Positions 1 to 64,000 of a stretch of 64,000 bases of DNA are shown one piece after another; positions within the stretch are counted from its first letter, which is position 1, and each line of letters begins with the position of its first letter. The notes below the pieces were generated by a model. That model had not been told where the DNA came from. It saw nothing but the letters and a program-made list of their open reading frames with translations, and ran no database searches. Position numbers and translations under genes: made by a program. This stretch comes from Natronorubrum tibetense GA33 (GTDB taxonomy: Archaea; Halobacteriota; Halobacteria; Halobacteriales; Natrialbaceae), in assembly GCF_000383975.1 (NCBI RefSeq), contig NZ_KB913017.1, positions 3,820,265 to 3,884,264 of the forward strand. Direction: 5' to 3'.

Positions 1-44
1 ACCAGTACCCAACGATGGACGACGAGCGACGCTACCAGTTCTAG
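1..44 (+). CDS. 3' end of an unidentified gene (partial)
   Basis: Reading from base 3, an open frame runs QYPTMDDERRYQF and ends at a TAG stop at 42-44. Only the last 13 or so residues lie inside the window, so the family cannot be named. The acidic, GC-rich codon use fits a haloarchaeal gene. It reads toward the small zinc-ribbon gene that follows. Confidence 0.4.
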   Translation, partial: QYPTMDDERRYQF

Positions 45-181
45 TCGACGGGAGTGCGATCCGACGGACGCCCTCGAGCTATCGTCGAAACCGGTTACTC
101 GAGTGATCGTTCAACAGCACACACCGTCATATATACGCATCTTATCGTCACAGAACACTTCTACCTCGATAATAGGCGAGC

Positions 182-188
182 TTATACA
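182..188 (+). promoter_or_regulatory. TATA box for the small zinc-ribbon gene
   Basis: A TTATAC-type box is centred about 27 bases before the ATG at 211. This is the spacing expected for a leaderless haloarchaeal transcript. A second A/T-rich TATA-like stretch lies at 128-136. Confidence 0.5.
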
Positions 189-210
189 CATCGAGTGCTC
201 CAGTCCGAAC

Positions 211-336
211 ATGGCAACCAGTCAGTCCGCAACCCACGACTACCGCTGTCCCGAATGTACCGGCACCCTCCAGTCCCAACACGACTCCCTCGAGTGCGTC
301 GACTGTGGCTACACGCCACGTCATGGGTCGGACTAA
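211..336 (+). CDS. Small zinc-ribbon protein (41 aa)
   Basis: The 41-residue protein contains two CxxC knuckles (CPEC near residue 13 and CVDC near residue 30), the signature of a rubredoxin-like zinc ribbon. Such tiny zinc-finger proteins are abundant in haloarchaea and mostly uncharacterised; roles in nucleic-acid or protein binding are only presumed. The start is chosen because a TATA box sits 27 bases upstream and because both knuckles fall just downstream. An in-frame ATG at 103 would add a low-complexity leader of no evident value. It is transcribed convergently with the DHH gene that ends at 515. Confidence 0.7.
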   Translation: MATSQSATHDYRCPECTGTLQSQHDSLECVDCGYTPRHGSD

Positions 337-514
337 ACTCGAGTCGACAGCAGCTCTCGCACGGAGTCACACCGCAGTCCTCGTGTTAGCCACCACGATC
401 CGGCGCGCGCCGCTGTGCGTTATTCGCTCGGTTCCAAACGAAAACCGAATCCAGCTGTCGCTCCGTCTCAAAACGGATCGCAAATAAGGATGAAACCGAC
501 CGAAAGCTAACCGC

Positions 515-2422
515 TCAGTCGTCGATCGGCGCGGCACTCGAGAGCGCTTCGTCGATCTCCGCGTCTTCCATCTTGTCGACTAAGGCGTCGATCACTTCCT
601 CGCGTTTGCCCTTGACGAACTTGATCGAGCCGACGACGAGGTGGCCGCCGCCGGAGACGCCGCCGCCCGAAATTTCTTCCTCGAGTTCCGTAACCATGTT
701 CGGAATGTCCAGTCGAACGCCGTCGGAGCGGAGGACGGCGAAGTCGGGACCGTAGCCGACCGTGATCACAGGGTCGCCAGTTTCCTCGATCTTGCGGTCG
801 TGGATCTCGCCCGTGGTCTTCCCCGGCGCGGGGTAGGTAAAGCGGTGGGCGTAGTTCTCGACGTCGATTCGGTAGAGATGAGCGCCGTTGTCGAGATCCT
901 CGTGCTCGAGATGCGGCATCGCCGCGTCGAGTTGGACATCGACATCGTTGCGAGCGCGGTCTGCGAGAAACGAGACGAGTTCGCGGTGGCGCTCCTCGTC
1001 GTTCGAGTCGATCTGTAGCAGGTCCTGAATCAGCTGATCGCCGGAGTTGTAGCGCAGCCAGAAGGCCGCGTAATCAAGCGCCTCGCTGAGATCCTGCAGA
1101 CGCTCCTCGTCGTAGCCCTCCGCGGCGGCCAGTTCGAGGTAGTCGCCCATCGCGTCGGCCTTCGAGCGATCCGAGAGGCCGGCGACGGCGGGGACGTGGC
1201 GGAGTTCGTCGGTGATGTCGGGGTAGATCATCCGCGCGAGTTCGACGCAGAGCATCCCCGTCGTGATCCGGTAGTCCTCGTCGTGGAGGTACGGGTTGAC
1301 ATGCGCGTCGAGGAGATCCTCGACGGCCTCGGGGTCGGGGTGGTGGTGGTCGACCGCGACGATCGGGATATCGTAGTGGGCCAGCGTCTCGTAGGCCGGG
1401 ACGTCCTCGGCCGTCGAACCGTTGTCGAGCATGAGCAAGAGGGGAAGCTGCTGGCCGTGCTTTTCGCGGTCCTCGAGCGCGAAGTTCAGGTCCCGCGTGG
1501 CGTCTTCCATCTCGTAGAAGGGAGCCTTCGCGGGGAGGCGCTTGATGAGGTGTCGCGGCGCGTTCTCGTCCTCGTGGACCTCGGCGATGAATCGCTGGAG
1601 GGCGATCTGAACGGGGACGGCGGCGCACATCCCGTCGCCGTCGGCGTGGTGACGGACACGGATCGGACGGCCCTCGAGGACGGTCCGGCGGAGCAGTTTC
1701 GCGACCTCCTGAAGGTTGGGTCGGAGCTTCTCGAATGCGGGCCAGTCGATCAGCGGCTCGACATCGTGGGGTTCGGCCCGCGCTTCGAGGGCCTCCTCGA
1801 GTCGCTCTCGAGCCTCCTCGGCGTTCTCGCCTTCGAGCGTCGAGAGACCGTCGACCTCGATCTGAACCGATCCCTCGCGGTGTTCGGGGGTGCCGGTGAC
1901 GCGGACGACGTCGCCGACTTCGACGGCGGGGAAGGCACGAACGCCGGCCTCCTCGAACGCCGCACACGGGACAACGCCGTACTCGTCGGCGACGTGGAAG
2001 ATCGTCGGTCCGGCCGTCTGTTTGACCTGGACGACCTCGCCTTCGAGGTGAATCTGGTCGCCGACGGTGGCCTCGAGGCGGTCCGTGCCGGTGAGGCTGT
2101 AGTCGTGGGCGACGGCGTCGACCGCGTAGTCGTCGCCGACATCGACGGGTTCGAACGCCATATCGCCGTTGTCTCGAACGGCCTCGAGTTCGACGACGAG
2201 TTCGTCGCCGACGCCGTAGGTGCCCTCGAGGACGGATTCGTGGACGAGTCCGGAGACGGATTCAGAGAGATCGACGAAGACGCCGTAGTCGACGATGCCG
2301 TTGATTTCGGCGAGGTAAGCCTGGCCGTGTTCGACGTCGTCTGCAGTACACTCGGCAGCGAGATCGTAGACGACGGAATCCCCGTCGTCTGCGCCGGGTT
2401 CCCCGGCGGACGCTCGTGTCAT
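515..2422 (-). CDS. DHH-family phosphoesterase with S1 and OB-fold domains (RecJ-like)
   Basis: A 635-residue protein. An S1 RNA-binding domain covers about 31-91 and a second OB fold about 116-191. The DHH phosphoesterase core follows, with a DGDG metal motif near 261, DNGS near 333 and DHHHPD near 358. A DHHA1-type Gly-rich segment with GGGH lies near the C-terminus (about 595-605). The family contains RecJ-like nucleases and nanoRNases acting on DNA or RNA 5' ends with Mn2+. The two nucleic-acid-binding domains support a nuclease role, but the substrate cannot be read from sequence. The ATG at 2422 is preferred over the TTG at 2464 because a TATA box (about 2448-2455) would fall inside the longer version. 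Confidence 0.85.
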   Translation of the reverse strand: MTRASAGEPGADDGDSVVYDLAAECTADDVEHGQAYLAEINGIVDYGVFVDLSESVSGLVHESVLEGTYGVGDELVVELEAVRDNGDMAFEPVDVGDDYAVDAVAHDYSLTGTDRLEATVGDQIHLEGEVVQVKQTAGPTIFHVADEYGVVPCAAFEEAGVRAFPAVEVGDVVRVTGTPEHREGSVQIEVDGLSTLEGENAEEARERLEEALEARAEPHDVEPLIDWPAFEKLRPNLQEVAKLLRRTVLEGRPIRVRHHADGDGMCAAVPVQIALQRFIAEVHEDENAPRHLIKRLPAKAPFYEMEDATRDLNFALEDREKHGQQLPLLLMLDNGSTAEDVPAYETLAHYDIPIVAVDHHHPDPEAVEDLLDAHVNPYLHDEDYRITTGMLCVELARMIYPDITDELRHVPAVAGLSDRSKADAMGDYLELAAAEGYDEERLQDLSEALDYAAFWLRYNSGDQLIQDLLQIDSNDEERHRELVSFLADRARNDVDVQLDAAMPHLEHEDLDNGAHLYRIDVENYAHRFTYPAPGKTTGEIHDRKIEETGDPVITVGYGPDFAVLRSDGVRLDIPNMVTELEEEISGGGVSGGGHLVVGSIKFVKGKREEVIDALVDKMEDAEIDEALSSAAPIDD

Positions 2423-2447
2423 CTTGGACCGTAGTTTGGGACGGTCG

Positions 2448-2455
2448 CGTATAAC
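2448..2455 (-). promoter_or_regulatory. TATA box of the DHH gene
   Basis: On the minus strand the sequence reads GGGTTATACG, about 27 bases before the ATG at 2422. This fits a leaderless transcript and decides the start. Confidence 0.55.
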
Positions 2456-2551
2456 CCTTGTCAAGAAGGAGCGACGCTGTCGCCGGAGGCTGTCGGTGAA
2501 GACACAGTTCGGCTCTCGAGCGACGCTGTCGTTCGCCGACGGTCGTCACCA

Positions 2552-2568
2552 GCTCTGATTATCAGAGC
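2552..2568. repeat. Perfect 17-bp palindrome
   Basis: GCTCTGAT-T-ATCAGAGC has perfect 8-base arms with a one-base centre. It lies between the divergent DHH and dioxygenase-like genes. A 14-base direct repeat, GAGCGACGCTGTCG, occurs nearby at 2469-2482 and 2518-2531. It may be an operator or the edge of a transferred segment. Confidence 0.6.
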
Positions 2569-2699
2569 CTGTGTTACAACACTGAGTCCGAGACAGGGAA
2601 GTATCATGTTCTTTCGGTTTTAAACGTATAGGTTTTGCGGTATCTTAACGGGGTGATCCGTAGAGCTTCACAAAGGGGGTGTGTTGAGTGATTTGCATC

Positions 2700-3503
2700 A
2701 TGCAAGAACGTGTGCTGAGCCCGGAACAACGTGAGCGGTTCATTCACAGTGGCTTCGTCGTTCTCCGGAATGTCATCTCTCAAGCGGTACTCGACGAAGC
2801 ACTCGACGTGGTGATTGAAACGGTTCCAGAGGACATGACTGACTTCAAGGCGTTGGTCGCCGGTCCTGACGACCGCCATTACTGGAACGATCTTGCAGAC
2901 ATGGCTCCGTTCTACCAGCTAAACGAACAACTACATACCTACGCAGAGGAACTCGTCGGAGTAGACCGACTCCAACCGCCCAGTGAATTCACACAAGTTG
3001 CCGTTCGCTATCCTACTGGTCAGTTTCCCAGTACCTCGGAACACCCAGTAACCACCGTAGACGGAAATCCACACATCGATATATTCGGGGATTCTGGGGA
3101 GCTCAGACCGTTCACCATCGGCGCGACGACGTATCTCGATGACGTACACCCTCGTGGGGGCGGCCTGACCATCTGGCCCGGTACACACTGGCGAGTCGCA
3201 GAGTACCTCTCTGAGCACGGTGTAGATTCCTACTCAAACGAGAAAGTAGGGGACATGATAGGCTCACGTACCACCCCATTCGAGGTCACTGGATCCGCGG
3301 GAACAGTCGTGCTCTGGCATAACCTTCTCGTCCACACTGGAGGTTGCCATTTAGAACGAGAGCCACGTATCGCGGCGTTCACGCGATTTCGGCGCTCGAA
3401 CGAAACGAAAACCAGCCACGACGCCGCTAAAAATCCGTTCAAATACTGGGATGGAGTTAAACAGAAAAGTTCTGTACCAACCGATGGTTCCTCCTTTGCT
3501 TGA
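2700..3503 (+). CDS. Phytanoyl-CoA dioxygenase (PhyH) family protein
   Basis: A 267-residue protein resembling Fe(II)/2-oxoglutarate dioxygenases of the PhyH family. The iron motif HxD is visible as HIDIF near residue 123, and the distal His is within WHNLLVHTGG (about 207). A downstream Arg (about residue 222-225) could bind 2-oxoglutarate. The family hydroxylates very varied small molecules, including phytanoyl-CoA, ectoine and halogenation substrates, so the substrate is open. The ATG at 2700 was chosen over the codon at 2688 because the family begins just before the sequence VLSPEQ. A G-rich stretch (2682-2687) lies about 12 bases upstream. Codon use looks more A/T-rich than neighbours, and repeats flank the gene, so transfer is plausible. 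Confidence 0.75.
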   Translation: MQERVLSPEQRERFIHSGFVVLRNVISQAVLDEALDVVIETVPEDMTDFKALVAGPDDRHYWNDLADMAPFYQLNEQLHTYAEELVGVDRLQPPSEFTQVAVRYPTGQFPSTSEHPVTTVDGNPHIDIFGDSGELRPFTIGATTYLDDVHPRGGGLTIWPGTHWRVAEYLSEHGVDSYSNEKVGDMIGSRTTPFEVTGSAGTVVLWHNLLVHTGGCHLEREPRIAAFTRFRRSNETKTSHDAAKNPFKYWDGVKQKSSVPTDGSSFA

Positions 3504-3532
3504 CTAACGGAGCGTACTGAATAAGTGCCTTG

Positions 3533-3720
3533 TATACTGTTGGCTATGACTGTGTGAAGATTCTCGCCACCCGGGGCAGCGAGAATTGTGAAAGACTTAC
3601 AGCCAATAGTATACTGTTGGTCATGGTCCTGTGAACGAGCCAGCGCCAGAACGAACGTTTGAGAACGTTTTAAGTCAGGTTCTTGCACCGCCGATTCACA
3701 TATTTATGACCGACAGTATA
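3533..3720. repeat. Cluster of three TATACTGTYGG repeats around a hairpin
   Basis: Within the 347-base gap after the dioxygenase gene, TATACTGTTGG occurs at 3533 and 3610 in direct orientation, each followed by a similar stretch ending CTGTGAA (to 3558 and 3635). An inverted near-copy ends at 3720. The first copy is also the inverted partner of 3601-3613 (12 of 13 bases). Between them a perfect 8-base hairpin, ATTCTCGC/GCGAGAAT, spans 3560-3586. No ORF of note lies here. It looks like a palindromic small mobile remnant (MITE-like), but no transposase is visible. Confidence 0.55.
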
Positions 3721-3850
3721 TTCAGTACGACTTTTCGAAGAGATACGCTGATTGGTAGGAATTCCGGCGATCAATTCGAACCTGTAGTGAGCGTGCGTTT
3801 CACGCTAAAATCCATCTGAAGAATGGGGCTCAACGGAGCCGCGAGAGTAG

Positions 3851-6103
3851 CTACTCGCCCTGCGCGTCGACGGTCGCGACGGCAGCCAGGTTCACGATAT
3901 CCGTGACCTCGTCGTCGCGCTGTAGGACGTGGACCGGCTCGCCCATGCCGACGAGCATCGGCCCGATCGCTTCGGCGCCGCCGAGTCGCTGGAGCAGTTT
4001 GTAGCAGATGTTCCCCGCCTCGAGATTGGGCAGGACAAGCACGTTCGCAGGCTCGTCAAGATCAGTGAACTCGTAGTTGCCCTCGAGCATCTCCTCGACG
4101 ACGGCGGTGTCGGCCTGCATCTCCCCGTCGACCGGGAAGTCGACGCTCGGATCCTCGCGGAGTCGGTCGGCGGCCCGCCGGGGTTTTCGCGTCCCTTCGT
4201 TGTCGACGCTGCCGAAGTCCGAATACGAAAGCAACGCGGCGCGCGGCTCGACGTTGAACCGTCGGGCGAGATCTGCGGTGTGGCGCGTGATCTCGGCCAG
4301 CACCTCCTCGTCGGGATCCTGATTGACGGTCGTATCCGCGAGGAAGACGACGCGGTTCTTGAACGTGAGCATGTAGACCCCGGCGGCGTAGTCGGTGTCG
4401 GGGGCCGTCCCGATCACCTGCAGTGGCGGCCGGAGCGCCGACGGATAGTGGTTCGTCAGGCCGGTCAGCATCGCGTCGGCGTCGCCCTGATCGACCATCA
4501 CGGACGCGAAGTAGTTGCTGTCCCTGATCAGATCCACCGCCTCGGTACGCGTCACGCCCTTTCGCTGGCGGCGCTCGTAGAGCGCGTCGGTGTATTCCCC
4601 GTAGTCGCCCCCGCTCGGGTCAACGACCTCGGGCTGGAACTCGAGTCCCAGATTCGCCACGGTCGTCTCGATTTCGTCCTCGTCGCCGAGCAGGACCGGG
4701 TGGGCGATCTCGCGCTCCTCGATCTGGGCCGCGGCTCGGATGATCTTCTCGTTGCCACCCTCGGCCAACGCGAGGCGTTTCGGATCGCTCTTGGCCTTGT
4801 TGAAGACGGTCCGCATCATCTCCCTGGACTTGCCGAGACGGGCCTCGAGGCGTTCGACGTACGCCTCGGGATCGAGCTCCGTTCTCGCGGAACCGGACTC
4901 CATCGCGGCGCGAGCGACGGCGGGAGCTACCTCGAACAGCACCCGCGGATCGAGCGGTTTCGGGATGATGTACTCGGAGCCGAACTGCAGCGGTTGCTCG
5001 CCGTAGGCCTTGCGGACGGCGTCGGGGACGTCCTTCTTTGCGAGGTCGGCGATGGCCTCTGCGGCCGCGACCTTCATCGCCTCGTTGATTTCGGCCGCGC
5101 GGACGTCGAGCGCGCCGCGGAAGATGAAGGGGAAGCCGAGGACGTTGTTGACCTGGTTCGGGTAGTCCGAGCGCCCGGTCGCCATGATGACGGTGTCCTC
5201 GCGGGCCGTTTTCGCCGTCTCGTAGTCGATCTCTGGGTCGGGGTTGGCCATCGCGAACAGGATCGGTTCGTCGGCCATCGACTGCACCATCTCCGCGCTC
5301 ACGATGCCGCCAACCGAAAGCCCGACGAACGCGTCCGCATCGACTATCGCATCTTCCAGTTCGCCGTCGGGCACGTCGCGGGCGAACTCTCGGCTGTACT
5401 CGTCGAGATCGCCGGCCTCCGCTCGAGCGGTCGTCAGAATGCCGTCGACATCGACCATCGTGATGTTCTCTTTTTGAACGCCGAGCGAGACGAAGAATCG
5501 AGCAGTCGCGAGCGCCGCCGCTCCCGCGCCCGCGAACGTGACCGAAAGCTCCTCGAGGTCCTTTCCGGCGATTTCGGTAGCGTTCAACAGCGCCGCGCCG
5601 GTGATGATGGCGGTCCCGTGCTGGTCGTCGTGAAAGACAGGGACGTTCATGCGCTCTCTGAGTCGCTCCTCGATTCGAAAGCAGTCGGGTGCGCCGATAT
5701 CCTCTAAGTTGACCCCGCCGAAAGTCGGCTCCATCGCCGCGACCGACTCGACGAACGCGTCGACGTCGTCGTGGTCGAGTTCGATGTCGAAGACGTCGAT
5801 GTCGGCGAAGCGCTTGAACAGAACGCCTTTCCCCTCCATGACGGGTTTCGACGCCTGCGCACCGATGTCGCCGAGACCCAGGACCGCAGAGCCGTTCGAG
5901 ACGACGCCGACGAGGTTGCCCTTGGCCGTGTAGGTGTAGGCCTCGTTCTCGTCCTCGTCGATCGCTAAACACGGCGCAGCGACACCGGGCGAGTACGCCA
6001 GGGAGAGATCGCGCTGGGTACTCGTCGATTTCGTCGTCCGAATTTCGATCTTCCCCGGTGGCTCCTCCCGATGATAGTCGAGCGAGTCTTCGTCTAGTGA
6101 CAT
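3851..6103 (-). CDS. maeB: Malic enzyme with C-terminal phosphotransacetylase-like domain
   Basis: A 750-residue two-domain protein. The N-terminal half (about 1-420) is malic enzyme. Visible features are [10 protein letters not shown] near the start, [10 protein letters not shown] in the divalent-metal region, and a Rossmann segment [10 protein letters not shown]. The C-terminal half (about 430-750) resembles phosphate acetyl/butaryltransferase but is regulatory in known MaeB proteins. It oxidatively decarboxylates malate to pyruvate, usually with NADP. The ATG at 6103 begins [10 protein letters not shown], matching family N-termini; the upstream extension is not conserved-looking. A TATA-like GAATAACG lies about 30 bases upstream. 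Length matches hybrid MaeB enzymes. Confidence 0.93.
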
Positions 6104-6390
6104 AAGGCGTGGTACGAACACCCCCCAGAAAAACGCCCCGTTATTCCACATGAGAGTGTATTTACACCGGACGGTCGGCGACAACTATCACGGATGATTC
6201 ACATGATTGCACGGATCGAATCGGATCGTCGACCGGGAACTGGGAGTCGGAGGAAACGCGAACGCGACAACCCCGGCAACGGCCGATCGAATCGAAGGGG
6301 CTGGTGGTCCGGAAGCGATCGATCGAGGCGAGACCTCGAGTCGCGTACCTGATCGGAACGTTTAGCAACCGCAAGCACTCAGGTCGTCAC

Positions 6391-6888
6391 ATGGGGTTGT
6401 TCGACGCGCTGTTTCGCTCGAGTTCGGTTCTCGGTATCGCCGAGGAGACACTCGAGTTCGCCATCGAGTCTTCGGAGGCATCTCACCCGAACGAGTACAT
6501 GGGATTCCTCCGGGGAACCGAGGCGGAGCGACTGGGGCTCGACAGTGATGGACTCGTCATCACGGACATTCTCGTCGTCCCCGGTACCGAGGCCAACAGC
6601 GTCAGTGCGACCGTCAAAACGAGCCAGATTCCGAACGACGTAAAGGCGTTGGGAAGCGTTCACTCCCACCCGAACGGCGTAATCAGCCCGAGCGCCGCGG
6701 ACTTAGAGACGTTCGGTCGGGGCAGCGTCCACATCATCATCGGCGCGCCGTACCGCCGCTCGGACTGGCAGGCCTTCGATTCGCAGGGCCAGCGGACCCA
6801 GTTGAACGTGATCGACGTGGAGCTTCCCGAAACCGAGGACTTCTTCGACTTTACACAGGCGGATATCGACGACGAACTCAGACGTTAG
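6391..6888 (+). CDS. JAMM/MPN+ metalloprotease family protein (HvJAMM2-like)
   Basis: A 165-residue protein with a complete JAMM zinc motif. Glu is in NEYMGF near residue 34, and HSHPNGVISPSAAD (about 91-104) fits HxHx7SxxD. JAMM proteins remove ubiquitin-like modifiers; in Haloferax, HvJAMM1 is a desampylase acting on SAMP conjugates. A JAMM paralogue adjacent to ribL is, to my recollection, HVO_1016 (JAMM2), and the same order occurs here. The ATG at 6391 is preferred because a TTTAGC box sits about 27 bases upstream. Activity and substrate are inferred only. RibL follows 87 bases downstream on the same strand. Confidence 0.85.
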   Translation: MGLFDALFRSSSVLGIAEETLEFAIESSEASHPNEYMGFLRGTEAERLGLDSDGLVITDILVVPGTEANSVSATVKTSQIPNDVKALGSVHSHPNGVISPSAADLETFGRGSVHIIIGAPYRRSDWQAFDSQGQRTQLNVIDVELPETEDFFDFTQADIDDELRR

Positions 6889-6975
6889 TATGATTCTCGA
6901 GACGACGCCGACGACGACGACCGTGTTCACGACTACACTCGCGACGAGCCGTTCGGCCGCCCGACGGAGGCAGAC

Positions 6976-7407
6976 ATGACGCGGACGGTCATCGCCCAGG
7001 GGACGTTCGACATCGTCCATCCGGGCCACATCCACTACTTGGAGGAGGCCGCGGCGATGGGCGACGAACTGTATGTCATCGTCGCACGCAAGGCGAACGT
7101 CGACCACAAGGAGAAGCCGATCTGTCCCGCGACCCAGCGCCGGGACGTCGTCGACGCCCTCGAGGCCGTCGACGAGGCAATTCTCGGCCACGAGGAGGAT
7201 ATCTTCGTCCCGATCGAGGAGATCGATCCCGACGTGATCGCGCTGGGCCACGACCAGCACCACGACGCCGCGGGTATCGAAAGCGAACTCGAGCGCCGCG
7301 GGATCGACTGCACCGTCGAGCGTGCGAGCGGGCGCGATCCCGCGGCCGACGAAGAGATCCTCTCGACGCGGCTGATCATCGATCGGATCCTCGAGCGCCG
7401 GGGATAG
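6976..7407 (+). CDS. ribL: FAD synthase RibL (archaeal cytidylyltransferase family)
   Basis: A 143-residue nucleotidyltransferase that transfers AMP from ATP to FMN to give FAD. The N-terminal motif [14 protein letters not shown] contains the HxGH nucleotide-binding signature (about 9-22), and a second signature, ILSTRLI, lies near the C-terminus (about 130). Archaeal RibL is of this length and is unrelated to bacterial RibF. A Shine-Dalgarno-like CGGAGG at 6965-6970 precedes the ATG. The position after the JAMM gene suggests co-transcription, with no functional link visible. Confidence 0.9.
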
Positions 7408-7767
7408 TCGAGATCCGGCCAACCGCCGACGATCGGCCGGCATCGAACGCGACCCCGAGTCGAGACGTCGGCCCTCTATTTCACGCACCCGGGGCCGAAA
7501 TGTGGGATGAGAGACGGAGGTCGGGTGCTCGAGTCGTGAACTTGCGCTATCCGACGGTCGACAACGTAGATAGCGGCAAAATACTCCGATTCTATTGTCG
7601 CAAAACCGCGAAATATGTCGGGGGACGGCCGTAATCGATCGGTCAGACTAGAGGGGAGACAAAGCCGAGACAATTGTTGCCTCATTCTATGCCTCAAATG
7701 CCGAAATCGGTACGGAGACGGGCTGAAACCCGCAAACTTTTGAGTGCACAGTACGGAGTGGTTCAAC
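7408..7767. other. Intergenic stretch with promoter of the lipoprotein gene
   Basis: About 360 bases without a convincing gene. The segment 7570-7700 is more A/T-rich than its surroundings. A TTTTGAG stretch at 7738-7744 lies 25-30 bases before the ATG at 7768 and may be a weak TATA element. No repeat stands out. Confidence 0.4.
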
Positions 7768-9120
7768 ATGCAGATGGATTCCACTCGCAGACGATTTCTG
7801 GTGGGCGGTGCAACCGTTAGCGCGGTCGCACTCGCCGGCTGTACCGGGGGCAGCGACGACGATACTGAGGACGAAGACGAAAACGGCGGGGAAGAGCCCG
7901 AAAACTACGAAGTCTGGGCGCTCGATCAGGGACAGGACAACATTCACGTCTACGAACCCGCCGACGAAGACGAGTTCGACGAGGCCGAATCGATCGACCT
8001 CAACGAACTCGAGGGCGTTCCGGACGAGGGCGTCGTTCCGCACATGATCGACTTCAGTTCGGACTACGAGTACGCAGCCATCGCCTGTACGGCCGGCGCG
8101 CGAACGCTCGTCTTCCGAACCGAGGATAAGGAACTCGTCGGTAACATCGAGACCGGCCCGCGGACCCACATGGCCTCGTTCTCGCCGGGTGACGAGTACA
8201 TCCACGTCGACGTTATCGGTGACCCCGATGAGGAGTACGGCTGGATCATCCGACTCGAGGCCGACTTCGAAGACTACGAGTTCGAGGAGGTCGATCGGCT
8301 CGACTTCTCCGAGAACGAGGCTATCGACGAGGCAGGCGTCTGGCCGGCCCGCCCGATCTGCCACCAGTTCGCGGCCGACGGTCGGTCGCTCCACACGCTG
8401 GGCCCGGCCCACGGCGACGGCGGAGTCGTCATCATCGACCACGACGACTTCGAGGTCGACCGAGCGTACACCCAGGAGGAGGCGCCGATCAACTGCGGCA
8501 CGATGCCTCACTACGCCGACGAGAAGTTCTATCTCACCGGCGGTCGGCCGACTGACCCCGACGGCGAGGAGGGGATCGGTGAATACTACGTCTACGACAC
8601 TGCAGAAGACGAGTTCATCGTCGAAGGCGAGGACAGCGGCGGCATCGACGCCCACGGCTTCTGGTTCACGCCCGACGGCGAGGAGCTCTGGCTGCTCAAC
8701 CGCGAGACCAACGACGGCCTGATACTCGATCCGGACGACGACTCCGTAATCGAAGAGATCAACGAATACGGGCCCGCCACTGGCGACGAACCGGAGACCA
8801 GCGACGCACCCGACATCATGTGGTCGTCGCCGGACGGCGAGTACATGTTCGTGACCCTTCGGGGCCCCGCTCCGCTCTCCGGCGGTGCCCACGCCGCGAC
8901 GGGCGTCAACCCCGGCTTCGCCGTGATGGACATCGAGACCCGCGAGCGTGTCGACGTCGTCGAACCCGATCCGATCGAAAACTACGACGACGAGGATATC
9001 GAAGCGGCGCGAGACGAAGAAGACGATGCACCACGGATTCCGGACTTCCACGGTATCGGGGTCCGTCCGGTCGACGAGTTCGACAGCGAGATTCCGAACT
9101 CTCCCGCCTACGACAACTGA
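7768..9120 (+). CDS. TAT-exported lipoprotein, beta-propeller-like
   Basis: A 450-residue surface protein. The N-terminus has a twin-arginine motif TRRRFL (about 6-11), a hydrophobic stretch, and a lipobox LAGC with the lipidated Cys at about 25, followed by an acidic linker. The rest shows repeated blocks (for example VVPHMIDFSS, HMASFSPGDEYIHV, HQFAADGRSLHTL, MWSSPDGEYMFV) typical of YVTN/lactonase-like beta propellers. Haloarchaea export many such lipoproteins through the TAT system. Ligand or enzyme activity is unknown. The ATG at 7768 gives the shortest sensible TAT leader; an ATG at 7774 is also possible. Confidence 0.8.
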   Translation: MQMDSTRRRFLVGGATVSAVALAGCTGGSDDDTEDEDENGGEEPENYEVWALDQGQDNIHVYEPADEDEFDEAESIDLNELEGVPDEGVVPHMIDFSSDYEYAAIACTAGARTLVFRTEDKELVGNIETGPRTHMASFSPGDEYIHVDVIGDPDEEYGWIIRLEADFEDYEFEEVDRLDFSENEAIDEAGVWPARPICHQFAADGRSLHTLGPAHGDGGVVIIDHDDFEVDRAYTQEEAPINCGTMPHYADEKFYLTGGRPTDPDGEEGIGEYYVYDTAEDEFIVEGEDSGGIDAHGFWFTPDGEELWLLNRETNDGLILDPDDDSVIEEINEYGPATGDEPETSDAPDIMWSSPDGEYMFVTLRGPAPLSGGAHAATGVNPGFAVMDIETRERVDVVEPDPIENYDDEDIEAARDEEDDAPRIPDFHGIGVRPVDEFDSEIPNSPAYDN

Positions 9121-9191
9121 GCGGAGTTCGACTGGACTGGTCTGCTGGTCGGCAGCGATTCACCGCGCTCGAATTCGACGACGGTTCGTTC

Positions 9192-9347
9192 TTAATTGAC
9201 CAGTATTTCCGGCGGGGGGAGCCTGATCGAATCGACGGCGTGTCCCGTCTCCACAAAGTGATCGATCGCGCGTTTCGAGACCTCCTCGGGCGTACACCCA
9301 TCCTCCGTGCTCGCGTGCCAGTCACATTCGAGACAGTATTTGTGCAT
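9192..9347 (-). CDS. Small C2H2-like zinc-finger protein (51 aa)
   Basis: A short minus-strand gene: it begins MHKYCLECDWHAS and ends PPPEILVN. It has a CxxC knuckle (residues 5 and 8), then His30 and His36 in DHFVETGHAVDS, giving C-x2-C-x21-H-x5-H. Haloarchaea encode families of small proteins with a CxxC knuckle and a VETGH segment, so this looks like a real gene despite its size. The frame has strong third-position GC bias. It converges with the lipoprotein gene ending at 9120. Function is unknown. Confidence 0.7.
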   Translation of the reverse strand: MHKYCLECDWHASTEDGCTPEEVSKRAIDHFVETGHAVDSIRLPPPEILVN

Positions 9348-9655
9348 CTGTCGGTCTTACATACCAGTCGACGATAGAGGGTTGAAAACGTCGTGCAGGA
9401 AAGCGACGGTCCATGCACTCGCCTGCGAAGGAAAGTCACAGGTGAAAACGAGTCAGAATCTGTGAGGAACACCCGAGTGACGGACGGCGAAAATAGCGGC
9501 AATCACGGATAGTTTGATTCTCGTCGAGTGGCGATGACTGGTATCCGATCGAGACCGTCCCGCGACGACGACCGCCCGAATCCGTTCGATCGAGTTTCGA
9601 CGGGGCTGGTGTCCGTATCCGGGGCCTTTAAGCGCGGAGGAGGCAATCTCTCGGT
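9348..9655. other. Intergenic stretch with ilvD promoter and ribosome-binding site
   Basis: About 308 bases between divergent genes. CCTTTAAGCG (9625-9634) is a likely TATA element, and GGAGGAGG (9636-9643) a strong Shine-Dalgarno sequence 12 bases before the ilvD ATG. Nothing else is recognisable. Confidence 0.5.
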
Positions 9656-11392
9656 ATGAGTCAACAGCCCGAACAGCGATCGCCCGCGGAGGGCAAACCC
9701 GACGAGTTACCGAGCAAGGAGGTCACGGAGGGGACCGAACGGGCACCCCACCGAGCGATGTTTCGCGCGATGGGGTACGACGACGACGATCTCGCCTCGC
9801 CGATGATCGGCGTCGCGAACCCGGCCGCCGACATCACGCCCTGTAACGTCCACTTAGACGACGTGGCCCAATCGGCTTACGACGCCGTCGACGCGGCCGA
9901 CGGGATGCCGATCGAATTCGGGACGATCACCATCTCCGACGCCATCTCGATGGGAACCGAGGGAATGAAAGCCTCTCTGATCTCTCGAGAAGTGATCGCC
10001 GACTCCGTCGAACTGGTCGCCTTCGGCGAGCGCATGGACGGACTCGTCACCATCGGTGGCTGCGACAAGAACATGCCCGGGATGATGATGGCTGCTATCC
10101 GAACCGATCTGCCGAGTGTCTTCCTCTACGGCGGTTCGATCATGCCCGGCGAGCACGAAGGCCGTGAGATCACGGTCCAGAACGTCTTCGAGGGCGTCGG
10201 CTCCGTGGCCGACGGCGAGATGACCGAGGAGGAACTTGACGAGATGGAGCACAACGCCTGTCCCGGCGCCGGCTCCTGTGGCGGGATGTTCACCGCCAAC
10301 ACGATGGCCTCAATCTCCGAAACGATCGGCTTCGCGCCGCTCGGTTCCTCGTCGCCGCCCGCAGAAGACGAGCAGCGCTACGAGGTCGCCCGCGAGAGCG
10401 GCGAACTCGCCGTCGAAGCCGTCCACGAGCAGCGCAAGCCCTCCGACTTCCTCTCGCGGAAGTCCTTCGAGAACGCGATCGCGCTCCAGGTGGCCATCGG
10501 CGGCTCGACCAACGCCGTCCTCCACCTGCTGGCGATGGCCGCCGAGGCCGGCGTCGAGCTCGATATCGAGGACTTCAACGATATCAGCGCCCGCACGCCG
10601 AAGATCGCCAAACTCCAGCCCAGCGGCGCGCGCGTGATGAACGACCTCCACGAAGTCGGCGGCGTCCCGGTCGTCTTGCGAGAACTGCTGGAGGCCGACC
10701 TGCTCCACGGTGACGCGCTGACGGTCACCGGCGAAACGATGGCCGAGGCCCTCGAGCGCGTCGATCCACCACGGATCGAAGAGCTCGATACCGACTTCCT
10801 CTACACCGTCGACGACCCGATCAACGAGCGCGGAGCCATCCGCATCCTCACGGGCAACCTCGCGCCCGACGGTGCCGTCATCAAAATCACCGGCGAGGAC
10901 CACCTCCATCACGAGGGACCGGTCCGCATCTTCGAACAGGAGGAGAACGCGATGGCGTACGTCCAGGAGGGCAACGTCGAGACCGGCGACGTCATCGGCA
11001 TCCGCAACGAGGGTCCACAGGGCGGCCCCGGCATGCGCGAGATGCTCGGCGTCACGAGCGCCGTCGCCGGGCAGGGCCACGCCGAGGACGTCGCGCTCTT
11101 TACCGACGGCCGGTTCTCCGGCGCTACCCGCGGCTTCTCCATCGGCCACGTCGCACCCGAGGCCGCCGCCGGCGGTCCGATAGCGGCGCTCGAGGACGGT
11201 GACACGATCACCATCGACATCGACGAACTCGAACTCTCCGTGGATCTCTCCGACGAAGAGATCGAGCAGCGACTCGAGGCCCGCGACCCGCCCGAACCCA
11301 ACTACACGAGCGGTGTGCTGGCGAAGTACGGCCAGACGTTCGATTCGGCAGCCAACGGTGCGGTGACGAACCCCGGCGCAAAGCAGGACTGA
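9656..11392 (+). CDS. ilvD: Dihydroxy-acid dehydratase
   Basis: A 578-residue enzyme that converts 2,3-dihydroxy-3-methylbutanoate (and the methylpentanoate) to the 2-oxo acids in valine and isoleucine synthesis. The three iron-sulfur Cys regions are clear: DITPCNVH (about 63), [10 protein letters not shown] (about 135) and [13 protein letters not shown] (about 201-209). The C-terminal region [19 protein letters not shown] is a family signature. Length is normal and the start is supported by an upstream GGAGGAGG. No other ilv genes are adjacent. Confidence 0.96.
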
Positions 11393-11400
11393 GTCGGCGT

Positions 11401-11408
11401 CGCTTTTT
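11401..11408 (+). terminator. T-rich terminator after ilvD
   Basis: GCTTTTTC follows the ilvD stop by 9 bases. Short oligo-T runs are typical archaeal termination signals; no hairpin is needed. Confidence 0.4.
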
Positions 11409-11431
11409 CGAGACCGTGGCGCACCACACGG

Positions 11432-12061
11432 CTAGCACTGCTCGAGCCGCCGCGTCGCGTCCCGTAGCGCCGCCTGCGTGTCGATGCTGTCGAACGTTCG
11501 GTCGGAGACGCCCTCGAGGTCGGCTTCGGCCACCGTCGCGACGTCGAGTTCCTCGAGTGCGGCCATCACTCGACCGTCCCCGGACGACAGTCGCTGCTCG
11601 CAGACGCGAGCCATCGTCTCCGCGCGGTAGACCGCCTGCATGGGTTGCAACCAGCCGTCCGCGAGTCGGACGACAGCCCCGTCGCGTCCGTAGGCGCGGT
11701 CATGAAGAATCTCGAGCAGGACCGGGTCGACGAACGGCATGTCACAGGCCACGACGGCCGCGTACTCGGGCTCGAGCGCCTCGAGACCGACCTGCATCCC
11801 CGAAAGCGGGCCGCGGTCGGGGACCGGGTCGGTCGCGTAGCGAGGGGCGGCTTCGCTGCCCGAGAGCGCGTCTCGGATCGGCTCGAGTTGGTCCGCCCGA
11901 CAGTTGACCACGCAGTCGTCGGCCACTGTTGCGAGCCGGTCGACGACGCGACGGATCATCGGCGTGCCGGCGAGATCGGTGACGGCCTTATCGGGTTCGC
12001 CGAAGCGCGTGGAGTAGCCGCCGGCGAGGACGACGCCGCCGAGTGAGCCGTTGCGCGTCAC
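11432..12061 (-). CDS. mobA: Molybdenum cofactor guanylyltransferase MobA-like
   Basis: A 209-residue nucleotidyltransferase. The N-terminus shows VVLAGGYSTRFGEPDKA, the GTP-binding signature, and VACDMPFVDP supplies the metal-binding Asp (about 101). MobA attaches GMP to Mo-molybdopterin to form MGD for enzymes such as nitrate and DMSO reductases. The start is a GTG at 12061: it has a TATA box (TTATAC, about 12084-12090) 25-30 bases upstream, and the frame continues open for another kilobase that overlaps the glycosyltransferase gene and is not coding. A CobY/MobA-like activity on another nucleotide cannot be excluded. Confidence 0.88.
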   Translation of the reverse strand: MTRNGSLGGVVLAGGYSTRFGEPDKAVTDLAGTPMIRRVVDRLATVADDCVVNCRADQLEPIRDALSGSEAAPRYATDPVPDRGPLSGMQVGLEALEPEYAAVVACDMPFVDPVLLEILHDRAYGRDGAVVRLADGWLQPMQAVYRAETMARVCEQRLSSGDGRVMAALEELDVATVAEADLEGVSDRTFDSIDTQAALRDATRRLEQC

Positions 12062-12083
12062 GTCCGGTCGGTACGGATCACGG

Positions 12084-12091
12084 TCGTATAA
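12084..12091 (-). promoter_or_regulatory. TATA box of mobA
   Basis: On the minus strand CTTTATACGA sits about 27 bases before the GTG at 12061. It supports both a leaderless transcript and the GTG start. Confidence 0.6.
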
Positions 12092-12203
12092 AGACACAGC
12101 GACGTTCCCGGTCAGCTGAAACTCCGAACGCGCCGTCGGGAACACTGCGACGGAACCAGCCGGCCGTCGATCGGCGCGAGAGGTGGGCCGAGTCCGCGAC
12201 TGA

Positions 12204-12908
12204 TCAGCGAAAGTGTGCTCGAGTCGGCGAGCGCCCGGGGATCGCGTACTCGAGATACCCCACGAAGTACGCGAGAAAGAGGGGGAGATACCCTTCCTCT
12301 CGCTGGCGACGGGCCGAGGTCTCGACCGGGCAGGTATGATCGTAGACGACCAGTCCCTCGTCGCGCAGTCGTAGCGAGAGGTCGGTGTCCTCGAGAAAGG
12401 GCAGCGACTCGTCGAAGCCGCCGACCGCCTCGAACGCCGAACGGCGGGCGCTGCAGTCACAGCCGGGCTGCTGGACGAAGCCGACGGGCCAACTGACGCG
12501 GTACCACCAGTCCGAAAGGAGCCGAAAGAGCAGTCGATGCCGAACCGCGTCGGTGATCGGGCGAAGCGGCCCGCCGACGCCGACGACCGAGGGCGTCGCG
12601 CAGTGGCGTCGGTGGCGTCGAACCCATTTGGGAGGAACGACAGTGTCGGCGTCGGTAAAGAGGAGCAGGTCGCCAGTGGCCGCCGCCACACCCCGATTTC
12701 GAGCGGTTCCCGGCCCGTTTTCCCGTTCGTCGACGAGCACTCGGTCGGTAACCGGATGCTCGCGAGCGGCGGCCAGCGTCGCCGAGCCGCTGGCGACCAC
12801 GATGGTCTCGAGTTCCCCGTCGAAAACCTGCCCCAAGAGCGAGTCGAGCGTTCGCTCGAGATGGGCCGCTTCTTCGCGAGCGGGGACGACGACCGACGCG
12901 GAGTCCAT
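12204..12908 (-). CDS. Family 2 glycosyltransferase
   Basis: A 234-residue GT-A fold transferase. SVVVPAREEAAHLERTL starts the nucleotide-sugar domain, FTDADTVVPPKW contains the DxD metal motif (about 90), and GGFDESLPFLEDTDL carries the acceptor-site ED(D/T) motif (about 174). It probably transfers a sugar to a lipid or polysaccharide acceptor at the cytoplasmic face; the C-terminal FLAYFVGYLEYA segment is hydrophobic enough to touch the membrane. Donor and acceptor are unknown. It is divergent from the beta-RFAP synthase homologue. Confidence 0.88.
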   Translation of the reverse strand: MDSASVVVPAREEAAHLERTLDSLLGQVFDGELETIVVASGSATLAAAREHPVTDRVLVDERENGPGTARNRGVAAATGDLLLFTDADTVVPPKWVRRHRRHCATPSVVGVGGPLRPITDAVRHRLLFRLLSDWWYRVSWPVGFVQQPGCDCSARRSAFEAVGGFDESLPFLEDTDLSLRLRDEGLVVYDHTCPVETSARRQREEGYLPLFLAYFVGYLEYAIPGRSPTRAHFR

Positions 12909-13061
12909 CGACGGTGACTGTCGCCGCGAGCGGTAGAGTCGCTGCGGCTCCGCGATTGCTGGTCGGGCGGCTCTGCGATCCGTCGGTCCGCCTCGCTCGA
13001 GACGTTCACAGTCGTTGCCACCGTCGAAATCCCCTTCCCGAGGGCCTCCCTACCGCAGCGT

Positions 13062-14042
13062 ATGACGACCGCGACCGTCACCGCAGGCGCGCGACTCCAC
13101 GTCGGCTTTCAGAACCTCTCGCTCGCCCGACGGCGACTCTACGGCGGAATTGGCGTCGGTCTCGAGGAGCCCCGCGTGACGGTCGCGGCCGAACCCGCCT
13201 CCGGCGTCGAGAGCGACGATCCACTGGTCCGGGAGTACGCCGCGCGAGCCGTCGACGTCCTCGACGTCTCCGGTGTCGCGGTCACGCTCGAGGAACGGCT
13301 CCCGCGCCACGTCGGCCTCGGGAGCGGGACCCAACTCGCTCTGTCGGTGCTCGCGGCAACGGCGCACGCACACGGGCTCGAGCCCGACATCCGCGAACAG
13401 GCACCCGCGATGGGCCGCGGCGGCCGCAGCGGGGTCGGCGTCGGGACGTTCGAGGACGGCGGCTTCGTCGTCGACGCCGGCCATCCGACGAACCGCTTTA
13501 CGACCGAGCCGCCGGCCGAGGGCGACTGGATGGTTCCACCCGTCGTCGCCCGACACGAAATCCCCGACGAGTGGCGGTTCCTCGTCGTCGTCCCCGAGGC
13601 CGAACCCGGCCGCAACGGCGACGACGAAGACGCGAGTATGCGCTCCGTCGTCGAGCGCGCCGATCCCGCCGTCGCCGACGAGATCGCCAGCGTCGTTACC
13701 CGCAAACTGCTGCCCGCCGCTGCGGAGGGTCGTCTCGAGACCTTCGGCGAAGCCATCGCCGAAATCGGGCGCAAGAACGGGGCGTGGTACGCCGACGCCC
13801 AGGGGGGCGTCTTCCGGCCGCCCGCCGGAGCGCTCGTCGAAGCGCTCGAGGCGTGTCCGGTCTGTACGGGCGTCGGCCAGTCGTCGTGGGGGCCCGTCGT
13901 CTACGGCGTGACGGACCGCACGCACGCCGACGAGGCCGAATCGGCGGCTCGAGACGCGCTGGCGGATAACGGACTCGAGGGACGGGTTATTTTGACGGAA
14001 GCGGCCTCGAGCGGGGCTCGAGTCAGCATTGACGGCGATTGA
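13062..14042 (+). CDS. Beta-ribofuranosylaminobenzene 5'-phosphate synthase-like protein
   Basis: A 326-residue GHMP-superfamily protein. RLHVGFQNLS opens the protein, HVGLGSGTQLALSV (about 85-98) is the phosphate-binding Gly-rich loop, and GRGGRSGVGVGTF (about 118-130) is the second family motif. In methanogens this enzyme couples p-aminobenzoate-type substrates to phosphoribosyl pyrophosphate, the first committed step of methanopterin synthesis. Haloarchaea are regarded as folate users, so the product here is uncertain and a related pterin or cofactor role is possible. The ATG at 13062 directly precedes conserved sequence. Length matches the family. Confidence 0.85.
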   Translation: MTTATVTAGARLHVGFQNLSLARRRLYGGIGVGLEEPRVTVAAEPASGVESDDPLVREYAARAVDVLDVSGVAVTLEERLPRHVGLGSGTQLALSVLAATAHAHGLEPDIREQAPAMGRGGRSGVGVGTFEDGGFVVDAGHPTNRFTTEPPAEGDWMVPPVVARHEIPDEWRFLVVVPEAEPGRNGDDEDASMRSVVERADPAVADEIASVVTRKLLPAAAEGRLETFGEAIAEIGRKNGAWYADAQGGVFRPPAGALVEALEACPVCTGVGQSSWGPVVYGVTDRTHADEAESAARDALADNGLEGRVILTEAASSGARVSIDGD

Positions 14043-14045
14043 GTT

Positions 14046-14097
14046 CCACCGTGCGGTGGCGCGCGCTTGGCTGTGGTGAGCGTACAGCGAACCACAG
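14046..14097. repeat. Two short hairpins after the beta-RFAP synthase gene
   Basis: CCACCG-TG-CGGTGG (14046-14059) and CTGTGGT (14071-14077) paired with ACCACAG (14091-14097) are perfect inverted repeats. They lie between the convergent gene ends at 14042 and 14101 and may act in RNA 3'-end formation, or mark the edge of an inserted segment. Confidence 0.5.
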
Positions 14098-14100
14098 ATA

Positions 14101-14508
14101 CTAGTCTTCGAAACTCGTCTGTCGCTCCTGCTCAAGTCGTTGACAGCCGATCACTAACGAATCGGGAATGTCGGTCGCAGTTGCGTGTAACGCGTCGAAA
14201 ACGACGGCAATCTCGTCAAACTGTGGGCCTCGAGATGCAACCAACGGCTCTGTCTCCCAGTTGATGAACCCCTGATCAGCCAATAGAGGAAGATGGATGT
14301 GATGCAATTCCTGCCGAAGTTTTTCGGGATCGGTAGGAATGTTTGGATTCATTGCATTTTCTGGCAATGAAACTGATTGGCCTGATGCGACATCTAACAG
14401 AGAAACGATGAGTTGGCGGCGTGGTTCTGCCGAAAGTGCCTCGAAAACGTGATTCCATTTTCCAATGATACGCTGTCCATTCTCGATTCGTACGCCCATC
14501 TCTTTCAT
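14101..14508 (-). CDS. Haloarchaeal winged-HTH protein (DUF7344/ArsR-like)
   Basis: A 135-residue protein. FEALSAEPRRQLIVSLLDVA (about 17-36) looks like helix one of an ArsR-like winged helix, and LRQELHHIHLPLLADQGFI (about 65-83) resembles the wing region of haloarchaeal DUF7344-type regulators. It probably binds DNA, but no target is evident. Codon use is noticeably more A/T-rich than neighbours. It lies between the intact beta-RFAP gene and a truncated gene remnant, suggesting arrival by insertion. The ATG at 14508 or 14499 are both possible; the upstream extension looks non-coding. Confidence 0.6.
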   Translation of the reverse strand: MKEMGVRIENGQRIIGKWNHVFEALSAEPRRQLIVSLLDVASGQSVSLPENAMNPNIPTDPEKLRQELHHIHLPLLADQGFINWETEPLVASRGPQFDEIAVVFDALHATATDIPDSLVIGCQRLEQERQTSFED

Positions 14509-14594
14509 ACCGATAGATCGGACGCTTCTGGCATAAGACTCTAGCCAAACAACAAACAATCCAACTAATTACTAGTATTTATTTATGAACGCAG

Positions 14595-14763
14595 GATTTC
14601 TCCCAGATCCGTCATCGAACACCTGTTCGCGGAGACCGAGACGCTCGAGGAGCACACGGCGCTATTGGCGACCGACATCCTCGAGATGCCCGCCCTCGAG
14701 ACGTTCCGGGTCGCCGACTGCCCCGTGGTGCTCGAGGACGAGCGACTCGAGCGCGGCTACTAA
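14595..14763 (+). pseudogene. C-terminal remnant of an unidentified haloarchaeal gene
   Basis: A frame with strong haloarchaeal codon bias reads SVIEHLFAETETLEEHTALL and, further on, ETFRVADCPVVLEDERLERG before a TAA at 14761-14763. There is no in-frame start codon before it: the frame is closed by a TAA near 14566 and the intervening bases are A/T-rich and non-coding in character. It therefore looks like the 3' end of a gene whose 5' part has been lost, probably when the A/T-rich HTH segment arrived. The family could not be named. Confidence 0.5.
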
Positions 14764-14817
14764 GCGGCGACGGCGGCGGTCAGTATCCTTTTGCGCCTCG
14801 ACCCGCTACGGGCGGCT

Positions 14818-15147
14818 ATGCAGTTCTGCGACGACTGCGGTTCGATGATGAAAGCCGACGGCGACCACATGGTCTGTACGAACGACGACTGTGGCACCTC
14901 GAGCGAGCGCGACCGCGACCGCGAGAGCGAGTTCGTCTCGACGGAGTCCCAGACGGACGACGAGGTGATCGAGTCCGACGCGAACGCCAACTTCGAGGGG
15001 AAGCCGAAGGCGACGGACGTGGTCTGTGACGACTGCGGCAATCAGGAGGCGTGGTACACGCTCAAGCAGACGGCCTCGGCCGACGAGCCGCCGACGCGAT
15101 TTTTCAAGTGCACCGAATGTGGGAAGCGCTGGCGGGGCTACAATTAA
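14818..15147 (+). CDS. tfs: Transcription factor S (TFS, RNA polymerase cleavage factor)
   Basis: A 109-residue protein with two zinc ribbons. The N-terminal ribbon is CDDC (about 4-7) and CTNDDC (about 20-25), and the C-terminal ribbon is CDDC (about 71-74) and CTEC (about 99-102). The ADEPPTRFF segment (about 87-95) supplies the Asp-Glu pair that enters the RNA polymerase active site and stimulates cleavage of backtracked RNA. TFS is the archaeal counterpart of TFIIS and of RPB9/RPC11. The start at 14818 has a CTTTTG element about 30 bases upstream. Confidence 0.92.
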   Translation: MQFCDDCGSMMKADGDHMVCTNDDCGTSSERDRDRESEFVSTESQTDDEVIESDANANFEGKPKATDVVCDDCGNQEAWYTLKQTASADEPPTRFFKCTECGKRWRGYN

Positions 15148-15166
15148 TCGAGACGCCGGATTCGAG

Positions 15167-15568
15167 TCACAGTTCGTTTTTGACGTAAATTCCCAGCACT
15201 GCACCCACGGCGCTCAACCCGACGGTGTAGAACGCGCCGAACACCAGAAAGAGGACGAAGAACACGCCTAACCCCGGTGCCGAACCGCCGACGCCGAGGA
15301 AAAATATCGAGGCGAGAAAGCCGAAGAAGACGAACGGAACGAGCATGACGAGTCCGGCGAGCGCGCCGACTCGCAGGCCGTCGGCCGGCTGGCCGCCCTC
15401 GAGGTAGCCCGCGACCCCGCCGCCGAGCAGCGTCGAGCCCGGGACGAACGAGAGCACGATGCCGGCGGCGCCGCCGACCAACGCGTTGAAGACGGTGTTG
15501 GGGTCGTCGTTCGATTCGGTTTCGTACGTGTCGACTGGCGGTGGCATGTCGGCGGTATCGGAGACCAT
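15167..15568 (-). CDS. DUF5518-type membrane protein
   Basis: A 133-residue protein with about four hydrophobic helices after a polar N-terminus (residues 1-25). The first contains NALVGGAAGIVLSFVPG, followed by Gly-rich segments (GGGVAGYLEGG), a pattern seen in the haloarchaeal DUF5518 family. Function is unknown. The ATG at 15568 is chosen because an A/T-rich TATA region (15589-15604) lies about 27 bases upstream. It converges with TFS. Confidence 0.7.
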   Translation of the reverse strand: MVSDTADMPPPVDTYETESNDDPNTVFNALVGGAAGIVLSFVPGSTLLGGGVAGYLEGGQPADGLRVGALAGLVMLVPFVFFGFLASIFFLGVGGSAPGLGVFFVLFLVFGAFYTVGLSAVGAVLGIYVKNEL

Positions 15569-15706
15569 AGGAACTCCTTTCGCCACCGAAATAAAAAATA
15601 TTTGTAGCTATTCGTCGATCACCCTCCCCGAACGCGACATCGGATCGGCCCCGTCGGAGGCGGACACAACGTTCACAACGATTCGCGCGAACCGATCAGT
15701 AGACGA

Positions 15707-17095
15707 ATGACTGACGGGCCGCGACTACCGGGCATCGAGACGGACGACGATGAGGACCGAATCGTCTGTCACGTCGATGCGGACTGCTTTTATGCCTCCT
15801 GCGAGCGACTCCGCGAGCCCGAACTGCGGGGCGAACCTGTCGTCGTCGGCATGGGGTACGAACCCGGCGACACCATCGGCGCCGTTGCCACCGCGAGCTA
15901 CGAGGCCCGCGAGTTCGGCGTCGAGAGCGCTCAAGCGATCTCGAGCGCGCTCGAGCGCCTGCCCCGACGCGAAGCGCTCGACCCCGACGCCGAGGACTAC
16001 GACCCCGATCTCGAGCCCGAAGAAACCGGCCATTACCGTCCCGTCGATATGGACTACTACGAGTCGATCGCCGGGGAAGTACGCGAAATTCTCCACGACT
16101 GTTCCGACACCGTCAGAGAGGTGAGCATCGACGAGGCCTACCTCGATGTCACCGATCGCACCGCCTGGGAGGTCGCGGACGGCTTCGCCCGCCATATCAC
16201 GGACCGCATCCGTCGGGAGGTCGGCGTGACCGTCAGCGTCGGCGTCGCGCCGACGATGAGCGCGGCCAAGATCGCCAGCGATTTCGATAAGCCCGACGGC
16301 CTGACCGTCGTCCGGCCCGGCGAAGTTCGGGAGTTCCTCGCCCCGCTCGAGGTCGATCTGCTCCACGGCGTCGGTCCCGTGACCGCGCGGGCGCTTCGGG
16401 AGATGGGGCTCGAGACCGCGGGTGACGTCGCCGCGACCGATCCGAAGCCGCTGGTCGAACGCTTCGGTGAACGCGGTCGAGAGCTGTATGATCGCGCACG
16501 CGGGGACGACGCCCGTCGGGTCGAACCGAAAGGAGAGCCCAAGAGCTTCTCCCGCGAGTCAGCGTTCGCGGAACCGATCGAGAAGGCGGAGCCGAAGTAC
16601 GAACAGATCGAGACGCTCGCCGCGGCCGTCGCCGACCGCGCCCAGCGAGAGGGCGCGCTCTACCGGACCGTCGGCGTCAAGGCCGTCACGCCGCCGTTCG
16701 ACGTCAACACGCGCGAGCGATCCCTGCCGGGACCGATCGACGATCCGGAACTCGTCGACCGTATCGCTACCGACCTGTTCACCGAGTTCGAGACCGAGGC
16801 CGTCCGGAAGGTCGGCGTTCGCGTCGCCAACCTCGAGTTCGCCGCGGCCGATCAGGCTAGCCTCGACGGCTGGGAGGGCCGCGCGAACGAGCAGCGGGCT
16901 GACGGTGACGGCGGGACCGAGACGGACGCCGCGGACGGCGAACCGGCACCTAGCAGCGACTCCGGAGCCGACAACGAGACGGATTCGAGCGACGAAAAGC
17001 GAGAGTCGACAGACGACAAAACGGCGTCGACGACGGACGGCCGAGACGCGACGGCCCACACCGAGGGACAGTCGTCGCTCGCGGATTTCTCGTGA
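15707..17095 (+). CDS. dinB: DNA polymerase IV (Y-family, DinB)
   Basis: A 462-residue translesion polymerase. Catalytic acidic residues are in VDADCFYAS (about 23-31) and SIDEAYLDV (about 140-148). GVGPVTARALREMG is a helix-hairpin-helix, and the little-finger domain follows to about 380. The last 80 residues are a disordered acidic tail ending QSSLADFS, which resembles a PCNA-interacting (PIP) motif. Y-family enzymes copy damaged DNA when tethered to PCNA. The start is the only reasonable ATG. It stands alone, upstream of a DnaJ-domain gene. Confidence 0.93.
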   Translation: MTDGPRLPGIETDDDEDRIVCHVDADCFYASCERLREPELRGEPVVVGMGYEPGDTIGAVATASYEAREFGVESAQAISSALERLPRREALDPDAEDYDPDLEPEETGHYRPVDMDYYESIAGEVREILHDCSDTVREVSIDEAYLDVTDRTAWEVADGFARHITDRIRREVGVTVSVGVAPTMSAAKIASDFDKPDGLTVVRPGEVREFLAPLEVDLLHGVGPVTARALREMGLETAGDVAATDPKPLVERFGERGRELYDRARGDDARRVEPKGEPKSFSRESAFAEPIEKAEPKYEQIETLAAAVADRAQREGALYRTVGVKAVTPPFDVNTRERSLPGPIDDPELVDRIATDLFTEFETEAVRKVGVRVANLEFAAADQASLDGWEGRANEQRADGDGGTETDAADGEPAPSSDSGADNETDSSDEKRESTDDKTASTTDGRDATAHTEGQSSLADFS

Positions 17096-17237
17096 GGCCG
17101 GCCGGTAGATCACGACGACATACCTCGCTCACGGCCACAATAGTAAAATCGTTCGAGCGACGAGTCGAACCCACTGTACAGAACGGCGTAATTATATCCC
17201 TCCACTCACAACTCATAGCAGACACGCTTACTTTCAC

Positions 17238-18560
17238 ATGACTGAGGACTTCTACGACCTTCTCGAGATCCCGTCCGACGCCTCTCAGGACGAGATCAAA
17301 GACGCCTACCGCGAGCAGGTCCGCGTCTACCACCCCGATCACAACGACGACGAGCGGGCCCGAGCCCAGTTTACCGCGGTCAAGAAGGCCTACGATATCC
17401 TCGGCGATTCCGTCGAGCGACAGGCCTACGACCGTCTCGGCCACGAAGACTACGTCGCAAAGCGAACCAGCGGGCTCCCCTCACCGGACGTCTGGAAGAG
17501 CACCGACGAGAAATCGAGCAGTCCGGCCGAGACGGACGCGGCGGACGAGGAGTCGGGGAAGACGTTCACCTACTCCGACGACGCAAGCGCCTCGAGCGAC
17601 ACCGGTTCCTCGAAATCGAAGACGAAGGCGACGGCCTCGTCCGCTGGCGGAGCAACGACCTCGGGGTCGACGGCGGGAACGTCTTCATCGGCTTCGTCGA
17701 CTTCGGCGTCCTCGGGCGCGAGGGCGACGGGTACCGCGACCGGCGGGGCAACCCGAACGGGAGCTGGTACCAGCAGTTCCGGCGGGACGAACCGAACCGC
17801 CGGATCGACCGACGGTGGAACGAGTCACGCGACCGCGGGTGGCCGAACGGGGAGCCGCTCCCGAGCCGAATCCGGACGGTTCGGCGACAACGCCGCCGTT
17901 CGCTGGTGGCGTCGACAGAACTTCTCGCTGCCGCTGATCTGGACCTCGGTGTTCATCTATCTCGCCGGGATCGGTCACTTTGCGCTCGCGAACGACTCCG
18001 CACTCGAGGGGCTGGCCGCCGAGCTAAGCGCCGTCGGCACCGACCCCGGTGGGATCCAGGAGGTCCTTGCGAGTGGCCGTCACGGGGTCGATTCGACTGC
18101 CAGCTATCTCGCGGCGTTCGAACTCGTCGCGCCGCCGCTCGAGCAGCCGCTCTGGGAGGGCGTGTTGGCCGGCGTCGTGGCCCTGACGCTCCTCGGCCTG
18201 CTCGGCGTTCGAGCGGCTCGAGACGCCGAGACATGGGGTCCGATATCGATCGACGAGACGATCGTCCTCGCGCTCGCGGTAGCCGCGTCGACCGTCCTCG
18301 TCGGCGGGCCGCTGCTGGCTGGAGCGGTCCTCATGCCGGTGCTGTTCACCGTCATCGTCCGTCATACCCGTCGCGGGCCGGGCTGGAAGCCGTCATATCT
18401 GTACGTGCTCCCCGTGCTGGCTCCGCTCGTCGGCGTCGGGATTTCGGCAGCCGGCGAGGCGACGCTTGCGATCGATCTCCTCGCGTTCGTGATCCTGCCG
18501 ATCGTCGGCGGCCTCGGACTGCCGCTGCGGGCGACGGTCCGGAAACGCTTCGGCTGGTAG
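17238..18560 (+). CDS. Membrane-anchored DnaJ-domain protein
   Basis: A 440-residue protein with an N-terminal J domain (about 4-65) including the HPD motif at 32-34, which stimulates Hsp70 (DnaK) ATPase. A long Ser/Thr/Gly/Ala linker covers about 105-225. The C-terminal half holds several membrane helices (about 235-258, 310-330, 345-375, 385-430). The canonical DnaJ zinc finger is absent, so it is not DnaJ itself but a type III J protein that may bring DnaK to the membrane. An A/T-rich promoter-like region (17190-17200) lies upstream. Confidence 0.85.
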   Translation: MTEDFYDLLEIPSDASQDEIKDAYREQVRVYHPDHNDDERARAQFTAVKKAYDILGDSVERQAYDRLGHEDYVAKRTSGLPSPDVWKSTDEKSSSPAETDAADEESGKTFTYSDDASASSDTGSSKSKTKATASSAGGATTSGSTAGTSSSASSTSASSGARATGTATGGATRTGAGTSSSGGTNRTAGSTDGGTSHATAGGRTGSRSRAESGRFGDNAAVRWWRRQNFSLPLIWTSVFIYLAGIGHFALANDSALEGLAAELSAVGTDPGGIQEVLASGRHGVDSTASYLAAFELVAPPLEQPLWEGVLAGVVALTLLGLLGVRAARDAETWGPISIDETIVLALAVAASTVLVGGPLLAGAVLMPVLFTVIVRHTRRGPGWKPSYLYVLPVLAPLVGVGISAAGEATLAIDLLAFVILPIVGGLGLPLRATVRKRFGW

Positions 18561-18644
18561 CTCATACGGTCGGCTGTAAGTCAGTACCGGACCAACTGCT
18601 GTACGGCTCGCAGTTGCGCCGATAAACAGTTACTGCCGACCGTC

Positions 18645-19304
18645 TCACCCAACCGTCGTCGCGACGCCCTTTGTCTGCCGGTAGTCGCGCCCGAGGATCT
18701 CCTCGAGTCGCGCCACGATCGCTTCCCGGTCCGTATCTTCCCACTCCGTCGGCTCCCTTATCGGTACAACCAGGAAGCCGCGGCCGCGGATCTCGCGGGC
18801 GTGGAGTCGGGCCATGTCGAGGTCGAGACGGTCCCGCTGGGTCGTGTACTCCCGGAGGACGTGGTCGGTCGCGCGCTCGCCCACCGGCAGGAGGATGTGG
18901 GCATTGATCGCCCGCAGTTCGGCGTCGAAGTAGCGCTCGAGGTCGGCGTAGTCTTCCTCGCTCGGCGTCTCGCCGGCGGGGAGACAGCACATGTGGATGT
19001 AGCTGCAAAACAGGTTCTCGAGGTCGGGGCGGTCTTCGGGTCCGCTGGCGAAGCCGACCTCGCGGGCGATATCCTGAATCGCGTCGCCGGACTCGGTACC
19101 GGTGAACGGCACCCCGGTTGACGTTCCGCCGTGGACGCCGGGATGGTCACCAATCAGGTAGAAGTCGGCGTTGGCGTCGCCGTAGCCGAAGACGGCGGTC
19201 CGCTCGTCGGGCCCGGTGCGGTCGAACGGGGGCCGCAGTCCGAACGGGTTGCTCGTCCGCTCTGTAACGTTCTTCACGGGACTGGAAAGGCCGTCGAAGA
19301 GCAT
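18645..19304 (-). CDS. Uracil-DNA glycosylase superfamily protein
   Basis: A 219-residue protein of the archaeal uracil-DNA glycosylase superfamily. FYLIGDHPGVHGGTSTGVPF (about 48-67) matches the motif A (GEAPG-like) region, and NLFCSYIHMCCLPAGETP corresponds to the Asn-containing region. HILLPVGERATDHVL is a core strand-helix. Such enzymes excise uracil or other deaminated bases. Iron-sulfur Cys of family 4 are not obvious by eye, so subfamily is left open. The ATG at 19304 removes five extra residues of the longer frame. Confidence 0.8.
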   Translation of the reverse strand: MLFDGLSSPVKNVTERTSNPFGLRPPFDRTGPDERTAVFGYGDANADFYLIGDHPGVHGGTSTGVPFTGTESGDAIQDIAREVGFASGPEDRPDLENLFCSYIHMCCLPAGETPSEEDYADLERYFDAELRAINAHILLPVGERATDHVLREYTTQRDRLDLDMARLHAREIRGRGFLVVPIREPTEWEDTDREAIVARLEEILGRDYRQTKGVATTVG

Positions 19305-19375
19305 AATCACCTCGATCACCGAACGGATCGCCGGAGACGAACCCGTCGCCGAAGCGTTCGACCGCGCCGTGCGTG

Positions 19376-20092
19376 CTACTGATCCGACTCGAGTTCGGTG
19401 TCGAACCCGTACTCGATCCCGGTCGACGGATCCGTTCCGTCCGACGCTCGATCCGCGGCGATCGTCGAGCCGATCAACGCCGCGAGCCCGCGCCGGAGAC
19501 GCTGTGAGACCGCCGAATCGGAGACCTCGAGCTGTTCGCCCAGTTCGACGAGGGTCGTCCGTCGCGGCACGTCGAAGTAGCCCGCGCGATAGGCGGCGGC
19601 GATCAACTCCCGCTGGGCCGTCGTCAGCCCGAACTGACGAGTGGAGCCGGGACTAACCGTCTCGTGGAGCTGGACGAGTTCCATCGAGATCGCCTGATCG
19701 ACGCAGTTCGTGTAGAACGCGGAGAGATCCTCGTAGGACGGAAATCGCAGTCGAAACGTCCACTGGGCGTCGGTCCCGACGGCGCTCGTAACGATCGCGT
19801 CGTGCTCGCGAATCGACTCGAGGACGCCGTTGACGCGACCGTTCCACGTCACCTTGATGAGGACGTGGTCGTCGGTCTCGTCGACGATCTCGGCGGTCGC
19901 AACGGCCGGTTCGTCCTCGAGCGAGTCGACGGTCGCGTCACGGGCCGAGGCGGGCGCCCAGAAGTACGGAACAACTGATTCGCTCGTGGGAACCGTCGTC
20001 TCGACGGTCAGTGTGATGTCCTCGTCCAGATCGGTGAGGACGCCGAGCGGGAACTCGGCCGCCGGAACGGCGACTGTCGCGACGATGCTCAT
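19376..20092 (-). CDS. Bacterio-opsin-activator type HTH-10 regulator
   Basis: A 238-residue transcription regulator. The N-terminal half (about 1-150) is the beta-rich sensor seen in Bat-like haloarchaeal proteins. The C-terminal HTH-10 domain begins at GLTTAQRELIAAAYRAGYFD (about 154-173) and includes LGEQLEVSDSAVSQRLRRGL (about 183-202). It lacks GAF or PAS domains, so it is the short version. A target cannot be given. It lies alone, convergent in arrangement with nothing obvious. Confidence 0.85.
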   Translation of the reverse strand: MSIVATVAVPAAEFPLGVLTDLDEDITLTVETTVPTSESVVPYFWAPASARDATVDSLEDEPAVATAEIVDETDDHVLIKVTWNGRVNGVLESIREHDAIVTSAVGTDAQWTFRLRFPSYEDLSAFYTNCVDQAISMELVQLHETVSPGSTRQFGLTTAQRELIAAAYRAGYFDVPRRTTLVELGEQLEVSDSAVSQRLRRGLAALIGSTIAADRASDGTDPSTGIEYGFDTELESDQ

Positions 20093-20421
20093 TCAGCTCG
20101 TGCCCTCTCGAGCGGTGGGTTTCGGGGACCGTGGCAATTCGGTCGCGAACGTCGGTTCGACTGCATCGATCGGATCGTTGGGAACCGTTGACTGTCACAG
20201 GACATGGAGGAGTCGTTCGATGGAACATCCACAGGAGCTTACAAGAATTGGCCGGTTGGATATCGAAGTAGTTTAAGTCCGGGTGCGTATCTGGTCGCGA
20301 GAGTCGAGACCCGTCCGACTCGCGCAGGTATCGGATCCGACGGCCCGCCTAGCGTGTCGCTCGGCGACGACGCGTCCCACACCGTTCGCACGACGGAACT
20401 CTTCTCAGCGGGAACCGACCG
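20093..20421. other. Intergenic stretch without a recognised gene
   Basis: About 329 bases between the HTH-10 and nikR genes, which are on the same strand. An A/T-rich patch (TACAAGAATTGG, about 20240, and AGTAGTTTAAG, 20267-20277) may contain promoter elements of the HTH-10 gene, but no firm box, repeat or ORF was found. Confidence 0.3.
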
Positions 20422-20838
20422 TCAGTACCCCGACTCATGCCCGGCCGCCGAATCCGCGCGCAACAGCGTTACCGAAACGCGGCCGACGGCGTCGAAGTCC
20501 TTCAGATGGTAGACGAACGAACGGATGCGTTCGGCCGACCCGTGACAAAAGACGGCCTCGAGACACCACTCGCCGTGGTGGACGTGACAGGTCGTGTCGA
20601 TTTCGGACTGAAACTCGTGTTGGATCTCGTGGAGGTCCTCGATGATCGCCTCGTGGACGTAGTCGAAGACGACCGTCGCCGCGACCGTTCCACGGGCCTG
20701 TTCTAACTGGTGGTGAGACTCGACGTACTCCTGGATCGCCTCCCGGAGGGCGCGCGAGCGGGAGTCCAGACCCTCCGCCTGCCAGGTTCGGTCGAACTCG
20801 GCCAGCATCTCCTCGGGAACGTTGAGGCTGGTTCGCAT
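20422..20838 (-). CDS. nikR: Nickel-responsive ribbon-helix-helix regulator NikR
   Basis: A 138-residue protein. The N-terminal ribbon-helix-helix is MRTSLNVPEEMLAEFDRTW, and the ACT-like C-terminal domain contains a metal site at QHEFQSEI and CHVHHGEWCLEAVF (about 78-92), matching the His-His-His-Cys nickel ligands of NikR. NikR represses nickel importers when nickel is abundant. No nickel transport gene is adjacent, so the target lies elsewhere. The ATG at 20838 starts exactly at the ribbon; the longer frame adds unrelated residues. Confidence 0.9.
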   Translation of the reverse strand: MRTSLNVPEEMLAEFDRTWQAEGLDSRSRALREAIQEYVESHHQLEQARGTVAATVVFDYVHEAIIEDLHEIQHEFQSEIDTTCHVHHGEWCLEAVFCHGSAERIRSFVYHLKDFDAVGRVSVTLLRADSAAGHESGY

Positions 20839-20944
20839 ACGCAGTCGTACGCGCGGCGGCGAAAAAGGTCCAGCGGTCGCCGGTATCCGACGGGACCAGC
20901 CGATCACGGTGTGTTTATTGCCCGGAAGCGAATCACGTTGAACA

Positions 20945-21436
20945 ATGTATCAGCTCGGCCACTACGGGGCCGCGTTGCTCGTCTACGCACCCCTCGGGAC
21001 CGCCGTCGGTCTCGCGGGTCACGAGACGGCGGCGATCGTCGGCGCGCTCGCCTGCGTTGCCCTCTCTACGCTTCCCGACTGTGACCACCGGATTCCGACG
21101 ATCGAACACCGCGGCCCGACCCACTCGGTGGGGTTCGCGCTGTTCGTCGGGGTCGGACTCGCCGCCGTCGCCGCGCTGTTCGTCGGCGCTGGGTCGCCCC
21201 TCGCTGAGGTCGGCTTCGTCGCCTTCGCGTTCGTCGTCGGCAGCCTCTCGATCGTCTCGCATCTCCTTGCAGACGCGCTCACGCCGATGGGAATACGCCC
21301 GTTCTGGCCCGTCTCGAGGCGACACTACACACTCGAGGTAACGAAAGCGGCGAACCCGATCGCGAACTACGTCCTTCTGGGGCTCGGTGCCGGCGTGGGT
21401 GTTGTCGCGACGGTCGTCGTGGCCACGCTCGGCTGA
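20945..21436 (+). CDS. Metal-dependent hydrolase-like membrane protein (YdjM/DUF457 family)
   Basis: A 163-residue membrane protein with about four helices. DCDHRIPTIEHRGPTHSV (about 45-62) and SHLLADALTPMG (about 104-115) hold the conserved His/Asp residues of the DUF457 (LexA-binding/YdjM) family, which is suspected to be a membrane metallohydrolase. Substrate unknown. A GTTTATTG box (20912-20919) about 27 bases upstream supports the start and a leaderless transcript. It is divergent from nikR. A relative lies at 33662-34264. Confidence 0.85.
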   Translation: MYQLGHYGAALLVYAPLGTAVGLAGHETAAIVGALACVALSTLPDCDHRIPTIEHRGPTHSVGFALFVGVGLAAVAALFVGAGSPLAEVGFVAFAFVVGSLSIVSHLLADALTPMGIRPFWPVSRRHYTLEVTKAANPIANYVLLGLGAGVGVVATVVVATLG

Positions 21437-21484
21437 GCGAGAAGCGGTTTTCCCGAAACGGTCCGAAAACGAATCCGTGAGTGA

Positions 21485-22360
21485 CTATCGTGCCTGCCCG
21501 TCACGCGCTTTGGCTGTCGCACTCCGGCTCAGATAGATTCCCGCCATGAACGCGACGAAGAGTATCGCCACGCTGGCGAGATATAGGGTGTCAAACGCCG
21601 GGTTGACGGCCTCACGGGCGAGGAAGACGACGACAAACGACAGCGCCGCCGTGGCGCTCAACACGGCGGTCAGCCGTCCGCTCTGCAACCGTCGGCGGCC
21701 GACCATGAAGGCGACGATGACGGTCGCGAGCAGCGCGAGTGTGACGGCGTACTGTGCCATCTGCATCGACGGGCCGTAGGATGTGATATCGCCGAGGGCG
21801 AACGGGCTGAGGGCAACGTGGAACGGAAGCGACAGGGCACCGAGCACGAGCGAACCGGTGACGTGACTCGCCGTCAGCCGCGACGCCCAGACGAGCACCG
21901 TCGCCACCACGAAGAGGACGAAGATGAGGACGGCGGTCCAGAAGTGCAACTGGAGGATGTCCATCGTATACTGCGTGACGGTTTCGCGGCCGAGGACGAC
22001 CTGAATCGGCGTCAGAATCGCACCCATAACCACGAGCACGGCGACGCGGCGGTCGACGTCGGGGAGTCGCCAGGCCGCGGCCGCGGTGCCGATAATCGCG
22101 ATCCCGGCGAACATGGCGACGAACCGGTGGAACCACTCGTAGAAACTCGGCAGGTTCGCCGGGAAGGCGTTGTACGGCCCGGCATCACAGAGCGGCCAAT
22201 TTTGCTCGCAGGCCAACCCCGAACCGGTCGCCTTCGCGGCGACGCCGAGCAGGATCGTCGCGGCGACCAGCACGAGCGTCGTCGCGAGTAGCTGGGGAAA
22301 GCCGAACCGTTCTATCAGCGGGCGAACTACCGGACGAGAGGTGTAGCTATCGGTCGACAC
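21485..22360 (-). CDS. ctaA: Heme A synthase (CtaA/COX15 family)
   Basis: A 291-residue eight-helix membrane protein. The first half has Cys51 and Cys58 (seven apart, as in Bacillus CtaA), Glu75 and His78 in FYEWFHRF, and His139 in LQLHFW. These match the redox Cys pair and the first heme-His pair. CtaA hydroxylates heme O to heme A for terminal oxidases. By eye the second half lacks the two aligned His residues of the second heme pair, leaving only His at about 165 and 180. The start is a GTG at 22360. Confidence 0.87.
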   Translation of the reverse strand: MSTDSYTSRPVVRPLIERFGFPQLLATTLVLVAATILLGVAAKATGSGLACEQNWPLCDAGPYNAFPANLPSFYEWFHRFVAMFAGIAIIGTAAAAWRLPDVDRRVAVLVVMGAILTPIQVVLGRETVTQYTMDILQLHFWTAVLIFVLFVVATVLVWASRLTASHVTGSLVLGALSLPFHVALSPFALGDITSYGPSMQMAQYAVTLALLATVIVAFMVGRRRLQSGRLTAVLSATAALSFVVVFLAREAVNPAFDTLYLASVAILFVAFMAGIYLSRSATAKARDGQAR

Positions 22361-22541
22361 AGGCGTTCAGACGGGGGTTAGGACTAGCTGTACTTAGGTT
22401 GCCCGAGTCGTTCTTAGTTCGCTGGAATCGGTCGACTGGGCCGATCACAGCGACGGTTTCGTCACCTCCGTTTCGAACACCCGCCGGGATCGACGGCGTC
22501 GCGTTCGTCGCATTCAAACGTTGCCCGCACCAGCACCCGGT

Positions 22542-23645
22542 ATGAACAAGCGAGCGCGACTCGAGCGCTACCTCGACTCGGCGGACCTCGATTCGGTCTG
22601 GTTCGCCCGACCGAACGCCTTCGCCTGGCTGACGGGCGGAAACAACGTCGTCGACCGCGAGACGGACGCCGGTGTCGCCGCCGTCGGCTACGACGGATCG
22701 GACGTGCGAATCCTGACGAACAATATTGAAGCGGATCGGATCCGGGCGGAAGAGATTCCCGATATCGAGGCCGAAGACGTCTCGTTCGAGCAATTTCCCT
22801 GGCACGCCTCCTCGCTCGGCGAGGCCGTCGCGGCCCGCGTCGCGGACGACGAGCGGGCCGCCGCCGATATCGAGGTGCCCGGTCTCGAGCGCGTCGATCC
22901 GACGGCGCTTCGACAGCCGCTGACTGAGCAAGATATCGAGCGGTACCGAGAGCTGAGCGGACAGACGGCGTCGGCCGTCGAATCGGTCTGTCGAGAGCTC
23001 CGCGCCGAGGACAGCGAACACGAGGTTGCCTCGGCGCTGAGGGTCGCCCTCTCGGCGCGCGACATCGAATCCCCCGTCGTCCTCGTCGGCGGGAGCGAGC
23101 GCGCCCAGCGGTACCGCCACTACACGCCCACCGAAGCCGAACTCGGCGACTACGCGCTGGTCTCGGTGACGACACAGCGGGCCGGTCTCCACGCGAGCTG
23201 TACCCGCACCGTCGCCTTCGACCCGCCGTCGTGGCTCGAGGACAGACACGCGACCGCTGCCCGCGTCGAGACAACTGCGCTCGCGGCGACGCAGGCGGCA
23301 GCGACCGAGGGCGGAACCGCCGGGGACGTCTTCGAGGCGATCCAGCACGCCTACGACGCGCTCGACTATGACGGCGAGTGGGAGCACCACCACCAGGGCG
23401 GTGCGGCCGGCTTCGCCGGCCGGGAGTGGATCGCGACGCCCGACCACGAGGCCGCGGTCGCGGCACCGATGGCGTACGCGTGGAATCCGACCGTCCAGGG
23501 CGCAAAGAGCGAAGGAACCGTCCTCGTCACGGAAGACGAGATCGAGCCGCTGACGTCAACGGAGCGCTGGCCGACGACAACCGCACGGGCCGTCGACGAC
23601 GACCTGGAACTCGAGCGACCGGCGGTGCTCGGGCTCGACGATTGA
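22542..23645 (+). CDS. M24-type (creatinase-fold) peptidase homologue, active site degenerate
   Basis: A 367-residue protein. The N-terminal half (about 1-120) resembles the creatinase N-domain and the second half the pita-bread fold of Xaa-Pro aminopeptidases. The normal metal ligands look altered. The first Asp region reads VTTQRAGLHASCTRT instead of D-x10-D, and the HGTGHxxG region reads HHHQGGAAGF. A late segment, NPTVQGAKSEGTVLV, keeps one possible Glu. It may have lost hydrolytic metal chemistry or use other ligands. The ATG at 22542 is preferred because the extra seven upstream residues carry no conservation cue. Confidence 0.7.
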   Translation: MNKRARLERYLDSADLDSVWFARPNAFAWLTGGNNVVDRETDAGVAAVGYDGSDVRILTNNIEADRIRAEEIPDIEAEDVSFEQFPWHASSLGEAVAARVADDERAAADIEVPGLERVDPTALRQPLTEQDIERYRELSGQTASAVESVCRELRAEDSEHEVASALRVALSARDIESPVVLVGGSERAQRYRHYTPTEAELGDYALVSVTTQRAGLHASCTRTVAFDPPSWLEDRHATAARVETTALAATQAAATEGGTAGDVFEAIQHAYDALDYDGEWEHHHQGGAAGFAGREWIATPDHEAAVAAPMAYAWNPTVQGAKSEGTVLVTEDEIEPLTSTERWPTTTARAVDDDLELERPAVLGLDD

Positions 23646-23730
23646 ACGGCTGACCGGCGGTCGAAAAGGGATCTGGGGCTAAGAGACGACAGAGAGCACG
23701 TTGGGGCGACTCGAGGCGCTCGTGTCCCGA

Positions 23731-24408
23731 CTAGTCGTCCGAACTCGAATCGTCAGTGTCGTCCTCGAGGAGTTCGACGTCTGCCTCGTCCTCCGTCGGC
23801 GGTTCGGCGTCGTCTTCTTCGGCCTGGGTGTCGCCCAGTGTGCCGACTTCGGGCGACCCGCTGTCGTCGACGGTGATCGTCACCGGTTCGGGGCCACCCT
23901 CGAGGTCAGAGTCCGACGCCTCGCGCCGGTCGAGGACGCGATCGAGGGTGAAGATGGTGTTGAGTTCCTGCTGGACCTGATCGACGACCCCGCCGACGAG
24001 TTCGCTCGGCTGGATCGCCGTGTACTCGTAGGGGTTGTTCCCCGCCCCCTCGCTCGCGCGTTTCTCCCGGGTCACGCGGTCCTCGTCGTGGAGTTCCGCC
24101 AGCGCCTCCCGAACCGTACTCGGGTAGAGTCCGGTCCCCTGTGCGACCTCCTCGGAGGTGCTGCCGCGGTTCGCCAGCAGGTGGACGTAGATCTTCGCTC
24201 GCGTCTCCGTGTCGAGGATCCACGAGAGCAGGTCGACGATTCGCTGGTCGACTTCCTCGACGGCCGCCGTTCGAACGCCGTCGCCGTCGCTCTCGTCGTC
24301 GACGAATACGTCTACGTCGGACAGGTCGTACTCCTCGTCGCCCTCGTCTCGATGCTGTTCGTCGTTCCCGTCGTCTACCCGGTACTCGTCAGTGTCGTCT
24401 GAAGCCAT
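23731..24408 (-). CDS. Winged-helix transcription regulator upstream-partner of gshA
   Basis: A 225-residue protein with a central winged helix. The helical segment TRAKIYVHLLANRGSTSEEV (about 72-91) and GLYPSTVREALAELHDEDRV (about 95-114) form an HTH, and NPYEYTAIQPSELV the wing. Both ends are acidic and probably disordered. It lies 63 bases after gshA on the same strand, so it may be co-transcribed. A role in thiol or redox control is inference from position alone. The ATG at 24408 begins the polar N-terminus MASDDTDE. Confidence 0.75.
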   Translation of the reverse strand: MASDDTDEYRVDDGNDEQHRDEGDEEYDLSDVDVFVDDESDGDGVRTAAVEEVDQRIVDLLSWILDTETRAKIYVHLLANRGSTSEEVAQGTGLYPSTVREALAELHDEDRVTREKRASEGAGNNPYEYTAIQPSELVGGVVDQVQQELNTIFTLDRVLDRREASDSDLEGGPEPVTITVDDSGSPEVGTLGDTQAEEDDAEPPTEDEADVELLEDDTDDSSSDD

Positions 24409-24471
24409 CTGTTGTCTCGTCGAAAACAACGGCTCGCACGGAAGTAAACCTTTGCGAGGATCGAACCCGTG

Positions 24472-25560
24472 TCACTCGGTCTGAAGCAAAACCGACTCAC
24501 AGAGGGCGTCAGAACCGGACTGCTCGCGTATTCGCCGCTGTCGCTGGGCGCCGCTCTCGCGGTCGTAGACGCGCCCGATACCGTCGATTCCCAGCCGCTC
24601 GCACTCGCGGTCGACGAGTTCGCCGAGATCGATCGTCCCCTCGAGGTCGCGGCTGACGAGCGACGCCTCGTGGCCGTGGCGGATCGCGCGCCACTTGTTC
24701 TCGTCTAACAGTTCGCGGCGATGATCGCGGGCGTAGCCCGACGCGCCGTCCTCGTACGCCGCGGCGAGGTCCTCGACGAGCGCGTGGGCGTACTCGACGA
24801 ACGCGAGCACGATATCCGGGTCGGCCTGGCCATCCGGCGTGCGCAGTTCGACCGTCCCGTGGGCCGTGTGCGGGCGGACGTCGTACCAGAGTTCCCCCCG
24901 GTCCTCGATCGAGTCGGTCTCGAGCATCCGGCGCTCGAACCGGTCGAACGCCTCGTAGTCCTCGAAGTAGGTCGGCATCCCGGTGTTCGGCAGTGCTTCG
25001 AAGATCTTCGAGCGAGCAGACTGCAGACCCGTATCGAAGCCGTTCCAGTACGGCGAATTAGCGGAGAGCGCGAGCATGATCGGCACGTACCAGCGCAGTT
25101 CGTTGGCGATCCAGACCGCCTTATCTGCGTCGTCGACGCCGACGTGGACGTGGACGCCCGCGGTCGTGTTTCGGTGCTGTGGGTACTGGATGCGGTCGAG
25201 TTGGGAGCGATAGCGGGACTTCTCGGCGTGCTCGAGTTCGCGCCACTTCGCCAACGGATGCAGGCCGGCGGCGGCGATCTGATAGCCGTAGGCGGTTGCG
25301 TGATCGACTAACGCCCGTCGAATCTCGAGCAGCGACTCGCGGGCGTCGCTCGGCTCCTCGATCAGCGGCGTCTGCGTCTCGATCACGAACTTGAACAGTT
25401 CGTGGTCGAGTCGGCCCTCGAGAATTTCGGGTGGGTCGTGTTCGTAGACGAGTTCGTCGGTGCCGCTCGTGGGACGGCCCGTTTCGTCGACAACGAAACA
25501 CTCCTCCTCGATCCCCAGCGTGCCCATGCGCGTAAACGAATCCCGGGACCCGCGTTCCAT
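24472..25560 (-). CDS. gshA: Glutamate--cysteine ligase (haloarchaeal GshA)
   Basis: A 362-residue carboxylate-amine ligase. [13 protein letters not shown] (about 13-25) starts the glutamine-synthetase-like fold, and [20 protein letters not shown] (about 125-144) and the later [15 protein letters not shown] hold ATP and metal residues. Haloarchaea make gamma-glutamylcysteine, not glutathione, as main thiol, and this ligase is the known producer in Haloferax. The ATG at 25560 is chosen because the long upstream frame overlaps the decayed genes and a TATTTAT box sits about 27 bases before it. Confidence 0.92.
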
Positions 25561-25584
25561 CGTCTCCCGTTTTCGCCCGCGGTG

Positions 25585-25592
25585 ATAAATAC
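25585..25592 (-). promoter_or_regulatory. TATA box of gshA
   Basis: On the minus strand the bases read GGTATTTATC, about 27 bases before the gshA ATG at 25560. It fits a leaderless transcript. Confidence 0.55.
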
Positions 25593-25723
25593 CGTTTGGA
25601 CTCGGCAGCGTGGAACCCCTGCGAGTGCGAGCCGTGTTGACGGACGAGACTGCACTCGAGCAGGCCGCCGACGCTATCGCCGGTCGCCGCTCGGCCCCCG
25701 GGGGGTCAGTTGTCGCGTGGTAG
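25589..25723 (+). pseudogene. Possible C-terminal remnant of a zinc-type dehydrogenase
   Basis: A plus-strand frame with haloarchaeal codon bias opens after a TAA (25586-25588) and includes [16 protein letters not shown] and [10 protein letters not shown] before a TAG at 25721-25723. It has no start codon. The pattern is like the last 30 residues of medium-chain dehydrogenases, where an Ala-rich helix is followed by a short terminal strand. It overlaps the hcp-like fragment on the other strand. Assignment is tentative. Confidence 0.35.
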
Positions 25724-25873
25724 CGCAAGTCTTGGGCGCGTGTTGCGTACGCCGAAATCCCCTTCAGCCCGCAGATGATGGGATCCCGTAGCCGTTGAAA
25801 TCCGGTCTTTGTCGCAGACGACGACCGTCGTACAACCGCCGTCGGGAGTCTGCTCACACTGGTTGCAGTTCAT
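25706..25873 (-). pseudogene. Truncated N-terminus of a hybrid-cluster protein (hydroxylamine reductase)
   Basis: A 55-residue frame starts [20 protein letters not shown]. This matches the N-terminal cluster motif of Hcp, with Cys at 3, 6, 14 and 20 (C-x2-C-x7-C-x5-C). After CDKD the protein no longer resembles Hcp and stops at 25706. Full-length Hcp is about 550 residues, so this is a broken 5' fragment. The GC-rich codons indicate former coding use. Hcp reduces hydroxylamine or nitric oxide; here the activity must be lost unless another copy exists. Confidence 0.55.
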
Positions 25874-25954
25874 GTTTCGATAGCTCGCTCGAGGAACAAT
25901 TACGGACCACAGCGATTCCCACCGCCTCACAACGGGCGGGAAGACGTTCGGACG

Positions 25955-25964
25955 GCAGTATTTA
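25955..25964 (+). promoter_or_regulatory. TATA box of the 25991 membrane-protein gene
   Basis: GTATTTATAG lies about 27-30 bases before the ATG at 25991. It supports this start and a leaderless transcript. Confidence 0.6.
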
Positions 25965-25990
25965 TAGGCGGCGTCGTGCTACCTTCACTC

Positions 25991-26524
25991 ATGGGACGAG
26001 ACCGACGCCAGCACGGCAATCCCGTCCGCCAAACGCGGCCGGCCACCAGCGCCACGCGCCGCACCTGGTACGGTCTCGGCAAACTCTCCCGGGCCGAGAA
26101 GAGCGGGTTCGGCCGGTTTCTGCACGACTGTAGTCACATTTTCGGCGACATTTCGATCCTCGCGCTTCCGACGCTGTTCGCGATCGTCGCGGCACCCGGG
26201 CCGGGGATCTACGACGCGACCGCCGCCGGGCTGCTCGCGTGGATGGCGATGGTCGTCGTCGGGACGCTGATCCGCGGCGGCTGGATCAGGCCGCTGGCGA
26301 CCGAGACGCTCGGCTGGGTGGCGATCTCGCCGTTGCTGATCGTCCTACGGCTCGTCTACTACAATCTCGCGCTGTCCGTCGCCGTCTTCGGCGGCGTCTG
26401 GCTCGCCGGCGCTGTCGGGATTCCGGCGCTCTCACTCGTCGTGGCGTTGGTCGTGTCGGTCGCCTCGATGCTGGCGTTTCCGCGGCTCGCGGAGTCGGTC
26501 TACGATACGTTCCGAGAGCGGTGA
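25991..26524 (+). CDS. Hypothetical membrane protein (177 aa)
   Basis: A 177-residue protein with a basic N-terminus (about 1-45; many Arg) followed by four hydrophobic segments, at about 55-75, 80-100, 110-130 and 135-160. No motif points to a family. The start at 25991 is supported by a TATA box 27 bases upstream; the in-frame ATG at 25976 would place the box almost on the start. It converges with the acyl-CoA ligase gene. Confidence 0.7.
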   Translation: MGRDRRQHGNPVRQTRPATSATRRTWYGLGKLSRAEKSGFGRFLHDCSHIFGDISILALPTLFAIVAAPGPGIYDATAAGLLAWMAMVVVGTLIRGGWIRPLATETLGWVAISPLLIVLRLVYYNLALSVAVFGGVWLAGAVGIPALSLVVALVVSVASMLAFPRLAESVYDTFRER

Positions 26525-26544
26525 GAAGCCGCTGTCGACGACGG

Positions 26545-28128
26545 TCAGGACGCGATACTCTCGGCTTCGGGATCGACGTCCGCCTCGTCCTCACGGAGTT
26601 TGAACTTCTGGATCTTTCCGCTGGGGTTCTTGGGCAGGTCGTCGACGAAGTAGTACGCCCGCGGGCGTTTGAAATCGGCGAGGAGGTCGCTCTCGAGGAC
26701 GAACGAATCCAACTCCTCGGCTGAGACGCCGTCGGCGACGACGTACGCGACGACCAGTTCGCCCCACTCGTCGTCGGGTTCGCCGAGGACGGCCGCCTCC
26801 TCGACCGCGTCGTGGGAGAACAGCACGTCCTCGACTTCGGCCGGGTAGATGTTCTCGCCGCCGGAGACGATCATGTCGTCTTTCCGGTCGACGACGTAGA
26901 GGTAGCCGTCGTCGTCGAAGCGGCCCAGATCGCCGGTGTAGTACCACGTCGTCCCGTCGTGTTCGCGCAACGACCGCTCGGTCGCCTCCGGACGGTTCCA
27001 GTACTCGCGCATCGTACACGGGCTGGCGATCAGAATTTCGCCGATCTCACCGTCTGCGACCACCTGGTCGGGATCCCCGTCGGGTTCGATCACGCGCAGT
27101 TCGTGATTGAGCGCGGCCACGCCAGCGGAGCCCTGCTTCGAGAGCTGGTCCTCCGGCGGCTGGAAGACGCCGGCGGGACCGATCTCGGTCATGCCGTACG
27201 CCTGGAGATAGTCCTCACAGAGGTGCTCCCGGCAGTTCTCGAGGACCTGCTCGGGCATCGGTGCCGCGCCGTAGAGTCCGAGTCGGAGCGAGGCGACATC
27301 GACATCCGATTGAGCCGCGGTCATCGACAGCGCGTTCCAGGCCGTCGGCGCGCAAAACAGGAGGCTCACGTCGTGTTCGTCGATCGCCTCGAGGGCCGCC
27401 TGCGGTTCGAACTCGTGGTGGATCACGCTCGCCGCGCCGCGGTGGACCCGCGGGAACAGGTTGCAGTGGAGTTCGGCGCAGTGGTACAGCGGCATGACCG
27501 ACAGGCCGACGTCGTCGCGAGTCATCCGCCCCTCGGCGATACAGATGAGGTTGTGCTCGACCATGCTTCGATGCTCGTGCACCACGCCCTTCGGACGCCC
27601 CGTCGTTCCCGAGGTGTAGATGAAGGCGTATACGTCGTCCTCCGCGACGCGGACAGCTGGTCGTTCGGCCGAACCGGACTCGAGTAGCTCGTAGAACCCC
27701 GTCGCGTACTCGGGAACGTCGTCGTCGATGTAGACGTAGTCGGCGACGGTCTCGAGGGCCGGCCGCGCGCCTTCCACCGACTCCCTGGTCGCCGATTCGA
27801 ACAGCAGCAGTTCGGCCGACGCGTCGTTAACGATGTACTCGATCTCGCCCGCCGGAAGCCGGAAGTTCAGCGGGGTGAAGACGGCCCCGATCTTCGCGCA
27901 GGCGTAGACGGTGAGCGCCATCTCCGACCCGTTGTACAGCACCGTCGCGACGCGGTCGCCCTTCTCGATCCCCGCGTCGAGTAGTGCGTTTGCCAGCCGA
28001 TTGACGCGCTCGTCGAACTCCGCGTAGCTCCACCGCTGGTCCTTGCGCGGATAGATGATCGCGTCGCGGTCGGGATAGCGGTCGACCGTCTGTTCGAGCG
28101 TCTCTCCGATCGTGGGGTGTTCCGACAT
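26545..28128 (-). CDS. AMP-forming acyl-CoA ligase (long/medium-chain)
   Basis: A 527-residue ANL-superfamily enzyme. The P-loop-like YTSGTTGRPKGVVHEH is at about 171-186. AYGMTEIGPAG (about 304) is the adenine-binding motif, YTGDLGRFDDDGYLYVVDRK (about 397-416) the hinge, and NPSGKIQKFKLR (about 501) holds the catalytic Lys. It activates a carboxylic acid to acyl-AMP and then acyl-CoA. Substrate is probably a fatty acid, but acetate or aryl acids are not excluded. The start is close to an A/T-rich promoter region (28130-28160). It stands alone. Confidence 0.9.
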   Translation of the reverse strand: MSEHPTIGETLEQTVDRYPDRDAIIYPRKDQRWSYAEFDERVNRLANALLDAGIEKGDRVATVLYNGSEMALTVYACAKIGAVFTPLNFRLPAGEIEYIVNDASAELLLFESATRESVEGARPALETVADYVYIDDDVPEYATGFYELLESGSAERPAVRVAEDDVYAFIYTSGTTGRPKGVVHEHRSMVEHNLICIAEGRMTRDDVGLSVMPLYHCAELHCNLFPRVHRGAASVIHHEFEPQAALEAIDEHDVSLLFCAPTAWNALSMTAAQSDVDVASLRLGLYGAAPMPEQVLENCREHLCEDYLQAYGMTEIGPAGVFQPPEDQLSKQGSAGVAALNHELRVIEPDGDPDQVVADGEIGEILIASPCTMREYWNRPEATERSLREHDGTTWYYTGDLGRFDDDGYLYVVDRKDDMIVSGGENIYPAEVEDVLFSHDAVEEAAVLGEPDDEWGELVVAYVVADGVSAEELDSFVLESDLLADFKRPRAYYFVDDLPKNPSGKIQKFKLREDEADVDPEAESIAS

Positions 28129-28209
28129 GCCATGATATTATCCCACAAACTTACTTATAATTGTTAGCGACGGGGGAGATGCGGAGGCGAAGTATCGCTC
28201 CCGGCCGTC

Positions 28210-28842
28210 CTATTTCGGTCGTGCGACGATTCCGAGGTGATCGGTATGGTAGTCCTCGAGCCGTCGGGACTCGAGGATCTCGTACCCCGCTTCGAGTTCG
28301 GCCCGAACGTCGTCGAAAACCTCACCGGGGTCGCGCGTCACGTCCTCGCTCCGGGCCTTGACGGCCAGCAGGAGTCGGCCGTCGTCGTCGAGGAACTGTG
28401 CGTTCTCGAGCGCCACTCTCGCCTGCCCCCGGGTCGCCACATCCTGTACGATCACGTCGACATCCGATTCGACGATATGGGCGTACGTCTCGGGCTTTCG
28501 GGCGTCCTTCAGCAACGGAAACAGTCGCGGTCGCGACTCGGCGGCCTCGAGCAGATCCCTGGCCGGCCGCGCCGCGAACTCGACGGCGTAGGTCGGCCCG
28601 GCGAAGTCGGCGACGTGGCTCACGGTCGTCCCGCTGGCCGCGCCGAGGTAGAGCACCGTCTCGCCGCCTCCGAGGCCGATCTCCATCCCCAGCTCGAGCA
28701 TCGCGCCGAGTTTCGATCGGGTCGGGTTCCAGGCGCGCCAGTCACCATCCGTTGGCTCGCCGTAGACGGGTTCACCGCGGGTCGCGAGCCGTTCGGTGCC
28801 GTCGAACTGGCGACGTTCGACGCCGTCGGGGAGCTCACTCAT
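28210..28842 (-). CDS. flpA: Fibrillarin-like rRNA/tRNA 2'-O-methyltransferase
   Basis: A 210-residue SAM-dependent methyltransferase, the catalytic subunit of box C/D RNPs. VLYLGAASGTTVSHVAD (about 65-81) binds SAM, and VDVIVQDVATRGQAR (about 127-141) holds the catalytic Asp. It works with Nop5 and L7Ae, guided by C/D RNAs, to 2'-O-methylate rRNA and tRNA. The start ATG (28840-28842) overlaps the last eight bases of the upstream nop5 gene, indicating translational coupling. Length matches archaeal fibrillarins. Confidence 0.95.
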   Translation of the reverse strand: MSELPDGVERRQFDGTERLATRGEPVYGEPTDGDWRAWNPTRSKLGAMLELGMEIGLGGGETVLYLGAASGTTVSHVADFAGPTYAVEFAARPARDLLEAAESRPRLFPLLKDARKPETYAHIVESDVDVIVQDVATRGQARVALENAQFLDDDGRLLLAVKARSEDVTRDPGEVFDDVRAELEAGYEILESRRLEDYHTDHLGIVARPK

Positions 28843-29737
28843 CGGACTCACCCGCGCCATCGCCGTCGTCAGCACCGGCACCGCTCCCGTCGTCGCTCCG
28901 GGCCTGAATCGTCTCGATCCGTTCCGCGAGTTCGGCCTCGAGTTCCGGTTTCACGTCGCCCGAGTAGTGATCGACGCGGGCGGCGATGGCGAGTTTGCCG
29001 GCGACCGCACGCGCCGCAGAGCCGCGCTCGTCGGGGTGGGTGCCCCGGACCGCGTCGTGGGTGTAGATAATGCCGTGTTTGGGCGACGGTGCGTGCCCGC
29101 GAAGGTGGGCGAATAACGCGTCCTCAGCGCCGAGGATCTGGACCGTCCCGCTGGGTTTCTTCGCGAGATCCTCGAGCCCGCCGGCCAGCGAGATCAGCCG
29201 CGCCCCGAGGACGGGTCCGGCGAGCGCGGAGAGGTTCGGCGCGACGATCGGCGTCTGTCGCTCGACGTACTCCCGCAGGTCGTCGGCCTCGTCGGCGAGC
29301 GCCACGACGCGCTCGGCGAGCGAGACGAGCGGTTCCTGTCCCGGTTCCGGTTCTGTCTCTCGAGTCGCGAGGTCGCGGGCGTAGTCGACGCCCGTCCCGG
29401 CGTCCGGATCGACGGTTCCGGCCCACTCGGCGAGCCGTTCGGCGAGTTCGTTCGCCGTCCGGGTGCAGTCGTCCATCGCACGGACGGCGTGGACGAGCTG
29501 GCGGTCGTCGGCCGCCTCGCGTTCGGTCACCTCGGCGCGGGTCGCTGCCGTCGTCGCCGCCTTCAGCGCGTCGTAGTACGCCGCCTCGTCGTCGGCGAAC
29601 CCGGACTCGAGGCCGAGGGCCGGCCAGTCGCGGGGCGCGTTGGCGGCACCGTCGCGAACCGCGGCCGCAGCCGCGTCACGGTCGTCCGCCTCGAGACCCG
29701 CGAACCAGCCGTCGTCCGCGGAGGTGCTGTCTGTCAT
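28835..29737 (-). CDS. nop5: Nop5/Nop56-like box C/D RNP scaffold protein
   Basis: A 300-residue NOP-domain protein. The Nop domain includes PIVAPNLSALAGPVLGARLI (about 162-181) and GAEDALFAHLRGHAPSPKHG (about 203-222). The middle forms the coiled coil, and the N-terminus is shorter than in other archaea. It bridges fibrillarin, L7Ae and guide RNA. The end overlaps flpA by eight bases, the conserved archaeal nop5-flpA operon. The C-terminus is Asp/Gly-rich, as often in halophiles. Confidence 0.95.
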   Translation of the reverse strand: MTDSTSADDGWFAGLEADDRDAAAAAVRDGAANAPRDWPALGLESGFADDEAAYYDALKAATTAATRAEVTEREAADDRQLVHAVRAMDDCTRTANELAERLAEWAGTVDPDAGTGVDYARDLATRETEPEPGQEPLVSLAERVVALADEADDLREYVERQTPIVAPNLSALAGPVLGARLISLAGGLEDLAKKPSGTVQILGAEDALFAHLRGHAPSPKHGIIYTHDAVRGTHPDERGSAARAVAGKLAIAARVDHYSGDVKPELEAELAERIETIQARSDDGSGAGADDGDGAGESDE

Positions 29738-29824
29738 ACCTACACCTTGGTGGCCGGGGTCGTATATGCGTTCTCGAAATCGATAGGAACGTCCGTATGG
29801 CGGCGTCGCTCGACAATCGCCTCC

Positions 29825-31126
29825 TCACGAGACGGTTCCGTCGGTGTCGACGGTCTCGTACGCGCCGTCCTCGAGAACCGCTCGGAGCCGCTCCGTGAAC
29901 TCCCAGACGTCGACGAAGCGGGTGTACAGCGGTGCTGGACTGACTCGAATAACGTTCGGCGGGCGGAAGTCGACGACGATTCCGCGGTCGCGGAGGGCCT
30001 GACTGACCCGTTCCGCGTCGGGGTGTTCGATCGCCACGTGACCACCCCGTTCCGCCGGTTCCCGGGGCGTCCCGACCGAACAGTTTAGCGCCCCGAGTTT
30101 TTCGTCGACGAGGTGGACGAGGTAGTCGGTCAGCGCGAGCGACTTGGCACGGATCGCACCGATCCCGGCCTCGTCGACGAGTTCGAGCGCGCCGGCGAGG
30201 GGCGCGGCGCTGAGTACCGGGATCGTCCCGATCTGCCACGCGCCGGCCGATTCGGCCGGTACGAACCGCTCGCGCATCTCGAACTGCGTCTCCTTCTCGT
30301 GTCCCCACCAGCCCGCCAGCGCCGGGGTCGTGCCGAGATGGCGCTCGTTGACGTACAGCCCCGCGATAGCGCCCGGACCGGCGTTGAGGTACTTGTAACT
30401 GCACCAGACCGCGAAGTCAACGCCGTGTGCCGAAAGCTCGTGGGGGACGACGCCGACCGAGTGGGCGAGGTCGAACCCGGCGAGTACGTTCCGGTCGTGG
30501 GCCGCGGCGGTGATGCGCTCGATGTCGAGTCGCTGGCCGCTCCGGTAGAGCACCGACGGCAGGAAGACGATCCCCACCTCGCGTTCGTCTAGGGCCGCAA
30601 CCACGTCCGCTTCCGCGATCGTTCGGCCGTCCCGACTCTCGACGACGTGGAGGTGCTCGTCCGGGTCGTAGCCGCGCTGGCGCAACTGCGCGCGGATCGC
30701 GTAGTGGTCGGTCGGGAAGTCGAGTTCGTCGACCAGAATTCCCGGCGGGCGGTCGCCTCGAGCGTCCAGGAACGTGCCGACGAGCGTGTGGATGTTGACC
30801 GTCGTCGAATTGGCGACGACCACCTCCGCCTCATTGGCACCGACCAGCGGCGCGAGGTCGTCCCCCAGCGACTCGCCGTACCAGAACCAGGGCCGTTCGG
30901 CCTCCGTCCACCCGCCGATACCCATGTTTCGCCACTCCTCGACGGCTCGCTCGAGCGACCGCTCGGCCGCGTCGGAGATCGGCCCGAGGGAGTTCCCGTC
31001 CAGATAGATCTCGCCGGGAACGTCGAACCGGTCTCGAAAGCTCGAGAGCGGGTCCTCGGCGTCCCGTTCGCGGGCGTACGCGACGCCGTCGCCGTGAGTG
31101 CGGTCCTGATCGAAGCCGGAATCCAT
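29825..31126 (-). CDS. kynU: Kynureninase
   Basis: A 433-residue PLP enzyme that cleaves kynurenine to anthranilate and alanine. IYLDGNSLGPIS (about 37-48) is the family N-terminal signature, and VWCSYKYLNAGPGAIAG (about 228-244) contains the PLP Lys. WGHEKETQFEM is a substrate-loop motif. It may serve tryptophan catabolism or anthranilate supply. The ATG at 31126 begins MDSGFDQD, close to the conserved region. Divergent from an alpha/beta hydrolase that might act on formylkynurenine; no other kyn gene is in the window. Confidence 0.93.
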   Translation of the reverse strand: MDSGFDQDRTHGDGVAYARERDAEDPLSSFRDRFDVPGEIYLDGNSLGPISDAAERSLERAVEEWRNMGIGGWTEAERPWFWYGESLGDDLAPLVGANEAEVVVANSTTVNIHTLVGTFLDARGDRPPGILVDELDFPTDHYAIRAQLRQRGYDPDEHLHVVESRDGRTIAEADVVAALDEREVGIVFLPSVLYRSGQRLDIERITAAAHDRNVLAGFDLAHSVGVVPHELSAHGVDFAVWCSYKYLNAGPGAIAGLYVNERHLGTTPALAGWWGHEKETQFEMRERFVPAESAGAWQIGTIPVLSAAPLAGALELVDEAGIGAIRAKSLALTDYLVHLVDEKLGALNCSVGTPREPAERGGHVAIEHPDAERVSQALRDRGIVVDFRPPNVIRVSPAPLYTRFVDVWEFTERLRAVLEDGAYETVDTDGTVS

Positions 31127-31261
31127 GCGTGACCGTTGGGTCGGCCTCACTGAAGTGTTTCGGCGTGCCGGCTGCGATCGCGGACGTAATCCCCTTCTCG
31201 AGCCGTCACGGCCGACGCGAGAGGCCGGTACTGCTAATTGGCGTAGGTACTAGACTGACGT

Positions 31262-32218
31262 ATGGACGATGTGGCGACCGACGAGTTGGACCCGGAGTTC
31301 GCCGCGGTGCTCCGGGACGGCCGGGTGGCCGACCTCCCGCCGTGGCACAGCATGTCCGTCGCCGAAGCGCGGCGCGTCGAAGACGAGGCGTTTTCGGCGG
31401 GAGACGGGCCGCCCGTCGAACGGGTCGACGACCGGCGTATCGACGGTCCCGCCGGTGACGTGCCGGTGCGAATCTACTGGCCCGAGCCGCCGTCCGAGAA
31501 TGCTGGCGACCCGTTTCCAGCGCTGATCTTCTGTCACGGCGGCGGCTGGGTCCTCGGAACGCTCGACTCCGCCGACGACCTCTGCCGGGAGTTCGCGACG
31601 CGCGTCGGCGCGGTAGTGATCTCGGTCGACTATCGGTTGGCCCCCGAGCACCCGTTCCCCGCGGCCGTCGAAGACGCGTGGACCGCCCTCGAGTGGACGC
31701 GCGACGAGTCCGATTCACTCGGTATCGACCCCGACCGCATCGGGGTCGCGGGGACCAGCGCCGGGGGCGGTCTCGCCGCCGCGGTTGCGCTCCGAGCCCG
31801 CGACCGAGAGCTGTCCCTGGCCATACAGGTGCTCTGCTATCCGATCCTCGACCGCAATCTCGAGACGCCGTCGTATCGCGAGCACGCCGACGCGCAGCTA
31901 CTCTCCCGCGCGGACATGGCGTGGTTTTGGGACCGATATCTCGACGAAACGGCAGACGCCGGCGACCCGCTCGCGGCCCCGTTACGAGCCGACTCGCTGG
32001 CCGGCTGTCCCCCCGCGGTAATCGCGACTGCCGGTCACGACGTGCTCCGCTCCGAAGGGGTGGCGTACGCCGACCGCCTGCAGTCCGCCAGCGTTGAAAC
32101 TCGTCACTGTCACTATCCGTCGCTCGCACACGGGTTCCTGAGTCTCGCTGACGAGGTCTCTCGCGCTGGAACTGCGATGGGCGAACTGACCAGTGCGGTC
32201 GAGAAGGCGTTGCTGTGA
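31262..32218 (+). CDS. Alpha/beta hydrolase of the hormone-sensitive-lipase type
   Basis: A 318-residue hydrolase. The oxyanion motif HGGGW is at about 95-99, the nucleophile in GTSAGGG at about 163-169, the Asp in TAGHDVLRSEG at about 258-268, and the His in LAHGFLS near 289. HSL-type enzymes are carboxylesterases, and some relatives with HGGxW are kynurenine formamidases. The gene starts 135 bases from kynU on the opposite strand, which makes formamidase activity worth testing, but a general esterase is equally likely. Confidence 0.88.
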   Translation: MDDVATDELDPEFAAVLRDGRVADLPPWHSMSVAEARRVEDEAFSAGDGPPVERVDDRRIDGPAGDVPVRIYWPEPPSENAGDPFPALIFCHGGGWVLGTLDSADDLCREFATRVGAVVISVDYRLAPEHPFPAAVEDAWTALEWTRDESDSLGIDPDRIGVAGTSAGGGLAAAVALRARDRELSLAIQVLCYPILDRNLETPSYREHADAQLLSRADMAWFWDRYLDETADAGDPLAAPLRADSLAGCPPAVIATAGHDVLRSEGVAYADRLQSASVETRHCHYPSLAHGFLSLADEVSRAGTAMGELTSAVEKALL

Positions 32219-32257
32219 TGCCACCGGCCATCCGATCGACAGCGTTCGGTCGCCGTA

Positions 32258-32887
32258 CTACTCGTCGCCCAACAGGCTCTCTCGAACGCTCTCGGCGACT
32301 CCCGAGAGGTGAACCTGTCCGAAGGTCGCGACGAGGATCGCACCCACCGTGTTGAAAATCATGTCGCGAACGGTGTCGTCCAGGCCGTGCTGGGACAGCG
32401 GCATCGCGATGCCGGTCGACTCGGCGGCGAGATCGAGCCCGAACTCGAACAGCTCCCAGATCACCCCGAAGGCCATCACGACGATCAGGATGAACCCGAA
32501 CGCGTACTGCCGCGGAATGTGGATTCGGTCGCTGTGAAGTTCGACGCCTCGAGCGAACGTGTACCCGATCCCGGCGACGAGCGACGCGGACATTGCGTGG
32601 GTCAGATGATCCCACCAGCCGATGGCGCCGTAGAGGCCGGCCGACCCCATCGTGTGTAAGAACACTGCGAGGGTGATCCAGAGCCCGAGCCACGGGTCGA
32701 GCGGCACGCCGTAGTTTTTCTCCAGCAGCGCCGGCACGAACGTGATGATCAGCGCGATAGACCCGTTCGTGATCGCCTTCGGCTGTGCGAAGAGCACGCC
32801 GTAGACGATGATTCCGAGCAACAACAGCTGCATCCCGCGAGTGAGACGACGCTGGGTTCGCAGGGATGGTCGAGGGAGCAGCGTCAT
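32258..32887 (-). CDS. YjdF/DUF2238-like membrane protein
   Basis: A 209-residue membrane protein with about six helices. WWDHLTHAMSASLVAGIGYT (about 101-120) and FGVIWELFEFGLD (about 151-163) match the YjdF (DUF2238) family pattern of a WDxxTH motif. Function is unknown. Its start overlaps the stop of the preceding gene by four bases (ATGA type), so the two genes are translationally coupled. The ATG at 32887 is chosen for this overlap; the longer frame reads through the upstream gene. Confidence 0.8.
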   Translation of the reverse strand: MTLLPRPSLRTQRRLTRGMQLLLLGIIVYGVLFAQPKAITNGSIALIITFVPALLEKNYGVPLDPWLGLWITLAVFLHTMGSAGLYGAIGWWDHLTHAMSASLVAGIGYTFARGVELHSDRIHIPRQYAFGFILIVVMAFGVIWELFEFGLDLAAESTGIAMPLSQHGLDDTVRDMIFNTVGAILVATFGQVHLSGVAESVRESLLGDE

Positions 32888-33546
32888 CGACGAACCACCC
32901 GATAGAGGCGACGACGGAGGCTGCGACCGCGGCGTTTGAAGTAGGCGTCGAAGAGGATCCCTGCGGCGAGCCCGGCGAGGGTAACCCAGACGAACTCGAT
33001 CATCAGCGACGCGTTCGCGGCGTCCTGGGACACTCCCGGCTCGATGAGAAACGAGGTGCCCAACAGGACGTCCAGACACCACCGGACGATGGCCCACGCA
33101 GCCGCGGACGCCAGCGTCGTCAGGACGACCAGCAGGACGGCGAACCAGTGGGTGAGCGTGAGTTTGGTGAACATGTGGAGTTCGACGGTGAGCAACAGCG
33201 CCATCGCCGCGACCGATAGATAGTAGCCGAACGTGCCGAGACTACCGCCGAACAGTCCGCGGATGAGGATCGGGAACAGCGCAACCACGAGCAGTTCCCA
33301 CGGGAGCATCATTCGCCAGTCCCAGTAGGAGACCGGCGGGGTGAGGACGATTGCCGCCGTCGCGGCGGTGAACAGTATCCAGAGTCTGTCCGCATCCAGC
33401 ACGCTCTCGACGAATACGAGGGTGAGAACGCCGACGAGCACCCAGGAGATGATCGCGTTGTACCGCCCGCTTCGGAACAGCCGTGCGAGCACGTCCTCCG
33501 GCTCGGTCTCGACGCTGGTTCGACGCTCGGTGCCGTCACGTTGCAT
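32884..33546 (-). CDS. Hypothetical multi-pass membrane protein (220 aa)
   Basis: A 220-residue protein with about six membrane segments starting near residue 30, and basic C-terminal residues (RRGRSLRRRLYR). No family motif is recognised, although the coupling with the YjdF-like gene suggests the two act together; both may be relatives. A role in the membrane is all that can be said. The ATG at 33546 is the sole good start. Confidence 0.65.
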   Translation of the reverse strand: MQRDGTERRTSVETEPEDVLARLFRSGRYNAIISWVLVGVLTLVFVESVLDADRLWILFTAATAAIVLTPPVSYWDWRMMLPWELLVVALFPILIRGLFGGSLGTFGYYLSVAAMALLLTVELHMFTKLTLTHWFAVLLVVLTTLASAAAWAIVRWCLDVLLGTSFLIEPGVSQDAANASLMIEFVWVTLAGLAAGILFDAYFKRRGRSLRRRLYRVVRR

Positions 33547-33661
33547 AGCGTGGGTAGCGTGACTCGGACCTGATAAACCCTGTAGTCATCGGCGCAATCG
33601 TGTTACTCGGTCGATGCGTTCTGTCATCTCCCGTGCTTGGAACGCAGTCGAAAACGGACCG

Positions 33662-34264
33662 CTACGGACGGTATCGCTCGGGGACGTAGCGCTCCAGTCG
33701 GTCGGGGGCGTAGCCGAAGACGACTGGAGCGAGGGTCGCCAGTTGGCGACGGAGTCCGGCGTAGACGGCACCGACGACGAGCGCGGCGGCCACGACGATA
33801 CGAAACGGATCGTCGAGTACGACGAGCAGCGGGACGCCGAGACTCGCCAGCAACAGGAAATCTTCGGGCGAGCCGTCGTACCGGATCCACCGTTTCGGCC
33901 GCCGCCAGCGACCTCGGACGTGGTCGTACACCGCACGCTCTGACGTTCCCTCCCACGGACGGAGCTCGAGTCCGCCTCCGTACCGGTCCAGCCGACAGTG
34001 CACGGTGGCACCGACGAGCACGGACGCGATACCGACGGTGGCGGTCGTCGGCGCCATCACTGCGACGGCGACCGCTGGCAGTGAGAGGATCGCGTAGCCC
34101 GTCGGATAATGAAGCGTCCGTCGGTGACCGGCGTACAGATCGAGGTCGGGAACGATACTCCCGACGAGGGCGCCCGCGAGCGCAACTGGCGCGATCTCGG
34201 GACGGAGAGCGACGAGCGGCGCCGCTACTGCCAGCCCGAGTACGGCGTGTGTTGGGAGCATCAT
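33662..34264 (-). CDS. Metal-dependent hydrolase-like membrane protein (YdjM family)
   Basis: A 200-residue membrane protein. MLPTHAVLGLAVAAPLVALR opens with the conserved THxxLG pattern, and GSIVPDLDLYAGHRRTLHYP (about 33-52) holds Asp and His residues of the family. GATVHCRLDRYGGG supplies further ones. Probably a membrane metallohydrolase of the YdjM/DUF457 type, as is 20945-21436. Two adjacent ATG codons (34264 and 34261) could start it; the upstream region is not coding. Confidence 0.75.
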   Translation of the reverse strand: MMLPTHAVLGLAVAAPLVALRPEIAPVALAGALVGSIVPDLDLYAGHRRTLHYPTGYAILSLPAVAVAVMAPTTATVGIASVLVGATVHCRLDRYGGGLELRPWEGTSERAVYDHVRGRWRRPKRWIRYDGSPEDFLLLASLGVPLLVVLDDPFRIVVAAALVVGAVYAGLRRQLATLAPVVFGYAPDRLERYVPERYRP

Positions 34265-34582
34265 CGTGATTCGGACCTCGTTTCCGAGTGACGGAAAGGT
34301 AACGACGCCATATGAGTACTTCTGCTGACGACGGATACTCGAGGCGAGTCGGCGCTTCCCCGGACTCACCTACGTACTGATCGCACGGTGGCGATCGGAT
34401 ACCATTGGCGGCATCCTCCTCGAGGTCGGCCGCGTCACAGCGCGAACGGAGCCGTACGCCAGCCACACCCAGTCTGCAACCGCTGTACGACAACGCCTCC
34501 GGTCTGACGCATTGGCGTAACGACTTTGATCTCGCCTCCAATATATCCAGAGAAGAATGTTCCCGCGGAGGAACGAGTGTCA
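34265..34582. other. Divergent promoter region of trkA and the hydrolase-like gene
   Basis: About 318 bases with no gene. CCAATATATCC (34537-34547) is a clear TATA element with preceding BRE-like bases, about 40 bases before the trkA start. GCGGAGGAACG (34564-34574) gives a Shine-Dalgarno sequence. The stretch 34300-34500 shows nothing recognisable. Confidence 0.5.
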
Positions 34583-35917
34583 ATGTACGTACTGATCGTC
34601 GGCGCGGGGCAGGTCGGGAAGATGATCGCCTCGAATCTCGCCGACTCGCACGACGTCGCGGTGGTCGAACGCGATCCGGAGGTCGCCGAGGAGATTACCT
34701 ACTCGTTCGACGTGCTCTCGGTGCAAGGCGACGGGACCGAACTCGAGACCCTCCGAGAGGCCGGTCTCGAGCGAGCGGATCTGATCGTCGCGTGTACCAA
34801 CAGCGACGAGGCGAACATCGTCGTCTGTGGGACGGCCAAGAGCGTGAGCGATACGTTCACCATCGCCCGCGTCCGCCGTCGCACGCTGTTGAACACGTGG
34901 GAGGGATCGGAGGGCGCCTTCGGCGTCGACTTCATGGTCTGTACCGACCTGCTGGTCGCCCAGACGATCTTCCGGATCTCCGGCTTCCCGCAGGCCCAGG
35001 ACGTCGAGATGTTCGCCGGCGGCCTCGTCAGGATGGCTGAGTTCGATATCAGTTCCGACAGCCCGCTCGTCGGCCAGCGCGTCGAGGAGGCGGATCAGCA
35101 CGACTCGATGACGTTCGCCGGCGTCTTCCGTGGCGACGAGATGATCGTCGCCCGCGGGGAGACCGTCTTCTGTGCCGACGATCGGATCGTCGTCATCGGG
35201 AGTCCAAGTTCGGTCAAAGAGTTTGCGATGGCAACCGTCACGGACACGACCTCGAGTACGGACGACGTGGTCATCGTCGGCGGAAGCGAGATCGGCTTTC
35301 AGACCGCCCGGGAGTTCGAGGCCCACGGCTTCGAGCCACGGCTGGTCGAACGCGACCACGAGCGCGCCCGCGAGATCGCCGAGGCGCTCCCCAACACGTT
35401 CGTCATGGAGAGCGACGCGACCGATACGGAGTTTCTCGCCCGCGAGCACATCGACGAGGCCGACATCGTGATCGCCGCACTCGACAGCGACGAAAAGAAC
35501 CTGCTGGTCTCCCTGCTGGCCCGCCGTGTCGGCGTCGACCGAACGGTCGCGATCATCGAGAACACCGAGTACGGCGACCTCTTCGAGACCGTCGGCATCG
35601 ACGTCGCGATCAACCCCCGCGAGGAGACCGCCGAGGAGATCGTCCGCTTTACCCGGACGGATCAGACCGAGAAGATCGCGATGCTCGAGCACGACCGCGC
35701 CGAGGTCATCGAGGTCGAACTCGGGCCGGAAAGCGCGCTGACGGGCCGTCAGATCGCGGATTCGATGGCTGATCTCCCCGAGTGCGTCGTCATCGGGGCG
35801 ATCTCGCGCGACGGCGAACTCATTACCCCGCGTGGGACGACGGTTCCGCGGGCGGGCGATCACGTCGTACTGTTCGTCGATGCGACGGTGCTCGACGAAG
35901 TCTCGTCGGTCTTGTAA
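34583..35917 (+). CDS. trkA: Trk potassium uptake regulatory subunit TrkA
   Basis: A 444-residue protein with two RCK modules. Each has a Rossmann NAD-binding half: IVGAGQVGKMIASNL (about 4-18) and IVGGSEIGFQTAREF (about 231-245), followed by a C-terminal TrkA_C domain. It sits on the cytoplasmic side of TrkH, gating potassium uptake according to NAD(H) or ATP; halophiles need molar potassium inside. trkH is not adjacent here. The start at 34583 matches MYVLIVGAG, and a Shine-Dalgarno sequence lies 9 bases before it. Confidence 0.93.
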   Translation: MYVLIVGAGQVGKMIASNLADSHDVAVVERDPEVAEEITYSFDVLSVQGDGTELETLREAGLERADLIVACTNSDEANIVVCGTAKSVSDTFTIARVRRRTLLNTWEGSEGAFGVDFMVCTDLLVAQTIFRISGFPQAQDVEMFAGGLVRMAEFDISSDSPLVGQRVEEADQHDSMTFAGVFRGDEMIVARGETVFCADDRIVVIGSPSSVKEFAMATVTDTTSSTDDVVIVGGSEIGFQTAREFEAHGFEPRLVERDHERAREIAEALPNTFVMESDATDTEFLAREHIDEADIVIAALDSDEKNLLVSLLARRVGVDRTVAIIENTEYGDLFETVGIDVAINPREETAEEIVRFTRTDQTEKIAMLEHDRAEVIEVELGPESALTGRQIADSMADLPECVVIGAISRDGELITPRGTTVPRAGDHVVLFVDATVLDEVSSVL

Positions 35918-36089
35918 CGCGCGCCGACGCTCGACTCCGCCGACAGACCGCCGACGCGGCGTCGAGATCGAACGAAACGGCTCGTTTCGAATCGCTTCTC
36001 GAGATGCTTCGATCCAGTCGCCGCACTTTCTCGACGGGAATGAGACGCGTCTCGTCACGGACGAAGGGTGATAGAAGGACGGAACGCCG

Positions 36090-38453
36090 TCAGTCGTCGT
36101 CGGACCGACTGCCGAACAGCCGGTTCCACAGCGACCGTTCCGTCGGCCGTTCGGCTAGCAGAACCGAACACTCGACCTCGTTGACGACGCTGTAGGCCAG
36201 CGAACCGCCGATGAGCCGGGAGAGCAGTCCGCGCTCGGTCGCGCCGATGATGATCATCGTGTGATCGCGAGCAGCCGTCGCGATCGCACCCTCGACGTCG
36301 CCGGTGGTGTCGATACGGATCGTCGCGTCTTCGAGGCCGCGGTCGGCCGCCCACTCGGTCAGGAACGCTTCCCCGTCGTCCTTCTCGCCTTCGTTGACGA
36401 CGTTCAACAGCGTGATCTCGGAGCCGAGCTGGTCGCGCATGTAGCGAGCCATCTCGGCGCTGAGATCGGAGTCCGGACCGCCGGCAGTCGGCACGAGCAC
36501 GCGGTCGGGCTCGAGCCCTCGGTCGTTCAGGACGAGGAAGTCACACGGCAGATTGTGCGTGAGTTCGTCGAGCGGCCGTTCCGCGCGGCCGGCGGTCCAC
36601 GGTCGGCCAGGACCCCAGCCCATGACGACGGTATCGGCGTTCTCGCGGCGAGCCACGTTGAACACCTCTTCGAACGAGCGGTGGGAGACGACCGTCCGGA
36701 TGTCGACGGGAACGTCGAGCGTTTCCGTACTCTCGCGAACCTGGGTCATCAGCCGCTCGGATTCCTCGTCGATACGGCGCATGTGTTCGGAGCCCTCCTG
36801 CAGCGGCGTCTGGTCGGGCACTTCGACGATGTGGACCGCCTTGACCCTGCCGCCGTTGGCCTTTGCAACCACGCTCGCCAACGAGAGCAGTTGGGATTCA
36901 GTACGGGGATTCGACACCGGGACGACGACGGTATAATCGTCGTCTTTCGACGGTTTAGCGGCCTCCGCAGCGGTGACGGCGGCGTCCGGCATCTCCTCGG
37001 ACCGCGAGAGAATGTAGTCGCTCAGGATGCCCTCGCGGTCAGTCTTGGTTCGCGCGTAGGCGAAGTACCAGGCAATCGCGAAGACGACGAAGACCACGCT
37101 GATCGCGGTCGCGAGCGGATCCATGAAGTAGATCAGCGCAAGCGAGAGAACGAAGCCGGCGATCGGCGTGAGCGGGTAGAACGGGACTTCGAAGTCGGGA
37201 TCGTACTCCGGCGGGTTCGTCTCACGGAAGACGATCAACGAGGCGTTGATCAGCGCGTAGACGACCAGATGGAGGACGCTCGCCGCACTCGAGAGGATCT
37301 CGACGGTCTCCCCGAGAGCGATAATAAAGACGAGGATCATTCCTCCGGTGACGGCGATCGATCGATACGGCGTCGCGAACTTCGGGTGGATCTCGTTGAG
37401 TTTCGGCGTGACGATCTTGTCTCGGCCCATCGCGAAGTTGATCCGAGCCGAGGCGAGAATCGAGGCGTTCGCACTCGAGGCAGTCGCGAGCAGCGCCGCG
37501 AGGGTGATCGACGTCACGCCGACGCCGAGCAGCGGAATCTCGAAGCCGAAAACCGGTATCTGATAGTCGAAGACGATCTCGGCGGCGTAGGTCATCGGCG
37601 CATTCTCGACCGTCTCGAGGAAGAACTCCTCGTGCGGGATCAGTCCCATCAGGAGGCCGACGAGGATCGTATAGATGACCATCACGATCCCGACGCTGCC
37701 GATGATCGCGATGGGGAGGTTTCGACCGGGATTCTTGAGTTCCTCGCCGATGGTCGCGATCTTCGCGTAGCCCAGATAGGAGACGAAGACGAGCGCCGCA
37801 CCCGGAAGAATCGCCCCCGCTCCTTCGGGCGTGTAGCTGCCGTCGGCGGTGACGGTTCCCCAGTCGAACGAGAAGAAGCCGACGATGGCAAACACCGTGA
37901 GAATGCCGAGCAAGAGTGTGACGATGGCGGTCTGGATGCCGCCGGTCTCTTTCGCGCCAATATAGTTGACGCCGACGAACACGATTCCCGCGATTACCGC
38001 CCCGATCTGAATGTCCGAGAGGACGAGCGGGCCGAGCACAATGGTCGGGAGGAGTGCGAACTCACCGAGTCCGGGAATCGGAACAACGACGCCGTCGAGC
38101 AGGTCGGCGAGGTAGCCGCCGAAGCCGATGGCGTAGAATGCACTTGCAAAGGCGAGGCCGATCCAATCGCCCATTCCAGAGATCGATCCGAACAGCGGCC
38201 CGAGTGCGCGGTTGATGTAGTAGTACGCCCCGCCGGCTTTCGGCATCGCCGTGCCGAGTTCGCTCACCGAGAAGGCGTTTATCATCGCGATCATCCCGCC
38301 AATGATAAACGAGATGACAACCGCCGGGCCGGCTTCCTGTGCGGCGATGCCGGGGAGGACAAAGATACCCGCACCGATCATCGTCCCGATCCCGATCGCG
38401 AGCGCAGAGACGAGTCCGAGGTCCTTCGCGAGTTCCTCGTCGCTTCCGGTCAT
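36090..38453 (-). CDS. Amino-acid permease (APC) fused to two UspA domains
   Basis: A 787-residue protein. Residues about 15-450 carry 12 membrane helices of the APC superfamily (for example IGIGTMIGAGIFVLPGIAAQ, the helix-1 motif). The C-terminus holds two universal-stress (UspA) domains, at about 500-640 and 645-775. The second has an ATP-binding-type motif, GATERGLLSRLIGGSLAYSV. This layout is frequent in haloarchaeal APC permeases. It probably moves an amino acid or amine with nucleotide-dependent control. Start at 38453 is the ATG immediately before the TM region. Confidence 0.9.
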   Translation of the reverse strand: MTGSDEELAKDLGLVSALAIGIGTMIGAGIFVLPGIAAQEAGPAVVISFIIGGMIAMINAFSVSELGTAMPKAGGAYYYINRALGPLFGSISGMGDWIGLAFASAFYAIGFGGYLADLLDGVVVPIPGLGEFALLPTIVLGPLVLSDIQIGAVIAGIVFVGVNYIGAKETGGIQTAIVTLLLGILTVFAIVGFFSFDWGTVTADGSYTPEGAGAILPGAALVFVSYLGYAKIATIGEELKNPGRNLPIAIIGSVGIVMVIYTILVGLLMGLIPHEEFFLETVENAPMTYAAEIVFDYQIPVFGFEIPLLGVGVTSITLAALLATASSANASILASARINFAMGRDKIVTPKLNEIHPKFATPYRSIAVTGGMILVFIIALGETVEILSSAASVLHLVVYALINASLIVFRETNPPEYDPDFEVPFYPLTPIAGFVLSLALIYFMDPLATAISVVFVVFAIAWYFAYARTKTDREGILSDYILSRSEEMPDAAVTAAEAAKPSKDDDYTVVVPVSNPRTESQLLSLASVVAKANGGRVKAVHIVEVPDQTPLQEGSEHMRRIDEESERLMTQVRESTETLDVPVDIRTVVSHRSFEEVFNVARRENADTVVMGWGPGRPWTAGRAERPLDELTHNLPCDFLVLNDRGLEPDRVLVPTAGGPDSDLSAEMARYMRDQLGSEITLLNVVNEGEKDDGEAFLTEWAADRGLEDATIRIDTTGDVEGAIATAARDHTMIIIGATERGLLSRLIGGSLAYSVVNEVECSVLLAERPTERSLWNRLFGSRSDDD

Positions 38454-38777
38454 CGGTCTCCCTTTGTTGCTCGTCTCACAGAATCACTGAGATTTGCAGT
38501 TGCTATTAGCAATCGTAGATAGTATCGAACAAACATGCTGGTTACCCCTCACCAATACTGTATCCGGAGGTAACCAAGACACGATATCGAGCACAAAGTT
38601 GCGCCTGCTTGGGTCTCTTTTCACACATAGTGGGCCAATATGGGACCTTCCGCTTAACTGGTTCGTTCGACGCCCAGCGGTTGTTCACGAACGATACGTC
38701 CTATTCCCTGGGAATTCAACGGTTTCCGGCCGATCGCAACGAAACAACCGTGTCGTCCGGCGCGCCAGTCGCCACCG
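38454..38777. other. Intergenic stretch with inverted repeats near the permease promoter
   Basis: About 324 bases between the RND and permease genes, both on the minus strand. Two inverted repeats were seen: TTGCT-ATT-AGCAA (38500-38512) and GGTTACC (38540-38546) paired with GGTAACC (38569-38575). The rest lacks coding signal. Confidence 0.45.
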
Positions 38778-41198
38778 CTAGCCGAGCAGTCGCTCCCAGA
38801 GTATCAGCGTCGCCGGCAGCACTGCGATCGCCATGAGATACGAGTAGAAGACGCTGATGACCATCAGGACCCCGAACTGGCCGAGCGCAGGCGTGATCGC
38901 CAGCACGAGTGACCCGGACCCGCCGAGTGTCGTGAGCATCGATCCGGTGAGTGCGCCGCCCGTTCCCTGAAGCGTAATCACGAGTGACTCGTAGCCGTCT
39001 TGGCACTCGTTGTACTCATCGATGAACCGATGCGTAACGTGGACCGAATAGGCGACACCGACACCGATCGTGATCGAGAGCACCGTCCCCGTCAGTGCGT
39101 TTAACGGAATATCGAGCAGCGGCATCGTTCCGCCGAGGAGGGCAACCGTGACGACGATGGGAATGAGGTTTGCGATACCCAACGACGCCCGTCCCTCGAG
39201 GAGATGGTAGAGAAACATCAGGAACAGTGCCGTGAGTACGAGAGCAATAGCGAGGCTCACCAGTGCAGATTCGAAGATCAACGTCGAAATCTCGTGGAAG
39301 ACGACGATATCGCCCGTCGGTGTCGTATCGAGGCGATAGTCCGCCGCTAACTCTTCTGCATCCGCGGATATCTCCCCCTGAGTCGCATCGGACTCGACGG
39401 TGTAGATAACGCGCATACTGCGTTTGTCCTCGGTGATATACTCGAGGGCCGCCTCCCGAGAGTCCGACTCGAGCAATCGGTCGAGGACGTAGCCGACGTT
39501 GTGGTCCGGGACACCGTTGCCGCTGACGTCGTTCGCCGCGAGCACTCGAGCGAAGTCGGGGTCAGTCTCGGCGTGGTCGTGCATAACATCGACGACACTC
39601 TCGCTCTCCGCAGTCGCGCCGTCGGTGACGATCGTCGACGGCGGGTCCGTCCCGGCGCGGTGGACGGATTCCAGCGCGTGGTCTTCGGATAATGGCCCCT
39701 CGACGTAGATCGTCACTTCGTCGTCTGCGCCGCTCTCGAACGTCTCTTCGAGGAAGTTGAGTGATGCCGTGGTCGTGTACTCAGAGGGAGCCATTGGTCC
39801 GGGTGCGGCTTCGACGTAGGCTGGCAACTCCTCGGGCGGGAGGAAATCCTCCTCCTCGAACGTGGTATCGACGGTCGTCGCGTACGCTCCGGCACCCCCA
39901 GTTATCAGTAGTGCCGCAAGGAGGATCGCGACCGGACGACGATCACCCAGTTTGGCACCGGCAACGAGCACCCGGCCAAGTGCCGAATCCTCGGAGCCAA
40001 GGGGCTCCGTACTGAACGAGGGGAGGCCGTACGTTTGTCGAAGGCGATCGATTTCGACCTTTGCCGCCGGAAGGAAGATCCCGAACACGATGAACGTAAA
40101 GACGATTCCGACGCTGGCGACGAGCGCAAAGTCCTGAATCGGCTCGAGGTCGTTTGCCATGTTCGCCCCGAACCCGATGACGGTCGTTCCGGTGACAATG
40201 AAAAACGCGATGAGCAACTGCGCAGCGGCGACTCTCATCGACTCGTTGATCCCCGCTCCCGTAACGCGTTCCTCTCGATAGCGATTGACGGCGTGAATAC
40301 CGAAGTCGATCCCGACCGCGAGCAACAACGGCGGGATCGCGATCATCATGAGCGTGAACGGAATGCCAGCATACCCAGTAAAACCGAACGTCCAGATGAT
40401 AGATATGACGAGCGCGACCAGTCCGAGAACCAGATCGAAGGGGTCGCGATACGCCGTGATCAAAAAGACGAGAATCAACACGATAACGACGGGGACGATG
40501 ATATCGAGGGAATCTTCGATGACGTTCTGAAACTCCGTATCGAGGATACCGCCACCGAACACGACGAACTCACCGTGCATCGACGCCGCAGCGTCCTGAA
40601 TCCGGAACTGAACCTCGGACTCGTCGACATCGCCGTCATGGACGGCGATCGCAATCGTCGCCGAGGCGGCCGGCTCGTTCGCACTGAAGTCGTCGCTCAA
40701 CGAAGCGGCAAACGATGGCTCGTCTCCCAGATCCCGAACCGTCTCCCGTACCGTCGCGTCGGAACTCCCCTCGAGCGTGCGAATCTGTTCGTCCCGAGTC
40801 GTCGCGGTCGGATCGATCGACCGGGCGACCGCTTCGGCGATGCTCGACGTTTCTTCCACTCGATACTCCTCGTGTGCCTCGAGATATTGCTGGAACTCGA
40901 GCATCCGCACCAGCGCGTCGCCAGTGAGGACGTTCTCGTCGCGCTGGATGACCTGTGTGGTCGGTTCGGTCTCGTCGAACGGCGGTTGGAACTCCTCTTC
41001 GATCGCTCCCTGTGCCTCGTAGGCCGGAACGCCCTGTGCGAAGATATCGACGCCTTCGTCCACCTCGATACTGGTGAGCCCGCCAGCGAACAACGCGGTC
41101 GTCAGTAAAAACACGAGGATGACCGCCCGAGAACGGTCGGTAATCCAGCCGTTGATGATCGCGATTGTCCGCCGAACGAACGCCGGTTCCGATCCCAT
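38778..41198 (-). CDS. RND superfamily exporter (MMPL/COG1033 type)
   Basis: An 806-residue protein built as two repeats of one helix, a large external loop, and five helices. First half: helix about 22-44, loop to about 230, and helices to about 400. Second half: helix about 425-445, loop to about 635, helices to 800. The charged motif GIDFGIH (about 298) of helix 4 is present in the first half. In the second half the equal place reads GVAYSVH, with Ala for Asp. Family members export lipids, hydrophobic molecules or metals with proton flux. It is 3 bases downstream of the COG1361-type gene. Confidence 0.9.
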   Translation of the reverse strand: MGSEPAFVRRTIAIINGWITDRSRAVILVFLLTTALFAGGLTSIEVDEGVDIFAQGVPAYEAQGAIEEEFQPPFDETEPTTQVIQRDENVLTGDALVRMLEFQQYLEAHEEYRVEETSSIAEAVARSIDPTATTRDEQIRTLEGSSDATVRETVRDLGDEPSFAASLSDDFSANEPAASATIAIAVHDGDVDESEVQFRIQDAAASMHGEFVVFGGGILDTEFQNVIEDSLDIIVPVVIVLILVFLITAYRDPFDLVLGLVALVISIIWTFGFTGYAGIPFTLMMIAIPPLLLAVGIDFGIHAVNRYREERVTGAGINESMRVAAAQLLIAFFIVTGTTVIGFGANMANDLEPIQDFALVASVGIVFTFIVFGIFLPAAKVEIDRLRQTYGLPSFSTEPLGSEDSALGRVLVAGAKLGDRRPVAILLAALLITGGAGAYATTVDTTFEEEDFLPPEELPAYVEAAPGPMAPSEYTTTASLNFLEETFESGADDEVTIYVEGPLSEDHALESVHRAGTDPPSTIVTDGATAESESVVDVMHDHAETDPDFARVLAANDVSGNGVPDHNVGYVLDRLLESDSREAALEYITEDKRSMRVIYTVESDATQGEISADAEELAADYRLDTTPTGDIVVFHEISTLIFESALVSLAIALVLTALFLMFLYHLLEGRASLGIANLIPIVVTVALLGGTMPLLDIPLNALTGTVLSITIGVGVAYSVHVTHRFIDEYNECQDGYESLVITLQGTGGALTGSMLTTLGGSGSLVLAITPALGQFGVLMVISVFYSYLMAIAVLPATLILWERLLG

Positions 41199-41201
41199 CG
41201 G

Positions 41202-43094
41202 TCAGTGCTCGGTTTTGCCTTCCGATTGCGATTGTGCCGTCTCAGCATCATCGAACACCTCGTCGAACTCCATGACATCCGCTCCGTCGTCGGAGAACGG
41301 ATCGGGACCGTGCTCGTCGTCGGGGCCCGTCGCCGTTGAACGCTGATCTGGATCTTCGTGCGTATCGGTCTCGCGGTTACGCACGGTAGCGAGCGAGGAC
41401 GGTAGCGACAGTTCGGAGAGTCGTTTGAGCACCGGCACGCCCTCGAGTCGCTCGGCCAGTGCGTCCCGGAAGCGCCACGCGACGACGGCGATCACGCCGA
41501 CCGAGCCGAACAGCACGGCGAGAGTCGTTGCGGAGATGATCCCGCTCTCGTCCTGCTCGACCTCGATCGGAATCCGGTAGGTGTCGGTTAGCTGTGAGTT
41601 CGATCGGTCGTCGTCGTACCGGAAGTCCATTCGGAGCGGGTACGTCTGTACAGCGGCGTCGTCGTCAACGGAGACATCGAATACCATCGACGCGGACTCG
41701 CCGGGTTCAAGGACCGGGACGAACCCCTCGTCGTCGCCGCTATCGAGCGGGGCGTTGGTAAACGGCTTCGCTTCGATGTCGGTCAGGGTCTCGTCTTTCT
41801 CGTTGGTGATGACGAGTTCGATCTCGTTGCGTTCACCGGGTTCGAACGTTGTCTCGACCGGTTCGATGTCGAACTCGTCGCGCGCGGGTTCGACATCGAG
41901 CGTGATGTCGAGCGGGTCCCCGATCATCTGAATATCGCCGTGGGCGTTTCGATACCGCACGTCGACTTCCATCATGCGCGGCCCTGGCTCCGCCTCACTG
42001 CCGACGCCGATACGGAAATCGAACGGCGTCGACTCGCCGGGCTTGAGCGAGCCAACGGCGTATTGGGTTTCCCTCGGATAGACATTCGAGCCGGATCCGA
42101 TCCCGTCGCCGACCGTCGGAATGAATTGGTCGTCACCGTCGTCGACGACGAGTACTACTCCGTCGACTGGATGCGGCCCCTCGTTGTAGAGTTCGCCTTC
42201 GACAGTGCCGTCTTCGCCGACATAGAGGGAACTCGTGACGTTTTCCGAGCTGAACGTCTGTTCGTGAGACGCCGGAACGCCAACGCGGATCGACCGGGCG
42301 GTCCGGTCGGTTCCGTTTTCGTCCTGGAACTGGACCCGTACTGACACCGGATACGTGCGTGCGAGGGCATCGTCGTCGACTTCCATCGCCGCTTTGACAG
42401 TCACCGTCTCGTTGATACCCCAGTCTCCGACGTACTCCTCGCTGCCCGCCGTCTGGAGTTCCGACTCCTCGACCGTCGGATCGATCGTACGGACGTTCTG
42501 ATCGGGCGAAGAGAACTGGACGACCGCGTTGCTCGCGTTTTCGACACCGGTGTTCGTCAGGTCGAATTCCACCGTCCCCCGCTCGCCGACGACGAGGTCG
42601 GAGGAGACCGTCTCGGCGTCGAACCGAGCCTGATCCTCGACGACGACTTCGATCGTCTCGGTCTCGGTGGCCGATCGCTCGCTCCCGCCGGATTCCGTGT
42701 AGGTGTACTCGATTTCCACGTCGACATCGTAGCTCCCGGCCTGGGCATCCTCGTCGACGGCGACGGTGAACGTCTCCGAAAACATCGACTGCGCCGACAT
42801 CGTCCGCATCGGCGTCTCGTTTGATTTGACGTTGACCGGCCCATCACCGCCGTCGAGAGTCACAGTCACGTCCCGAGCCTCGGTCGTCGGCGTCTCACCC
42901 ACATCGTTGCCACCTTCCTCGGCTGACGCACCGTTGCGAATCTCGAGTTCGAGCGTCGTTTCTTCGCCCGGTTCGACGATATTCTCCGGGATATATACGT
43001 CAAAATCTGGTGTACTAGAGGCTGAAACGACCATTGGAGAGCTCGCAAGCACCAGGAGTGCAATTGAAACCGCAACGAGGTTGTTTCTTCTCAT
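41202..43094 (-). CDS. COG1361-type extracellular protein with CARDB-like domains and C-terminal anchor
   Basis: A 630-residue surface protein. A signal peptide covers about 1-26 (VAVSIALLVLASSPMVVSA). Several Ig-like/CARDB-like beta domains follow, each with a VEPGEETTLELEIRN-like or VGERGTVEFDLTNTG-like start. One helix (about 543-560, TTLAVLFGSVGVIAVVAW) anchors it, and a cytoplasmic acidic tail ends the protein. COG1361 proteins often pair with RND exporters in archaea. The gap to the RND gene is 3 bases, so they form an operon. An ATATAT box (43117-43124) 25-30 bases before the ATG at 43094 supports the start. Confidence 0.85.
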   Translation of the reverse strand: MRRNNLVAVSIALLVLASSPMVVSASSTPDFDVYIPENIVEPGEETTLELEIRNGASAEEGGNDVGETPTTEARDVTVTLDGGDGPVNVKSNETPMRTMSAQSMFSETFTVAVDEDAQAGSYDVDVEIEYTYTESGGSERSATETETIEVVVEDQARFDAETVSSDLVVGERGTVEFDLTNTGVENASNAVVQFSSPDQNVRTIDPTVEESELQTAGSEEYVGDWGINETVTVKAAMEVDDDALARTYPVSVRVQFQDENGTDRTARSIRVGVPASHEQTFSSENVTSSLYVGEDGTVEGELYNEGPHPVDGVVLVVDDGDDQFIPTVGDGIGSGSNVYPRETQYAVGSLKPGESTPFDFRIGVGSEAEPGPRMMEVDVRYRNAHGDIQMIGDPLDITLDVEPARDEFDIEPVETTFEPGERNEIELVITNEKDETLTDIEAKPFTNAPLDSGDDEGFVPVLEPGESASMVFDVSVDDDAAVQTYPLRMDFRYDDDRSNSQLTDTYRIPIEVEQDESGIISATTLAVLFGSVGVIAVVAWRFRDALAERLEGVPVLKRLSELSLPSSLATVRNRETDTHEDPDQRSTATGPDDEHGPDPFSDDGADVMEFDEVFDDAETAQSQSEGKTEH

Positions 43095-43116
43095 TGAGTA
43101 GGCGTTTTCTGCAGCA

Positions 43117-43126
43117 CATATATCAA
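43117..43126 (-). promoter_or_regulatory. TATA box of the COG1361/RND operon
   Basis: GATATATGT on the minus strand is centred about 27 bases before the ATG at 43094. In the same 84-base divergent region, ACAA-GA-TTGT (43144-43153) is a short inverted repeat that could bind the TrmB protein encoded opposite. Confidence 0.5.
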
Positions 43127-43178
43127 CCTTCCTGTTACAAACCACAAGATTGTTGTTTCATACTCCGGAACGACGTGT

Positions 43179-43976
43179 ATGGACGACGATCATGCCGAGT
43201 TACTCACGGAACTCGGTCTCTCGAGTTACGAAGCCAAGGCCTACGTCGTACTCGCACAGTACGGGTCGATGACTGCAGACGACGTTGCTGAAGAATCAGA
43301 CGTCCCACGTGGCCGCGTCTACGACGTTCTGAACTCGCTTGTCGACCGTGAACTCGCCAGGGCGGACGATGGCAGACCGCGTACCTACGTCTACGTCGAA
43401 CCCGACGAGGCCGTCGAGCAACTTCTCGACAAACGCATCGACGAACTCGAGACACAGCGATCGGCGTACGAACAGACAGCAGCGACCGCAGCGGATGCGC
43501 TGGCGGCGATCACCGACGGCGAACAATCCGGCGGGTTCGCGACGAGTGCAGTTCACGAAGACGCGGCACGGAAACTCCTCCTCGAGCGGTTCGCTGCTAC
43601 GGACGAAACGATCAGGATCGCTGCAAACACCGTCGACATGAGTCCGGAGTTCAAAACCGAGTTCGCGAATCGGCTGCGGGAGTTACTCGATGTCGGAGTC
43701 TCCGTGCGTCTGCTCGGCGTTGACTTCGATCACGCAGCCGATCGAATTAGCAGTCTTGTCGACGCCGGAATGGCCGTTCGAAAGACGGACCACGTTCCAC
43801 ACCAGCGGTTCATCATCCTCGACGATGACGAAGTCTGCCTCGAAGTTGTGAATCCAATGTCTGGAGAAGAACTCCTCGCGGTCGTCAACTTTCGGGACGA
43901 CGAAACGGCACGTACGCTCGGGGAAAACTTCGACGAACTCTGGGAACAGGGAACACCCTGGAGTCTCGAGGAATAG
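43179..43976 (+). CDS. TrmB-family transcription regulator
   Basis: A 265-residue regulator. The winged helix (about 1-75) starts ELGLSSYEAKAYVVLAQYGS, with the recognition helix in SDVPRGRVYDVLNSLVDREL (about 41-60). A coiled coil (about 75-105) and a C-terminal effector domain (about 110-260) follow. TrmB proteins are repressors or activators that usually sense sugars. Its divergent position, 84 bases from the COG1361/RND operon, makes that operon the obvious candidate target. No sugar genes are adjacent, so the ligand may be something else. Confidence 0.9.
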   Translation: MDDDHAELLTELGLSSYEAKAYVVLAQYGSMTADDVAEESDVPRGRVYDVLNSLVDRELARADDGRPRTYVYVEPDEAVEQLLDKRIDELETQRSAYEQTAATAADALAAITDGEQSGGFATSAVHEDAARKLLLERFAATDETIRIAANTVDMSPEFKTEFANRLRELLDVGVSVRLLGVDFDHAADRISSLVDAGMAVRKTDHVPHQRFIILDDDEVCLEVVNPMSGEELLAVVNFRDDETARTLGENFDELWEQGTPWSLEE

Positions 43977-43979
43977 CGA

Positions 43980-44021
43980 GTCGTCGTTTTTGTGCCTGTG
44001 TCTTTCTCCTTCGTTTTCAGT
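43980..44021 (+). terminator. T-rich terminator region after the TrmB gene
   Basis: Several T runs (GTTTTTG, CTTTC, CGTTTTC) follow the TrmB stop within 40 bases, before the convergent DUF63 gene. This is typical of archaeal oligo-T termination. Confidence 0.4.
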
Positions 44022-44070
44022 TCGCCGTGAACGCCGGCAAAATGGGCTGCCGGCGGCAAATGTGTCGGTC

Positions 44071-45192
44071 TCAGACGCCGAACGTCGCCCGAAGCATGTC
44101 GCGGGTGCCGGGCCCGAGGCCGACGGCGACGACGGTGATCATCATCAGGATAGCAAACCGCGGGCTCTCTTCGAAGATCTCCTCGTTGAAGATCCAGATG
44201 ATGAAGACCGGCGCGGCGAGTTTCAGGAGCGCGAACGGCCAGGCTTCGCCGATGACTTCCGTGACGCCCGCCGGGACGACCGATCCAGTGTAGGTGACGA
44301 TGGCCTCGTTGACCGGGTGTTTCGGGCTGTAGCCGAGCCCCCAGACGTGCGACCAGTCGAGCATCAACTGATTGGCGAAGCCATCGACGGCGTGGGCCCA
44401 GATGACCACGATGCCCATGGTTCCGGTCCCCGCGTTCAACCCGGGTGCGAAGCGCTGAATTCCCCACCAGACGAGCGCCGTCGAGACGGTCGCCGCCGTA
44501 AGGACGATCGCGGGGATCGACGGGTAGAACGACGCGTACTCCGTCGTCGCGGCGAGATACCCGAGCCAGCCGACGGTTACGGCGAGCACTACCGCACCGA
44601 CACCGAACAGCGGATACTCATAGCCCGAGACGTGGTCGTTTCGCTCGAGCCAGACGGAGCCGACTACGGCGATGAACGCGATGAGGGCGACGGTAAAGTA
44701 GATCAGCGGACTGATCAGGAAACCCGACCACGGCAGTTGGATGGCGAGTTCACCCGTCTCGCGGTAGGCGGCGACGTTTGCGTCCTCGACCGTGCGAAGC
44801 GCCCCACCGAACAGCATGAACGGGAACAGGGCGAAAAAGCCCGCGCGGTAACGGTCGATATCGAGGCGACGAATCGCGAACAGGATCCCGATCGCCATCA
44901 GGATCAGCGTCGGGATGTAGCCGGCGTAGGAAACAACGGTGTAGCCGGGCGAGGCGAACGGCCCGTCGTCGGGACCGGCCTCGTTCGCGTTGATTTGTTC
45001 GCCGCCGGCCCAGGCGACCTCGCCCCAGCCGTGGGCGTCGGCGACCATCGGTCCCCAGTAGTACTGCCAGATGAAGTCGACGTACACCCGCTGGGGGAAG
45101 AGGAGGGCAGCGATGGCGACACCGCCAAAGATGAGGACGACGGCCGCGGCCCAGACTTTCTCGGCCCCGTACCGTTCGATATACTCGTCCAT
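44071..45192 (-). CDS. DUF63 family membrane protein
   Basis: A 373-residue protein with about eight or nine helices. The sequence [16 protein letters not shown] (about 40-55) and [16 protein letters not shown] (about 88-103) match the DUF63 pattern, as does [14 protein letters not shown] (about 266-279). The family is widespread in archaea and uncharacterised; a transport or enzyme role in the membrane is possible. It is followed on the same strand by nothing within 90 bases. The start is the ATG before the first amphipathic segment. Confidence 0.85.
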
Positions 45193-45267
45193 GATCGATA
45201 TCCGTGGGGGCGAGCGCTTACCGTTTCCGATTTCCTGCAGATTCTGACGGTCGGCCGTCGGTGACCG

Positions 45268-46080
45268 TCACGTCGTCACACCGTCGATCTCGAGCGCTGC
45301 AGCCCGGAGTTCGTCGTGAATCCCCCCGTTCGAGGCCACCAGCCCCTGACTGTCGTGTCGCCAGCGGTTCCCCTCGAGATCGGTGACGGTCCCCCCGGCC
45401 TCGCGAATCAAGTGGACGCCCGCGACGGTGTCCCACGAGTTGGCCTGCAGGTTGGTCATCGTCCCCTCGAGCGTTCCCGCGGCGACCATCGCGAGCTCGA
45501 GTTGGGCGCAGCCGAACCGGCGCATGTCGCCGAACCGCTCGACGATCGCGCGGGTCGCCGCGGCGTACTGGTCGCGCTGGTCGTAGTCCCACCAGAAGGT
45601 CGGACAGACGGTCGCTGCCTCGGGATCGCTCACGTCGCTGACTGAGAGCGGGCCGTCGTTGCGGGCCGCCTCGTTGGGACCGGACCGGTACGTATCCGAG
45701 AGCGCGGGACAGACGACCGCCGCCCCGACCGGCTCGCCGTCGCGGACGGCGGCGACAGCCGTCGCGAACGCGCGGTTCTCGTTAACGTAGTTGTTCGTCC
45801 CGTCGATGGGGTCGACGATCCAGGCCGGGCCGTCTTCGGGGACGGCTTTCAGCGCGTCCTCCTCCTCGCCGACGACCGGGTCCGTCGGGAACTCGCCCTC
45901 GAGAACCTCGATCACTCGCTGCTGGGCGTCTCGGTCGACCTGCGTGACGACGTCGGTCTTCCCGTCCTTGCGTTCGATCTCGAGATCGGTTCGAAACGAC
46001 TTCGCGGCGACGCCAGCGCCGGCAGTAGCCGCACTGAGGGCAACGCTCGCTCGACGAGCGTCCTGTTCGCGTTCGTTCAT
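45268..46080 (-). CDS. Inositol monophosphatase family protein
   Basis: A 270-residue Mg2+-dependent phosphatase. EEEDAL (about 74), DPIDGTNNYV (about 91-100) and NSWDTVAGVHLIREAGG (about 202-218) are the three metal and substrate motifs. Family members dephosphorylate inositol phosphates, fructose bisphosphate or NADP, and archaeal ones often have several activities. The ATG at 46080 begins MNEREQDARR, close to family length; the longer frame adds nothing conserved. It is divergent from the MFS gene. Confidence 0.9.
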   Translation of the reverse strand: MNEREQDARRASVALSAATAGAGVAAKSFRTDLEIERKDGKTDVVTQVDRDAQQRVIEVLEGEFPTDPVVGEEEDALKAVPEDGPAWIVDPIDGTNNYVNENRAFATAVAAVRDGEPVGAAVVCPALSDTYRSGPNEAARNDGPLSVSDVSDPEAATVCPTFWWDYDQRDQYAAATRAIVERFGDMRRFGCAQLELAMVAAGTLEGTMTNLQANSWDTVAGVHLIREAGGTVTDLEGNRWRHDSQGLVASNGGIHDELRAAALEIDGVTT

Positions 46081-46170
46081 TATCGACCGTCTGTCGGGCT
46101 GATTGAAAAGCGGTCGCAATTCGGCACGCCGGTACCGGCGGGCGGCGTCGATGGGTGTCGGATTTCTGTC

Positions 46171-47604
46171 GTGAGCACGGGTACGCGTCCGGCAGAATAC
46201 GGGGTTTCGTTTCGAAACAGTCTTTTCACGGCTGGCGAAACGTCCGCCGTGAACGAGGATCGCCTACAGTTCTGGTCGCTCTATCTCACACGGTTCTCTG
46301 AGGGGTTCGGCTTCATCACGCTGATCACGCTGTTGCCGTACTACATCAACGCGCTCGATCCGACCGGCACGACGGTTCTCGGACTGACGATCAGCGCGGG
46401 GCTGATCGTCGGCCTGTACACCACCGGATTCACCTTCGCGCAGACGGTCGCCATCGTGCCGCTCGCGTGGGCCGGCGACCGATTCGACAAACGCCTCGTC
46501 CTGCTCCTCGTCCTCGGGATCGGCATCTTCGTCTACGGCCTGTTTCCGATCGTCGACTCGAGTGCGTCGTTCATCGCGATTCGGGCGCTGCAGGGAATCG
46601 CCGTCACCGGTGCTGGACTGATGACGCTCTCGCTCGTCGGCCAACTCGCGGACGGCGGCACGCGAGCGAATTACATCGGGAAGGCAAACGCCGCGAGTTT
46701 CGCCGCGTCGATCGTCGGCAGCCTCAGCGCGGGGACGCTCTACGAGGCGTTCGGCTTCGGCCCTATTTTCGCGATCATCGTCTGTATCATGTTCGCCGCG
46801 TGGCTCGGCACGTTTCGGTACCTCGAGACGGACGAGACCCGCGTCCACGGCTTTCCGTTCACCGACCTCGCGCTCAACCGGAAGCTCATCACGCTCTCGA
46901 CGTTCCGGGTCCAGTACGCGTTTTCGGTCACCCTCGTTCGAACGTGGATCCCGATCTACGCCGGCGTCGCGGCCGCACAGGGTGGGCTGGCCTACGGCGG
47001 GCTCGCCGTTTCGCTCACCGTCGTCGCCGAGAAGTTTACCAACATGTGCTGTCAGCCCTTCACGGGACGGCTCTCGGACGGCTACGGCCGAGCCATGTTC
47101 GTCTTCGCCGGCGGCGCGGCGTACGGGCTGGTCGCGCTGCTCGTGCCCTTTTCCCCGGCGATTGGTTCGGCACTCGGACTGTCTTCGGAGATCGTCGTCG
47201 GCGTTCCAGCGATCCTCGCCGGTGCAACGCTTCCCGCATTCCTGCCGCTCGAGTCGATCCCCGCTCAGTTCACGCTGTTCAGTGGCGTTTCCGCGGCGTT
47301 TTTGCCGCTGGTCGCCATCGCCGGTCTGTTGGGCATCGCCGACAGCTTCCGCGAACCCGCGAGCATGGCTTTGTTCGCTGACGAAGGTACCGACGAGGGC
47401 GGTGTGGCCTCGAGTTTCGGCATCCGGGAACTCGTCTGGCGGCCGGGCAGCGTCATCGCGCCGTTGCTGGGCGGCTGGCTCATGTACGAGGTGAGCATGG
47501 CGTCCGTGTTCTACGTCGGCGGCGCGTTCGCGCTGACCGGCGTCACGACGTTCCTCGTGATCCTCGTCTGGGCCCACGGGCGGCGGGCGCTTCTCGAGTG
47601 GTGA
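46171..47604 (+). CDS. Major facilitator superfamily transporter
   Basis: A 477-residue (or 451 from a later start) carrier with 12 helices. The motif between helices 2 and 3, WAGDRFDKR (about 104-112), and the one in the second half, GRLSDGYGR (about 300-308), are clear MFS A motifs. It moves a small solute with an ion gradient; a drug or metabolite is possible. The first start is a GTG at 46171; a second GTG at 46249 (VNEDRLQFW) would place the helix nearer the N-terminus and may be the true start. Confidence 0.88.
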   Translation: MSTGTRPAEYGVSFRNSLFTAGETSAVNEDRLQFWSLYLTRFSEGFGFITLITLLPYYINALDPTGTTVLGLTISAGLIVGLYTTGFTFAQTVAIVPLAWAGDRFDKRLVLLLVLGIGIFVYGLFPIVDSSASFIAIRALQGIAVTGAGLMTLSLVGQLADGGTRANYIGKANAASFAASIVGSLSAGTLYEAFGFGPIFAIIVCIMFAAWLGTFRYLETDETRVHGFPFTDLALNRKLITLSTFRVQYAFSVTLVRTWIPIYAGVAAAQGGLAYGGLAVSLTVVAEKFTNMCCQPFTGRLSDGYGRAMFVFAGGAAYGLVALLVPFSPAIGSALGLSSEIVVGVPAILAGATLPAFLPLESIPAQFTLFSGVSAAFLPLVAIAGLLGIADSFREPASMALFADEGTDEGGVASSFGIRELVWRPGSVIAPLLGGWLMYEVSMASVFYVGGAFALTGVTTFLVILVWAHGRRALLEW

Positions 47605-47622
47605 ACGGACACCGACGAGGCC

Positions 47623-48651
47623 CTACTCCGTCCGGAGGAACCGGTCGTCGTGGTCGGGTTCGTCCTCCCGGAGGAAAAACAGCGCGAGCGAGCGGGCCGG
47701 CGCGTCGGCGAACCGATTCGACACCGTTCGAAGTTCGTCATCCCAGCCGATCTCGCCCTCTCGAACTGCGAGCGTCACGATCAGCTCTTCGGGGGTCGTC
47801 TCGGTTTCGAGCGACGACTGGAGGTCGCGCCACGACGCGACCGAGGAAAATTCGGCGGGGATATCGATCTCGACGAGATCGAAGAGCGTCCGGTACTGCT
47901 GGACGTTCTGCTCGAAGACGGAGACGGAGATACCCGCCTCGAGAACGCTCGCCAACTGTTTGACGTTGTAGATCGCCTCGTAGAACCCCTCGTGGTGATC
48001 CGTCTGCCGGGGAACCACGACGTGCACCCGATCTATCTCGGCGAGTGAGTCATCGATCTGTGCCAGATAGACCGGGAGGTCCGTCCGAGAGAGGACTCGA
48101 TCGATTGTCCGTCCATCCGACGCGTCGAGGACGGGGCGCGTTCCGTCCCAGTCCATCACGAGCAGATCGGCGTCGGTCTCGTGGGCCGTCCGGACGATCG
48201 ATTCAGCGACGTCGTCGTCTCGACTCGTCCCGGTCTGCACGGCGGTCGTTCTGTCGCGACCCACTTCGGCGAGTCCGTCGTGAAACGCAGTGATTTCGTC
48301 GGCAGCAGTCCCATCGTTCGGCTCGTCCCGCGTATCGGAGCAAACGGTAAAGAGGTGGATCGGCTCATCGCCGTACCGGTGTTTGATCGAGCACGCGAGA
48401 TCGAACAGACGATCCGAGTTCGCCTGATCGACGGTAACCGGAAGGAGAATTCGGGGATCGATCGCTCTCGCGTCGTCGACGTCCTCGGTATCGAAGAGGG
48501 ATAGCTGGGGCGACGGCGGGCTGAATCCCTCCTCTCGAGTCTCGTCCGCCGACGTTGCCGACCGGCGTCGCTTGATTCCGACTCCCGCCAACGCCAGGAG
48601 CACTCCGGCCACGAGCACGCTCGAGACGACGATCAGCGTGATGGTCGTCAT
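47623..48651 (-). CDS. Membrane-anchored UspA-like protein
   Basis: A 342-residue protein. One N-terminal helix (about 4-26, ITLIVVSSVLVAGVLLALAG) is followed by an acidic linker and two domains similar to UspA (about 65-200 and 205-340). VDQANSDRLFDLACSIKHRY and RTAHETDADLLVMDWDG resemble the UspA core. The ATP motif GxxG is degenerate, so it may not bind nucleotide. Possibly the soluble partner of a transporter, like the C-terminus of the permease at 36090-38453. The ATG at 48651 starts right before the helix. Confidence 0.7.
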   Translation of the reverse strand: MTTITLIVVSSVLVAGVLLALAGVGIKRRRSATSADETREEGFSPPSPQLSLFDTEDVDDARAIDPRILLPVTVDQANSDRLFDLACSIKHRYGDEPIHLFTVCSDTRDEPNDGTAADEITAFHDGLAEVGRDRTTAVQTGTSRDDDVAESIVRTAHETDADLLVMDWDGTRPVLDASDGRTIDRVLSRTDLPVYLAQIDDSLAEIDRVHVVVPRQTDHHEGFYEAIYNVKQLASVLEAGISVSVFEQNVQQYRTLFDLVEIDIPAEFSSVASWRDLQSSLETETTPEELIVTLAVREGEIGWDDELRTVSNRFADAPARSLALFFLREDEPDHDDRFLRTE

Positions 48652-49004
48652 CTCACCGTACCCGACGCTGGTGACTGCGGGTCGCAGTATCGGATCGCTG
48701 TACGCCACCCTGGACCGACGTGTCCGAGACTCGTGAGTCTCTCACTGATCGATAACACCTGTTCGACACTGTCTGCTTGACGACTATAACTGTGCCCATA
48801 TACAGCCATCCCCACTCGAAAAGACCACTTCGCTGTTTATTTCCCAATTGAAACTACACTCGAACAGTTATTCGCCACACTTAGCCACATCCAGTCATCA
48901 GAGAGACGATTTCGACTGAGTAGCGACGGCGTTCCTCGAGAGCGCCAACCGTTCCGCAGAAGTTTGCGAGGGCAAGACGCTCCGTCTTGCCGCACTATTG
49001 ATAG
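48652..49004. other. Intergenic stretch with palindromes
   Basis: About 353 bases between the UspA-like gene and the tRNA. A perfect palindrome, GAGACTC-GT-GAGTCTC, spans 48726-48741. Two further hairpins next to the tRNA are listed separately. No coding frame is convincing; it is partly A/T-rich (48780-48900). Confidence 0.45.
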
Positions 49005-49008
49005 TGCG
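48971..49008. repeat. Two tandem hairpins beside tRNA-Leu
   Basis: GGCAAGACG-CTC-CGTCTTGCC (48971-48991) and CGCACTAT-TG-ATAGTGCG (48991-49008) are perfect inverted repeats that share one base. The second overlaps the tRNA 3' end. On the minus strand they come directly after the tRNA and could form in the precursor RNA. Confidence 0.6.
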
Positions 49009-49087
49009 AGGGGAGGGAATCGAACCCACGAACCCCTACGGGAGCGGATCTTGAGTCCGCCGCCGTTGGCCGCTTGGCTACCCTCGC
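49005..49087 (-). tRNA. tRNA-Leu (anticodon CAA)
   Basis: On the minus strand an 83-base gene starts GCGAGGGTAGCC and ends at a discriminator A, with the 7-base acceptor stem GCGAGGG pairing perfectly with CCCTCGC. The anticodon loop reads CTCAAGA, giving CAA for leucine. The long variable arm (about 15 bases) marks a class II tRNA, and GGTTCGAATCC is the T loop. No intron is seen. The CCA is not encoded. A TTTAA element (about 49120-49126) lies 35 bases upstream. Confidence 0.95.
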
Positions 49088-49219
49088 ACGCAGTTGTTGC
49101 TTTCGTCCTCATGGGGTTAAATCGTCCGATTCTCACTCCGATCGCGGAGGCCGGGAGGAGCCACTGTACTCGAGCGGACCTGAAAACGCTTAGGGCGATC
49201 GCGCCCGGAAACGAAAGAT

Positions 49220-49447
49220 ATGAGCGAAAATCGCGTCGTTCAGGGACGGATGGTCACGGGAAGAAAACTCGCAGAGCTAATCGAGGACGATTCGGTCATG
49301 GAGGCCGAGCCGATCGAGGACGCCGACAGGGAGTGTCCCGACTGCGGCGGAGGCGTCCTGAAAGTCGGCTACATGCCCTCGGTGACGGAGTTCATCACGG
49401 GCTGGAAGTGCCAGGACTGTGACTGGAGCGAGACGGATCGGGACTGA
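49220..49447 (+). CDS. DUF5795-type zinc-ribbon protein
   Basis: A 75-residue protein. CPDCGG (about 39) and CQDCDW (about 64) form a zinc ribbon at the C-terminus, and the first 30 residues are a helix-rich lead-in (GRKLAELIEDD). It matches the haloarchaeal DUF5795 family, of unknown role. A Shine-Dalgarno sequence is not evident. Nothing indicates enzyme activity. Confidence 0.8.
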   Translation: MSENRVVQGRMVTGRKLAELIEDDSVMEAEPIEDADRECPDCGGGVLKVGYMPSVTEFITGWKCQDCDWSETDRD

Positions 49448-49495
49448 GGCTCGAGCCCCATAGCTGTTATACCGTTGACTGAATTGCAGCAGTGT

Positions 49496-49876
49496 ATGGC
49501 CGATGTCGTGCTGCTGAAACAGCGTGTCGAACCGGGAAAGACGGATCAACTCCGCGAGTGGATGGCAGAGCTCCGGTCGCGTCGAGACGAAGCCGTCGAA
49601 ACCCTCCAGCACGAAGGGCTGTACACGGAGGCCAGCTTCGTCGAATCGAGGGCGGACGGAACGTTCCTCCTGACGTTTCTGGAGGCCGAAGATATCGACC
49701 GCGCGTTCGAAGCGTACGAATCGTCCACCCACGAACTCGATCGAGAGCACCGGGAGGTACTGGACGAAGTGCTCGCAGACGTCCAACCGGAGCGGAATAT
49801 CGAAGTGCTCGCAGAAGTCCAACCGGAGCGGAATATCGAACTGCTATACCAGGTGACAAATCCCGAGCGACCGTAA
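49496..49876 (+). CDS. DUF6176 family protein with internal tandem duplication
   Basis: A 126-residue soluble protein. VVLLKQRVEPGKTDQLREW (about 4-22) and ASFVESRADGTFLLTFLEAE (about 46-65) match the DUF6176 pattern, a ferredoxin-like fold of unknown role. Near the end a 36-base unit (49766-49801 and 49802-49837) is duplicated with one mismatch, giving two copies of a 12-residue segment (EVLADVQPERNI and EVLAEVQPERNI). The ATG at 49496 gives the usual N-terminus. Confidence 0.75.
   Translation: MADVVLLKQRVEPGKTDQLREWMAELRSRRDEAVETLQHEGLYTEASFVESRADGTFLLTFLEAEDIDRAFEAYESSTHELDREHREVLDEVLADVQPERNIEVLAEVQPERNIELLYQVTNPERP
49766..49837 (+). repeat. 36-bp tandem duplication inside the DUF6176 gene
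   Basis: Two adjacent 36-base copies (49766-49801 and 49802-49837) differ at one base (GAC versus GAA). The reading frame is kept, adding 12 residues. Confidence 0.85.
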
Positions 49877-50007
49877 TCCCTCGCCACCGACTTGGAGCCG
49901 ACTGCTCGAGCACTGTCTCCACCGTTCGCTCGAGCGCACCCGAATCTTCTGCCGATCGCGAGGCAGTACCGATTAGTATGCCGTCATCGTCTGGTACGGC
50001 ACGAGCG

Positions 50008-50241
50008 ATGGACATCGGCGAGTATCGTGTCTACCTCCGGAATCGAGTCCTGTTACTCGCCTGTCTCGCCGTCGCGCTCGGCGCAGCCAGATGGAGCGGG
50101 CTGCTCGAGCCGTCTTCGTTCTCCGGGATGGAAGGTCGGGCGTACGTTCTCCAAATCCTCGCAGTCGTGATAACCGTCAGCTGGGTTATCATCGCCGTGA
50201 TCGGTCTGATCGGAGTGGTGAGATGGGGGCGAACGACATAG
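50008..50241 (+). CDS. Small membrane protein (77 aa)
   Basis: A 77-residue protein with two hydrophobic segments (about 10-25, VLLLACLAVALGAARW, and 45-70, VLQILAVVITVSWVIIAVIG). It has haloarchaeal codon bias and a polar N-terminus, MDIGEYRVYLRN. An ATG at 49978 in the same frame would add ten residues. No family is recognised. It ends 16 bases before the UbiA gene stop, on the opposite strand. Confidence 0.6.
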   Translation: MDIGEYRVYLRNRVLLLACLAVALGAARWSGLLEPSSFSGMEGRAYVLQILAVVITVSWVIIAVIGLIGVVRWGRTT

Positions 50242-50256
50242 CGACACTCATCTGGC

Positions 50257-51135
50257 TCAGAGCACGCCGAGCCACTCGACGAGCACGACGACGACGACCG
50301 CGAGAAACACGTGCTCGCCGTCGACGACGAAGCCGTAGTACAGCGGGCCGCGGTCGGGCGTGGCGAACGGAATGTAGCCCGCGACGTAGCCGTTCATCGC
50401 GAGCAGCGCGAGGAATTCGAGCGAGAGGTCCGTCCCGAAGACGAGTCCGACGACGACTGCGGCTACGACGACGTTTGCGATCTGCGAGTAGCGCCGCGTC
50501 GCGGCCGTTCCGAGCGTGTTTGGAACGGTCGCGATTCCTTCCTCGCGATCGCCCGGAATGTCCTTGACGTCGAAGATCACCGCCGCGATGGTAATCATCG
50601 CGATTACGTAGCCCGCAACGGCAAGGATCTCGAGCGTCCAGAGCTGTTCGTAGTAGTAGCCGACGCCGAGCGGAATCAGTCCCCAGGCGAACCCGACGAA
50701 GACGTTCTTGACGAGGAAGACCCGTTTGATCCCCCCGACCGAGTAGAGGAGCGCGACGACGAGCGGGAGCAGCAGGTAGATCGCTCCCGGCAGCCCCTCC
50801 AGCACGGCGATTGCGATAGCGATGACGTAACAGCCGACGCCGAGCGTGAGGAGGATCGTTCCGTAGCGTTTCGTAAACGAGGCCCGGTCCGGAACGTTGG
50901 CCTCGTCTTCCTCGAGGTCGGTGAATCGATTGACGGTGTAAACGAACAGCGTGGCCGCGAAGACGATGAAGAGCGGCAACGCCTCGAGCGGGAGATCCGC
51001 GAGCAGGACTGTCGTAACGACGACGCTCATCGTAGCCAGCGAAATAAAGAGATTGCTGTGGACCAACAGCCGGAGTGTCCGCTGAAGCGACGCGACCCAC
51101 CGCCGTCCGCCGTGGGACGCAGTCGGGATGGTCAC
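50257..51135 (-). CDS. UbiA-family prenyltransferase
   Basis: A 292-residue membrane enzyme with about eight or nine helices. The two Asp-rich motifs are NRFTDLEEDEAN (about 67-78) and DVKDIPGDREEG (about 188-199), which bind the Mg-diphosphate of a prenyl donor. Archaeal members make ether lipids (digeranylgeranylglyceryl phosphate), quinones or heme O; which is meant here is uncertain. The GTG at 51135 begins VTIPTASHGG; the longer frame is not family-like. No quinone gene is adjacent. Confidence 0.85.
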   Translation of the reverse strand: MTIPTASHGGRRWVASLQRTLRLLVHSNLFISLATMSVVVTTVLLADLPLEALPLFIVFAATLFVYTVNRFTDLEEDEANVPDRASFTKRYGTILLTLGVGCYVIAIAIAVLEGLPGAIYLLLPLVVALLYSVGGIKRVFLVKNVFVGFAWGLIPLGVGYYYEQLWTLEILAVAGYVIAMITIAAVIFDVKDIPGDREEGIATVPNTLGTAATRRYSQIANVVVAAVVVGLVFGTDLSLEFLALLAMNGYVAGYIPFATPDRGPLYYGFVVDGEHVFLAVVVVVLVEWLGVL

Positions 51136-51547
51136 GTCAGTTCGGCCTCCAGCGTGGTGACGGTGACGAGCATAGTTCGAGCGAGCGCCGTCCGGCCGCC
51201 GACCAGTTCGCGTCGATCTCCGGTCGTACCGCGGCCACTCCCTGTAGGGATGAGTTGCGGCCGACCGGAAACAAACGCTTCGGTCACCCCGAGTGCGGTC
51301 GTCGGGACCGAGTCGCGAGACGTGGGATGACGGGATAGGTGGACAATCCCACACCGATGGCATCGAAAACAGCTCGAGTTCGAACGTGTGAACGTATTTC
51401 ACCACACTGTAGTGGAAAATACACACAGGGGTCGTCGACGAGAGAACGGTGTACTCACAGCCTCAGGATGAAGTTGATGAGCGTCGATAGATGCCGGTCG
51501 CGAGTGGAAACTAACAGGATTTAAGCAAGGTCGGAACGGCCGTTTGA
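51136..51547. other. Intergenic stretch with sucC promoter
   Basis: About 412 bases between divergent genes. AGGATTTAAGC (51515-51525) is a likely TATA element about 27 bases before the sucC ATG. GTATTT (51394-51399) pairs with AAATAC (51417-51422) around a CCAC/GTGG core as an imperfect inverted repeat. No gene seen. Confidence 0.45.
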
Positions 51548-52708
51548 ATGGCTATGAAACTACACGAGTATCAGGCGAAGCAAGTCTTCGCCGACGCTGG
51601 AATTCCGACGCCAGCGTCTCAACTCGCCTCCGACGTCGACGGCGCTGTTGCCGCGGCCGAGGAGATCGGGTATCCAGTCGCGATCAAGGCACAGGTACAG
51701 GTCGGTGGCCGCGGGAAGGCCGGCGGGATCAAACTCGTCGACGACGAGGACGAAGCGCGACAGGCGGCCGACGAGATTCTGGGGATGGATCTCAAGGGCT
51801 ACCATGTCGGCAGCGTCCTCGTCGAGGGCGCGGTCGATTTCACCAACGAACTCTACGTCGGAATCACGATGGACCGCGGCGAGGGCAAACCCGTCGCGAT
51901 GGTCTCGACCAAAGGTGGCGTCGACATCGAGCAGGTCGCCGAGGAAGACCCCGACGCCATCGCGCGCGAACACATCGACCCCGCCTTCGGGATGCACCCC
52001 TACCAGGCCCGCAAGGCAGTCTACGACGCCGGCGTCGATCAGGCGATCGCCCGAGACGTTTCGAGCGTCCTCACCACGCTCTACCAGCTCTGGGACGACC
52101 GCGACGGCGCAGACGCCGAGATCAACCCGCTGATGGTTACCGCAGACGACGAGGTCATCGCGGCCGACGCCGTGATGAACATCGACGAAGACGCGCTCTT
52201 CCGTCAGCCCGAACTCGCCGAGATGGAGGCAGAAGCCGCAAGCACCGGCGACGAACTCGAGCAGAAAGCCGACGAATACGGCTTCGACTACGTCCGTCTC
52301 GAGGGCAACGTCGGGATCATCGGCAACGGTGCCGGACTCGTCATGACCACGCTCGACCTCGTCGACCACTACGGCGGCGAGCCGGCGAACTTCTTGGACG
52401 TCGGCGGTGGCGCGAAGGCGGCCCGCATTGCGAACGCCCTCGATATGGTGTTCTCCGACGACAACGTCGACAGCGTCGTCTTCAACATCTTCGGCGGCAT
52501 CACCCGCGGCGACGAGGTCGCCAAGGGGATCAACGAAGCGCTCGAGCAGTTCGACGAGATTCCGAAGCCGGTCGTCGTCCGCCTGGCAGGGACGAACTGG
52601 GAGGAGGGCATGGAGATTTTGAACGAGGACCTCGTGACGGTCGAACAGACCCTCGAGTCCGCGGTACAGCGTGCTGTCGAGTACGCTGGGGAGGTGAACG
52701 ACCAATGA
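51548..52708 (+). CDS. sucC: Succinyl-CoA synthetase beta subunit
   Basis: A 386-residue ATP-grasp protein. [19 protein letters not shown] (about 3-21) is the conserved N-terminus. [20 protein letters not shown] (about 44-63) binds nucleotide, and [12 protein letters not shown] (about 317) belongs to the CoA-ligase domain. With SucD it makes succinate and ATP from succinyl-CoA in the TCA cycle. The start is either 51548 or the ATG at 51554. The stop overlaps the sucD start by 4 bases (ATGA). Confidence 0.96.
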
Positions 52709-53577
52709 GTGTACTAGTCGACGACGACACGCGCGTCGTGGTACAGGGCATCACCGGCGGGGAAGGGAAATTCCACGCCGAACAGATGATGGAGTACGGT
52801 ACGAACGTCGTCGCGGGCGCGGTTCCGGGCAAGGGCGGTCAGGAGGCCGCCGGCGTTCCCGTCTACGACACGGTCCACGAGGCCGTCGAGGAGGAGAACG
52901 CCGACACCTCGGTCATCTTCGTCCCGCCGGCGTTTGCCGGCGACGCCGTCTTCGAGTCGCTCGACTCGGATCTCGACCTCGCGGTCGCCATCACCGAGGG
53001 TATTCCGACCCAGGACATGGCTCGAGTCAACAAGCGACTCTCCGAGACTGACACCCGTCTCATCGGTCCAAACTGTCCGGGTCTCATCACGCCCGGCGAG
53101 GCCAAACTCGGCATTCTCCCCGGCAACATCTTCTCGGAGGGGAACGTTGGGCTGGTCTCTCGGTCAGGGACGCTGACCTACCAGGTCGTCGACAACCTGA
53201 CCAACCGCGGCATCGGTCAGACCACCGCGATCGGTATCGGCGGCGACCCGATCATCGGCACGGACTTCGTCGACGCCCTCGAACTGTTCGAGGACGACCC
53301 CGACACCGACGCCATCGTCATGTGCGGTGAGATCGGCGGCGAAGACGAGGAGGAGGCCGCTGCGTTCATCGACGACTACGTCGACACGCCGGTCGCCGGC
53401 TTCATCGCCGGTCGTACCGCGCCGCCGGGCAAGCGGATGGGCCACGCCGGTGCGATCGTTTCCGGCTCCGGAACCGGCACCGCAGAGAGCAAGATCAACG
53501 CGCTCAACGACGCCGGCGTCCCCGTCGGCGACACTCCCGAAGAGGTCGCCGACCACATCGAAGGCTTCCTCGGGTAA
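52705..53577 (+). CDS. sucD: Succinyl-CoA synthetase alpha subunit
   Basis: A 290-residue protein. The N-terminal Rossmann fold [16 protein letters not shown] (about 13-28) binds CoA, and the phospho-acceptor His is in [11 protein letters not shown] (about 243-253). It is coupled to sucC by a 4-base overlap, forming the standard TCA-cycle operon. Start at the overlap ATG. Length matches the family. Confidence 0.96.
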
Positions 53578-53598
53578 CCTCGAGTCGGGACATCCACC

Positions 53599-53608
53599 GC
53601 TCTCGTTT
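53599..53608 (+). terminator. T-rich terminator after sucD
   Basis: CTCTCGTTTTC follows the sucD stop by about 22 bases, an archaeal oligo-T type of signal. Confidence 0.3.
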
Positions 53609-53716
53609 TCTTGGCGGCGAGTCGGTTTCGGTGCGAAGATTCAGGTGGAAAACGGGGCCTATCGCTTCGTGACGATCGTGCGAACGTTTGTTATGCTCTA
53701 GGGATACTAGTCGACT

Positions 53717-54193
53717 ATGCCCGAAACCGACGACGACGATGCTTCGACAGCCGAAGCCTCGGACGGCGTCGATTCGAACGACGGTCTCGTCCCGGCGACC
53801 GTCGAGGACGCCAGCGGGTACGGACTGTCGCTTACGCTAGTCGGTGGCGTGTTGCTCGCACTGGCGTACTACGGCTATCTGGCAGTCACCGGCCCGCAGA
53901 CGCTCGGACAGGCAGTTCCGGAGCCGTTCTACCTGCTCGTCTTCGCGCTCCTGTTCGTCCTCGAGTTGTTCCAGAGTCGCGAGCGCGGAGCGATGGCGGT
54001 GGTTCGAGCGATCGCCCTGGCGCTGTTCTACGGCGGGCTCACCGCGTTCGCGATCGAAGGCGGTCTCTACCTCTGGACCACTCCCGAAGCGGCGCTCGAC
54101 GGCTTCGCCGGCGTCACCGTGTTGGCGGTGTCGTTGATCGTCGCCGCGCTGGCGTACTTTTGCTACCTCGCCGTGATCGAATCGGGACGGTAA
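53717..54193 (+). CDS. Hypothetical membrane protein with acidic N-terminus (158 aa)
   Basis: A 158-residue protein. The first 35 residues are acidic (MPETDDDDASTAEASDGVDS), followed by four helices, at about 38-60, 70-88, 95-115 and 128-152. No family recognised. An ATG directly after a TATGC stretch starts it; transcription may start near 53700. It is followed by a small zinc ribbon on the same strand. Confidence 0.7.
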   Translation: MPETDDDDASTAEASDGVDSNDGLVPATVEDASGYGLSLTLVGGVLLALAYYGYLAVTGPQTLGQAVPEPFYLLVFALLFVLELFQSRERGAMAVVRAIALALFYGGLTAFAIEGGLYLWTTPEAALDGFAGVTVLAVSLIVAALAYFCYLAVIESGR

Positions 54194-54268
54194 CGTCGTC
54201 TCTATCCCCACCGTCGACCAGCCAGTGCCCGCACCGCGATAATGATCGCTCGAGCCGTCGGGGTCGAC

Positions 54269-54418
54269 ATGGTCCATATCGAGTGTACGTCCTGTGCGTT
54301 CGAGCACACGATTCCGGAGCGCGAAGACGATCCGGGAGGCGGCACGCGGTGTCCGAACTGCGGCGAAAAACCGTTCTCAGTTCGTCGGGACGGCCTCGAG
54401 TGGCATCTCGAGGCGTGA
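54269..54418 (+). CDS. Small zinc-ribbon protein (49 aa)
   Basis: The frame MVHIECTSCAFEHTIPERED continues to GTRCPNCGEKPFSV and ends LEWHLEA before a TGA at 54416-54418. It has two CxxC knuckles (6 and 9; 28 and 31), so it is a zinc ribbon. GATAATG (54238-54244) lies about 28 bases before the ATG at 54269, suggesting a leaderless start; an in-frame ATG at 54242 is an alternative. Function unknown. Confidence 0.7.
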   Translation: MVHIECTSCAFEHTIPEREDDPGGGTRCPNCGEKPFSVRRDGLEWHLEA

Positions 54419-54488
54419 ATGCTTGGGAGACGTACTGAAACGACCAACACGGGACTGCAAAGCGAGGGGGCAACCGCCGTCTTGCAGA

Positions 54489-55280
54489 TTAGAACAGGCC
54501 GCCGAGCTTCGACCGCAGCCAGCCGAGGACGCCGCCGGATCCGCCATCGTCTTCCACCGTCGCCGGCACGTCACCCTCGTCTTTGGCGACGAGTGCCGTT
54601 TCGTCCGACTCCGACGCGTTGGTGGACTCGTCGGGCGTCTCAACACTCTCGGGCGTGTCTGTGCTCTCGAGTTCGAGATCACCGGCTTCCGGATCCGACG
54701 ACTCGGCGCTCCCCTCGTCGGTCGCTGGTTCCGTCTCCGCGACGGACGCGGCCGTGTCGTCGTCCTCGAAGATGGGATCGGTCTCTTCTTCGGGCTCGCC
54801 AACACCGTTGGATTCGTTCTGAGTCGTCTCGGTCTCAGCATCGGACTCGCCCTCAACGTCGGTCTCAGTTTCGGGAGACGCTCCGGACTCCACCCAGAGG
54901 AACTCCTTTTCTTTCGTCCGACCAGTGAGCAACAGATCCGCGAGTTCGTCGTCGTCGACGCGGAGGTCGTCGTCGATGTCGGGCTCCGGATCCGGTTCGT
55001 CCGCGCTCGCGATGATGTCCTCCGGACTCTCGTCTGCGAGCACCTCGTCGGCGTCGTTCTCGGCGTTGGCCCGGAGCTGCCCGAAGACGTCCGCAGCCGT
55101 CTGATCTTCGACGCCGTCGCCGCTGGTATCGTCCCCATCCCCCGTCGTCGACTCGGCTATCGACTCGTCGTCCGCCCCCTCGAGTGACTCGTCCGCGAAC
55201 TCCCCGAACAGTTCGTCGGCGCTCGCCCCCACGTCGAACGCGTCATCGCCCGAGTTCGTATCTGTCGTACTATCTACCAT
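54489..55280 (-). CDS. Acidic haloarchaeal protein with hydrophobic C-terminal motif (263 aa)
   Basis: A 263-residue, very Asp/Glu-rich protein. Residues about 1-110 resemble a folded acidic part (DELFGEFADESLEG, VFGQLRANAEND). VDDDELADLLLTGRTKEKEF (about 106-125) is the most ordered segment. About 140-245 is low-complexity acidic and Thr/Ser-rich. The end, GSGGVLGWLRSKLGGLF, is a short amphipathic segment that could contact a membrane or a partner. No family is recognised. The start at 55280 is supported by a TATA-like run (55300-55310) about 27 bases upstream. Confidence 0.65.
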   Translation of the reverse strand: MVDSTTDTNSGDDAFDVGASADELFGEFADESLEGADDESIAESTTGDGDDTSGDGVEDQTAADVFGQLRANAENDADEVLADESPEDIIASADEPDPEPDIDDDLRVDDDELADLLLTGRTKEKEFLWVESGASPETETDVEGESDAETETTQNESNGVGEPEEETDPIFEDDDTAASVAETEPATDEGSAESSDPEAGDLELESTDTPESVETPDESTNASESDETALVAKDEGDVPATVEDDGGSGGVLGWLRSKLGGLF

Positions 55281-55965
55281 GAACCTCTTCCAAGAATATA
55301 CATAATAGCACGACTTTAACTTTTGGAATTTTTTCACCAGCAGCGGCCAGAACTGATAGTGTATTAGTGTGTCGGCCGTTTTCGATCGGTCTCGCAACCG
55401 TTGGTTGAAAATATCGCAGTTTTTTGACCATCCAAGAACGTTCGTGTGATTTGTCGTCGGCATCGGTTCGAAGCAGTCGTCTACAGGCCGTCCAACGGTG
55501 ATTACCTGCGATCACCGAGTTGGTTACCGGAACGTGACGATCGTCGTGTTCCGACGAGGGATGTAGCCGCAATCCCACACTTTGAGCGGTCACGACGCCA
55601 TTACCGCGCCCGCTCCCCGACGGTATCGGTGTTCGGTCCTCGAGTTCGTAATCGTCGACCGGCCGGACGACGAGCCGAAACCGACGGACGGTTCGAACGA
55701 TGAACAACTGATTACCGGTCACCGACGATGCAGTGTGCGGGCATCGGCGTCTCGGCTGTGTACCGATCCACAGCTACCGAACGTCTCAGTCGGCATTTCG
55801 TTACCGAGATAGCCGGAAATCCAATTCGAGATTGGATTCGCCCGTTCGGTAGAAATACGCGCAACGACCCAGAACGATCAACTCAGTTTATTGGGGAATC
55901 CACCCACTATCTGGTGCAGTCCGACAGTCGCATCGGAGACGATTTTCGGAGGCAGCGAGGAGACC
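55281..55965. other. Long intergenic stretch with dyad elements
   Basis: About 685 bases between two divergent genes, with no convincing ORF. Promoter-like A/T runs lie near 55300 (minus strand). CGGTGAT (55496-55502) pairs with ATCACCG (55511-55517), and a 26-base near-palindrome spans 55528-55553. A T-rich element before 55966 (about 55938-55950) and GGAGG (55950-55954) serve the plus-strand gene. Confidence 0.5.
55528..55553. repeat. 26-bp near-perfect palindrome
   Basis: The arms CGGAAC and GTTCCG flank a perfect inner palindrome, GACGATCGTC; only the two GT dinucleotides between them break the symmetry (22 of 26 bases match). This is a candidate operator for one of the flanking genes. 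Confidence 0.5.
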
Positions 55966-57441
55966 ATGAGAGACAACAACCAGCGAACGCACGAGGACCG
56001 GGCGTACGACATCGCTCTGTCGCGTCGCACGCTTCTGGCGGGGACGGGCGCAGTCCTCGCCGCCGGTACAGTGGTACCGGCGACAGCGTTCGCACAGGAG
56101 GATGGAGCCGCCGAAGCCGGCATCGACGAGGGAATCGAACGCCTCGAGGATGAGGGCATCGAAGTCACGGACGAACAGCGAGAGGCGGCGGTCGATGCGG
56201 CGACCGACGCTGCTGATGAGCATCCGGACGCGGACGACGATCAGATCTTCGGAGCCGCGAGCGGGGCGGTGTTCGGAGCGCTCGAAGTGGAACCGGAGGA
56301 AGAGCCGGAGACGGATCCGGAGGAGTTCGAGGTTCCGGACGAGGACGACGACGAACTCGAGTTGCTGGCGCTCCAGCAGTCACAGACCCAGCAGGTCGAC
56401 GCTTCGCAGGTCCAGGCGCTTGTGGGCGGCGGAATGAACGGCGCGCTCGCACAGTACCAGCGCGTCACCGCGACACAGATCCAGCACGCGGCGAGGGGAG
56501 CGTGCCGCGGCGCGGCGTATCAGTCGCAGGTCGTGACCGTCGAGCAACTCCAGATCGCCGCACTCGGCGGTGCGGCAGGGTCGCTCACGCAGGCGCAGTC
56601 GGTGTCGGTGACGCAGATTCAGGCGGCGGCCTGGGGCGGATCCTCGGGCGCACTCAGCGGAGTAACCCAGCACCAAAGCGTCTCGATCACCCAGTTACAA
56701 GCCGCTGCACAGGGTGCCGCGGAAGGCGCTGCTCGCGGAGCGGCCCAGCGACAGGATGTCGGTGCCGACCAGCTGATGGCGGCCGCCTACGGCTGTGCCC
56801 AAGGGGCGGCAATACAGACGCAGGTCACGAGCGTGACCCAGATCCAGGCGCTCGCCATCGGCGCGGCGCGCGGTATCGTCGTCACGTTCGTGCAGGTGAC
56901 GATCATCCAGATTCTACTCGTGGCGAGGCAGGCGGTCGCCGCGATCAGCGTCGTAATCGTCCAGATCTCGCTCGTCAGTATCACGCAGATCCAGCAGTAC
57001 GCGGCGCAGTCCGCAGCCAACACGATGGAACGAGTCGAATCGGAGGGACTCGAGAGCGAAGACGAAATCGAGGAGGCTGCATCCGACGAAGCGACGACGA
57101 CCGCCGAAGAGGAAGGCTACGAAGAGAACGGCGAGAACGGTGATGAAGACGGCGACGGAGAAGACGGTGACGACGAGAACGGTGATGATGACGGCGACGG
57201 CGAAAACGGTGATGGCGAGAACGGCGATGAAGACGGTGAGAACGGCAATGGTGAAGCAGGTAACGGCGCGAACGGCGAGATAGAGAACGGTAACGAGGTT
57301 GGCAGCGGCGAGAACGGCAACGGTAACGGCGACTCCGGCAACGGTGTCGCAAACGGCAACGATGGAAGCAACGGCGACTCCGGAAACGACGCGGCCAACA
57401 ACGGTGCCAATGGCGGCGATACACCGACGATGAACTTCTAA
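55966..57441 (+). CDS. TAT-secreted glutamine-rich repeat protein
   Basis: A 491-residue secreted protein. A twin-arginine signal (SRRTLLAGTGAVLAAGTVVP, about 19-38) has a likely cut after AFA at 43. An acidic region (about 44-130) precedes about eight repeats of about 23 residues (nucleotides 56371 to about 57030). Their consensus is roughly Q-x-VSVTQIQAAAxGAAxGA. The last two are more hydrophobic (VTIIQILLVARQAV). The tail (about 375-485) is Asn/Gly/Asp/Glu low complexity. The regular Q and G spacing is like a beta-solenoid or amyloid-type repeat, but could also be helical. No named family is recognised. The ATG at 55966 follows GGAGGCAG; an upstream frame has no signal. Confidence 0.75.
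   Translation: MRDNNQRTHEDRAYDIALSRRTLLAGTGAVLAAGTVVPATAFAQEDGAAEAGIDEGIERLEDEGIEVTDEQREAAVDAATDAADEHPDADDDQIFGAASGAVFGALEVEPEEEPETDPEEFEVPDEDDDELELLALQQSQTQQVDASQVQALVGGGMNGALAQYQRVTATQIQHAARGACRGAAYQSQVVTVEQLQIAALGGAAGSLTQAQSVSVTQIQAAAWGGSSGALSGVTQHQSVSITQLQAAAQGAAEGAARGAAQRQDVGADQLMAAAYGCAQGAAIQTQVTSVTQIQALAIGAARGIVVTFVQVTIIQILLVARQAVAAISVVIVQISLVSITQIQQYAAQSAANTMERVESEGLESEDEIEEAASDEATTTAEEEGYEENGENGDEDGDGEDGDDENGDDDGDGENGDGENGDEDGENGNGEAGNGANGEIENGNEVGSGENGNGNGDSGNGVANGNDGSNGDSGNDAANNGANGGDTPTMNF
56371..57030 (+). repeat. Array of about eight 69-bp coding repeats
   Basis: Successive segments of about 69 bases each encode one 23-residue Q-x-V-x-V-T-Q-I-Q-A-A-A-x-G unit. DNA identity between copies is moderate, so the repeats diverged by drift and are held by protein-level selection. 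The low-complexity (GAGAACGG-rich) tail at about 57112-57420 is a second, shorter repeat tract. Confidence 0.65.
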
Positions 57442-57647
57442 AACGCCAGCCAGAGGAGCCGGGACCGCCCTGGCTCGCGGGCGCTTCGTGATGCGAAACG
57501 CTCAGGAACCGACCCGGATTGCTCGAATTCGCCGTCTAACACTCCTATTTTCGGATCATTTCAATCCGGTACAGCAGCCGAGAGCGTCGTTTCAGGTCTC
57601 GAGTCGGCCCGATACCCGTTCGTCGCAATAACAGGACGTTCCCCAAA

Positions 57648-57655
57648 CATTTTAT
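57648..57655 (+). promoter_or_regulatory. TATA box of bioB
   Basis: ATTTTATT lies about 27 bases before the bioB GTG at 57679. It supports the GTG start and a leaderless transcript for the biotin cluster. Confidence 0.55.
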
Positions 57656-57678
57656 TCTCGTTAACCACTATTCGATAT

Positions 57679-58791
57679 GTGGTTTACGAGACGAACAACC
57701 AGACGGTCGACGACGCACTCGAGCGCGTGCTGGCCGGCGAGCGACTCGATCGAACCGACGGGCTCGCGCTGATGGCCCAGCCGGTCGACCCACTCGCTGA
57801 GGCCGGAGCCGCCGTGCGCGATCAGTTCGGTGACGGCACGGTCGACGCCTGCTCGATCGTCAACGCAAAGGCGGGCAACTGCGCCGAGGACTGCGGCTTC
57901 TGTGCGCAGTCCGTCCACTTCGACACCGGCATCGACACCTACGGCTTCCTCGGGCCCGAGAAGATCCTCGAGGCAGCCAAACGCGCCGAACGCGACGGTG
58001 CTCAGCGATTCGGCATCGTCGTCGCTGAAAAAGGCGTCTCGAAAGCAAACCGGCCCGAAGAGTGGGCGGAGGTCCTCGAGTCCATCCGACGCGTTCGCGA
58101 CGAGTGTGATCTCGAGGTCGACGCCTCGCTCGGTATTCTCACGGAGGAGGAAGCTGCGATCCTCGCCGACGAGGGGATCAACCACTACAATCACAACATC
58201 GAGACCTCGCCGCGGTACTTCCCGGAGATCGTCGACACCCACAGTTTCGAGGATCGGGTGAAGACTCTCGAGGTCGCCAAAGCGGCCGGGATGGACCTCT
58301 GTGCGGGCGTCATCCTCGGGATGGGCGAGACGCCGACCGACCGCGTCGACGCCGCCATCGCCCTGCAGGATATCGGTATCTCCTCGCTCCCGGTAAACGT
58401 CTTAAACCCCGTCGAGGGAACGCCGCTGTACGAACAGGGTGCAGACATCACCACCAAGGAGATAATCAAGACGGTCGCGGTGTACAAACTGCTCCACCCC
58501 GAATCGCGGGTGCGACTCACGGGCGGCCGCGAGGTCAACTTAGACCCAGATGAACAGCATCTACCCCTCGAGGCGGGTGCTGACGGCCTGCTCACCGGCG
58601 ACTATCTGACGACGGAAGGACAGTCACCCGGCGAGGATATCGAGATCATCGAGCGCGCCGGTCTCGAGCCGAATCAGGACGCCAACGAGTTCGACCCGGA
58701 GGAAGTCAAAGCGCGCCACGGCGCGTCAGCGGAGTCGTCGGCCGACGCGGATACGACGGCGAGTACGGGCGCAGAACCGAGCGACGACTAA
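57679..58791 (+). CDS. bioB: Biotin synthase
   Basis: A 370-residue radical-SAM enzyme that inserts sulfur into dethiobiotin. The cluster motif is NCAEDCGFCAQS (about 67-78; C-x3-C-x2-C). HYNHNIETSPRYFPEI is the second family region, and RLTGGREVN (about 276-284) the auxiliary-cluster site (Arg). The last 30 residues are an acidic, disordered tail, long for the family. The start is a GTG (57679). It is 33 bases upstream of the oxidoreductase gene and forms the biotin cluster with bioF and bioD. Confidence 0.95.
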   Translation: MVYETNNQTVDDALERVLAGERLDRTDGLALMAQPVDPLAEAGAAVRDQFGDGTVDACSIVNAKAGNCAEDCGFCAQSVHFDTGIDTYGFLGPEKILEAAKRAERDGAQRFGIVVAEKGVSKANRPEEWAEVLESIRRVRDECDLEVDASLGILTEEEAAILADEGINHYNHNIETSPRYFPEIVDTHSFEDRVKTLEVAKAAGMDLCAGVILGMGETPTDRVDAAIALQDIGISSLPVNVLNPVEGTPLYEQGADITTKEIIKTVAVYKLLHPESRVRLTGGREVNLDPDEQHLPLEAGADGLLTGDYLTTEGQSPGEDIEIIERAGLEPNQDANEFDPEEVKARHGASAESSADADTTASTGAEPSDD

Positions 58792-58823
58792 CGAATCAGT
58801 ACAACGAACTCACAACGACACAC

Positions 58824-59888
58824 ATGGACGACGTTACGTTTGCAGTACTCGGAACCGGAGGAATCGGCCGGCGAGCACTCGAAGTGAGCCAACAGAAAGA
58901 CCACCTGACGCCGGTCGCAGCCTGTGACCGCCACGGCACCGCGATCGATTTCGACGGCCTGGACGTCGACGAGCTGCTGGCCGCAACTGAGGGCAACATA
59001 GACAACGAAGTGGCGACCGACGGCGGAACGGGCGCCACACCGGCAGACGGCGAGGGTGGCGTCAAACAACACGGCGAAAATAGGGGCGTCGTCGCCTCGA
59101 GTCAGGCCCGTCCAAGCGAGGATTCGATTCAGGACGTCATCGATCACGGCGACGAAATCAACGCCGTCCTGCTGGCGCTACCGAACTACGAACATGACTT
59201 CATCCCACGGGTCGCCGATCGATTCCTCGAGGGCGGCTACGGCGGCGTACTGATCGACGTGCTCAAACGTTCGCGCGTGATCGACATGCTCGACGAGCGC
59301 GGCGACGAGTTCGAAGACGCGGGTATCACGTTCATCTGTGGCGCCGGCGCGACACCGGGTCTCCTGACGGGCGCTGCGGCGCTCGCCGCCCAATCGTTCG
59401 TCGAGGTCACCGACGTCGAGATCTGGTGGGGCGTCGGTCTCAAGTCCGGCTACCAGGACAACCGCGGCACCGTCCGCGAGGATATCGCACACCTCCCCGA
59501 GTACGATATCGAGACCGCTCGCGACCTTTCGGACGCGGAGATTGAGGCCATTATCGACGACCACGACGGCGTCATCGAGTTCGAGGACATGGAACACGCT
59601 GACGACGTGCTCCTCGAGCGCGCGGGCGTCTGCGACGCCGAGGACGTGACCGTCGGCGGTGTCCTCGACGTCCGCAGCGACGAGAAACCGACGACGACCA
59701 CCGTCAGCGTGACGGGAACGACATTCGACGGCGAGACGGCGACGAACACCTTCCAGCTCGGCGACGAGACGAGCATGGAGGCCAACGTCAACGGGCCGGC
59801 GCTCGGTTACCTGAAGACCGGCGTCCGGCGTAATCGTGCGGGCGAGTACGGTGTCCTCGGGCCCGCCGAACTGATGCCCGGATTCTGA
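58824..59888 (+). CDS. Saccharopine-dehydrogenase-like oxidoreductase in the biotin cluster
   Basis: A 354-residue protein. An N-terminal Rossmann fold, VLGTGGIGRRALEV (about 8-21), binds NAD(P). A low-complexity insert (about 55-100) follows, then a catalytic half with GAGATPGLLTGAAALAAQSF (about 172-191) and WWGVGLKSGYQDNRGT. It resembles saccharopine dehydrogenase and related reductases. Its position between bioB and bioF, in the same direction and with a 33-base gap, suggests a biotin-related step, perhaps in supplying the pimeloyl precursor, but no evidence shows which. A stand-alone role cannot be ruled out. Confidence 0.75.
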   Translation: MDDVTFAVLGTGGIGRRALEVSQQKDHLTPVAACDRHGTAIDFDGLDVDELLAATEGNIDNEVATDGGTGATPADGEGGVKQHGENRGVVASSQARPSEDSIQDVIDHGDEINAVLLALPNYEHDFIPRVADRFLEGGYGGVLIDVLKRSRVIDMLDERGDEFEDAGITFICGAGATPGLLTGAAALAAQSFVEVTDVEIWWGVGLKSGYQDNRGTVREDIAHLPEYDIETARDLSDAEIEAIIDDHDGVIEFEDMEHADDVLLERAGVCDAEDVTVGGVLDVRSDEKPTTTTVSVTGTTFDGETATNTFQLGDETSMEANVNGPALGYLKTGVRRNRAGEYGVLGPAELMPGF

Positions 59889-60038
59889 ACCGTATTGCCG
59901 GGCCGGACGAGTTTCCCGCGTCACCTCCGACTCGTGTCCTCCGTCGACCGAAACGGCCACACAGACGCCGTCACGCCGACGCGTCCGGTCGTGAACACTG
60001 ACGTAATGCGTGCAACACAGAACCGTGAAAGTGAAACC

Positions 60039-61271
60039 ATGGCACTGACACCGTACACCCGAATGGAAGACCGCGGGTTCGACCTCGAGGATCGACTCGA
60101 CGTCCTCGAGGAATCCGATCTGAAACGAACGCTCTCCCCCGTCGACCGGGTCGCCGAGCGTGGCTACTTCGCACCGCCCTGTGGCGGCGAGCTACCGGTT
60201 CTCGACTCGGCCGAAGCGCTGGTGTTCGCCTCGAATAACTATCTGGGGCTGACCGACGACCAGCGCATTCAGGACGCGGCCCGGCAGGCCGCCGCAACCG
60301 TCGGCACGGGTGCCGGTGCAAGTCGACTCGTCACCGGCGACACGATGGTCCATCAGGACCTAGAACGCGTGCTCGCCGAGACGAAAGGGACCGACCGCGC
60401 ACTCGCCTTCTCGTCGGGGTACGCCGCGAACGTCGGAACGATTACGGCCCTCGAGCCGGACGTGATCTTCTCCGACGAGTACAACCACGCGAGCATCATC
60501 GACGGCTGTCGGCTCACGGACGCCGACTCGATCGTCTACAGCCACTGCGATCCGACGAGCCTACGGACGAAGTTAGAGGAGCGAGCCAGAGCCGCCGGCA
60601 ACGCGGACGAGTCGTGGCTGATCGTCACCGATTCCGTGTTCAGCATGGACGGGACCGTCGCACCGATCGCGGAACTCTGTGACCTCGCCGAGGAGTTCGG
60701 CGCGTGGGTGATGGTCGACGAAGCCCACGCGACGGGGCTCTACGCGAACGGCGGCGGCGTCGTCCAGTCGGAGGGGCTCGAGGATCGCGTCCACGTCCAG
60801 ATGGGAACGCTCTCGAAGGCGCTGGCGAGCCAGGGCGGCTACGTCGCGGGGAGCGACGAACTGATCGAGTGTCTCTGCAACGACGCTCGTTCGTTCGTCT
60901 TTTCGACCGGGCTCGCGCCGCCGGCCGCCGCGGCCGCGAGCGAGGCGCTCCACGTCGCCCGCCACAGCGACGTTCGGGAACGGCTCTGGGAGAACGTGGC
61001 CCACCTCCGGGATGGTCTCGAGTCCATGGGGTTCGAGGTCATCGGCGATTCGCAGATCCTCCCCGTCCTCGTCGGCGACCGACGGGACGCGCTCGCGCTG
61101 GCCGACGGACTCCGCTCGCGAGAGGTTGTCGCACCCGCAATCCGTCCGCCGACGGTGCCGGAGGGGACGAGTCGAATCCGCGTCGCTCCGATGGCGACCC
61201 ACGAACAGCGCGACATCGTCGCCTGCCTCGAGGCGTTCCGGGCGGCGGGCGAAGACGTCGGGATTCTCTGA
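60039..61271 (+). CDS. bioF: 8-Amino-7-oxononanoate synthase
   Basis: A 410-residue PLP enzyme. NNYLGLTDDQRIQDAARQ (about 65-82) is the N-terminal signature, MVDEAHATGLY (about 224-234) contains PLP contacts, and MGTLSKALASQGGYV (about 254-268) the PLP Lys. It condenses pimeloyl-CoA (or ACP) with alanine. The ATG at 60039 was preferred over one at 60006 because homologues have a short leader. The gene ends 9 bases before bioD, and there is a 150-base gap after the oxidoreductase gene. Confidence 0.93.
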   Translation: MALTPYTRMEDRGFDLEDRLDVLEESDLKRTLSPVDRVAERGYFAPPCGGELPVLDSAEALVFASNNYLGLTDDQRIQDAARQAAATVGTGAGASRLVTGDTMVHQDLERVLAETKGTDRALAFSSGYAANVGTITALEPDVIFSDEYNHASIIDGCRLTDADSIVYSHCDPTSLRTKLEERARAAGNADESWLIVTDSVFSMDGTVAPIAELCDLAEEFGAWVMVDEAHATGLYANGGGVVQSEGLEDRVHVQMGTLSKALASQGGYVAGSDELIECLCNDARSFVFSTGLAPPAAAAASEALHVARHSDVRERLWENVAHLRDGLESMGFEVIGDSQILPVLVGDRRDALALADGLRSREVVAPAIRPPTVPEGTSRIRVAPMATHEQRDIVACLEAFRAAGEDVGIL

Positions 61272-61280
61272 GGACCACCG

Positions 61281-61973
61281 ATGAGCGAGACCAGCACCAC
61301 GACCGCGATCGTCGGAACCGGCACCGGTATCGGGAAGACCGTCGTGACCGCCGGGCTCACCCGCTGGCTCCGCGAGCAGGGAGTCGACGCTCGAGCAATC
61401 AAACCCGCCCAGACCGGCTATCCGCCGGACGACGACGCGGGCTTCGTCGCGGAGGCGTGCGGAGAGGACGAGGCCGCGACCTGTCCGCGCTATCTCGAGC
61501 CCGCACTCGCACCGCGCGTGGCCGCGGCCGAAGCCGGCGAGACGCTCACGTACGACTCGATTCTGTCGGCGTGCGAAGATGCGATCGCGGACACGTCACA
61601 CCCGATCGTCGAGGGGATCGGCGGTCTTCGAGTACCGCTAGCTGAAGATCGCGAGGTGATCGACCTCGTCGCCGACCTCGAGGCGACCGCCGTCGTCGTC
61701 ACCCGCTCGGGGCTCGGCACGCTCAATCACACCGCGCTCTCGGTCGAGGCGCTCGAGCGCCGCGGCATCGACATCACCGGCATCGTCTGCAACGAGTACG
61801 CCGGTGAGACGGTCGCCGAACGGACCAACCCCGCCGAACTCGAGCGCATGACCGGCTACGACGTCGAGACGGTGGCGCCGCTCGACGGTGAGACGCCGCG
61901 AGCGCTGGCTACCGGCGTCGAAAGCGCGCTCTCGTCGGACTTTTTGGAACGGGTTCTGATCGCTGACGGCTGA
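61281..61973 (+). CDS. bioD: Dethiobiotin synthetase
   Basis: A 230-residue ATP-dependent ligase. VGTGTGIGKTVVTAGLTRWL (about 11-30) is the P loop, IKPAQTGYPPDDD (about 41-53) the substrate site, and VEGIGGLRVPL (about 114-124) a further family motif. It closes the ureido ring of dethiobiotin from diaminopelargonate and CO2. bioA (the aminotransferase) is not in the window. Coupled to bioF by a 9-base gap. The bioD stop is followed by a convergent gene end. Confidence 0.94.
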   Translation: MSETSTTTAIVGTGTGIGKTVVTAGLTRWLREQGVDARAIKPAQTGYPPDDDAGFVAEACGEDEAATCPRYLEPALAPRVAAAEAGETLTYDSILSACEDAIADTSHPIVEGIGGLRVPLAEDREVIDLVADLEATAVVVTRSGLGTLNHTALSVEALERRGIDITGIVCNEYAGETVAERTNPAELERMTGYDVETVAPLDGETPRALATGVESALSSDFLERVLIADG

Positions 61974-61995
61974 CGGAACCGGAAAAAACGCCCGA

Positions 61996-62196
61996 TCAAT
62001 CGGCCGACGGCGTCGGCCGTTTTTCGTCGGCGGCAGTCTGCTCGTCCTCGAAACCGGTGTCCGTGGCGATATCGGAGAGTTCGACGACGGTCGCGACGAC
62101 TTCGGACTTTCGGTGCTCGACCTCAAGGTGGACGCGGAGGTCCGTTCGGTCGTCGTGCGGTTCAGCACAGAGAGGACAGCGTAGCTTGTCAGTCAT
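61996..62196 (-). CDS. Small C2H2 zinc-finger protein (66 aa)
   Basis: A 66-residue protein with one C2H2 finger: CPLCAEPHDDRTDLRVHLEV-H, which is C-x2-C-x12-H-x4-H (about residues 7-27). This is the classical spacing of eukaryotic-type fingers, here in an archaeon. The rest is an acidic tail. The ATG at 62196 starts right before the finger; four extra residues are possible from 62208. Target unknown. It converges with bioD. Confidence 0.75.
   Translation of the reverse strand: MTDKLRCPLCAEPHDDRTDLRVHLEVEHRKSEVVATVVELSDIATDTGFEDEQTAADEKRPTPSAD
62001..62024 (+). terminator. Intrinsic-type hairpin terminator downstream of bioD
   Basis: CGGCCGAC-GGC-GTCGGCCG (62001-62019) is a perfect 8-base stem with a 3-base loop, followed by TTTTT (62020-62024). 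Read on the plus strand it looks like a bacterial intrinsic terminator, 28 bases after the bioD stop. It lies inside the coding 3' end of the convergent zinc-finger gene. Confidence 0.5.
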
Positions 62197-62300
62197 TCGC
62201 TCGATCACTGGAGTCTACTGTCGACGCTCTCTAAAGTAATAGTGTCGGTCGTTCCACATTCTGGTATTTCAACGTCGGCTGACAGTCCGCGACCGCGCAG

Positions 62301-63812
62301 TCACATGAAGTCGCTCAGTCCGGACTGGTCGTCGTCCGGTTCGGGATCTGCCGCTGGCGAGCCGGTATCGGACTCGCCGTCTTCGTTCCCCGAATCGGCG
62401 ACCGCGGTCAGCGTCTCCTGATCGTTTTCGTCGTCGGATGTGTCCGTGTCGCTCTCCCCGTTCGAGTCGATGTCGGCCGTCTCGTCGTCGCTCGAGTCAC
62501 CGGTGTCGAAGAACGCGCTGCCGGAGTGTTCGACGGTCTCCTCGGTGAGCAGTTCTTCGGCGTCCTCGACGACCGACTGGACCTTGTTGGTGTCTTTCCC
62601 GCTGCCGGTGATGAACGACACCTCCTTTTCGTCGAGATCGTAGGTTGCGGCCATCCGAACGGTGAGGTCGCGGTTCGTGCAGTGATGGGTCATCGCCGAA
62701 AGGAACGGGAGGATCTCCCGTCGTGCAGTGGCGACGCTCGTTCCCTCCTGTTCGGCGATACGTTCCGCGATGGCGTCACGGGTGTTCCGCGTCCCCTTGG
62801 TGCGGCCGAGTTTCGACCAGTAACTCGGCGGGCCGTAGCGGGTCCAGCCGCCTTTCGGTTCGCGTCGGGAGGCGGCGACACCGGCGGTCATGTTGTCCGT
62901 CGCGTAGCGCCAGTAGGAGTAGTTCTGGGTAGCGCGAACGCGGCCGAGCCAGCGGTCGGCGTTCGCGAGGTAGCCGTAGGCGTCGGCCAGCTCCGCCCCC
63001 TCGTAGTCCTTCGGCATGTTGTCCTCGATCCAGTTGAGCATCTCGTCGGGATTCTCGTCGACGTCGTAGGACGCCCGCAGCGCCTCCTCGGCGGTCGCCT
63101 CCTTGATGACCGTATCGAGGAAGTCGAAGATGCCTTCGGTCCGGTCGCGCTGGCTCGTGACGACGTCGTCGACGGTTAGCCGATCGGCTTCTTCGGCGAC
63201 AGCCTGCAGGTCGTTGACCGCCGATCGCAGGTCGCCGCTCGTCGACTCGGAGATCTTTTCTAACGCTTCCTCCTCGAACTCGACGCCCTCACGTCGGCAG
63301 ATGTCCCGCAAGACGGGGACGATCGAGCGTTTCGAGACGTCCCGGAACTCGATCGTCTCGCAGCTATTGCGCAGCGACTTACTCATGTCGTAGAACTCGT
63401 TGGCCACGAGGATCACCGGCTGGTTGGCCTCCTTGACGACGCGAGTGACCTCTCGAGAGCCGCCGTAGTCGGCGTTGCCGTGGAAGTTGTCCGCCTCGTC
63501 CATGATCACGAGTCGCCGGCCGGCGCCGCCCGCCGTGAGGGTCCCGCTCTTCGAGGCCTCGCCGGCGACCCGCTCGATAACGTCGGCTCCGCGGCTGTCG
63601 CTGGCGTTGAGTTCCATCACGGGCCAGCCCATGTCGTTGGCCAGCGCGTGGGCCGCCGAGGTCTTCCCGATGCCCGGACTCCCGTGGACGATCACGGCTT
63701 TTCGGTGATCGTCCCAGGTTTTCGCCCACTCCTCGAGGCTGTCGCGGGCCTTGTTGTTTCCGCGTACCTCCGACAGCGTGGTCGGACGGTACTTCTCGGT
63801 CCAGTCGCTCAT
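62301..63812 (-). CDS. rfcL: Replication factor C large subunit
   Basis: A 503-residue AAA+ clamp loader subunit. Walker A GSPGIGKTS (about 44-52), Walker B VIMDEAD (about 106-112), and the TSASNSAD-type sensor region NSCETIEFRD (about 148) are seen. With RfcS it loads PCNA at primer ends. The tail (about 400-503) is acidic and ends QSGLSDFM, a PIP-like motif for PCNA. No intein is present. The ATG at 63812 begins MSDWTEKYRP, the standard RfcL start. Confidence 0.95.
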   Translation of the reverse strand: MSDWTEKYRPTTLSEVRGNNKARDSLEEWAKTWDDHRKAVIVHGSPGIGKTSAAHALANDMGWPVMELNASDSRGADVIERVAGEASKSGTLTAGGAGRRLVIMDEADNFHGNADYGGSREVTRVVKEANQPVILVANEFYDMSKSLRNSCETIEFRDVSKRSIVPVLRDICRREGVEFEEEALEKISESTSGDLRSAVNDLQAVAEEADRLTVDDVVTSQRDRTEGIFDFLDTVIKEATAEEALRASYDVDENPDEMLNWIEDNMPKDYEGAELADAYGYLANADRWLGRVRATQNYSYWRYATDNMTAGVAASRREPKGGWTRYGPPSYWSKLGRTKGTRNTRDAIAERIAEQEGTSVATARREILPFLSAMTHHCTNRDLTVRMAATYDLDEKEVSFITGSGKDTNKVQSVVEDAEELLTEETVEHSGSAFFDTGDSSDDETADIDSNGESDTDTSDDENDQETLTAVADSGNEDGESDTGSPAADPEPDDDQSGLSDFM

Positions 63813-63855
63813 TGTGATGTGGTTGGGGTGAGCCGCGTTTAGTGGTTGCGGAGCG

Positions 63856-64000
63856 TCACTGCTCGCCGACCGTCTTCAGGTCGAGACGGGACGTAACGCC
63901 CTCGTACGTGTCGTCGCTCGAGACGATCGTATCGCCGTCCGATTCGACGAGGTGAAGCGCGTCGAACGGCGTGAAGCCGTGATCTTCGACGTACGTTGCC
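63856..64000 (-). CDS. C-terminus of a PIN-domain protein (partial)
   Basis: The minus-strand frame ends ...THEY-type acidic core: HGFTPFDALHLVESDGDTIV, then SSDDTYEGVTSRLDLKTVGE before a TGA at 63856-63858. FxxFDALHL and VSSDxxY are typical of the last third of PIN (VapC-like) ribonuclease domains. Only about 47 residues are in the window; the rest and any antitoxin lie beyond base 64000, so toxin function is inference. Confidence 0.6.
   Translation of the reverse strand, partial: ATYVEDHGFTPFDALHLVESDGDTIVSSDDTYEGVTSRLDLKTVGEQ

Follow-up and report, generated by a model that had tools for sequence, protein, structure and literature searches.

The stretch of DNA analyzed here (64,000 nucleotides, hereafter the window) encodes a 491-residue protein that belongs to a new, unnamed repeat family within a known kind, the modular surface repeat proteins. 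We read this product as an exported structural or adhesive protein, in which strand-helix units of 23 residues would stack into a rod carrying ladders of glutamines, flanked by acidic segments and serving as an extracellular spacer, scaffold or adhesive module; we assign this reading a probability of roughly 0.45. The ORF itself is a real, conserved and selected gene, and large secreted members of its family, which bear extracellular domains, open with the same cap-plus-repeat module.

The gene and the layout of its product

The ORF runs exactly from the ATG at 55966 to the stop codon ending at 57441 on the plus strand, with a GGAG-like ribosome site just 5' of the start codon. The features assigned to it are as follows.

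55966..57441, plus strand: entire gene for the secreted repeat protein (ORF, orthologue match over residues 1–491, dN/dS 0.107)
55966..56094, plus strand: predicted twin-arginine signal peptide, residues 1–43 (SRRTLLAG, ...ATAFA; sequence, weak NCBIfam TAT-target match)
56095..56289, plus strand: N-terminal cap, residues 44–108 (AlphaFold helices, matches to relatives)
56290..56367, plus strand: acidic linker, residues 109–134, 61.5% Asp+Glu (composition)
56383..56883, plus strand: seven clean repeat units (motif scan and repeat collection)
56884..57021, plus strand: two degenerate hydrophobic C-terminal units, residues ~307–352 (sequence, hydropathy)
57022..57438, plus strand: acidic linker followed by the Asn/Gly/Asp/Glu tail, residues 353–491 (composition)

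The orthologue in question, the closest, is from Natronorubrum texcoconense and is 83% identical in the top segment of the match. The dN/dS value was computed against it over residues 1–365 and is the same within the repeats; the window gene therefore encodes a protein under selection. The twin-arginine signal SRRTLLAGTGAVLAAGTVVPATAFA, at residues ~19–43, combines a hydrophobic stretch with a cleavage region and qualifies by sequence as a Tat signal, with the NCBIfam TAT-target model matching weakly at residues 16–44 (E 0.061). Tat-type export is thus predicted, which bears out both the TAT signal and the secretion proposed in an earlier, sequence-only reading of this DNA.

Behind the signal, the cap and the first linker, the repeat domain occupies residues 135–352, ahead of the second linker and the tail. 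The cap, which is common to the window protein and the large paralogs described below, is acidic and helical, with three helices in the AlphaFold model (model residues 2–19, 26–42 and 48–63; pLDDT about 57–74), two of which resemble diverged repeat units. Seven copies of Q-x-Q-x-V-x-V-x-Q-I-Q begin at residues 140, 163, 186, 209, 235, 261 and 284, spaced by 23 residues except for two spacings of 26; shuffling the repeat domain 5000 times yielded a mean of 0.012 motif copies and a maximum of one. The earlier count of "about eight" 23-residue units is a fair one because the two degenerate units and the diverged units of the cap add to the seven clean copies, and the Asn/Gly/Asp/Glu tail described there is likewise real (residues ~389–491). 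Glutamine makes up 18.3% of the repeat domain and Asp+Glu only 2.3%, compared with 17.4% in the proteins of the window, and the linkers on either side contain 61% and 44% Asp+Glu. Over the last two units (residues 301–341, positions 56866–56988), hydropathy resembles that of a membrane segment, reaching 2.2 over 19 residues, a peak confined to this protein and its close orthologue.

Relatives and gene neighborhoods

No family in Pfam or NCBIfam (E up to 10), and none among PDB sequences, covers the repeats, in agreement with the earlier statement that they belong to no named family. A PHROGs match (E 0.0019) at residues 358–425 probably reflects the composition of the acidic linker and tail in which it falls. 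Neither the repeat family nor DUF7282 turned up as the subject of a paper in literature searches.

The family as defined here comprises an N-terminal cap followed by tandem Q-x-Q-x-V-x-V-x-Q-I-Q-x-A-A-x-G-A-A-x-G units, both of which are present in the window protein. Relatives occur in 105 of the 125 genomes of the host family (Natrialbaceae); a class-wide sample places them in 64 of 242 genomes, including 15 from four other Halobacteria families, and all 13 matches in a phylum-wide sample fall within the same order. The wide haloarchaeal conservation that the sequence-only reading had named as support is therefore found. Viral contigs contain no relative detectable by a large-paralog search or by DNA pattern, and none was found in phages; plasmids gave one match, a Halobaculum record annotated "hypothetical protein."

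The repeat module usually stands at the front of a secreted protein of 1100 to 1700 residues. The domains C-terminal of the repeats vary among relatives and include DUF7282, CARDB, TSP3 calcium-type repeats, a right-handed beta-helix and CAP, and several members terminate in an anchor-like hydrophobic segment with basic residues. The genome that harbors the window gene also encodes a paralog of 1366 residues with a Sec-type N terminus, the same cap and about 15 to 18 units, followed by DUF7282 and CARDB. The window protein is a short Tat-type paralog of this much larger modular protein, a relationship missed by the earlier reading, and Tat-type members recur in another genus of the host family. 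A further Tat-type relative (L100:9095-10120) has 341 residues and a C terminus made up of the strand motif only (QSQSVDVSQSQS), without the helix half. About 1.5 kb past the end of the window (L059:17806-17973), a 57-residue stretch matches residues 919–975 of the large paralog (58%) but belongs to a different protein.

The genes adjoining the relatives prompted a separate explanation, a secreted biotin-capture or biotin-uptake factor, which we regard as the least probable of those considered. In 26 of the 33 host-family loci examined, the large paralog is oriented divergently from BioY and its two ECF transporter partner genes; bioB follows the window gene at a distance of about 240 bases, and one gene of another family is found just downstream of a cluster of bioB, a gene like that at 58824, and bioF. 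On its other side, however, the paralog also has conserved neighbors (23 of 26), and the neighborhood therefore looks like block synteny; none of the 19 loci from other families has BioY as a neighbor, and co-occurrence is poor, with BioY in 230 of 242 genomes and the repeat family in 64. A palindrome, TCGTAAACC-N14-GGTTTACGA, marks the BioY starts throughout the host family and also the bioB start, but no such BirA-type operator was found at the repeat genes themselves. The window gene, present in 2 of the 10 genomes of its genus, is a lineage-specific insertion upstream of bioB, since three other genomes of the genus have the counterpart of 54489-55463 directly upstream of bioB. A biotin function was set aside, as the neighbor, operator-position, co-occurrence and two-sided synteny tests give it no support. 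Adjacency to BioY and bioB is most likely inherited gene order, and we take this neighborhood, striking as it looks, as a warning.

Three other observations concern this region. Across the bioB start, at 57658-57689, lies a BirA-box-like palindrome, TCGTTAACC-N14-GGTTTACGA, preceded by a TATA-like TTTATT; this element and those at the BioY starts resemble BirA operators. The gene at 54489-55463 (minus strand), which precedes bioB in several genomes of the genus, encodes an acidic protein of 324 residues that matches nothing in Pfam at E 1e-5. The gene between bioB and bioF (58824-59888, 354 residues) likewise has no Pfam match at E 1e-5 and, judged by position, may be a BioU-type replacement of BioA.

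Fold of the 23-residue unit

Repeat statistics were compiled from 973 ungapped units (869 distinct) taken from 68 proteins. Residues Q1, Q3, Q9, Q11, G16 and G20 are conserved in 85 to 96% of distinct units. Conserved and variable positions alternate over positions 1–9, with a strand-like entropy period peak at 180 degrees, and couplings within positions 1–8 favor separations of 2 and 4. The variable positions of the second half are 12, 15, 19 and 23, a spacing that would place them along a single helix face, and the nine strongest couplings within positions 8–23 all have separations of 3, 4, 7 or 8 (hypergeometric P 6.5e-5, a value that overstates the certainty, the pairs having been chosen post hoc from the top of one list and the sequences being related); the entropy spectrum of positions 8–23, taken alone, does not favor a helix. 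A number of couplings between invariant columns, produced by degenerate repeats, were disregarded as artefacts. Insertions of 8 residues preserve the strand register, and insertions of 3 correspond to about one helical turn. These patterns suggest a unit composed of a short strand (positions 1–7) followed by a helix (positions 8–22). A two-repeat alternation, seen in 57 of 68 proteins as a higher identity at offset 2 than at offset 1, was not retained, since it proved modest upon shuffling and the window protein does not show it. Shared ancestry confounded the inter-repeat couplings too strongly for a stacking direction to be read from them.

The strongest competitor to the strand-helix rod is an all-beta solenoid or amyloid-like fiber with one coil per unit and glutamines stacked as in curli, which we consider the less likely of the two. 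Two AlphaFold jobs run on two-sequence alignments place strands, not helices, through the repeats, and the final repeats of many members alternate Val, Ile and Gln. A Foldseek search with the second model gives a weak list rich in beta-solenoids, including the amyloid FapC, none of them significant and none with E below 0.001. The models nonetheless fall below usable confidence (mean pLDDT 48 and 54), and one of the five in the second job stands alone; the AlphaFold check proposed earlier did return all-beta repeats, but with low confidence. Separations of 3, 4, 7 and 8 in positions 8–23 are unexpected for strands, and the search for a curlin repeat came back empty both in Pfam (E up to 10) and among PDB sequences. 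With strand-then-helix statistics from 973 units set against two low-confidence models, the curli analogy of the sequence-only reading is not supported; we favor a strand-helix unit over an all-beta one only as the more likely of the two.

The low AlphaFold confidence, together with a simple composition and a repeat-driven sequence, would also suit a secreted low-complexity protein that is disordered and without a defined fold. We judge this improbable, given the retention of the six Gln and Gly positions, the low dN/dS that holds in the repeats too, and the patterned couplings. Slightly less probable again is a membrane-associated or pore-like protein, for which G-x-x-x-G helix faces, present in most units, and the very hydrophobic last units would speak; the other members reach only about 0.6–1.7 in that region, against the 2.2 of the window protein and its close orthologue, and the conserved glutamines are polar.

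Possible role and known systems

In the strand-helix rod that we favor, each unit would form a beta strand (Q-x-Q-x-V-x-V) and then a helix (TQIQAAAxGAAxGAL) whose Gly/Ala face would permit close packing; stacking of such units would give an elongated solenoid in which the conserved glutamines form ladders. This nearly uncharged rod may owe its solubility to the acidic linkers and tail, folding ahead of export would account for the Tat signal, and the rod would act extracellularly, in the envelope or matrix, as a spacer, scaffold or adhesive element. Of the fiber, matrix or surface role proposed earlier, a surface or matrix location is the most economical reading, whereas there is no evidence for the ice or salt binding suggested with it. 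We offer more tentatively the possibility of a new solenoid fold, in which 23-residue strand-helix units with glutamine ladders and Gly/Ala-packed helices would form a near-uncharged rod that keeps its stability in saturated salt, in a proteome that otherwise depends on acidic surfaces. Should the rod reading hold, it would show how a nearly uncharged domain can work at very high salt and would provide a natural salt-stable repeat scaffold. An unnamed surface protein family, widespread in one large haloarchaeal family, would in addition be given a definition, along with a repeat profile and a fold open to testing.

Several known systems invite comparison. Curli CsgA shares with the window protein units of about 23 residues, regularly spaced glutamines and secretion; the window repeats differ in their pattern and helix-like second half, have no curlin counterpart in Pfam or the PDB, and follow a Tat-type signal, whereas curli have a secretion route of their own. 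Some relatives end as do the anchored haloarchaeal surface proteins, in a C-terminal hydrophobic segment, whereas the acidic Asn/Gly tail that closes the window protein has no such segment. Among the secreted modular haloarchaeal proteins with DUF7282 (PF23951) or CARDB, the large paralog has both domains after its repeats and many relatives have one or the other; the window protein has neither, and its repeat module is in no searched library. Finally, leucine-rich-repeat (LRR)-like solenoids are built from strand-helix units of 20 to 29 residues with a conserved polar ladder. The window repeats differ from these in consensus (Q-x-Q-x-V-x-V-x-Q-I-Q rather than L-x-x-L-x-L-x-x-N) and in having no Pfam LRR match, and the likeness would be one of fold, in the predicted strand-then-helix unit and its polar ladder.

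Follow-up and report, generated by a model that had tools for sequence, protein, structure and literature searches.

A homologue of the suicide enzyme BioU within the biotin operon of Natronorubrum tibetense and other haloarchaea

The biotin operon of Natronorubrum tibetense GA33

The window, i.e. the whole stretch of 64,000 nucleotides analysed here, belongs to a genome of 4.93 Mb assembled in five contigs. It contains a biotin operon of four genes on a single strand (+), bioB, a bioU homologue, bioF and bioD (Table 1). An earlier note on this DNA had described a reductase-like gene between bioB and bioF on one strand; this is a real open reading frame (ORF), and its coordinates have been confirmed exactly. 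The gap that separates it from bioB is short, as had been claimed, although it measures 32 bases (58792-58823, from the bioB stop codon to the ATG) and not 33. The bioD gene had been missed, and with it the operon reads bioB-gene-bioF-bioD. For bioF, the ORF of which is open from 59895, translation probably begins with the ATG at 60039, judging from relatives. Among the named relatives of the protein encoded by the embedded gene (the "window protein"), that of Natronorubrum texcoconense is the nearest, with 95% identity. Directly upstream of the operon, positions 55891-57441 (+) encode a glutamine-rich repetitive protein with an apparent twin-arginine signal and a tail rich in Gly, Asn, Asp and Glu.

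Table 1. Genes of the biotin operon and features of the bioU homologue, in positions of the window
Feature	Position	Strand	Evidence
bioB, biotin synthase	57679..58791	+	GTG start; TIGR00433, 338.5 bits (cut-off 225)
bioU homologue, 354 residues, putative BioA-replacing NAD(P)H dehydrogenase	58824..59888	+	ATG start; NF047886, Slr0355 in the PDB, predicted structure
Haloarchaeal linker, residues 59-84	58998..59075	+	pLDDT <50; alignments
Lys148 codon, counterpart of the sacrificial Lys124	59265..59267	+	aligned with the Ala of 6itd (K124A); conserved
His258 codon, counterpart of His233 (mutated in 6k38, H233A)	59595..59597	+	His in 88/88 haloarchaeal rows
bioF, 8-amino-7-oxononanoate synthase	60039..61271	+	best NCBIfam model TIGR00858, 405.1 bits, slightly below the cut-off of 426.45
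bioD, dethiobiotin synthase	61281..61973	+	TIGR00347, 113.1 bits (cut-off 83.3)

Relationship to BioU in sequence and predicted fold

Slr0355 of Synechocystis, known as BioU, has a haloarchaeal homologue in the gene at 58824-59888. The window protein matches the NCBIfam family NF047886, (S)-8-amino-7-oxononanoate synthase BioU, with an E-value of 4.8e-103 and 344.6 bits, and no other NCBIfam family matches it at E ≤0.001. The naming cut-off of this family, 600 bits, is a curated threshold and not a biochemical feature; it is reached neither by the window protein, which for this reason is not filed under the equivalog as NCBI applies it, nor in any of the 292 genomes of the class. A sequence search of the PDB returns four distinct Slr0355 sequences (6ir4, 6itd, 6k36, 6k37, and 6k38) with E-values of 1e-84 to 1e-86, from entries entitled BioU apo, DAPA-conjugated, K124A, and H233A conjugated with DAPA. 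The next matches are short stretches of p53 with E-values of at least 0.14 (56 others listed, 94 matches in total). Identity with Slr0355 amounts to 46% over 314 aligned positions of the sequence alignment, and to 41% in the structural alignment. The N-terminal Rossmann part, which holds a variable linker, matches Slr0355 weakly (24 bits). The label "saccharopine-dehydrogenase-like", used in the earlier note, does not hold: the search of the window protein against Pfam gives no family at or above cut-off, and the saccharopine dehydrogenase NADP-binding domain PF03435 has seven places in the genome, none of them at this gene.

The predicted structure points in the same direction. The AF2 model, built with 36 sequences, has a pLDDT of 79 and a pTM of 0.71. 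Foldseek retrieves BioU with E-values down to 1.2e-31, vs 4.6e-7 for the next protein. By VIA, all five BioU entries match the model over 302-303 residues, with Z-scores of 23.7-24.1 and an rmsd of 4.7-4.9; homoserine dehydrogenase 3ing follows with a Z-score of 13.5. The model covers the BioU enzyme structures across residues 1-349, in a loose superposition (TM-score 0.62-0.68, rmsd 4.7-6.3). The linker (residues 59-84) is predicted as disordered; it is mostly missing from Slr0355, and its length varies among the haloarchaeal proteins.

The active-site residues were followed in an alignment of Slr0355 with 88 haloarchaeal rows, one from the window and 87 from loci L012-L098, anchored for numbering on Lys124; species duplicates are possible in it, and L096 and L094 are partial. 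At the position of Lys124, occupied by Lys148 in the window protein, a lysine is found in 87 of the 88 rows. In the sole exception, L094, the gene is frameshifted and the lysine stands in its first frame; so read, the count becomes 88/88. The position of His233, here His258, carries a histidine in every row.

Gene order and co-occurrence in haloarchaea

A class-wide survey of 292 haloarchaeal genomes was performed for BioU, BioB, BioD, BioA, and BioW. At E ≤0.001, the BioU model finds some match in 278 genomes, which fall into two groups. The strong group comprises 108 genomes with best E-values of 1.4e-38 or lower; the remainder, with values of at least 3.7e-8, consists of short N-terminal matches. 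BioU was counted as present when the best E-value was below 1e-30, i.e. in those 108 genomes, which hold 109 strong places (G230 has two).

The earlier note had proposed to check whether the order bioB-reductase-bioF is conserved across haloarchaea. It is: 107 of the 109 strong places have a same-strand bioB upstream of the matched stretch, at a distance of at most 1.2 kb, and the two exceptions (G282 and G129) still keep bioU, bioF, and bioD together. In the 85 loci with both genes, the gap between bioB and bioU has a median of 34 bases and a maximum of 194, apart from locus L013 (G021), where it reaches 814 bases with BioW in between. Among the 57 named loci, 50 display the full bioB-bioU-bioF-bioD order, four have bioB-bioU only (L065, L067, L080, L070), two have bioU-bioF-bioD (L077, L085), and one has bioU alone (L096, a partial match). 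Locus L070 is cut short; the full-length L065, L067, and L080 have no bioF or bioD within about 5 kb of bioB-bioU. Of the 30 short genome loci, which end some 1.5 kb away from the match, 20 carry all four genes, nine carry three, and one carries two. This conserved order bears out the description of an enzyme gene embedded in a biotin cluster, and a role in biotin synthesis is most likely.

Some variants have been observed. In three genomes (G150, G248, G265) and two loci (L090, L094), bioU is broken into at least two parts next to other bio genes, reflecting pseudogenes or sequencing errors. Some genomes have two bioB-bioU places (L078/L080, L068/L069, G230), and L080 lacks bioF and bioD nearby. 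It may be speculated that an extra bioU copy increases the dose of a single-use enzyme.

BioB (E ≤1e-50) is present in 130 of the 292 genomes, and none of the 292 has BioU without BioB. BioD, searched with the BioD protein of the window as query at E ≤1e-15 and with at most nine candidates scored per genome among the matches listed, is present in 109 genomes, namely all 108 with BioU and G227. Conversely, none of the 22 genomes having BioB without BioU yields a BioD match. Fisher tests give p-values of 2.5e-58 for BioU and BioB (292 genomes) and 2.3e-25 for BioU and BioD (within the 130), both overstated since the tests treat related species as independent. Genome G227 is the only one of the set with BioD and neither BioU nor BioB. 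Its bioF-bioD pair lies at two contig ends (L127, L128), and bioF is cut by the contig end in both copies, so that bioU and bioB may sit in an assembly gap. Eighteen of the 22 loci with BioB only (all but those of G112, G189, G244, and G267) were inspected over about 7 kb per side: bioF stands beside bioB in four of them, none harbors bioD or an intact bioU, and one (L104) retains a 62-residue bioU remnant. These patterns of presence and absence agree with an enzymatic step placed after BioF and before BioD. The genome of N. tibetense itself possesses bioB, bioF, and bioD and no BioA over cut-off, and the class-level pattern agrees for bioB, bioD, and BioA.

Public records name the gene poorly. 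Its plasmid-borne relatives (records H1-H7) are labelled "transcriptional regulator" in six cases out of seven and "hypothetical protein" in the seventh. In Haloferax larsenii and Natrinema thermotolerans (L121, L122), bioB, the BioU homologue, bioF, and bioD are consecutive in otherwise well-named operons. In a microarray study of Haloferax mediterranei, bioB, bioF, and bioD (HFX_5079, 5077, and 5076) are reported at reduced levels in an Lsm mutant starved of nitrogen (PMC10779274); HFX_5078 does not appear in the main text and, from the gene numbering, would be BioU. No mention of BioU in haloarchaea was found in the accessible portions of the open-access literature, a scope that excludes the original BioU paper (10.1038/s41589-019-0461-9). 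In phages, no match to the BioU homologue was obtained. Furthermore, 51 viral stretches fit one of two peptide patterns that might have signalled viral carriage, and none was confirmed.

Proposed function, pimelate supply, and known systems

The account published for Synechocystis BioU (PMC12915131) has the enzyme condense with 8-amino-7-oxononanoate at Lys124, using NAD(P)H. Carboxylation of this conjugate follows, after which NAD(P)+ serves to set the carbamate free; Lys124 is consumed in a single turnover. A second account (PMC7133116) agrees in outline. Either BioU or BioA is reported in all or nearly all cyanobacteria (PMC12903740). Being a relative of BioU, the haloarchaeal gene most likely fills a missing step of the pathway and not a new one, and the view that established pathways need no such enzyme is not supported, BioU being a replacement for BioA. 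We consider it very probable that a BioU-type dehydrogenase, with or without turnover, carries out the BioA step in haloarchaea, on the basis of homology, two conserved residues, the predicted fold, operon order, the lack of any BioA over cut-off, and co-occurrence with BioD.

By homology with the Synechocystis enzyme, the amino group of Lys148 would condense with the 8-amino-7-oxononanoate delivered by BioF. NAD(P)H would then reduce the adduct to an enzyme-diaminononanoate conjugate, to which CO2 would add, yielding a carbamate. Finally, NAD(P)+ would release the diaminononanoate-carbamate to BioD, and BioB would complete biotin. Since the nitrogen of Lys148 would stay in the product, each protein molecule would work once, and each biotin would cost the cell one whole BioU protein. 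This single-use chemistry, transposed from Synechocystis, is less sure than the assignment of the BioA step. An unlikely variant, comprised in the high probability given to that assignment, is that the haloarchaeal enzyme turns over with an external amine or a regenerated lysine, like an ordinary amine dehydrogenase. Homoserine and amine dehydrogenases are indeed the next fold neighbours (Z-scores of 12-13.5), and the haloarchaeal sequences differ by their linker and score below the BioU cut-off. However, Lys148 and His258 are kept as in BioU, and a turnover amine dehydrogenase would have no obvious need of them.

A quite improbable alternative is that an aminotransferase encoded elsewhere performs the BioA step, the embedded gene being accessory. 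The BioA model does match 14 places in the N. tibetense genome, with up to 310 bits, yet none reaches the cut-off, in agreement with the earlier note, in which bioA was not seen. The four best matches score higher with other aminotransferase models; in their E-value rankings of NCBIfam models, BioA comes 8th, 14th, 13th, and 24th. At the class level, BioA over cut-off is found in none of the 292 genomes (five candidates scored per genome among the matches listed), whereas BioU tracks bioD. A hidden BioA is thus improbable, the aminotransferase matches being all below cut-off, both among the 14 of the genome and among the candidates scored in the class.

A further proposal of the earlier note was that the gene may provide or alter either the pimeloyl precursor or a regulatory cofactor. 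Its observation that pimelate genes are not seen holds for BioW and BioC in the N. tibetense genome: BioW has no match, and the 25 BioC matches reach at best 69.3 bits, vs a cut-off of 184.95. This leaves room for such a role, which we nevertheless regard as highly improbable, the homology being to an enzyme of a later step and the gene occurring or missing along with bioD, which encodes the enzyme that follows BioA/BioU in the pathway. Moreover, neither BioU nor bioD occurs in the four inspected BioB-only loci where bioF still adjoins bioB, and in two archaeal loci a BioW gene is placed between bioB and bioU. The first, L013 in the haloarchaeon G021, carries a BioW-like gene at 2489-3259 (-) that scores 225.3 bits for a cut-off of 226, and 157.7 with TIGR01204 for a cut-off of 193.55. 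The second, L123, came from a search of 392 genomes of the phylum (E ≤1e-30), in which 27 match BioU, G565 and G569 being the two that fall outside the class. It belongs to G565, an archaeon of another class, and reads bioB-bioW-bioU-bioF-bioD (bioW at 8692-9465, -); each gene is over its curated cut-off except bioU (430.6 vs 600 bits). The contig of G569 starts inside bioU, followed by bioF-bioD. BioW being a 6-carboxyhexanoate-CoA ligase, L013 and L123 form apparently complete pimelate-to-biotin clusters. Since the BioU homologue coexists with BioW there, it is no substitute for pimelate activation in these loci. Lastly, a role in regulating transcription of the operon, as the label in six of the seven plasmid records would imply, is hardly credible: neither Pfam nor NCBIfam yields a DNA-binding family over cut-off, the model matches the BioU enzyme structures over residues 1-349, and the catalytic residues are kept.

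With the BioU-type dehydrogenase assigned to the BioA step, the remaining gap in the pathway is the source of pimelate, BioW (TIGR01204, E ≤0.001) being detected in only two of the 292 haloarchaeal genomes, G021 and G096, in neither case over cut-off. In G096, the BioW-like gene and an upstream bioB-like stretch lie on a contig (L134, G096:C65) apart from the bio operon; the GC content there is 0.58, vs 0.65 at the bio operon locus, and contaminant or foreign DNA is possible. A linked pimelate gene was sought in the flanks of 58 loci, a weak survey as the simple ORF caller finds bioD in 27 of the 58, vs 53 by tblastn. Besides the bio genes, one ORF cluster recurs in more than half of the loci (42/58), at the place and on the strand of the window ORF 62301-63812, which is taken as a replication factor C large subunit from the annotation of Natrinema thermotolerans at a like place. 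The flanks of L042-L098 also comprise upstream ORFs that we take for succinyl-CoA synthetase subunits, one in 19 loci and another in 11. A downstream acyl-CoA-synthetase-like ORF occurs in six loci. These genes may point to the way in which pimelate is activated, or simply be neighbours. It is an even call whether most biotin-making haloarchaea combine a suicide BioU with an undiscovered pimeloyl source, an ancestral archaeal bioB-bioW-bioU-bioF-bioD cluster having lost BioW and another acyl-CoA-forming enzyme having taken over.

The BioU homologue fills what is likely a gap in the biotin synthesis of haloarchaea; its assignment also corrects two misleading labels, "transcriptional regulator" in public records and "saccharopine-dehydrogenase-like" in the earlier note. 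The set of halophilic BioU homologues also offers material for testing why a cell would spend one protein per vitamin molecule.

Among known systems, saccharopine/lysine and homoserine dehydrogenases display a distant fold likeness (Z-scores of 13.5 for 3ing and 10.9 for the lysine dehydrogenase 3abi), and the window protein is far nearer to BioU than to PF03435 or homoserine dehydrogenases, in both sequence and predicted structure. BioA probably has its pathway step in common with the BioU homologue; it is a PLP aminotransferase, differing from BioU in chemistry and family. A pimeloyl-ACP methyl ester esterase acting at another step of the pathway is also named BioU in a review (PMC11089781), and the likeness is one of name only. 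The closest system is BioU/Slr0355 of Synechocystis sp. PCC 6803. In contrast to Slr0355, the haloarchaeal protein possesses a variable, predicted-disordered linker (residues 59-84) in its N-terminal domain and scores below the NCBIfam BioU cut-off, and its gene sits inside a bioB-bioU-bioF-bioD operon. The two share the counterparts of Lys124 and His233, the fold (as predicted for the haloarchaeal protein), and a context of bioF, bioD, and bioB in which no BioA is found.
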